From assembly GCA_938010715.1 (NCBI GenBank), contig CALLVG010000238.1, positions 1 through 32,636 of the forward strand: DNA of 32,636 nt, in the 5' to 3' direction. A program made the translations under genes and the position numbers. Of this stretch, positions 1 through 32,636 are shown one piece after another. The notes beneath the pieces were generated by a model. The model had not been told where the DNA came from, ran no database searches, and saw only the letters and a program-made list of their open reading frames with translations. Origin of the DNA: an uncultured Saprospiraceae bacterium. GTDB lineage: Bacteria > Bacteroidota > Bacteroidia > Chitinophagales > Saprospiraceae. Position 1 is the first letter of the stretch. Each line of letters starts with the position of its first letter.

Positions 1-1146
1 TTCTATTTCGTATTCAAATTCCTTTTCAACGACTTTTTTCGCTTTCGCGGAATGAGCAGGTGCTACCGAAAAACTAATTGATGCCTCCGATGATCCTTGC
101 GTTATCAAAATGACATTAATACCTGCCTGTGCAATTGCTGAAAACAGACGACTCGCCGTCCCCGTCACTCCAAACATTCCACTTCCCGAAAGGGTCAACA
201 AAGAAATATTTCCAATAGAAGAAATTCCTTTAATTGGTCGATCGGTGCCATTGGATTCAGAGGAAATCAATGTTCCAGGATGCTCTGGATTGAAAGTGTT
301 TTTGGTAACGAGTGGAATATTCTTTTTCAAGGCAGGTTGCAAGGTTGGCGGATAAATCACTTTTGCACCAAAGTGGGCCATCTCCATCGCTTCGGCATAA
401 CTCATTTTTGGAATCGTAAAAGCGCGTTTTACTTTTCTCGGGTCAGCCGTCAAAACGCCATCCACATCCGTCCAAATTTCAATTATTTTTGCATCTAAAC
501 CAGCTGCCAACAAAGCGGCTGTATAGTCTGAACCTCCTCGGCCAAGCGTCGTTGTCAAGCCACCTTTGGTTGATGCGATGAAACCAGTCACCACTTGTAC
601 TTCTGGACTTTTATCAAAATGATTGGCAATTTCTTTATAAGTCTTTTTGAAGTTGACCTTGGCTGCGCCGAAATTTTTATCGGTTTTGATGACCTTTCGA
701 GCGTCGAGGTAATTTGCTCTGACACCTTCTTGTGTCAAATATTTTGAAATGATAAATGACGAATTTCTTTCTCCAAAACTCAATACATAATCCATCGTGC
801 GTGGAGAGGCTTCTCTTACGAGGTATATTCCGTGGAGCAAATCATGAAGCGTTTGATGATTTTCTTTGAGTTCTTTTAACACCTCTTTTCGCAAATCACC
901 TTTCAACAAATTTTTGACTGCATCTTCATGACGTTCGCTGAATTCGGTGAGTTTTTCTCCATAGCATTTTTCGCCATTGGAAGCACGTCGAGCCATTTCA
1001 ATCAGTGAATCCGTCACCCCACCAAAGGCAGAGAAAACGACTGCGAATTTTTCACCTTTCTTATAATAGGATTTGAGAATCTCAGCTAATTGCTTGATAC
1101 GCTCTGGTTTGCCAACCGAAGAACCGCCGAATTTTAATACTTTCAT
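1..1146 (-). CDS. thrA: Aspartokinase, N-terminal part (probably bifunctional aspartokinase/homoserine dehydrogenase); C-terminus off the window edge
   Basis: Absent from the ORF track because it runs off the left edge. Reverse-strand translation from ATG at 1146 gives MKVLKFGGSSVGKPERIKQLAEIL...VVFSAFGGVTDSL...TTTLGRGGSDYTAALLAAGL...WTDVDGVLTADPRKV, classic aspartokinase motifs. The bifunctional assignment is inference. Confidence 0.9.
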   Translation of the reverse strand, partial: MKVLKFGGSSVGKPERIKQLAEILKSYYKKGEKFAVVFSAFGGVTDSLIEMARRASNGEKCYGEKLTEFSERHEDAVKNLLKGDLRKEVLKELKENHQTLHDLLHGIYLVREASPRTMDYVLSFGERNSSFIISKYLTQEGVRANYLDARKVIKTDKNFGAAKVNFKKTYKEIANHFDKSPEVQVVTGFIASTKGGLTTTLGRGGSDYTAALLAAGLDAKIIEIWTDVDGVLTADPRKVKRAFTIPKMSYAEAMEMAHFGAKVIYPPTLQPALKKNIPLVTKNTFNPEHPGTLISSESNGTDRPIKGISSIGNISLLTLSGSGMFGVTGTASRLFSAIAQAGINVILITQGSSEASISFSVAPAHSAKAKKVVEKEFEYEIE

Positions 1147-1280
1147 GGAGTGAGAGCTTAGAGTAATATATTACAAATTATTTGACTATGAGGATGCAAA
1201 CTTATTGCCAAATGGGGAGAGATGAAAGTATGGAGCGTTTTTTAATTTTCTATTTTCAATTAGACAATTTCCAAACTTTG

Positions 1281-1447
1281 AATATGAAGGAAGGAGCGTA
1301 GCTTCGATACCGTTTGTAGAAATGGAATGAAATCATGGTTTAAACCACGTAGTGGTGACACGGTTTGGTTGAATTTAACGGTGTCAGGGCTAACGCCCCT
1401 CAAACACGTTTTATTCTATTTTTCTACAAATCGAGCCGCTACTACGT
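1281..1447. repeat. Intergenic nested inverted-repeat element
   Basis: TTTGTAGAAATGGAATGAAA near the left end is matched in inverted orientation by TTTTATTCTATTTTTCTACAAA on the right. Inside are CCACGTAGTGG (palindrome), GTGACAC/GTGTCA and AGGGCTAACGCCCCT. Confidence 0.5.
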
Positions 1448-1463
1448 GGCTGAACTATGTCTC

Positions 1464-1658
1464 TTATCTCGTCGTATAATTCACTTTCGGTTCTTTCAAT
1501 TTATTGATGGCCTTTCTTGCTTTCTCAGGTTCCATCAGTTCTAAACCTGAACGTGCAACCCAATAACCTGATTTAACTTATTGTAATTTTGAATACTGAG
1601 TGGTGGTGACACAAGAGGTCAAGAACAGACCCAAGAGGATAGCATGGAATACTTTCAT
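1464..1658 (-). pseudogene. Small lipoprotein ORF interrupted by an in-frame TAA (64 codons, stop at codon 27)
   Basis: Reverse strand from ATG 1658: MKVFHAILLGLFLTSCVTTTQYSKLQ*VKSGYWVARSGLELMEPEKARKAINKLKEPKVNYTTR*. A lipobox-like LFLTSC signal peptide precedes the stop. The frame stays open for a further 37 codons after it. Confidence 0.5.
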
Positions 1659-1752
1659 AATTGAATTTTTTGAATTTTTCAGACGAAATTATTCCTATCA
1701 CTCCTAAACTTAGTTTTTACGAAAATGAAGTGCTACACTTCAACTTTAACGT

Positions 1753-2868
1753 TTATTCCCATCCCAACACCGCTCTCATTTTGTGATAGATTTCTGTATT
1801 ATCATAAATGCCAGTGAAGGTCTCTGCGCCTGGACCAAATGCAAAAACTGGAATCATGGTCGCGGTGTGTCGTCGTGCTGTGTATCCTATTTTCAAGTCT
1901 TTGAATTTTTTGCCAGTGTTCACTGCCAATCCACCGCATTCGTGGTCACCCGTCACGATGACTAAAGTTTCTTTGTCTCTCATAGCAAAATCTAAAATTC
2001 GGACAATTGTTTTATCAAAGTCTTCCATTTCGCCCAAAAATTTTTGGGTGTTGTTTGCATGCAATGCCCAATCAATTTGCGAACCCTCGATCATTAGCAA
2101 AAAGCCTTTATCACTTTTTTGTTTTAAAAAATTAGCGGCTAAAACGCCTGCTTCTGGCAGGTATTTTCTACCATCTAACGCATAAAGCGGATCATTGTCA
2201 GAAGTAAACCAAACGATTTTATCTTTTTGTGAAAGTTGTTTTTTAGTGGGCCTCGAACGTGTTAAAAAGTAGCCTTTGTCTTTTAGTTTTGCTCGTATAG
2301 TTTTACTAATTTCTTTTGCAGTTGAAAAATATTTTTCACCACCACCAATCATGATGTCAAAATTACAATTGGCCATATCCTCTGCAAGTGCATCGTAATT
2401 ACCACGTAATACACTATGTCCATAAAGTACAGCAGGAGTCGCATGAACTACCGTTGAAGTTACCGCAAATCCAGCTTTATAGCCTCGCTCTTTCCCTTCT
2501 TCAAAAAAAGATTGAACTGGAGTAGAATCGGGCAATACTCCAACCATTGTGTTGTCGGTCTTATGGCCACTCAACATAGCAGTGCCTGAAGCAGCGGAAT
2601 CAGTAACTAAATTATCTGAGGAATGTGTTTTTTGAAAACCGATGTGTTTAAACCATTCGAAGTATGAATGATTTTTGTTTTCATAATTATGTGCAGAAAT
2701 TTGATTAACTCCCATCCCGTCGCCAATCAGCAAAATGATATTTTTAGGAGTAGAGGATTTAGGTTTTTCAGTTATGTTGGTTGCTGCTTGTTGTCGATAT
2801 GAAAAAGCAAGCACTGCAAGCACAATTAAAATGAAATGACTAGCCTTCCAAATTTTACTATTATCCAA
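1753..2868 (-). CDS. Alkaline phosphatase family protein
   Basis: NIILLIGDGMG, DNLVTDSAASGTAMLSGHKT and VTGDHECGG motifs of the alkaline phosphatase family; N-terminal signal/TM segment. Confidence 0.92.
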   Translation of the reverse strand: MDNSKIWKASHFILIVLAVLAFSYRQQAATNITEKPKSSTPKNIILLIGDGMGVNQISAHNYENKNHSYFEWFKHIGFQKTHSSDNLVTDSAASGTAMLSGHKTDNTMVGVLPDSTPVQSFFEEGKERGYKAGFAVTSTVVHATPAVLYGHSVLRGNYDALAEDMANCNFDIMIGGGEKYFSTAKEISKTIRAKLKDKGYFLTRSRPTKKQLSQKDKIVWFTSDNDPLYALDGRKYLPEAGVLAANFLKQKSDKGFLLMIEGSQIDWALHANNTQKFLGEMEDFDKTIVRILDFAMRDKETLVIVTGDHECGGLAVNTGKKFKDLKIGYTARRHTATMIPVFAFGPGAETFTGIYDNTEIYHKMRAVLGWE

Positions 2869-2949
2869 ATCTTTGATTTGTTTGTTAAGTTTTTATCAGG
2901 TTTTCGGTTTGACCGATAAAGATGGGAAATTTTAGTAATCAATCTTTAT

Positions 2950-4017
2950 TTAAGCTTTAAAATTCAATAGAAAGTTCTTTATCAAGTCATTGAATCTTCC
3001 TCCTTCTCCAAAAAGAAAAGAAACTTCTACTGGTAAAACCATGATTGGAATTTTGTTTTCAATCAAATATTGGCGATGTAGTTCTAATCGCATCGCATCC
3101 TTTTCGGTGGTGAGGATAACTTTTTTGGGAGAGTCAATTTTGTCAAATGTTTCTTTGAGGCGACCAATATCATACGCCTTGAAATAATGGTGATCTTCAA
3201 ATGCTAAAACCTTTACTGAGTTAACCAAAGGTTTTAAATTGTTAAGTAAATAATCGGTATTGGCGATAGCACAAATGACCAAAACATCCCAATCTTTATT
3301 GATCTGAAATCGCTGTGACCAATTGAACATATAGTACGGATAGCCATAATTGTAGCGAGAAAAAAATATTTTTTGATGTGGGAAAGGTTTGATTTCCTGA
3401 ATCATTTTTTCTTTTCCTTCCTCTGTCAAATTATGTGGACATTTCGAAATAACAATCACGTTTGCTCGCTCATACGAGGAACGCCATTCGCGCAGTCGTC
3501 CTGAAGGCAGGAGGTAATCTTTTGTAAAAGGTTTTTCGTATTCTGTTAATAAAATATTCAACCCTGGATTGACAGATAGATGCTGGAAAGCATCGTCCAA
3601 TAAAATCGCTTGTGTCTCAGGATGGTTTTGCATTAATTTAGGAATCGCGTAAGAGCGATCTTCACCTACTGTCACCAAAACATCTTGAAACTTTCGAGCA
3701 TATTGCAATGGTTCGTCACCTGCTTGTTCTGCGTTGAAATTTGGTTTTATTTCTAAATAGCCCTTTGTTTTTCGTTGATAACCTCGACTTAAAGTTGCGA
3801 CTTCGATATAATCTTTTAGAAGGCGAATCAGATACTCGATGTGAGGTGTTTTGCCGGTTCCACCAATTGATAAATTTCCAACAGAAATAACTGGAACATT
3901 GAAGGTGATACCTTTTAATAATCCATTTCGATACAAAAAATTACGAATACTAATGCCTATCCCGTAGAGGAAAGAAATAGGGGCAAGCAGTATTTTTACG
4001 ATTGTATTTTGTACCAT
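2950..4017 (-). CDS. lpxK: Tetraacyldisaccharide 4'-kinase
   Basis: ISVGNLSIGGTGKTPHIEYL Walker A region, LSRGYQRKTKG and LLDDAFQHL motifs typical of LpxK. Confidence 0.93.
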   Translation of the reverse strand: MVQNTIVKILLAPISFLYGIGISIRNFLYRNGLLKGITFNVPVISVGNLSIGGTGKTPHIEYLIRLLKDYIEVATLSRGYQRKTKGYLEIKPNFNAEQAGDEPLQYARKFQDVLVTVGEDRSYAIPKLMQNHPETQAILLDDAFQHLSVNPGLNILLTEYEKPFTKDYLLPSGRLREWRSSYERANVIVISKCPHNLTEEGKEKMIQEIKPFPHQKIFFSRYNYGYPYYMFNWSQRFQINKDWDVLVICAIANTDYLLNNLKPLVNSVKVLAFEDHHYFKAYDIGRLKETFDKIDSPKKVILTTEKDAMRLELHRQYLIENKIPIMVLPVEVSFLFGEGGRFNDLIKNFLLNFKA

Positions 4018-4035
4018 TTAACCTTGAAAGTGTAA

Positions 4036-4080
4036 AACTCTGCGAAACTCTGCGTCTCCTCTGCGAAACTCCGCGTAACT
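4036..4080. repeat. Short tandem-like intergenic repeat (CTCTGCGAAACTCTGCG type)
   Basis: aaactctgcg aaactctgcg tctcctctgcg aaactccgcg taact: about 10-11 bp units between lpxK and the next gene. Confidence 0.5.
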
Positions 4081-4089
4081 TTTTAGTTT

Positions 4090-5022
4090 TTAATTTTTCT
4101 CATCAAACTCAGCAACAATCTGAATCATCAATTGAACGTCCTCGAAAAACTCTCGGATGAGGTCAAAACTGACATTCGATTGAAAAATAAAAGGCTCCAT
4201 CAAATCTTTATGTTCGGTTACGGCTATATAGATTTCTCTTCCTAAAATCGACATATAAATTTCTTTACCCGTTCGATGACGAAAATCTACAATTGCTTCC
4301 TGCATTTCAGGAGAAAGCAACCTGCGAAATGGAGCATCATCTGTTGCATAAGTCAAAAACGCTTCAGTGTACATTTGGTTGCTTAGATAGTCGTCAACGC
4401 TTCTTCCACCAAGTCGATTAAATTGTTTTATAGAACGAGTTAAATATTGTCGAAACTCCTTTGGTAAAATAAGTATCGAACCTTTGACTTCATAATTGAG
4501 CGTCGCATGCATAAAAACGCCTCTGAAAACATAATTGAGCCGACTTCTTACTTTTGAAAATTCTCTAACTTTTAATTCACACATTTTGAAAGGAAGTTCG
4601 CCCAACTGACCTTCGATATAATCTTCTCCTTTGTATTCGTCGGCTGTGGTGACAAATATTTTACTACTTAAAAATTCTTTTTTAGAAATGAATTTTTCTT
4701 CTTCATATTTCAGTGTTCCATAATTCACATCATTGTCCATAAAGTCCAAAACCAAATTCATAACATTGGGCTTGAAAGTACTTCTGAATTGTTGAAACTG
4801 ATAAACCAAATAAGTCATATAAAACCCAACGGGAATGACGAGGAATAGAGTCACTGTTAAGATATCTAAAAAGACACTTAACCCCATTAATACACATAAA
4901 AATAAAATGGACAAAAAGAATAAACGCAACAAGCGCCCACGCTTCTTTTCCATTCTCATCAATTCAGGATGAATGGTATGATTATAAAAAATCCGAAATT
5001 CTTCGAGTTTGTGTGGTGACAT
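4090..5022 (-). CDS. DUF3137-like membrane protein
   Basis: Intact 310-aa ORF with two adjacent TM segments near the N-terminus and a soluble C-terminal region; resembles DUF3137 proteins from memory. Confidence 0.6.
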   Translation of the reverse strand: MSPHKLEEFRIFYNHTIHPELMRMEKKRGRLLRLFFLSILFLCVLMGLSVFLDILTVTLFLVIPVGFYMTYLVYQFQQFRSTFKPNVMNLVLDFMDNDVNYGTLKYEEEKFISKKEFLSSKIFVTTADEYKGEDYIEGQLGELPFKMCELKVREFSKVRSRLNYVFRGVFMHATLNYEVKGSILILPKEFRQYLTRSIKQFNRLGGRSVDDYLSNQMYTEAFLTYATDDAPFRRLLSPEMQEAIVDFRHRTGKEIYMSILGREIYIAVTEHKDLMEPFIFQSNVSFDLIREFFEDVQLMIQIVAEFDEKN

Positions 5023-5051
5023 TAGACGTTTCTCATATTTATGTATGAAAG

Positions 5052-5382
5052 TATTCTACTGAACATTGAAAAGGGATAATATAAAAAACTAACCAAAAGA
5101 GGTTAGGTAAAGTTGAAAAAAATAACATTTCGATTTGAAGCGGTTCTTTTCCTATCAGTTCTGAGAATTTACAAAAGCAAATTCTGGTACTCACAGAGAA
5201 AAATTAAGCCATTTATTGGTCTGTGACCTGACTGTTGGCAGCACGGCAGCCAAACGAATGAGCAAAGTGTTGGGTAAAATTATCAAATTTGATACAGCAT
5301 ACACCCGATTGCTACGCTTTTTTCAAACTGGCAATTCAGTTGGTGTTCTTCAATCTATGTAATTTTACTGTTCAGTAGAATA
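5052..5382 (+). mobile_element. Internally deleted/degenerate IS-like remnant bounded by 14-bp inverted repeats
   Basis: TATTCTACTGAACA at 5052-5065 and its exact reverse complement TGTTCAGTAGAATA at 5369-5382. Between them is an ORF fragment (5165-5362) EFTKANSGTHREKLSHLLVCDLTVGSTAAKRMSKVLGKIIKFDTAYTRLLRFFQTGNSVGVLQSM*, reminiscent of the N-terminus of IS4-like transposases. Confidence 0.5.
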
Positions 5383-6347
5383 TCTGAAAACTGCGCTTTC
5401 AATTTTTCCAATTTGGGATTTATGTTTTGCGTGCAATAAGGTTTTTCTGGATTGCTTTTGTAATAGTTTTGATGACGATCTTCTGCTGGATAAAATTTCT
5501 CAAAAGGAACAATTTCTGAAACGATTGGTAAATCGAAATTGCTTTCTTCTTCTGCGATTATTTTTTCAATAGTTGCTTTCTCCTCTTCATTTCTGTAAAA
5601 GAAAACGGAGCGATATTGGCCACCTTTATCTGTTTTTTGCGGATGTAAAAAAGTAGGATTATGCGAATACAAATGAATCCGCACCAAATCTTCCCATTTA
5701 ATTTCTGATGAATCATAAACCAACTGAATCACTTCTGCGTGACCTGTTTTCCCAGTACAAACTTGTTCGTAGCTGGGGTCAATTTTAGTTCCACCACTGT
5801 AGCCAGAAAGCACAGATTTTACACCTTTCAATTGTTGAAAAATTGCTTCTGTACACCAAAAACAACCGCCACCCAAAGTCGCCAATCGCATTGAACTGTC
5901 TATGGTTTTTACTTTTTTGAGTGAAACAGAATTTAAACAAAAACGCAAACCACTCGGCATCGGCCCATCTGGAAAAACGTGTCCCAAGTGAGCTTCACAA
6001 ACATTGCATCTGGCTTCAACACGTCGCATGTTATGACTTTCGTCAAAAACATATTTCACCGCATTGGCTTTGACAGGTTGTGTAAAACTTGGCCAACCTG
6101 TACCGCTTTCAAATTTATCTCTTGACTCAAAAAGCCAACTTTCGCAACAAATACAGCCGTACAATGCTGGGTCAAACGATTGACAATGTTCTCCTGAAAA
6201 AGGACGTTCTGTTCCATGTTTTCGCGTTATTCGAAATTGCTCAGGAGTCAATACTTTCTTCCATTCTTCTTCCAATTGAAGTACATATCGATCAGGTTTT
6301 GGATTCTCTCCTTTTGCAAATTTTATGATGTCCAACCAGTTTAGCAT
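5355..6347 (-). CDS. msrBA: Bifunctional peptide methionine sulfoxide reductase, MsrB (N-term) - MsrA (C-term) fusion
   Basis: MsrB: SGTGWPSFTQPV, CNVCEAHLGHVFPDGP, RFCLNSVSL. MsrA: ATLGGGCFWCTEAIFQQLKGV, SGYSGG, PAEDRHQNYY. Confidence 0.93.
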   Translation of the reverse strand: MLNWLDIIKFAKGENPKPDRYVLQLEEEWKKVLTPEQFRITRKHGTERPFSGEHCQSFDPALYGCICCESWLFESRDKFESGTGWPSFTQPVKANAVKYVFDESHNMRRVEARCNVCEAHLGHVFPDGPMPSGLRFCLNSVSLKKVKTIDSSMRLATLGGGCFWCTEAIFQQLKGVKSVLSGYSGGTKIDPSYEQVCTGKTGHAEVIQLVYDSSEIKWEDLVRIHLYSHNPTFLHPQKTDKGGQYRSVFFYRNEEEKATIEKIIAEEESNFDLPIVSEIVPFEKFYPAEDRHQNYYKSNPEKPYCTQNINPKLEKLKAQFSDILLNSKIT

Positions 6348-6388
6348 CAGATATTTTTTTTCTAAAAACGAATCAATAACCCTATAGT

Positions 6389-6766
6389 TTAAACCAATTG
6401 GGACTTTACCCGCTCTTCCAACATTTCCAAAATTCGCTTTTTCAATCGCCCCCGATTTTCTAAATAAAAATCAAACTCTTCACTCGTAAACAGACCCGAT
6501 ATCATTCCTAACAAAAACATCTGAAATTTTTGATTGGTATGAAAAGTGGAATGAATCTTCGCCTGCTTTTCATCTTTTGAAATATTTGAAAAATCAATTT
6601 TAAATCGCTTCATCTCTGCATGAAAAGATTCCAAAATCAATTCATTTTGAAATTTCAAAACAGGCCGTAGAACTTGGTGATGAAATTTTTCAAGATCGCT
6701 TTTTAGCTTATCTGTTGTGATAGCAGGGATTTCTGGGCGGAGCTTTTTTACATCGTTGTTTCGCAT
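6389..6766 (-). CDS. Hypothetical protein
   Basis: Intact 125-aa ORF with Bacteroidota-like composition; no recognised family. Confidence 0.6.
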   Translation of the reverse strand: MRNNDVKKLRPEIPAITTDKLKSDLEKFHHQVLRPVLKFQNELILESFHAEMKRFKIDFSNISKDEKQAKIHSTFHTNQKFQMFLLGMISGLFTSEEFDFYLENRGRLKKRILEMLEERVKSQLV

Positions 6767-6902
6767 GAATACTTAGACAAATAAAATAGACTTTGGTTTT
6801 ATGAACTTTACGTTTTAGTTATACAACAAAAAGTTTTTCACTCCAATTCAAAAACCCTACCTTCACATTCTTGTTTCCTAATCAAATAGTAGAAACTCAC
6901 CT

Positions 6903-9755
6903 ATGGCAAAAAAGACTCAATCAGATGTGTTGGAAGCACCAGCAGCGGAACGATTTCGCAACGAAATTTACATTAAAGGTGCGCGAGCGAATAACTTGCA
7001 AAATATAGACTTACGCATTCCCAAAAATAAATTGGTGGTCGTGACAGGCGTTTCGGGTTCAGGTAAATCGAGCATCACGATGGATACACTTTACGCCGAA
7101 GGTCAACGTCGATATGTGGAAAGTTTGAGTAGTTATGCGCGTCAGTTTTTGGGACGTATGAAAAAGCCAGATATCGATTTCATCAAAGGCATCTGTCCTG
7201 CCATTGCCATCGAACAAAAAGTAACTTCGGGAAACAACCGTTCGACTGTTGGTTCGATGACGGAGATTTATGATTTCATGCGTTTACTTTATGCGCGTAT
7301 TGGAAAAACGTACTCGCCTATTTCTGGAAACTTAGTCACCAAACATCGTGTGACGGATGTAACGGAATACATCCATTCACTGGAGGAAGGAACCAAGGTT
7401 CAGCTATTTATGCCGCTTTCGCTAAAATATCGAGATCGGACATTGGAGTTGGAATTGAAACTGCTTTTACAAAAAGGATACACTCGTATTTTTCACAAAA
7501 AAGAGTTGAAAAATATTGAAGAATTCTTAGAAGCAAAACCAATCGACTTATCAAAAACTCTTGACCAATATGATGAAGATGAAGTGTGGGTTTTGATCGA
7601 CCGTTTTGTAGTCAAAAAAGAAGAGGAGGAAAATAAAAAACGGATTTCTGATTCCGTTCAAACAGCTTTTCAAGAAAGTGAAGGGGAAGCCATTGTCGCG
7701 CCTTTAGGAACTAAAAAGAAGGTCAAAAAATTCAATAATCGTTTTGAGTTAGATGGGATGGAGTTTGTGGAACCCGCACCACAGCTGTTCAATTATAATA
7801 ATCCATTTGGTGCGTGTCCACAATGTGAAGGTTACGGAAAAGTGATGGGGATCGACGAAAACAAAGTCGTCCCAGATGACAGCAAATCTGTTTACGAAAA
7901 AGCGATTGCCTGCTGGAAAGGAGAGAAGTTTGGCTTGTGGCTTGAAGCTTTTTTGAATGTCGCACATCATTTTGATTTTCCAGTTCACACCCCTTTCGAA
8001 CAACTCAAAAAAGCAGAGAAAAAATTGCTTTGGACGGGGAATAAACACTTCCGAGGCATCAATGATTTCTTTGAAGAATTAGGAGAAAAAACCTACAAAA
8101 TTCAAAACAGAGTAATGCTCGCCCGTTATCGTGGGCGCACAACTTGCCCGACCTGTGACGGCGGTCGTTTGCGACCAGAAGCAAATTATGTTACAGTGGG
8201 CAAACAACCAATTACTTACTTGATTGATTTGCCATTGGATGAGTTATCCGACTTTTTTAATGGTTTAAAATTGAGTGATTACGATATGCAAATCGCTAAA
8301 CGTCTTCTACTCGAAATCAACACCCGACTTCATTTTATGAAAGATGTTGGGTTGGGTTACTTGATGCTCAATCGCGTTTCGAATACCCTCAGTGGTGGTG
8401 AAACTCAGCGTATCAATTTGACTCGAACATTGGGAAGTAATCTTACAAGTTCGATGTATATCTTGGACGAGCCGAGTGTCGGTTTGCATCCACGAGACAC
8501 TGCTCGTTTGGTAGAAGTTTTGAAAAATTTGAGAGACTTAGGAAATACCGTCATTGTAGTCGAGCATGAGGAAGAAGTTATCAAAAATGCGGATTACCTC
8601 ATCGACATTGGCCCAGAGGCAGGTGTACATGGTGGACACGTCGTTTTTGCTGGTCCTTATAAAAAAATCTACACCGATGCTGCCAAGAGTTTAACGACCA
8701 AATACATGAATGGTACGATGTCCATTCAGTTACCAGATGTGCGTAGAAAAGCGATTCGATACATTGAAGTCAAAGGTGCACGCCAGCATAATTTGAAAAA
8801 TATTGATGTCAAAATTCCACTCAATTGTTTCTCGGTTGTTTCGGGAGTTTCAGGAAGTGGAAAGACGACTTTAGTAAAACAAATTTTATATCCAGGTTTG
8901 AAAAAACACTTTGGAGAAGGCATGACCGTTGCGCCAGGTGCGCACGATGCTTTGGTTGGAGATTTGGATGCTTTGACGGGCGTAGAATTGGTGAGTCAAA
9001 GTCCAATCGGAAAATCATCGCGTTCGAATCCAGTAACTTATGTGAAAGCGTATGATGCGATTCGCGACCTGATGTCAAAGCAGCAATTATCAAAAATCAG
9101 AGGTTTCAAACCAAAACATTTTTCATTCAATGTAGAAGGTGGTCGTTGCGAAAATTGCAAAGGAGAAGGAGAGACCATTGTAGAAATGCAGTTCCTCGCC
9201 GACATTAAATTGGAGTGTGAAGATTGTAAAGGAAGGCGCTTCAAACAAGAAGTTTTGGATGTTAACTATAAAGGCAAAAATATCTCTGATATCCTTAGTT
9301 TAACAATAGATGAAGCACTCGAATTTTTCGAAGAGCAAAAAGATATTTTAAATAAAATCAGACCGCTGCAAAGTGTTGGTTTAGGCTATGTTCAATTGGG
9401 GCAAGCATCCAGCACCCTCTCTGGTGGAGAAGCACAACGCGTCAAACTCGCCAGTTTTTTAAATAAAAATAATAAGTCCGATAATATCTTTTTCATCTTC
9501 GATGAGCCGACGACTGGTTTGCATTTCCATGATATTCAAAAGCTATTGGATGCGCTGCAAGCGTTGGTTGAAAAAGGTCATACTGTCCTTGTCGTTGAGC
9601 ATAATATGGAAGTTATCAAATCAGCTGATTGGCTGGTTGACCTTGGTCCAGAAGGTGGTAAAGGAGGAGGAAATCTTCTTTATCAAGGTACCCCCGAAGG
9701 ATTGAAGAAGGTGAAGAAATCTTATACTGGGCAGTTTTTGAAGGAGAAAGTGTAG
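6903..9755 (+). CDS. uvrA: Excinuclease ABC subunit UvrA
   Basis: Two ABC ATPase halves (TGVSGSGKSS, SGVSGSGKTT; two LSGGE signatures; YILDEPSVGLHPRD, FIFDEPTTGLHFHD) and a UvrA zinc-finger module CENCKGEG...CEDCKGRRF. Confidence 0.96.
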   Translation: MAKKTQSDVLEAPAAERFRNEIYIKGARANNLQNIDLRIPKNKLVVVTGVSGSGKSSITMDTLYAEGQRRYVESLSSYARQFLGRMKKPDIDFIKGICPAIAIEQKVTSGNNRSTVGSMTEIYDFMRLLYARIGKTYSPISGNLVTKHRVTDVTEYIHSLEEGTKVQLFMPLSLKYRDRTLELELKLLLQKGYTRIFHKKELKNIEEFLEAKPIDLSKTLDQYDEDEVWVLIDRFVVKKEEEENKKRISDSVQTAFQESEGEAIVAPLGTKKKVKKFNNRFELDGMEFVEPAPQLFNYNNPFGACPQCEGYGKVMGIDENKVVPDDSKSVYEKAIACWKGEKFGLWLEAFLNVAHHFDFPVHTPFEQLKKAEKKLLWTGNKHFRGINDFFEELGEKTYKIQNRVMLARYRGRTTCPTCDGGRLRPEANYVTVGKQPITYLIDLPLDELSDFFNGLKLSDYDMQIAKRLLLEINTRLHFMKDVGLGYLMLNRVSNTLSGGETQRINLTRTLGSNLTSSMYILDEPSVGLHPRDTARLVEVLKNLRDLGNTVIVVEHEEEVIKNADYLIDIGPEAGVHGGHVVFAGPYKKIYTDAAKSLTTKYMNGTMSIQLPDVRRKAIRYIEVKGARQHNLKNIDVKIPLNCFSVVSGVSGSGKTTLVKQILYPGLKKHFGEGMTVAPGAHDALVGDLDALTGVELVSQSPIGKSSRSNPVTYVKAYDAIRDLMSKQQLSKIRGFKPKHFSFNVEGGRCENCKGEGETIVEMQFLADIKLECEDCKGRRFKQEVLDVNYKGKNISDILSLTIDEALEFFEEQKDILNKIRPLQSVGLGYVQLGQASSTLSGGEAQRVKLASFLNKNNKSDNIFFIFDEPTTGLHFHDIQKLLDALQALVEKGHTVLVVEHNMEVIKSADWLVDLGPEGGKGGGNLLYQGTPEGLKKVKKSYTGQFLKEKV

Positions 9756-9756
9756 C

Positions 9757-9821
9757 GTAGCACAGGCATTCCAGCCTGTGTTGACCCGAGCGACATTCAC
9801 AGGCAGAAATGCCTGTGCTAC
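9757..9821. repeat. Palindromic GTAGCACAGGCATTCC...GGCAGAAATGCCTGTGCTAC element (REP-like)
   Basis: GTAGCACAGGCATT / AATGCCTGTGCTAC inverted arms with inner CAGCCTGTG / CACAGGC; begins 2 bp after the uvrA stop. A second, diverged member is at 29672-29750. Confidence 0.75.
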
Positions 9822-9824
9822 TTC

Positions 9825-10133
9825 CTAAAAGAAATATCGAAGCATATCCGCAAAACTTCCTTCCAAAATCAGATAAGAGACAAATGAAAGCACTGCAATA
9901 GAAGCTACCAAAGTCATGTTTGACTTTTTGATTTGCGCATCTCGATAGCCCACTTCAGGGCTATACCCTCTTCTTGTTTTAAAACGCATACTGATACGTT
10001 CCTTAATTTCTTCGGGTGTTGCTTCTCCATCGCTTTGCATTTGCTTGACGCGTTGCTCCAATTCCTCTTTTTCTTGTTCCCAAAAACGAGGTTTGTAGTT
10101 GAATTGCTGGTTACGTGGTAGTCGGAATGCCAT
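9825..10133 (-). CDS. Hypothetical small membrane protein
   Basis: 102-aa ORF with a charged N-terminus and C-terminal hydrophobic helix (TLVASIAVLSFVSYLILEGSF). Confidence 0.65.
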   Translation of the reverse strand: MAFRLPRNQQFNYKPRFWEQEKEELEQRVKQMQSDGEATPEEIKERISMRFKTRRGYSPEVGYRDAQIKKSNMTLVASIAVLSFVSYLILEGSFADMLRYFF

Positions 10134-10152
10134 AATATTTAGACTTGAGATG

Positions 10153-10536
10153 TTAGATATTAGATTTTAGATTGTTTTCTCTCTTAAGTTTATTAGTGAA
10201 TCCAATAAGCATTTTTTGCTCTTCATCTATTTTTTCTAAAATTTCTTTTAAAAGAGATGGATTGCCATAATTTCTTCGCTGACAGATGAGTAATTGAGTT
10301 TCTAATTCGTAAGATGAAGAGAGAGAAAACTCAAAAAATCTTAGTTGATCTTTTACGCCACTTCGTCCTGCTCCTTCTGCAATATTTGAAGGAATAGAAA
10401 CTGCACTTCTGGACATTTGACTTCTTAAATTAAATTTTTCGACAGAAGGCAACTCTTGAAGATAAAGATAGATCATATCAACGATATCCATCCCTAAACT
10501 CCAAATCTTCATTTTCTTAAAATTATGTCTTCCCAT
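10153..10536 (-). CDS. Four helix bundle protein (23S rRNA intervening-sequence protein / S23 family)
   Basis: KIWSLGMDIVDMIYLYLQELP...FNLRSQMSRSAVSIPSNIAEGAGR...FFEFSLSSSYELETQL matches the IVP/S23 family signature (SIPSNIAEG, S..ELETQL). Confidence 0.9.
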   Translation of the reverse strand: MGRHNFKKMKIWSLGMDIVDMIYLYLQELPSVEKFNLRSQMSRSAVSIPSNIAEGAGRSGVKDQLRFFEFSLSSSYELETQLLICQRRNYGNPSLLKEILEKIDEEQKMLIGFTNKLKRENNLKSNI

Positions 10537-10615
10537 TTTAAAATTTTTAATTTTAAAAGTCTCGTGTCTAAAGTCTAATATCTCAAATCTAACAGCGAAG
10601 CGATCTCATATCCCC

Positions 10616-11296
10616 TCAAAACAAAGATGGCAATTCGGGTAATTCTTGGTGTAAGTCACTCGAATTATTTTTGGGAGAATTCACTCTTTCAGAAACGCGA
10701 TAGTATTTTAGAATATCATCAGAAGGAGTTTTGAGCAAAGATAAGACTTCTTCGAGTGCTAAACTGTTGTCAAGCCAAAGATTGCGATCATCCTCATTTT
10801 CAAACAAAACAGGCATACGACTGTGTAGAGAAGACATTTCTGCATTGGGCGAGGTGGTGATGACGGAGAAAGTTCGTTGACCAATATCTCCTTGCTGCCA
10901 AACATCATAGATACCTGCCATTTCGAGTAGCTTTCCATCTTTTAGGAAAATGCGATAAGGGACTTTGTTCTTTCCGATTTTTCGCCATTCGTAAAAACTA
11001 TCTGCCAAGACCACACATCTTTTTTTTCTGATGGGAACTCTGAATGACGGTTTCACTTCAATTCCTTCACTGCGAGCATTGATTAATTTACCACTATTCT
11101 TCCCATCTCTCGACCAATACGGAACCAATCCCCAAGCAAAATATTGAAGCTTTTCAGGTTTTTCGCTCGTGATAATATAGGCGTGTTGCGTCGGAGCAAT
11201 ATTGTAACTCGCTCTCAAATTATCGCCCGTTTCCACTGATGGAAGTTGAGTTTTTACTTTTTCTTTCGAAGCTGTAAATGAATATCTGCCGCACAT
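10616..11296 (-). CDS. SOS response-associated peptidase (SRAP/YedK/HMCES family)
   Basis: MCGRYSFT N-terminus with catalytic Cys2; YNIAPTQ; LINARSEGI; FYEWRK; VITTSPN; SRMPVLF. Confidence 0.95.
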   Translation of the reverse strand: MCGRYSFTASKEKVKTQLPSVETGDNLRASYNIAPTQHAYIITSEKPEKLQYFAWGLVPYWSRDGKNSGKLINARSEGIEVKPSFRVPIRKKRCVVLADSFYEWRKIGKNKVPYRIFLKDGKLLEMAGIYDVWQQGDIGQRTFSVITTSPNAEMSSLHSRMPVLFENEDDRNLWLDNSLALEEVLSLLKTPSDDILKYYRVSERVNSPKNNSSDLHQELPELPSLF

Positions 11297-11337
11297 ATTT
11301 TATCGTAATTTTCTCAAATGATATGAGTCAAAGTTAC

Positions 11338-11374
11338 GAAAAACAAAAGGCATCCTGCGTAATAGCAGAATGCC
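11338..11374 (-). terminator. Rho-independent terminator downstream of proS
   Basis: Reverse strand GGCATTCTGCtattacGCAGGATGCC followed by TTTTGTTTTT. Confidence 0.7.
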
Positions 11375-11408
11375 CTTGTTTTATATCTAAAATCAAATCT
11401 ATCGTCTA

Positions 11409-12878
11409 TTAATACGCTTTCGCGAAAAGTACTCTTCTCTTCGAAGGTTTTCCTGAGAAAACACATTTTCCATCTTCGGCTTTGGCGTCATTCGGAATAC
11501 ATCGAATCGTTGCTTTTGTCTCTTTTTTGATTTTATCTTCTGTCTCCTCAGTGCCATCCCAGTGCGCAGAAATAAAGCCGCCTTTCTCTTCTAAAACCTT
11601 TTTGAATTCATCAAAAGTATCGACAGAGGTGATGTGCGCATTTCGATAATCCAAAGCACGTTGGAAAAGGTTGTTTTGAATATCTTCCAAAAGTTGTTCA
11701 ACGTGATTCACTACGCCGTCCACTGCAATTGATTCCTTTTCTTTGGTATCTCTACGAGCAACTTCGACGACTCCTTTTTCCAAATCTCGCTTACCGATTC
11801 CAATTCTCACTGGAATTCCTTTCATCTCGTGTTCAGCGAATTTGAACCCTGGACGTTTCTTCGGATCTTGATCGTATTTTACAGAAATTCCTTTTTCTTT
11901 TAAACCAGCAATAATTTTGTTTGCCACTTCATCAATCTCCTCACCTGGTTTTGGAATTGGAACAATCACTACTTGTGTTGGAGCTAATTTTGGAGGAATC
12001 ACCAATCCTTGATCATCCGAATGTGTCATAATCAATCCACCAATCAAGCGAGTGGAAACACCCCAAGAAGTTGCCCAAACATATTTCTCCTTCTGATCGG
12101 AATCTGTAAATTTCACTTCAAAAGCTTTCGCGAAATTTTGACCCAAAAAGTGAGAAGTACCTGCCTGCAAAGCTTTTCCATCTTGCATCAATGCTTCAAT
12201 TGTATAAGTATCATCTGCACCTGCAAATCGCTCACTTTCAGACTTTACGCCTCGAATAACTGGCATCGCCATGTATTCTTCAGCGAATTTTGCATAAACA
12301 TCTTGCATACGTTTTGCCTCTTCGATTGCTTCATCTTTGGTCGCATGAGCAGTATGTCCTTCTTGCCAAAGAAATTCAGCAGTTCTCAAAAACATTCGAG
12401 TCCGCATTTCCCAACGAACAACGTTAGCCCATTGATTTATCAACAATGGTAAATCTCGATATGAATTGATCCAATCACGGTAGGTATTCCAAATAATCGC
12501 CTCGGAAGTTGGACGAACAATTAATTCTTCTTCCAATTTTGCAGCAGGATCAACTATCAACTTTGATTTGTCATCAGGGTTGGTTTTTAGTCGGTAGTGC
12601 GTAACAACAGCACATTCCTTAGCAAAACCTTCTGCATTTTTTTCCTCCGCCTCAAAAAGACTTTTTGGTACAAAAAGCGGGAAATAAGCATTGACGTGAC
12701 CAGTGTCTTTAAACATTTTGTCAAGCTGTTTCTGCATGTTTTCCCAAATCGCAAAACCAGTTGGTTTGATAACCATACAACCTCTCACTGCGGAGTGGTC
12801 TGCCAACTCTGCTTTTTTGACAATATCATTGTACCATTTAGAGTAATCTTCGCTCCTACTTGTGATTTCTTTTGACAT
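11409..12878 (-). CDS. proS: Prolyl-tRNA synthetase (archaeal/eukaryal-type)
   Basis: [91 protein letters not shown]. Confidence 0.95.
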
Positions 12879-13185
12879 TTTATAAAATTGATTTTAACAC
12901 AATTGTTATTGGTTGATTTTCAATGTTTTAAATACGTTTTTTAACAAAAAAAAGGTGCAATTTTCACCTTTCAAAAATAAATTAACTAGCCTTAAAAACG
13001 ACTTTAAACGAATTTTAACAAAAAAAGAGACGTAAAAGTAATAATTTACAGTCGTAAGAAATGAACACAACAAACTTACTGTCGTTTTATGAATGTGGCG
13101 TTTTAGTAATTATTACGTCTTAAGATTGAAACACGGAAAGAAATTTTAAAATTCCTTCAACAAATCTTTAAATATATTTTTAGAT

Positions 13186-14316
13186 ATGAAAAAGAATAAT
13201 TTCACCTATTGGGTTTTATCGTTAGCACTTTTATTCAATGTATCTGCTTTTGCGCAGTACGATGACGTTTACTACAACCCAGATACTGACGGAGACTATT
13301 ACGAGACGAATGATTACGATGAAGATACTTACACTGAGGACGATGAAGATTCATCTTCCGATGCAGATGAGTATGCGTATGATGATGATAATTTCGATGA
13401 TTTTGATAGAAATGAAAGATATGACAATGATGGATATTACTATTCATCAAGAATCCGCCGATTTAACAGACCTTATTATGGGTTCAACTATTACGACCCA
13501 GTTTATGTAGATTCTTACTATTATGGTAACGGTTATAATCCATATTTTAATAATTTTGGTACAACTGTATTGATTTACTCAAACAACAATTCTTACAGAA
13601 ATTGGAGGAGAGCAAATCGTTTCAACAATTGGAATCGATACCGCCCTTACCGTCGCTCATATTTTGCTAATCCATGGAGTAGTCCTTATGGTTTCAATAA
13701 TAGAGTGAATAGATTTGGAGGAGGGTTCAATAATCCGTACAACACTGGCTTTGGTGGTGGTTTTGCAAGTAATGCTTACTGCCCACCCTCATACGGAAAT
13801 GGATTCAACTACAACACGAGAACGAATAGTTATACCAATACCAATAACAGTACTGGAAATTACTACGGTTCAAGACGTAACGGTGATGTGAGAAATGTTA
13901 GAAATACAGGAACATTAAGTAGAGGAAATGGGGCTGCTTCTAATAGCGAAAGAGGAACAACAAGAGGAACGAGCAGCACTTCTACTCGTGGAACAAGAGG
14001 AACTAACACGGGTAAAAATTCTACTTATTCTTCAAGAAAGAGAAGTAATAACAACAATTCTTATAGAGGTTCAAGAAGTACAACTTCAAAACCTTCTTCA
14101 AGAGGAAGCTATAAATCCAGTCGTGGAAGTAGCACTTTAAAAAGAAGTAATAGAGGGGCTTCTTCAAGAGGAAGTTACAATAGTAGTCGTTCTTCTTCAA
14201 GAACAAAACCAAGTAGAAGTTACAGAAGTACTCCTAAGACTTCAACGAGAAGCAAATCTTCTTTCAAGAGCTCATCAAGAGGATCAAGTTCTTTCAAGAG
14301 AAGTAGAGGAAACTAA
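13186..14316 (+). CDS. Secreted low-complexity protein: signal peptide, acidic Tyr/Asp-rich N-terminal part, Ser/Arg/Gly-rich C-terminal tail
   Basis: Signal peptide MKKNNFTYWVLSLALLFNVSAFAQ; DYYETNDYDEDTYTEDDEDSSSDADEYAYDDDNFDDFD; C-terminal SSRGSYKSSRGSSTLKRSNRGASSRGSYNSSRSSSRTKPSRSYRS. Followed by a hairpin terminator. Confidence 0.8.
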   Translation: MKKNNFTYWVLSLALLFNVSAFAQYDDVYYNPDTDGDYYETNDYDEDTYTEDDEDSSSDADEYAYDDDNFDDFDRNERYDNDGYYYSSRIRRFNRPYYGFNYYDPVYVDSYYYGNGYNPYFNNFGTTVLIYSNNNSYRNWRRANRFNNWNRYRPYRRSYFANPWSSPYGFNNRVNRFGGGFNNPYNTGFGGGFASNAYCPPSYGNGFNYNTRTNSYTNTNNSTGNYYGSRRNGDVRNVRNTGTLSRGNGAASNSERGTTRGTSSTSTRGTRGTNTGKNSTYSSRKRSNNNNSYRGSRSTTSKPSSRGSYKSSRGSSTLKRSNRGASSRGSYNSSRSSSRTKPSRSYRSTPKTSTRSKSSFKSSSRGSSSFKRSRGN

Positions 14317-14345
14317 ATAGTATATAATTTTTTAGTTCCTATGTC

Positions 14346-14388
14346 AAAAGGCGGGTCGGTGTTTTCACCAATCCGCCTTTTGTATTTT
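14346..14388 (+). terminator. Rho-independent terminator
   Basis: AAAAGGCGGgtCGGTGttttCACCaatCCGCCTTTTgtatttt. Confidence 0.75.
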
Positions 14389-14440
14389 GTGATTTCAAAA
14401 TCCTATTTTTGACCCTATTTTTTCAAACTAAAATTAACTA

Positions 14441-15916
14441 ATGAAATATATATTTTCCTTCATTTTTAGTTTTACTCTATTGAGCCTTTCAGCCCAAAAC
14501 ATTACAGACGTAATAAGGTACTCGACGATAGAGTATGGAGCAACGGGAAGAGCGATCGGAACGGGTAGTTCATTTAGTGCGATTGGAGCCGATTTCTCGT
14601 TGATTGGTTCTAATCCAGCAGGTTTGGCAGCTTTTAGAAGATCTGAGTTGGTGATTACGCCCAGTTTTAGTTTGGGCAGTACAAATGCAAATCTTGCTGA
14701 AGATGCCGCATCCTCGACAAATGATAAAAAGATAGGTGTTGGTCTCAATAATTTTGGGATAGTCCTTGCTAGTAGTAAGCCATCCAGAAAATGGAAAACT
14801 TTTAATTTTGCCTTGGGGATCAATCGTTTGGCAACTTTTGGAAATAATATTTCTTATTCAGGATCGACAACTGGTTCTGTCACTGATAGATGGCTTGAGT
14901 TAGCGCAAGATTTTGCTCCTGATGAATTATTGCAAGATCCTTTTGAGGCTGGTTTGGCATTCAATGCTGATGCCATTTATCAAAATGAAAATACTGGGCC
15001 ACGAGAATACGCAAGTGATTATCAAACCTTTAGAAGTACTCCATTAACCAAATCACAAACGATAAATCAGTCAGGCTATATTTCTGAATTTGGAATTTCT
15101 TTAGCATCTAATTTCAAAGACAAGTTATACGTCGGAGCAATGCTCGGCTTACCGATTCTTTTATTTGAGGAGGAGAGAACTTATGAAGAAATTGATGAGC
15201 GTGATAGAGTGGATTTTTTCGACGATTTGGAGTTTAAGGAAAACTTATCTGCTGCTGGAGCAGGAATCAACCTAAAATTAGGCTTCATTTATAGACTAAA
15301 TCAACAACTAAGATTTGGTTTAGCTGGTCACACGGCAACGGTCTATGCCATTGAAGAAGATTTTAGTACTTCGATTGATTATCAATTTACAGATCCTAAT
15401 GCCAATCCTTTAGGGCTACAAGAATCTCCTGCTGGGAATTTTGAATATAGTTTAAAAACACCTTGGCGATTGATCGGGAGTGTCGGAACTATCATCGCAA
15501 AGAAAGGATTCTTAAGTGCTGAAGTAGAATATGTTGATTATTCGGGTAGCCGATTCAATTTTGAAAGTGAGGCAGGTGGTGAAATTAACCGACAAAATCG
15601 TTTGAATTCAGAGATAGCCAATGACCTCAACACTGCTCTTAATTTAAGATTGGGCGGAGAGTGGACTTACGATATCTATAGATTTAGAGCAGGTGCTAAT
15701 ATGTTGGGTGCAATCTCAGAAGAGTCAAAAAATGGAATTGTCTATAACGCTGGATTGGGATTAAGAAAGAATGCTTTCTTTATGGATTTGGGTTATCGTT
15801 TCAATCGCACAGAAGGAGAATTTTATGCTTATCAAACGAGCGCATCGAGTTCCCAATTAATTCAAAATCAAATATCGAAGAACTCCTTTGTTTTGACTTT
15901 TGGTTGGAAAATATAA
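14441..15916 (+). CDS. Outer membrane protein, OmpP1/FadL-like family
   Basis: Signal peptide, then TDVIRYSTIEYGATGRAIGTGSSFSAIGADFSLIGSNPAGLAAFRRSEL, amphipathic beta-strand pattern and C-terminal NSFVLTFGWKI. Confidence 0.8.
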   Translation: MKYIFSFIFSFTLLSLSAQNITDVIRYSTIEYGATGRAIGTGSSFSAIGADFSLIGSNPAGLAAFRRSELVITPSFSLGSTNANLAEDAASSTNDKKIGVGLNNFGIVLASSKPSRKWKTFNFALGINRLATFGNNISYSGSTTGSVTDRWLELAQDFAPDELLQDPFEAGLAFNADAIYQNENTGPREYASDYQTFRSTPLTKSQTINQSGYISEFGISLASNFKDKLYVGAMLGLPILLFEEERTYEEIDERDRVDFFDDLEFKENLSAAGAGINLKLGFIYRLNQQLRFGLAGHTATVYAIEEDFSTSIDYQFTDPNANPLGLQESPAGNFEYSLKTPWRLIGSVGTIIAKKGFLSAEVEYVDYSGSRFNFESEAGGEINRQNRLNSEIANDLNTALNLRLGGEWTYDIYRFRAGANMLGAISEESKNGIVYNAGLGLRKNAFFMDLGYRFNRTEGEFYAYQTSASSSQLIQNQISKNSFVLTFGWKI

Positions 15917-15942
15917 ATCCCAAAAAAATAAGCGGTAACTAA

Positions 15943-15985
15943 AAAAAAACGCATCAAGAATCAATGATTTTTGATGCGTTTTTAT
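15943..15985. terminator. Bidirectional-looking hairpin terminator
   Basis: AAAAACGCATCAAgaatcaatgatTTTTGATGCGTTTTTA. Confidence 0.75.
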
Positions 15986-16060
15986 TTTGATGTCAAAAAC
16001 ATCAATGGAAATCCTAACTTTGAGTTTTTTACCAAATTATTCTTTATCAAAAATTGAATC

Positions 16061-17212
16061 GTGCAAATTGTAGCAAAAACTTTTCATGGATTAGAAGATG
16101 TACTCGTCGCGGAGTTGGAAGCCTTAGGTGCAACCAATATTAGAAAAGTGACCCGGGCAGTTGAATTTGAAGGCGATAAAAAATTACTCTATCGAGCTAA
16201 TTATGAGTTGAGAACAGCACTCCGAATTTTAGTTCCTTTTTATAGTTTTCGAGCGAGACATGAAAATCATTTTTATAAAAAAGTCAGTGAGTTCGATTGG
16301 TCAACATTGATTTCTAACCATCAGACGTTTGCTATTAACTCGGCAGTTTCTTCTCGATATTTCAATCATTCGAAGTATATGTCTTTGAAAATGAAAGACG
16401 CGATCGTCGATCAATTTCGAGATAGAACGGGAGAGCGGCCAAGTATTGACATCAAAGACCCTGATTTGCGATTTCATCTTTTGATACAAGATGATTACTG
16501 CGAGATTGCGATGGATAGTTCCGGTGCATCGTTGCACAAAAGAGGATATCGCCAAACAACCGTCGAAGCACCAATCAACGAAGCGCTGGCCGCAGGAATG
16601 ATTCTGCTATCTGGTTGGAAAAACGAAGTCCCGCTACTCGACCCAATGTGTGGTTCCGGAACAATTCCGATAGAAGCAGCTTTGATTGCACGTAATATAC
16701 CACCTCAAATTTTGAAAGAGCGTTTTGCCTTTCATGAGTGGAGAGATTATGATAGAAAGATCTGGGAAGAAGTGGTAAATGAAGCAAAAGAACGAAGCAA
16801 TACCGATGATTTAAAAATCACGGCATCCGATATAGACCCTCAAGCGCGACATTTCAGTCGAAAAAATGCAATTTTAATAGACTTGGGCGACGATTTGACG
16901 TTTGAAAGAAAGGACTTTTACGCTATTGAAGGAGATGAAACAGGCGGCGTTATTATTATGAATCCGCCTTATCATGAGCGAATGGAGTTGGAAGATGTTG
17001 AGGCATTTTATAAAGAAATAGGAGACCATTTTAAGTTTAAATTTTCGGGTTGGACGGCTTGGATGATTACTTCAAGTAAAGACGGCTTAAAAAGTATCGG
17101 TCTTCGGCCTTCAAAAAAATATACCTTGTACAATGGTAAGTTAGAGTGCAAGTATCAAAAATTTGAACTTTTTAAGGGAAAACGACTTGAGTTTCTAAAA
17201 AGTAAATCATGA
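16061..17212 (+). CDS. THUMP domain-containing class I SAM-dependent RNA methyltransferase (RlmL N-terminal-like)
   Basis: GTG start; THUMP-like N-terminus; LLDPMCGSGTIPIEAALIARNIPP and IIMNPPYHERM motifs. Confidence 0.9.
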   Translation: MQIVAKTFHGLEDVLVAELEALGATNIRKVTRAVEFEGDKKLLYRANYELRTALRILVPFYSFRARHENHFYKKVSEFDWSTLISNHQTFAINSAVSSRYFNHSKYMSLKMKDAIVDQFRDRTGERPSIDIKDPDLRFHLLIQDDYCEIAMDSSGASLHKRGYRQTTVEAPINEALAAGMILLSGWKNEVPLLDPMCGSGTIPIEAALIARNIPPQILKERFAFHEWRDYDRKIWEEVVNEAKERSNTDDLKITASDIDPQARHFSRKNAILIDLGDDLTFERKDFYAIEGDETGGVIIMNPPYHERMELEDVEAFYKEIGDHFKFKFSGWTAWMITSSKDGLKSIGLRPSKKYTLYNGKLECKYQKFELFKGKRLEFLKSKS

Positions 17213-17526
17213 GGAGTTTAGTAGTAGGATTTGTTTTGTTGCTAATTTGCTTTTGCGCGAAAGCGCAGGCTCAATTACCCAAAATCAATATTCAACTGAA
17301 CTCAACCAAAAAAGAAAATACAAAATACCCTTCCTTAAATTCCGTCTTTCAGTCAGATTTTAAAATTCAAGACAAAACCGTTCCGTTAGTCTATAGTTAC
17401 AAAGACTTGGCTTTCTTCTGCAAAATGGAAGTGCAAATTGAAAAATCGGCTAAAGTGCCATTCAAATTTAGATTGGGCGATGTACGATATGTTGACTATT
17501 TGGAACAAAAAATCGATTCATATTAA
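17209..17526 (+). CDS. Small secreted hypothetical protein, translationally coupled to both neighbours
   Basis: Signal peptide (RSLVVGFVLLLICFCAKAQAQ). Start overlaps the upstream stop (ATGA) and the stop overlaps the hutI ATG (TAATG). Confidence 0.75.
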   Translation: MRSLVVGFVLLLICFCAKAQAQLPKINIQLNSTKKENTKYPSLNSVFQSDFKIQDKTVPLVYSYKDLAFFCKMEVQIEKSAKVPFKFRLGDVRYVDYLEQKIDSY

Positions 17527-18761
17527 TGAGTTCAATTTTAATAAGAAACATCAAAAGTTTGGTTCAGACCTGCGAAGGAACACAATTGGTTTGTGGAGCA
17601 GCAATGAAGAATTTGCCAATAATAGACAACGCTTTTTTATTAATTGAAAATGATAAAATTGCAGATTTTGGCTCAATGGAAAACGCGCCTGATCGAGCCG
17701 AAAAAGAAATAGATGCAATAGGCAAAATGGTATTTCCTTCGTTTTGTGATTCGCATACTCATTTGGTTTTTGCGGCAAGCAGAGAAGAAGAATTTGTAGA
17801 TAGAATAAATGGACTTTCTTACGAAGAAATGTCTGCCAAAGGAGGAGGAATTCTAAACTCCGCTCGAAAACTTCAACAAACTTCCGAGGAAGAATTGTAT
17901 GACCAAGCATTGGAAAGATTAGAAGAGGCAATTCATTTTGGAACAGGAGCAATCGAAATTAAAAGTGGTTATGGATTGACCCTCGATAGCGAGTTGAAAA
18001 TATTGCGAGTCATTAGGAAGCTAAAAGAAAATACGAATGCCATTATCAAAGCTACGTTTTTGGGCGCACATTCGATTCCGATGGAATATCGTTCTAATCG
18101 TTCGGCGTATGTTGATTTGGTGGTGAATGAAATGCTTCCGAAAGTAGTAGCCGAAGGATTGGCAGATTATATTGACGTCTTTTGTGAAAAAGTCGCTTTC
18201 TCCATTGCAGAAACTGAACGGATTTTGGAAGCTGGAGCAAAATATGGTTTGCCTGCAAAAATTCACACCAATCAATTTTATAGTTTAGGAGGCATAGAGA
18301 CAGCCATCAAATTTGGTGCAAAATCAGTGGATCACCTTGAAGTTTTGACGGATGAAGAAATCGACCTTTTGAAAAATTCGAAAACGATACCAACGCTTTT
18401 GCCAACAGCTCCGTTTTTTTTGAACCAAGATCATACACCGCCTGCGCGTAAAATGATTGAAAAAGGATTAGGTGTCGCATTAGCCACAGATTTTAACCCA
18501 GGAACTACGCCTTCCGTAAAAATGCCGTTTGTGCTTTCCTTGGGTTGTATCAAACTGAGAATGTTGCCAGAAGAAGCGATAAATGCCGCAACTATCAACG
18601 GAGCAGTAGCAATGGATGTGGAAAGCCAAGTTGGTTCAATTGCAAAAGGAAAAATCGCAAATGTGTTTATTACCAAAAAAATACCTTCAATTAACTATTT
18701 GCCCTATGCCTTTGGCAGCGATTTGGTCGAAAAAGCCATCTTAAAGGGTGAGGTGCATTAA
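17526..18761 (+). CDS. hutI: Imidazolonepropionase
   Basis: FPSFCDSHTHLVFAASREEEFVDRINGLSYEEMSAKGGGILNSARKLQQ, KSGYGLTLDSELKILRVI, ALATDFNPGTTPS. Confidence 0.95.
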   Translation: MSSILIRNIKSLVQTCEGTQLVCGAAMKNLPIIDNAFLLIENDKIADFGSMENAPDRAEKEIDAIGKMVFPSFCDSHTHLVFAASREEEFVDRINGLSYEEMSAKGGGILNSARKLQQTSEEELYDQALERLEEAIHFGTGAIEIKSGYGLTLDSELKILRVIRKLKENTNAIIKATFLGAHSIPMEYRSNRSAYVDLVVNEMLPKVVAEGLADYIDVFCEKVAFSIAETERILEAGAKYGLPAKIHTNQFYSLGGIETAIKFGAKSVDHLEVLTDEEIDLLKNSKTIPTLLPTAPFFLNQDHTPPARKMIEKGLGVALATDFNPGTTPSVKMPFVLSLGCIKLRMLPEEAINAATINGAVAMDVESQVGSIAKGKIANVFITKKIPSINYLPYAFGSDLVEKAILKGEVH

Positions 18762-19123
18762 AAAGATCTATTAAGGTGCAGCTCAAAAAGAGACATTATG
18801 TTCTAATAGTGTAGTTTTGAGTAATAAGTGATTTATGGAGCTTTATATAGCGATTTTTTTTAATAGAAGAAACAAGTATATTAAATATGTCTTGTTCTGT
18901 TAATTTGGCAGGGTTTTGTCACTTAATTACATTGTCTTAATTATGAAATAGGATGATGTTTTAAACATAAATCATCGAGCAATAAAGAAAATGGCAGAAC
19001 GTTTTCAAAAATTCTGCTTCTTCTACCGTTTAAAACCAAAAACGATAACTACTTTTGCTGTTTAGAAGAGTGTTAATAACCTCAAAAGGTCTCAGAAAAT
19101 ACGCTACATCCATTTAAAATAAA

Positions 19124-22100
19124 TTGGAAAAAATGATATTTCGTCTCACTACCACGATGCTGTTTCTATTTTTCACACTAATAGTGTCAGCTCAAAAACC
19201 AGAAAATATTAAAGCCCTATCTGTTTCGAGTGTCGAAACAATTTTGGCTTGCGACCAGCAGTTTGCTGGAACTATTGCCTCTATTACGGCAGTCAGTGCA
19301 CAGAGCAATGATATCGGTTCCAATATAACTTACCTCTGTATGGGCGATGAGATTAGCATCGATCATGCAAATGATTTCAACCTTTTAGACAGCCCTAACT
19401 CTTCCGATGCGGGTATTGGATATGTATTTTTCGACTGTGCACCAACCGCCACAGGCCCATTGTTGAGAGCAGTGCAAGATGATAATTGTACAAATAAACA
19501 AGCGATAACCGATAGTAACGGAAATGTTCTTACTCAAGAATATGGGGTTTGGGTAGCAGCGGGTCAGTCCAATGGAGATGTGAATTTTCTAAATGATGGC
19601 TCATTGTCACGTAGTTTTGAGGGTGCGCGAGGAAGAAATCCTGTGCAGTTTTGGTTTGCTCCCATGACCTTTGATGATTTTGATACGAGAGGTTTTGTGA
19701 CAGATGGTTCGGGTGTTGTGGGGCCGTGTGTAAATTTGAATGCTGATGAAGCTTTTTCAGTAGTTTATCTCCCTGCGATAGAAGCACTTCAAAGAGAGTT
19801 GCCAAATAACAACGACCAATGTGAAGGTCGTTTTCAAGTGCTTGGAGGATTACCTTCATTTGATAATTCAACCTATAGCGTTTCTATTGTAAAAGTAAAC
19901 GATAACAGCGTACAAGGAACAGTGACAAGTGCAATGCCAAGTGTACTTGATTTTGTGAATTTCACCGTTCCAGAACAAGGAGAATATGAAATCACAGTAG
20001 AAGACGGAAAAAGCTGTGGTCTCACATTTAGAATGGATTTGAAAGGTTGTAATGGCATCACTTCTGATGGAGATAGAAGATTGGTCGCGCCAGGAGATAG
20101 AGTTTGTGTAGATGTTTCGGTCAATGATTTTACAGACATTGTAAGTGTTCAATATACCTTAGAGTGGGATGAGTCTGTATTGATGTTTGATGGTATTGAT
20201 GATCCGACACCTGTCTTTCCAGGAACAATAAGTACAGGAACAACTTTTGTAAATGATGGTCAATTGACTTTTTCTTGGATTAGTCCAAATTTGCCAGACG
20301 GTGTAACTGTTCCAGATGGGACAGTATTTTATGAATTGTGTTTTATTGCAATTGGGCAGGTAGGTGATTTTAGTGACATATTATTTACAAGTGGACAAAC
20401 ACCAATTGAAGTATCTGAAGAAGGTGACCAAAAGGTAGGTTTTAGTTCGCAGGTTACTGGTTTTGTGAAAATTTCAACCCAAGCAGTAGATTTAGAATTT
20501 GAAGTAGATACAGCTTGTTTTGCACAAAATGATGGAGGTTTTTCAATCAAACCTATTGCTGGTACGCCACCTTATTCTGTAACCTACAGAGCATTAACGA
20601 CGCCACCAAGTCCAATACAAGGCCCATTTGTGATAAATAACAATGGTGATGAAATTGAAGTAACCAATCAATCTGCTGGTACATTTGAAGTAACCGTGAC
20701 GGATAACTCAACTCCGCCAGAAACATTTACAGCAAATGTTGATGTTATCGAACGACCAGAGATAGCCGTTAATGTTGCAGATCCAGTTCAAGAGATTAGC
20801 TGTTTTGGTGATACTGATGGAATCTTAACTATTGATTTATTTGTAAATGGATTACAAGTCAATAATCCAGATCCGAATTTATACTCCTTTACCTGGAATA
20901 CAGGAGATGAGACCGTCGTTATTTCAAATCTTCCATCAAGATCATATTCGGTTACCGTTGAAGATCAATTTGGTTGTCGAGCAATGGATCAAGATTTTCT
21001 TGGGAATCCATTTCCACTTTCGATTACTGCTAATATTTCAGAGGCAACTTGCTCAGGAGCAGATGATGGAGCCTTACAATTTGTAGTTGATGAAGATCCA
21101 GTAAATCCTCCTCCTGTACCTCAATCATATAACATCGAAGTAACGGATCCTACAATGATGGTAACGACTATCAGAAGCGATCGATATAACTTATCAAGTG
21201 GCGCATTCTCAGGTAGATATGACATCACGGTAATAGATGACAATGGATGTCGATTAGATACATTTTTGATAGTTGGGGCACTACGCGAGCTTTCATTTAG
21301 CAGAGTTGTAGTTGATAATGTCTCCTGCAATGGAGGAACTGATGGTCAGGTGTTTATTGAAGGTCTTACTTCTCCACCACCAGCTGCGACGCCTTATACT
21401 TTCAATTGGAATTCCAATCCACCTATCCCAAATGGAAACACAACGAATACCGCAACAACAAGTAATATTGAAAATTTAGCCGCAGGTGATTATAGAGTTA
21501 GAATGAGTGATATGGATGGCTGTTTTATCGATACCACTTTCAACGTTACAGAGCCAGACCCAATCATGATTACCTTAGCATCAAAGACAAATGAGACTTG
21601 TGCAGGTATGGATGGAACCGCTGAAGTAAATGTTATTGGTGGGACTACTGTAGGGGGATATGATTTTGACTGGGGTGTGCCAGGACAAACTTCAAATGAC
21701 ATTAACAGATTAGCTGCGGGGGATTATACTTTAACCGTAACAGATGATAACATGTGTGTCGATTCACTTCAATTTAACATTGGAGAACCATCTCCTCCGG
21801 TTGTGATTGATTTTAAAAATGATACGATTGCATGTGATGGAGACATGGACGGTTCTTTGACGGTTACTGCAAACGATGGAAGCTCAGCCATTACGGAATA
21901 CAGATGGTCAACCAATGAGTCAGGTGCAAATCTTACGAATATAACGGGGCTGACCAATGGTGAATATTACGTTACAGTCGTGTCTGCCGATGGTTGTGAG
22001 ACAATTGATACGGCTTTGGTTGTAGCACCCCCACCAGTTGTAATTGACAGTATTACGCTTCAATCACCTTCTTGTCCAGGAGAAAATAATGGATTAGCAA

Positions 22101-23809
22101 TCGTCTTTCCAAGTGGAGGTACAGAGCCATACAACATAGCATGGAGTACCAACCCTGCTTCGCCAGGTGATCGAGTGTTGGTAGGTTTAGTAGCAGGAGA
22201 ATACACGGTAACGATAACAGATGCAAACTCCTGTGCATCTGCTGATGCGACATTTACGATCGTGGACCCTCCATCAATTGAAATAGATGTTGATATTCTT
22301 CGACCAGTAAGTTGCTTTGGAGCAACAGGAACCAATTGCGATGGAATGGCATCTGCCACTGGAGCATATAGTGACGGTTCAGCAGGAACGTTTAATTTTA
22401 TTTGGGAATCGGGAGAGGAAGATATGGGTGTACTTACCAGCACAGCCAATATGTTATGTGCAGGCAATCAGCGAGTTTCTGTAACAGATGGAAATTGTGG
22501 TACAACTGAAATAATAATGTTCCCATCAAACCCACCTTTAGAAACACGAGTTGAAGCATCTTCAGTTAGTTGTTTTGGGCTTTCTGATGGCGATATTTCA
22601 TTGGAAACGACAGGAGGTCAGCCAATGTATGATTTCACTTGGCTCAATCTTCCTCCACAAGCTACTGACAATGGAGATATGGTTACAAACCTACCAGCAG
22701 ATACTTTCTTTGTAAATATCACGGATGCTAATATGTGTACTTTTTCTACTTCAGTAATCATTACGGAGCCAGAAGAGTTTATTGCAAAAATTGATACATT
22801 ACAAACTTTTGATGTAGAATGCCCAGGAGGAGACAACGGACAAATCATTACGACCTTTGATGGTGGAAACAGCGGCAACTTAAGTTATAACTGGACTCCA
22901 AATGTTGCACCAACCAGTTCACCTGGTGCGTTTGATTTAGTTGCAGGCGATTACTCAGTCGAAATTACAGATGGGCGTGGTTGTAAATCAACAGCGACCT
23001 ACACTGTTAATGAGCCTCCTCCAATTCGATTTGAATTAGATACTATTGACCCAATTCGATGTTTTGGTTTTACGACAACATTGGGCATCATTAATCCAAG
23101 TGGAGGAAATGGAGCATCGTATGCTTACTCTGTAGATCAGGCGCCTCTCCAAGATATTACTTTTGGTACAAATGTCTTTTCAGGTCCGCACATTATAGAA
23201 GTTTTTGACAGCAGAAACTGCTCGGTCGATACAACGATAAATATTACACAACCAAATCCAGTTGTTATTAACATCGACCCAGTTATAGAAGTAGAGTTGG
23301 GAGATAGTTTAAGGTTAGTTCCTCAATTTAACCCAGGAGGAGCGATGATCAACCCCGATAGTATTTTCTGGACTCCTGCAGATCAACTTTCATGTGACCG
23401 TTGTCCAAATCCAGTGGTAAGACCGTTTGAAGATCAGGGTTATTTGATTACGGTTTATGATGAGAATGGCTGTCAAGGAGATGCTGAAGTATTTATTGAA
23501 GTGGATAAAAATAGAAATGTTTTCTTACCCAATGCTTTCTCCCCAAATGGAGATGGAATTAATGATGAGTTTAGAGTCTTTACTGGGGTTGGCGTGCAAA
23601 AAGTAAATTATGTAAGAATTCTTGACCGTTGGGGTGAAATGATTTATGAGCAAAAAGATATTGATGCAAATCAAAGTGGCATCCCGACTTGGGATGGATT
23701 CTTCCAAGGCAAACCAATGGATCCTGGTGTATTCATTTATTTAGTTGAAGTAGAATTTGAAGATGATGTTACATTGCTTTACAGAGGTGATATTACCTTG
23801 TTGAGATAA
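19124..23809 (+). CDS. Large T9SS-exported SprB-repeat adhesin-like protein with cohesin-like domain and gliding-motility-associated C-terminal domain
   Basis: True start is probably ATG 19133 (MIFRLTTTMLFLFFTLIVSAQ). About 11 Cys-containing SprB-like repeats (ISCFGDTDG, VSCNGGTDG, VSCFGLSDG...). C-terminus PNAFSPNGDGINDEFRVF...ILDRWGEMIYE...WDGFFQGKPMDPGVFIYLVEVEFEDD (type B T9SS CTD). Confidence 0.9.
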   Translation: MEKMIFRLTTTMLFLFFTLIVSAQKPENIKALSVSSVETILACDQQFAGTIASITAVSAQSNDIGSNITYLCMGDEISIDHANDFNLLDSPNSSDAGIGYVFFDCAPTATGPLLRAVQDDNCTNKQAITDSNGNVLTQEYGVWVAAGQSNGDVNFLNDGSLSRSFEGARGRNPVQFWFAPMTFDDFDTRGFVTDGSGVVGPCVNLNADEAFSVVYLPAIEALQRELPNNNDQCEGRFQVLGGLPSFDNSTYSVSIVKVNDNSVQGTVTSAMPSVLDFVNFTVPEQGEYEITVEDGKSCGLTFRMDLKGCNGITSDGDRRLVAPGDRVCVDVSVNDFTDIVSVQYTLEWDESVLMFDGIDDPTPVFPGTISTGTTFVNDGQLTFSWISPNLPDGVTVPDGTVFYELCFIAIGQVGDFSDILFTSGQTPIEVSEEGDQKVGFSSQVTGFVKISTQAVDLEFEVDTACFAQNDGGFSIKPIAGTPPYSVTYRALTTPPSPIQGPFVINNNGDEIEVTNQSAGTFEVTVTDNSTPPETFTANVDVIERPEIAVNVADPVQEISCFGDTDGILTIDLFVNGLQVNNPDPNLYSFTWNTGDETVVISNLPSRSYSVTVEDQFGCRAMDQDFLGNPFPLSITANISEATCSGADDGALQFVVDEDPVNPPPVPQSYNIEVTDPTMMVTTIRSDRYNLSSGAFSGRYDITVIDDNGCRLDTFLIVGALRELSFSRVVVDNVSCNGGTDGQVFIEGLTSPPPAATPYTFNWNSNPPIPNGNTTNTATTSNIENLAAGDYRVRMSDMDGCFIDTTFNVTEPDPIMITLASKTNETCAGMDGTAEVNVIGGTTVGGYDFDWGVPGQTSNDINRLAAGDYTLTVTDDNMCVDSLQFNIGEPSPPVVIDFKNDTIACDGDMDGSLTVTANDGSSAITEYRWSTNESGANLTNITGLTNGEYYVTVVSADGCETIDTALVVAPPPVVIDSITLQSPSCPGENNGLAIVFPSGGTEPYNIAWSTNPASPGDRVLVGLVAGEYTVTITDANSCASADATFTIVDPPSIEIDVDILRPVSCFGATGTNCDGMASATGAYSDGSAGTFNFIWESGEEDMGVLTSTANMLCAGNQRVSVTDGNCGTTEIIMFPSNPPLETRVEASSVSCFGLSDGDISLETTGGQPMYDFTWLNLPPQATDNGDMVTNLPADTFFVNITDANMCTFSTSVIITEPEEFIAKIDTLQTFDVECPGGDNGQIITTFDGGNSGNLSYNWTPNVAPTSSPGAFDLVAGDYSVEITDGRGCKSTATYTVNEPPPIRFELDTIDPIRCFGFTTTLGIINPSGGNGASYAYSVDQAPLQDITFGTNVFSGPHIIEVFDSRNCSVDTTINITQPNPVVINIDPVIEVELGDSLRLVPQFNPGGAMINPDSIFWTPADQLSCDRCPNPVVRPFEDQGYLITVYDENGCQGDAEVFIEVDKNRNVFLPNAFSPNGDGINDEFRVFTGVGVQKVNYVRILDRWGEMIYEQKDIDANQSGIPTWDGFFQGKPMDPGVFIYLVEVEFEDDVTLLYRGDITLLR

Positions 23810-23830
23810 CCTGTTTTTCAAAATAAAACA

Positions 23831-23869
23831 AAAAAGCCTTCATACGAATCTATAGTATGAAGGCTTTTC
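23831..23869 (+). terminator. Rho-independent terminator
   Basis: AAAAAGCCTTCATACgaatctataGTATGAAGGCTTTT. Confidence 0.85.
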
Positions 23870-24002
23870 TATTGAAATGCTCTTAGGAATGGTGTTCATC
23901 AATTGATGTTCAACTTTTAACGTAAGTTTTTAAAATGAACTTCTAAATTCAAACGTTTATTTCAAGTAGCTTTTTAACTTTGCCGAAACACTAACTTAAA
24001 AT

Positions 24003-24989
24003 ATGTTACCAACTTCTTCTCCCGAACTCGTAACGCCGCAATCTCGCTCTACTATGGCTGATGTAAAATTGTTTTCTGGTGTCAATTCTCGATACCTCTC
24101 TTCTAAGATCTCTGATTATTACAACCAAGATTTAGGAGACTATACCCTCCATACTTTTATGGATGGTGAAATGCAGCCAGTCATCAATGAGTCTGTACGT
24201 GGTGCGTATGTATTTTTCATACAATCAACATTCGCTCCTTCCGAAAATCTAATGGAACTTTTGTTGCTGATTGATGCAGCCAAAAGAGCATCCGCAGGTT
24301 ACATCACGGCAGTGATTCCATATTTTGGATATGCGCGCCAAGATAGAAAAGACAAACCACGTGTTCCGATTTCAGCCAAATTGATTGCAAATTTATTGCA
24401 AGCAGCAGGCGCCAATCGAATCATGACGATGGATTTTCATGCAGATCAAATTCAGGGATTCTTTGATATTCCAGTGGATCACTTGAAGAGCCAAGCTATC
24501 TACATTCCTTATTTGCAAGAAACAGATTTGTCAAATGTGATTTTTGCATCACCTGATGTTGGAGGTGTAAAAAGAGCAAGAGCTTACGCAAAACACTTCG
24601 AGAAACGATTGGTGATTTGTGATAAATATAGAAAAGTTGCCAACGAAGTTGCCAGCATGACCGTCATCGGAGATGTGATTGGAAAGGATGTAATCTTGGT
24701 AGATGATTTGATTGATACGGCAGGTACACTTTGCCGTGCAGCAGATGTTTTGATTGAAAATGGGGCAAGAAGTGTAAAAGCACTTTGTACGCACCCTGTC
24801 CTTTCTGGAAAGGCCATCGAAAACATCAACAACTCAAAATTGGAGGAATTAATCGTTTGTGATACGATTCCTTTAAATGATAAAAAGTCGAAAAAAATTA
24901 AAGTACTTTCTACTGCGAAATTATTCGCTCGTGCGATTCGCAATACACATGAGCATCGTTCAATTTCTGCATTGTTTGTGGAAGAATAG
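24003..24989 (+). CDS. prs: Ribose-phosphate pyrophosphokinase
   Basis: VIPYFGYARQDRKDKPRVPISAKLIANLL, MTMDFHADQIQGFFDIPVDHL, VILVDDLIDTAGTLCRAADVL. Confidence 0.96.
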   Translation: MLPTSSPELVTPQSRSTMADVKLFSGVNSRYLSSKISDYYNQDLGDYTLHTFMDGEMQPVINESVRGAYVFFIQSTFAPSENLMELLLLIDAAKRASAGYITAVIPYFGYARQDRKDKPRVPISAKLIANLLQAAGANRIMTMDFHADQIQGFFDIPVDHLKSQAIYIPYLQETDLSNVIFASPDVGGVKRARAYAKHFEKRLVICDKYRKVANEVASMTVIGDVIGKDVILVDDLIDTAGTLCRAADVLIENGARSVKALCTHPVLSGKAIENINNSKLEELIVCDTIPLNDKKSKKIKVLSTAKLFARAIRNTHEHRSISALFVEE

Positions 24990-25046
24990 TTTTTCAGTCG
25001 GCAGTTTGCAGTGAGCAGTCGGCAAAATTGAAGGAGGCCAATAATT

Positions 25047-26027
25047 TTATGATTGTTGGCCTTTTTCTTTTTGTAGAATATGCTCCACAATTATTTCCCC
25101 ATGATCTCTCGTATTTTCAATAAAAAGCTTGCTCGTCAACATGCCCGCACAAACAACTCCAGCCAAGTAAACACCTTTTAGATTTGTTTCTAAAGTATCA
25201 GAATGATGAGTTGGTATTTTCTCTGCTGTTTCAGGAATTTCAATTCCCAATTTTTCTAAAAAAGGAAAATTGGGTTTGTAACCTGTCATTGCAAAAACGA
25301 AGTCATTTTCGATTTCCACAATACCTTCCGGCGTATCTAAAACGACCGAATCTTCTTTTATCTCTTTGACGTTGGTGCTAAAATGAGCTTTTATGCTGCC
25401 CTCTTTAATTCGATTTTCGATGTTTGGTTTTATCCAATATTTTACCTTTTCATAAATTGTTGGTTTACGGACGGCCATGGTTACGTCAGCTCCTTTTTGC
25501 CAAAGCTCCAATGCCACATCACAACCAGAATTTGCTGCACCAACTACCAATACCTTTTTACCAATATAAGGATGTGCTTCATCGTAATAGTGCTTTACTT
25601 TTGGCAAATCTTCCCCTGTTACATTGAGCAACCGTGGAACATCATAAAACCCAGTACAAACGATGATATGTTTTGCTTGATAAGTCGATTTGGAAGTAGT
25701 GATATTATAAAACTCATCCGTTTTATCTCGTTCTAAACCTTCAACTGATTCATAGGTATTGATGGGTAATTTCCAAGTCTCCGCTAAACGGCGGTAATAT
25801 TCGAGCGCCTCTCGACGGGTAGGTTTTTCGGTATGAGAAATGAAAGGCACCTCTCCAATTTCCAAAAGTTTAGAAGTTGAAAAGAAAGTCATATTGGTCG
25901 GAAAGTTGAAAATAGAATTGACCATCACGCCTTTTTCAACGATCAAAAAATTCAAATTTGCTTTGCTCGCTGCAATACCTGCACTGATGCCCGTCGGCCC
26001 TCCTCCAATGATTAATAGGTCTAACAT
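25047..26027 (-). CDS. ypdA: YpdA-family FAD-dependent reductase (putative bacillithiol disulfide reductase)
   Basis: MLDLLIIGGGPTGISAGIAASKANLNFLIVEKG; VVGAANSGCDVALELWQKGADVTM; FAMTGYKPNFPFL. The ORF-track start at 26066 is probably 13 codons too early. Confidence 0.88.
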   Translation of the reverse strand: MLDLLIIGGGPTGISAGIAASKANLNFLIVEKGVMVNSIFNFPTNMTFFSTSKLLEIGEVPFISHTEKPTRREALEYYRRLAETWKLPINTYESVEGLERDKTDEFYNITTSKSTYQAKHIIVCTGFYDVPRLLNVTGEDLPKVKHYYDEAHPYIGKKVLVVGAANSGCDVALELWQKGADVTMAVRKPTIYEKVKYWIKPNIENRIKEGSIKAHFSTNVKEIKEDSVVLDTPEGIVEIENDFVFAMTGYKPNFPFLEKLGIEIPETAEKIPTHHSDTLETNLKGVYLAGVVCAGMLTSKLFIENTRDHGEIIVEHILQKEKGQQS

Positions 26028-26074
26028 AAGTAACTTCACAATTATTATAATCAAAGTTGCGATCAACTAAAGCC

Positions 26075-26100
26075 GTAGCCTGAGCGAAATCGAAGGCTAC
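26075..26100. repeat. Short palindromic repeat GTAGCCTGAGCGAAATCGAAGGCTAC
   Basis: Inverted arms GTAGCC(t)/(a)GGCTAC in the intergenic gap between YpdA-like and AsmA-like genes. Confidence 0.6.
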
Positions 26101-26109
26101 ACGAGCAAA

Positions 26110-28761
26110 TTAAAATCCTTCAATGTATTCTTCGTCATCGTCGTCCTCAATTGGTACTTCCTTTACTTTAGGTTTTTCCTTTTTGGGCGTAACCTTTTTG
26201 ATAGAAGCGGTACCTATTTTGCCACTCCCTGAGAAAATATCTCTTCTCTCTTCTTCAGAGGATTGTTCCAATAATTGTATTGGCCCAAACTGGCGTTCCA
26301 ATTCTTTTTGTACTCTTTTCTTTAAAACGACGCTTCGCTCCAATGCTTTCTTTACAGAACGTTTGCTCATCTGAACATTATAATCATCGTCATCGTTGAG
26401 GTCGCCTTTTATTTTATAAAATAAATTTAGCCAACCTCGTTTTTTGGAAGGTTGAGGATCTAATTTAGGATTATGTCGTTTGAGGCGATTGAGGAGTACT
26501 TGTCCTGCATTGACTTTTACATTATAATCAACATTTTGCTCGAAAGTATGCGTTCCCGATACTTCTAAATTGACGGCATTGCTACGCACAAACATGGCAG
26601 GAATATAGACTTTTCCCTTTTGTACTTGAAACCAGTTTTCAACATCCACAAATTTGATCTTTTGCAAGTCTTTCATTTTGATGATAGTTGAAAAGTCTTC
26701 TAACATTTCAAAATCCTTTAACTCTCCATCGGTGATTCCAAGACCAGCAAAAACAGTTAGGTCATCGTATAAAAACTCCCCTTTTTCGTCCCAAAATGCA
26801 TTGATAATCATTCGGGAGTTGAGCAAACCAGAAACATTTTCTGCTTTCAAAAATTCCTGACCAAAGTTTTCTGATTGTCTGAAAAATTCGTGTGCATCAA
26901 TTTCATCGCATTTGATTTTAGCATTCAGATATGGTTCTTTTTCAATGAAAAATTTTCCATTCATATCAATGAGGCCATCCATAGCGCTTGCTTCTCCTTT
27001 GATGGTAACCTCATTGTTGTCAAATACAATTGTTCCTTCAAAATCTTCTCCTTCAATTTTATTATAGTTGAAATTGTCAATTGTTGCGTTGAAAGTACCT
27101 TTCAAAAAATTGGCTAAAAACTCACGATCCGCATTGACCTTCGTTTGTAATGAATCAACAACTTCTTTACTATCATCCTTTTGTTCTTCCGTCACAGCAG
27201 TCAAAGCCATTAGTCGATCTCCGTCAAATTCTTCTGCGTTTAAATCAGCTTTAAAAATCAATTCTGCTTTTTTCGTATTCAAAGAATCAGCAAACAATAC
27301 TGGGAGTAAATTTTCAAAATGCCCATTGAAAATGATTTCACTGCCAGCACCTTCGAGTTTCAATCCGTCCATTTTGAGGTCATTATCTTTGAGCAAGACT
27401 GATCCACGATCAAAGATCATTTTTTCGTCTTTGAAAATTAGAGAAGCATCATCCAAAATCATTTCACCTGAGGCTTCAACTCGGTCAATCCTTGATGTAC
27501 TCAGCATGTTTTTGTATTTTCCTCTGATAGCCAAGTTTTTGATTTCCACCTCGCCACGACCACCGGTAATATTTGGATTGTCAAAAAGTTTATAAACTGA
27601 CTTCATCGGAATAGCTCCGTCCAATTTGAAATCAATTCTTGGGTCATCCGCGTTATTTACTTTTAATTTAAGTTCAATCAACTCCCGATTAAAATATCCT
27701 TTGAAATTCTTGATTTCGAAAAGCGTACTTGATGCTTTTCTGTACTCGCCATTCGTAAAACGCGCTGAGAAGGAAACATCTTTCAAATCATCTTCCAATC
27801 GTGGGCTGGTTATACGCCCATCTTTCAAAATGAATTTAGTATTGATATTAGGATTGGATTTATTACTCAAGCGCCCTTTTATAATAGATTCAAAAAGAAA
27901 CTTTCCGGTTCCAGAAAAGTCATTGAGTGGTTCCAGATATTGCTCTGGCAAAAGCTGAATAATAGACCCTAACTTCCCTTCGCTACAAGTAATGGCTATA
28001 TCAATATCAGTTTCATTACTTTTGGCTTCGTTGTCAACAAATCCATCTACCTTAAAAACATTGCCATCAATAGCGACGTCCAATTTTTCAAATTCATAAT
28101 ATCCTTGTTCGCTATTGACATGGAGTTTTGCATCGTATGTGATTTCTTTTCCGACCAAATAACGAAACTCTCCCATGTCCACAAATCGAGAAATCATATC
28201 GGCATTACTCGTCAATTCAAATTTTGTAGAAGAAAATTCTCCAGAAAAAACAGCATTTTCTAATATGATAACAGCTTCTTGTTCGGTGCGTTTGTCTTCA
28301 TAGATTAATTCCATGTTTTTTAAAGTCGCTTCTTTCAACGAGATTGCCATATCTCCTCCATCATCACTTTCTCCTGATTTTATAATGTCATAATTTGATT
28401 TTCCTCTTTTGTTAAAAACGATCATTAGAGCGCCATCTTCTATCTGCACTTCTTTGATGTTCATTTTTGTTTTGAAAAGGCTAAAGAATCCCAACTTGAA
28501 ACCAATAGATTTTGCTTGTAAAAGATTCTTTTTTCGGGTGTCTTTGACGACGACATCTATCAATTCGGCAGAAACATTAGGAAATCCACCGAAGAAATTC
28601 AAGTCAAAATCCTTTACGGTGAGTTCTGTTTTCAAAGATTTATTAACTTCCGTAATGATTTTGTCTCCGATCTCTTTTTCAAAGAATGCAGATAAAACCA
28701 CCGTCGCTATTAGAAATAGGAGGAAAAAGACACCAAAACCGATAAGAATTTTTCTAATCAT
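26110..28761 (-). CDS. AsmA family protein
   Basis: N-terminal TM helix, then KEIGDKIITEVNKSLKTELTVKDFDLNFFGGFPNVSAELIDVVV; long beta-rich protein with C-terminal ADDP/GAIPMKSVYK-type repeats and acidic tail; AsmA-like C-terminal region. Confidence 0.85.
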   Translation of the reverse strand: MIRKILIGFGVFFLLFLIATVVLSAFFEKEIGDKIITEVNKSLKTELTVKDFDLNFFGGFPNVSAELIDVVVKDTRKKNLLQAKSIGFKLGFFSLFKTKMNIKEVQIEDGALMIVFNKRGKSNYDIIKSGESDDGGDMAISLKEATLKNMELIYEDKRTEQEAVIILENAVFSGEFSSTKFELTSNADMISRFVDMGEFRYLVGKEITYDAKLHVNSEQGYYEFEKLDVAIDGNVFKVDGFVDNEAKSNETDIDIAITCSEGKLGSIIQLLPEQYLEPLNDFSGTGKFLFESIIKGRLSNKSNPNINTKFILKDGRITSPRLEDDLKDVSFSARFTNGEYRKASSTLFEIKNFKGYFNRELIELKLKVNNADDPRIDFKLDGAIPMKSVYKLFDNPNITGGRGEVEIKNLAIRGKYKNMLSTSRIDRVEASGEMILDDASLIFKDEKMIFDRGSVLLKDNDLKMDGLKLEGAGSEIIFNGHFENLLPVLFADSLNTKKAELIFKADLNAEEFDGDRLMALTAVTEEQKDDSKEVVDSLQTKVNADREFLANFLKGTFNATIDNFNYNKIEGEDFEGTIVFDNNEVTIKGEASAMDGLIDMNGKFFIEKEPYLNAKIKCDEIDAHEFFRQSENFGQEFLKAENVSGLLNSRMIINAFWDEKGEFLYDDLTVFAGLGITDGELKDFEMLEDFSTIIKMKDLQKIKFVDVENWFQVQKGKVYIPAMFVRSNAVNLEVSGTHTFEQNVDYNVKVNAGQVLLNRLKRHNPKLDPQPSKKRGWLNLFYKIKGDLNDDDDYNVQMSKRSVKKALERSVVLKKRVQKELERQFGPIQLLEQSSEEERRDIFSGSGKIGTASIKKVTPKKEKPKVKEVPIEDDDDEEYIEGF

Positions 28762-28868
28762 AAGACTTAAAATAAGGGAAATCCAAAATTAGCCAAAAGG
28801 AACTTTATACACGAAATCAAACGTTAGAAATAAAATAAATATTTTTTTAAAAAATAATTGGTTTGAAC

Positions 28869-28899
28869 TTGCACTAAACTAATAGTAAAACTATATTTG
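28869..28899 (+). promoter_or_regulatory. Bacteroidota sigma-A-type promoter upstream of the tRNA-like array
   Basis: TTG (28869-28871), 20-nt spacer, TATATTTG (28892-28899), matching the TTG-N19-21-TAnnTTTG consensus. Confidence 0.7.
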
Positions 28900-28963
28900 C
28901 ACCCGCTTCGAAAGAGGGGCGAAAAGTACTTTAAAAAAAGTAGGACTTTTAGTCCAAAAATAA

Positions 28964-29037
28964 GGGCAATTAGCTCAGTTGGTTCAGAGCATCCCGATTT
29001 TAATCGGGAGGGTTTGGATGAGTCGAGTACAATTTGT
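28964..29037 (+). pseudogene. tRNA-Val-like copy A: intact 5' half, palindromic anticodon arm, degenerate 3' half
   Basis: GGGCAATTAGCTCAGTTGGTTCAGAGCA is identical to the tRNA-Val 5' part; then TCCCGATTTTAATCGGGA; the T-arm and acceptor 3' strand are decayed. The 3' boundary is approximate. Confidence 0.7.
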
Positions 29038-29051
29038 CAACCTTATTATAA

Positions 29052-29126
29052 GGGCAATTAGCTCAGTTGGTTCAGAGCACCTCGTTTACACCGAGGGGGT
29101 CGGAGGTTCGAATCCTTCATTGCCCA
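29052..29126 (+). tRNA. tRNA-Val (anticodon TAC)
   Basis: GGGCAAT TA GCTC AGTTGGTTCA GAGC A CCTCG TTTACAC CGAGG GGGTC GGAGG TTCGAAT CCTTC ATTGCCC A: full cloverleaf, T33, anticodon TAC. Confidence 0.95.
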
Positions 29127-29163
29127 CTTTAAAGGCTTCCCGTTTGGGAAGCCTTTTTTTGTA
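29127..29163 (+). terminator. Terminator after tRNA-Val
   Basis: AAAGGCTTCCCgtttGGGAAGCCTTTTTTT. Confidence 0.85.
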
Positions 29164-29183
29164 TATGGAGTCTTGGGATTTAC

Positions 29184-29260
29184 TGGCAATTAGCTCAGCT
29201 GGTTCAGCGCATCCCGAATTAATTCAGGAGAGTCGTGAGGTTCGAATCCTACATTGCCCA
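29184..29260 (+). pseudogene. tRNA-Val-like copy C with palindromic anticodon arm
   Basis: TGGCAAT TA GCTC AGCTGGTTCA GCGC A TCCCGAATTAATTCAGGA GAGTCG TGAGG TTCGAAT CCTAC ATTGCCC A. 1:72 mismatch, D-stem and T-stem mismatches, 18-nt arm in place of the 17-nt anticodon arm. Confidence 0.8.
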
Positions 29261-29310
29261 CATAAAAGGCTTCCCATTTAAAGATTTTTTGTTTTTAATA
29301 CATTTGCAAA

Positions 29311-29562
29311 ATGTACCACACCTACATCTTATATTCAAAGCAATTGGATAAATATTACATCGGTGCATGTGGAACTGATGTAAGCCGCCGCCTTCAAGAG
29401 CACCTTTGGAAACACAGTGGTTTTACTTCAAAAGCCAAGGATTGGGAAATAAAGCACGTAGAAGATTACGAAACAAAAGAATTAGCGTATGATAGAGAAC
29501 GACAAATCAAGAAGTGGAAATCAAGAAAAATGATAGAGGCATTGATAAGAAAGGGCAATTAG
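29311..29562 (+). CDS. GIY-YIG nuclease family protein (UPF0213/URI-like)
   Basis: MYHTYILYSKQLDKYYIGACGTDVSRRLQEHLWKHSGFTSKAKDWEIKHVEDYETKELAYDRERQIKKWKSRKMIEALI: YILYS...YYIG motif, R..EH, E..A..RE..IKKW. Its TAG stop (29560-29562) lies inside tRNA-like copy D. Confidence 0.93.
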   Translation: MYHTYILYSKQLDKYYIGACGTDVSRRLQEHLWKHSGFTSKAKDWEIKHVEDYETKELAYDRERQIKKWKSRKMIEALIRKGN

Positions 29563-29629
29563 CTCAGTTGGTTCAGCGCATCCCGAATTAATTCGGGAGA
29601 GTCGTGAGGTTCGAATCCTTCATTGCCCA
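29553..29629 (+). pseudogene. tRNA-Val-like copy D with perfect 18-bp palindrome in place of anticodon arm
   Basis: GGGCAAT TA GCTC AGTTGGTTCA GCGC A TCCCGAATTAATTCGGGA GAGTCG TGAGG TTCGAAT CCTTC ATTGCCC A; acceptor stem fully paired, palindrome at 29581-29598. Confidence 0.85.
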
Positions 29630-29666
29630 CTTTAAAGGCTTCCCATTAGGGAAGCCTTTTTTTGTA
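29630..29666 (+). terminator. Terminator after tRNA-like copy D (duplicate of the tRNA-Val terminator)
   Basis: CTTTAAAGGCTTCCCattaGGGAAGCCTTTTTTTGTA; near-identical to 29127-29163. Confidence 0.85.
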
Positions 29667-29671
29667 GAATT

Positions 29672-29750
29672 GTAGCACAGGCATTCTTACCGTGAAAATT
29701 GTTTAGTGCTATCTCAAATCATCGTTTACAGGCAGGAATGCCCGTACTAC
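29672..29750. repeat. Second member of the GTAGCACAGGCATTC palindromic repeat family
   Basis: GTAGCACAGGCATTC...GGCAGGAATGCCCGTACTAC inverted ends; same family as 9757-9821 with a longer, diverged centre. Confidence 0.7.
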
Positions 29751-29751
29751 A

Positions 29752-29792
29752 AAAAAAATACCTCGCAGTAATCACTACGAGGTATTTTTTAT
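29752..29792. terminator. Hairpin terminator between the convergent repeat region and the S9 peptidase
   Basis: AAATACCTCGcagtaatcactaCGAGGTATTTTTT. Confidence 0.75.
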
Positions 29793-31829
29793 TTACGGCT
29801 TATTGGAATCATCATCATCCTTCAACCACTTATCCAACCAACTGAAATACTCTCGATGCCAAAGCAAACCATTTTGTGGTTTTTGTACCCAGTGTCCTTC
29901 GTCTGGGAAATATAAAAAACGGCTCGGCACTCCTTGTAATTGAGCAGCTTGAAATGCTTGCATTCCTTCTCCGATCGGAACTCTGAAATCTTTTTCTCCA
30001 TGGATTACTAAAATTGGTGTATCCCAATTTTGAACATATTTATGAGGAGAATTTTTCATGTACTGTTCTTTCATTTTTGGATCCCAGTAGGCACCTCCAA
30101 TATCTTTGTTAGCAAAAAACATCTCTTCGGTTGTTCCATACCAGCTCTCTAAATTGAAAAGCCCACAATGAGAAATAAAACTCTTGAATCGCTTGTTATG
30201 ATTGCCTGCCAACCAATAAACAGAGTAACCACCAAAACTTGCTCCTACTGCTCCCAAGTTATCTTCATCGACATAAGGTTCTTTTGCTGCTTCATCAATC
30301 GCAGACAGATAATCTTTCATCGCTTGACCTCCCCAATCACCACTGATTTGGTCATTCCATTCTCTACCGAATGAAGGCAAACCACGTCTATTTGGCGCTA
30401 CGATAATGTAATCATTCGCCGCCATCAATTGAAAGTTCCAACGATAAGACCAAAATTGACTTACGGCTGCTTGAGGGCCACCTTGACAATAAAGCAGCGT
30501 TGGATATTTTTTCTTTGGGTCGAAGTTAGGTGGATAAATCATCCAAACGAGCATGTCTTTTCCATCAGTTGTTTTGACCCAAGTTTCCTTTACATCGCCC
30601 ATTTTGATATTGTCTAACATCGGTTTGTTGGTGAAAGTCAATTGAGTTTCTTTACCTGTTTTTGCATCAACGCGATACAATTCATGTGGCATTGACATCG
30701 AACATTTACGACCAATTAAGGACTTTTTGTTTGCGGGGATCACGTCATAATAATTATGCGTTCCTTTAGTCACCAATTTGAACTTCTTGCTCACTACATC
30801 AATCACTGCCATCTGATTGGTTGCCTTTTCGCCGGTAAGGCAATAGATTTTTTTAGAGTCTTTCGACCAATGCGGATGATTACATGCTCTGTCTAACCCA
30901 GCAGTTAGTTCGGTTTTATTTTTGGTTTGAAAATCGTAGATGAAAATTCGATTTCTATCACTTTCAAAACCATCTTCTTCCATGCTATTCCAAGCGACAT
31001 ATCGACCATCGGGAGAGAAGGCTGCTTCCATGTCGTAGCCATCCATTCCTTTCGTCAGATTGGTTGTTTCTTTTGTTTTTAAATCATAAACGTAAACATC
31101 TGAATTGGTGCTGACGGTGTAATCTTTTCCTGCTTTCTTTTTACAAGCATAAGCGATTTTAGTACCATCATGATTCCAAGTAATTTGCTCCATTCCTCCA
31201 AAAGGATTGATTGGTGCGTCAAATGGTTCATTCATGATATTTGTTGCTTCGCCTGTTAACTTGCCATTTTCGTAAGAAGCAATGAAAATATTACTATTAG
31301 CCATATCATCCCAACTTGACCAGTGTCGATACATTAAGTTATCAATGATTTTTGCCTCTGTTTTTGGTAAGTCATCATATTTCTCATTGGCATGTTGACC
31401 ATATTTCACATCACGAATAAACAAAACATGCTTACCGTCAGGAGAATATTTGAAGCCATTCATTTGTTCGTCGCTGACCTTTCTTTGGCGTATTCCTGTA
31501 CTGGTCATTTCCCAAAGATTTCCATCTTTTAAGAAGCCGATTCTTTTGCCATCAGGATGGTAAGCACCATTGTATTCGCTTCCCTCAAACTCAGTGAGTT
31601 TAATCGATCTTCCTCCCTTGGACGGAACGAGGTATAAATCACGATTGCTTGTTTCTGAGGCGACATCATAACGGGTCACTCCATATAAAACAGATTTTCC
31701 ATCAGGGGAAACATCGTCTAATGAAACGCGGCCAAGGTCCCAAAGTCCTTCGGGCGTCAGGCGGCCATCTTGAGCAAATACTACTGAAATTAGTAGTGTA
31801 AAAATTAAAGTTGAAAAAATGTTCTTCAT
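29793..31829 (-). CDS. S9 family peptidase (prolyl oligopeptidase/acylaminoacyl-peptidase-like), secreted
   Basis: Signal peptide; WD40-like/TolB beta-propeller repeats (FSPDGRYVAW, YSPDGKHVLF); catalytic GASFGG, HGEKDFRVP, DEGHWV. Confidence 0.93.
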   Translation of the reverse strand: MKNIFSTLIFTLLISVVFAQDGRLTPEGLWDLGRVSLDDVSPDGKSVLYGVTRYDVASETSNRDLYLVPSKGGRSIKLTEFEGSEYNGAYHPDGKRIGFLKDGNLWEMTSTGIRQRKVSDEQMNGFKYSPDGKHVLFIRDVKYGQHANEKYDDLPKTEAKIIDNLMYRHWSSWDDMANSNIFIASYENGKLTGEATNIMNEPFDAPINPFGGMEQITWNHDGTKIAYACKKKAGKDYTVSTNSDVYVYDLKTKETTNLTKGMDGYDMEAAFSPDGRYVAWNSMEEDGFESDRNRIFIYDFQTKNKTELTAGLDRACNHPHWSKDSKKIYCLTGEKATNQMAVIDVVSKKFKLVTKGTHNYYDVIPANKKSLIGRKCSMSMPHELYRVDAKTGKETQLTFTNKPMLDNIKMGDVKETWVKTTDGKDMLVWMIYPPNFDPKKKYPTLLYCQGGPQAAVSQFWSYRWNFQLMAANDYIIVAPNRRGLPSFGREWNDQISGDWGGQAMKDYLSAIDEAAKEPYVDEDNLGAVGASFGGYSVYWLAGNHNKRFKSFISHCGLFNLESWYGTTEEMFFANKDIGGAYWDPKMKEQYMKNSPHKYVQNWDTPILVIHGEKDFRVPIGEGMQAFQAAQLQGVPSRFLYFPDEGHWVQKPQNGLLWHREYFSWLDKWLKDDDDSNKP

Positions 31830-31891
31830 GGTTGTTGATTGATGTTTTTATCAAAATCATTGTTTAATTAGAAATGGTTTGTTGGGTAAAG

Positions 31892-32023
31892 TTTCATAGC
31901 ACCTTGCTTTCGCAAGGTGTTGGAATCGAGATATAGGAAGGCTTTAACTGAACATATGCCTGTTCGGCTAAAGCCTTTTACCCTCTTAAATTGAACACCA
32001 AGCTAAAGCATGGTGCTATGAAA
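31892..32023. repeat. Long nested hairpin repeat with TTTCATAGCACC / GGTGCTATGAAA terminal arms
   Basis: Outer 12-bp perfect inverted repeat (31892-31903 / 32012-32023); inner hairpins CACCTTGCtttcGCAAGGTG and AAGGCTTTA...TAAAGCCTT. Confidence 0.75.
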
Positions 32024-32059
32024 AGGTTATTTTGCTTAAAAGCAGTGTCTTTAACTTAC

Positions 32060-32636
32060 TTATGCGTTATCTACTTTCTTCATTCGAATGATTACCGACT
32101 TCGAAATTGGCGTTTCACTTTTGGTCGCATATTTATCAAAAGGAATTAACGGATTGGCTTCTGGAAAATAGGTGCCAATACACCGACGTGGAATATCATA
32201 AGCCACGACATAAAACTTAGGAGCAATACGTTCTACCTCTTCATAATTACTTGTCAAATCTACAAAATCACCTTCTTTCAAATTGGCGGCTGCCATATCA
32301 TCAGGGTGCATCATGACGACTCGGCGACCATTGTAAATTCCTCTATAGCGATCATCTAATCCGTAAATAGTCGTGTTGAATTGATCATGACTTCGGATAG
32401 TCATCATCAAATATTCATCTTCATTGAGGTTGTGTTCCGCAACTTGATTTATAGTGAAATTCGCTTTGCCAGTGGCGGTTTTAAAATTACCATCTCGTGC
32501 ACCATTCGGTAAATAAAATCCACCAGGTTTGCGAACACGTTCATTGTAATTTTCAAAACCAGGAATGGTATTCTCAATTGCTTCTCGAATGCGATCATAA
32601 TCTTCCACGAGGGCAGTCCAATCTGTCTTTGTATTT
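32060..32636 (-). CDS. Molybdopterin-dependent oxidoreductase, FdhF/YdeP-like, C-terminal part (5' end off window)
   Basis: Frame stays open to the window edge beyond the listed start. LMMTIRSHDQFNTTIYGLDDRYRGIYNGRRVVMMHPDDMAAANLKEGDFVDLTS matches the molydopterin dinucleotide-binding domain of FdhF/YdeP proteins. Confidence 0.88.
   Translation of the reverse strand, partial: NTKTDWTALVEDYDRIREAIENTIPGFENYNERVRKPGGFYLPNGARDGNFKTATGKANFTINQVAEHNLNEDEYLMMTIRSHDQFNTTIYGLDDRYRGIYNGRRVVMMHPDDMAAANLKEGDFVDLTSNYEEVERIAPKFYVVAYDIPRRCIGTYFPEANPLIPFDKYATKSETPISKSVIIRMKKVDNA

Follow-up and report, generated by a model that had tools for sequence, protein, structure and literature searches.

What does a bacterial genome hold when three of four neighbouring copies of a tRNA gene carry, in place of the anticodon arm, a palindrome? 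The question is raised by a stretch of 32,636 nucleotides from an uncultured Saprospiraceae bacterium (contig CALLVG010000238.1 of assembly GCA_938010715.1), which is referred to here as the window, and in which a row of tRNA-Val copies, labelled A to D, surrounds a short open reading frame (Table 1).

The tRNA-Val copies and the nuclease gene

In copies A, C and D the 17-nt anticodon arm is replaced by an 18-nt palindrome. An earlier note, made from the DNA letters and a list of reading frames, had described four copies, B being a canonical tRNA-Val(UAC) and the other three having palindromic arms without U33 and an anticodon in a 7-nt loop; ARAGORN, Rfam and direct reading of the arms confirm both parts of this description. 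Thus ARAGORN returns copy B as tRNA-Val(tac) and copy D as a tRNA without a valid anticodon, and Rfam RF00005 scores copy B at 70.9 bits and copy D at 34.4 bits, with A and C falling below threshold. Only the 5′ half of copy A is good, its 3′ half being decayed, whereas C and D retain both halves, C in a slightly decayed form. The same note had pointed to a compensatory swap between A and D at the seventh pair of the arm, and the arms, when read directly, do indeed have T-A in the one and A-T in the other. Two matches to the pattern TCCCGAN{2,12}TCGGGA are present in the window, where 0.03 would be expected.

Table 1. Features of the tRNA-Val locus in the window (positions on the contig, all on the forward strand).
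Feature	Position	Strand	Evidence
Copy A: native tRNA-Val 5′ half with palindromic anticodon arm	28964..29013	+	leader and 5′ half align to same-genus empty site
Left palindrome TCCCGATTTTAATCGGGA (arm of copy A)	28992..29009	+	direct reading, pattern search
Copy B: intact tRNA-Val(UAC), internal rescue copy	29052..29127	+	ARAGORN, Rfam, identity to empty-site tRNA
Terminator hairpin of copy B, native type	29131..29156	+	
Copy C: extra tRNA-Val copy with near-perfect palindromic arm	29185..29260 (start about 29185)	+	
Palindrome of copy C, TCCCGAATTAATTCAGGA, one mismatch	29212..29229	+	direct reading
GIY-YIG nuclease reading frame, 83 aa, active-site residues conserved	29311..29562	+	PF01541, E 1.7e-12
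Copy D: palindromic arm and native tRNA-Val 3′ half, right insertion flank	29553..29629	+	3′ half, terminator and downstream DNA align to empty site
Right palindrome TCCCGAATTAATTCGGGA (arm of copy D)	29581..29598	+	direct reading, pattern search
Native tRNA-Val terminator	29634..29659	+	aligns to empty site

The reading frame occupies the interval between copies C and D, and its 3′ end extends into the beginning of D. On its domain, conserved motif, arginine and catalytic glutamate, the predicted protein is a member of the GIY-YIG superfamily, an identity missing from the earlier note, as were the empty site and the link between palindrome and nuclease lineage that are described below. Residues Y16, G18, R27, H31 and E63 are invariant in an alignment of ten members of the nuclease group. 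The protein is a bare single GIY-YIG domain, with a fold model of pLDDT 89, for which the closest PDB folds are UPF0213 and Slx1 at weak Foldseek E values (0.004 and 0.04, respectively). Slx1 is a structure-selective nuclease. No sequence relative was found in the PDB, and the window protein has no match in phage or plasmid collections, on which ground a phage or plasmid origin was rejected. A group I intron and a known defence system were likewise set aside, there being no Rfam intron match in the window and no PADLOC match.

The empty site and the structure of the insertion

The syntenic site of a genome of the same genus (G004), the flanks of which are 88% identical, holds one intact tRNA-Val with its terminator, and its neighbours are those of the window, an AsmA-like gene and an S9 peptidase (identities read from the open reading frames). 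A second congener (G001) has a single tRNA-Val, likewise adjoining the AsmA-like gene. In other words, empty and occupied alleles exist at one site, as is characteristic of homing genes. In the window, the native leader continues into the 5′ half of copy A, which forms the left flank of the insertion downstream of the native tRNA promoter region, and the 3′ half of copy D is continuous with the native terminator and the DNA beyond it. From the continuity of these two halves with the native flanks, the insertion, of about 0.6 kb, lies inside the anticodon arm. The native tRNA gene has thus been split into the outer copies A and D, and what lies inside is a complete tRNA and a nuclease gene.

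This internal tRNA, copy B, is identical at 75/75 positions to the uninvaded tRNA of the empty site and is followed by a terminator of native type, such that it represents a copy of the host's own gene or of that of a close relative. No second good match to this tRNA-Val was found in the window's own genome, which is estimated to be 76.6% complete.

The same layout in other genomes

The earlier note had suggested looking for palindromic tRNA copies elsewhere, and scans of the order and of GTDB find many of them. Of 398 genomes of the order, 25 contain a palindrome pattern anchored on a tRNA, and a less strict version is found in 18 of 100 genomes, with the reversed control patterns giving 0 in each case. 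The layout that recurs is a 5′ half with palindrome, an intact tRNA, a terminator, a GIY-YIG reading frame and a palindrome with a 3′ half, and numerous Bacteroidota genomes share it, the genes affected representing at least a dozen tRNA identities and an element usually holding a single intact tRNA. At locus after locus it is the inner half of an outer copy that has decayed: extra upstream copies mostly begin at tRNA nucleotide 1 (15/23) and are eroded on their 3′ side, and extra downstream copies mostly reach the tRNA 3′ end and are eroded on their 5′ side. Some elements have the palindrome in the D or T arm.

The association of the nuclease with tRNA genes is seen from either direction. When the search starts from the nuclease, relatives are found in 67 of 100 genomes, and in 61 of the 80 GIY-YIG loci that rank highest by protein similarity a same-strand tRNA gene, of many identities, lies within 700 nt, usually 85–140 nt upstream of the reading frame. 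By our own estimate the chance expectation is roughly 1% (about 45 tRNA genes in 3.6 Mb), and divergent nuclease relatives, which serve as an internal control, have a same-strand tRNA gene within 700 nt in only 9/40 cases. When the search starts from the palindromic arm alone, at least 80 loci are found in 85,462 GTDB species; among the 80 listed, 61 include an intact tRNA, and 44 the nuclease gene no more than 1.2 kb away and in every case on the same strand. Almost every host among the matches listed belongs to Bacteroidota (Pedobacter, Algoriphagus, Flavobacterium, Niastella, Fulvivirga and others); the rest are a few Marinimicrobia and Ignavibacteria and single records from other phyla, and some of these non-Bacteroidota records may be misbinned or chance matches.

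Conservation and covariation of the palindrome

To see whether the palindrome is maintained, extra tRNA copies were collected by anchors on the D-arm side and the variable-region side only. A palindromic arm with at least six pairs in register is present in 39 of these 48 copies (23 loci), and in most of the remainder, from tRNA-Ser, tRNA-Asn and tRNA-Met, the palindrome is slightly displaced. Among 29 distinct arms, pair 6 is complementary in all 29 (A-T in 17, C-G in 12) and pair 7 in 24, values that are reached in 0 of 5000 shuffles for either pair, kinship being ignored in this test; pair 2 covaries too, with T-A in three arms and C-G in 26. In a wider set of 103 palindromes, selected in part by pattern, complementarity holds at pair 6 for 99 and at pair 7 for 87. 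The covariation that the earlier note had thought worth seeking is therefore supported at pairs 6 and 7, and its view that the palindrome is maintained, rather than the residue of simple decay, is borne out by compensatory changes in arms from other genomes that were gathered without regard to the palindrome. The notion that arms with longer loops are shifted anticodons was rejected, as loop length varies freely and is often 4–6 nt.

Nuclease lineage, palindrome family and target tRNA

The palindromes fall into three families, TCCCG..CGGGA, TCCGCC..GGCGGA and CTGCC..GGCAG, of which the second and third were defined after inspection of the data. Mapped onto a nuclease tree of only 83 columns, in which many forks are open, palindrome family needs 2 changes (shuffled mean 13.3, minimum 11) and tRNA identity 22 changes (40.7 when shuffled). 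One well-supported nuclease clade has the TCCCG type in 2/24 members, against 38/56 outside it; this clade carries TCCGCC..GGCGGA or CTGCC..GGCAG palindromes, and these too are found inside broken tRNA copies. For Met, Arg and Phe, each considered alone, the palindrome corresponds to the nuclease rather than to the tRNA. The window's own genome contains a second small GIY-YIG gene, at tRNA-Arg(TCG), with a broken copy that carries a CCTGCC..GCAGGCGGG palindrome, and two further copies of that palindrome lie elsewhere in the genome. Ten of 40 held-out loci have a classifiable palindrome, and in six of these it is as predicted (4/4 for loci with a close relative, 2/6 for weak ones), so that this check on divergent nucleases is informative in part only. 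Such co-inheritance of palindrome and nuclease could come from linked descent instead of recognition.

With regard to the tRNA, nuclease clades found at a single tRNA gene, Asn, Phe and Met among them, span several host families, from which it appears that nuclease lineages keep to one tRNA gene while switching hosts. A lineage-specific target together with horizontal spread is a property of homing genes, and is seen here in the tree and in the clades that cross host families. Fidelity to one tRNA gene across hosts would be expected of a homing enzyme, or of an element that spreads by recombination via the tRNA halves.

Palindromes outside tRNA genes

The window's own genome has 12 TCCCGA..TCGGGA sites, ten of which are outside this locus. 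Across 100 genomes there are 904 palindrome sites against 70 for the control, and the median number of dispersed palindromes is 5 in genomes with the nuclease against 1 in those without (p 2e-6, kinship ignored); the control pattern is uncorrelated with the presence of the nuclease. Some genomes are rich in TCCCGA sites with no nuclease detected at E 1e-8, two examples having 127 (G154) and 55 (G098) sites.

Among the dispersed sites, one TCCCGA palindrome in the window's own genome lies in an arm of a cobalamin-riboswitch-like sequence (L059, C109:3198-3220). In the same genome the palindrome also sits near the centre of dispersed repeats of about 200 nt, which form two families (L058, L061, L065 and L066; L060, L062 and L064). 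At a further locus (L053) the palindrome doubles as the stem of an intrinsic terminator after tRNA copies (TCCCGA..TCGGGA followed by a T-run).

The proposed element and its alternatives

The element is real, widespread and not the product of pseudogene decay. What it is most probably, although with a good measure of reserve on our part, is a chromosomal selfish element of Bacteroidota in which a GIY-YIG gene and an intact copy of the invaded tRNA gene are bracketed by palindromes, the nuclease reading its own hairpin. In such an element the outer copies A and D would have had the anticodon arm exchanged for a palindrome of the family belonging to that nuclease lineage, and the internal tRNA would supply the function so lost, such that the host would tolerate, and later depend on, the element. 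In all likelihood the palindrome serves as the DNA target of the nuclease itself, recognised as a hairpin on a single strand, as is reported for Ssn and NTS in Neisseria. Cutting at the palindrome, with recombination via the tRNA halves, would then allow the element to reach the corresponding tRNA gene of further genomes, and the same route would generate tandem arrays.

The nearest alternative is classical homing, in which the nuclease cuts the DNA of the intact anticodon arm and the palindromic arm is the cleavage-resistant, occupied form. The position of the insertion, inside the anticodon arm, and the empty allele of a relative are in keeping with it, as are nuclease lineages that are tRNA-specific and cross host families, which site-specific homing predicts, and the phage enzyme SegB, a GIY-YIG homing enzyme of tRNA regions. 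A homing element should, however, be without an intact copy of its target, and copy B, if that target is the intact arm, is just such an uninvaded tRNA, identical in 75/75 positions to the empty allele, which would be cut. It is on account of this intact, identical target that reading of the element's own hairpin is favoured over cutting of the intact arm. Moreover, the supposedly resistant form is not arbitrary, having a family-specific sequence that is present outside tRNAs too, and in some elements the palindrome is in the D or T arm. Classical homing is thus unlikely, albeit less so than the explanations that follow.

It is very improbable that the palindromic copies are functional RNAs, whether tRNA-like decoys or processing signals: they do lie downstream of the native tRNA promoter region and their hairpin is kept by covariation, but the decayed inner halves of the outer copies mean that most cannot fold as tRNAs, the palindrome also occurs in non-tRNA DNA, and its family tracks the nuclease clade. 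Of the candidates named in the earlier note, then, nuclease target sites and elements of a mobile cassette have gained ground, whereas processed decoy RNA is disfavoured. Equally little credence is given to nuclease-driven amplification of tRNAs in the service of the host, for instance against tRNA-cutting defences, as phage SegB does. Arrays of tandem copies, duplicate nuclease genes and the SegB precedent speak for amplification, yet the extra copies cannot decode and, with usually one intact tRNA per element, dosage is not raised. As for local pseudogenes arising from duplication and drift, the slight decay of copy C and the decay of inner halves would fit, but the recurrence of these palindromic arms across many genera, against 0 control matches, the covariation of the arm and the link to a nuclease gene lead to the rejection of this explanation, which is left with scarcely any probability at all.

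The selfish element that reads its own hairpin admits a bolder form, offered tentatively as a possible rather than a probable account, in which a GIY-YIG nuclease that recognises its own single-stranded hairpin moves by swapping that hairpin for a hairpin arm of a structured gene, in most cases the anticodon arm of a tRNA, duplicating the tRNA as a rescue copy, with different clades reading different palindromes. If so, it would be a new kind of mobile element, the GIY-YIG counterpart of the hairpin-ended IS200/IS605 elements. More generally, the preferred reading would, if true, give a function and a target to very common Bacteroidota genes labelled merely 'GIY-YIG nuclease family protein' and would account for many pseudo-tRNAs and some short dispersed palindromes in Bacteroidota. 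The three palindrome classes would be natural nuclease–site pairs, making the specificity of small GIY-YIG enzymes directly testable, and the element would be an instance of selfish DNA that renders its host dependent on an essential tRNA that it carries.

Comparison with known systems

The Ssn family, reportedly described in 2025, is said to consist of small GIY-YIG enzymes that cut single-stranded DNA at a specific palindrome, the NTS repeats of Neisseria. The likeness lies in a single-domain GIY-YIG gene and a short palindrome both near the gene and dispersed in the genome; here, too, the palindrome is dispersed and near its cognate nuclease gene, where cognate means co-inherited. Ssn is not known to have a tRNA link, whereas in the present element the gene is flanked by broken tRNA copies in which an arm has given way to the palindrome, and an intact tRNA is carried along. 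The Neisseria dRS3 pattern is ATTCCCNNNNNNNNGGGAAT, i.e. ATTCCC-N8-GGGAAT (PMC2911385), and the Neisseria core TTCCC..GGGAA resembles the TCCCG..CGGGA of the present palindromes.

The SegB enzyme of T-even phages, of GIY-YIG type and located in a tRNA region, drives amplification of tRNA segments (PMC13096335, PMC2988022), a precedent which shows that tandem arrays can result when such cuts are followed by recombination. With SegB of T4 and T6 and the free-standing GIY-YIG homing endonucleases, the present element shares a selfish GIY-YIG gene among tRNA genes, but differs in being chromosomal and within a tRNA gene, with a rescue copy and palindromic flanks. Islands with tyrosine integrases that integrate at tRNA genes are similar in their use of a tRNA gene as the insertion site with restoration of its function; here, in contrast, there is no integrase, the insertion is in the anticodon arm and a complete tRNA is supplied rather than a 3′ end. 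The IS200/IS605 elements, with their subterminal palindromes, have in common with it hairpins near both ends and a suspected single-strand step, although here a GIY-YIG nuclease stands where they have a Y1 (HUH) transposase, and strand transfer would be putative. Lastly, group I introns in tRNA anticodon loops that carry homing nucleases combine insertion in the anticodon arm with a homing-type nuclease, but here there is no intron, and a second gene, not splicing, restores function.

The single ingredients are therefore known, and the nested element appears to be undescribed in the literature searched: queries with the palindrome sequences, and with GIY-YIG and tRNA in Bacteroidetes, returned no description within what is an incomplete coverage, such that a prior account is possible.

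Variant loci

Two loci contain tandem arrays of palindromic tRNA 5′ halves, one of four 90-nt units with tRNA-Thr (L042) and the other of 80-nt units with tRNA-Val (L031). Both arrays are without a nuclease gene and stand upstream of an intact tRNA; they are perhaps decay products of the element. At five other loci (L099, L110, L120, L130 and L159) near-identical nuclease genes are arranged in tandem, with palindromic tRNA copies between them.
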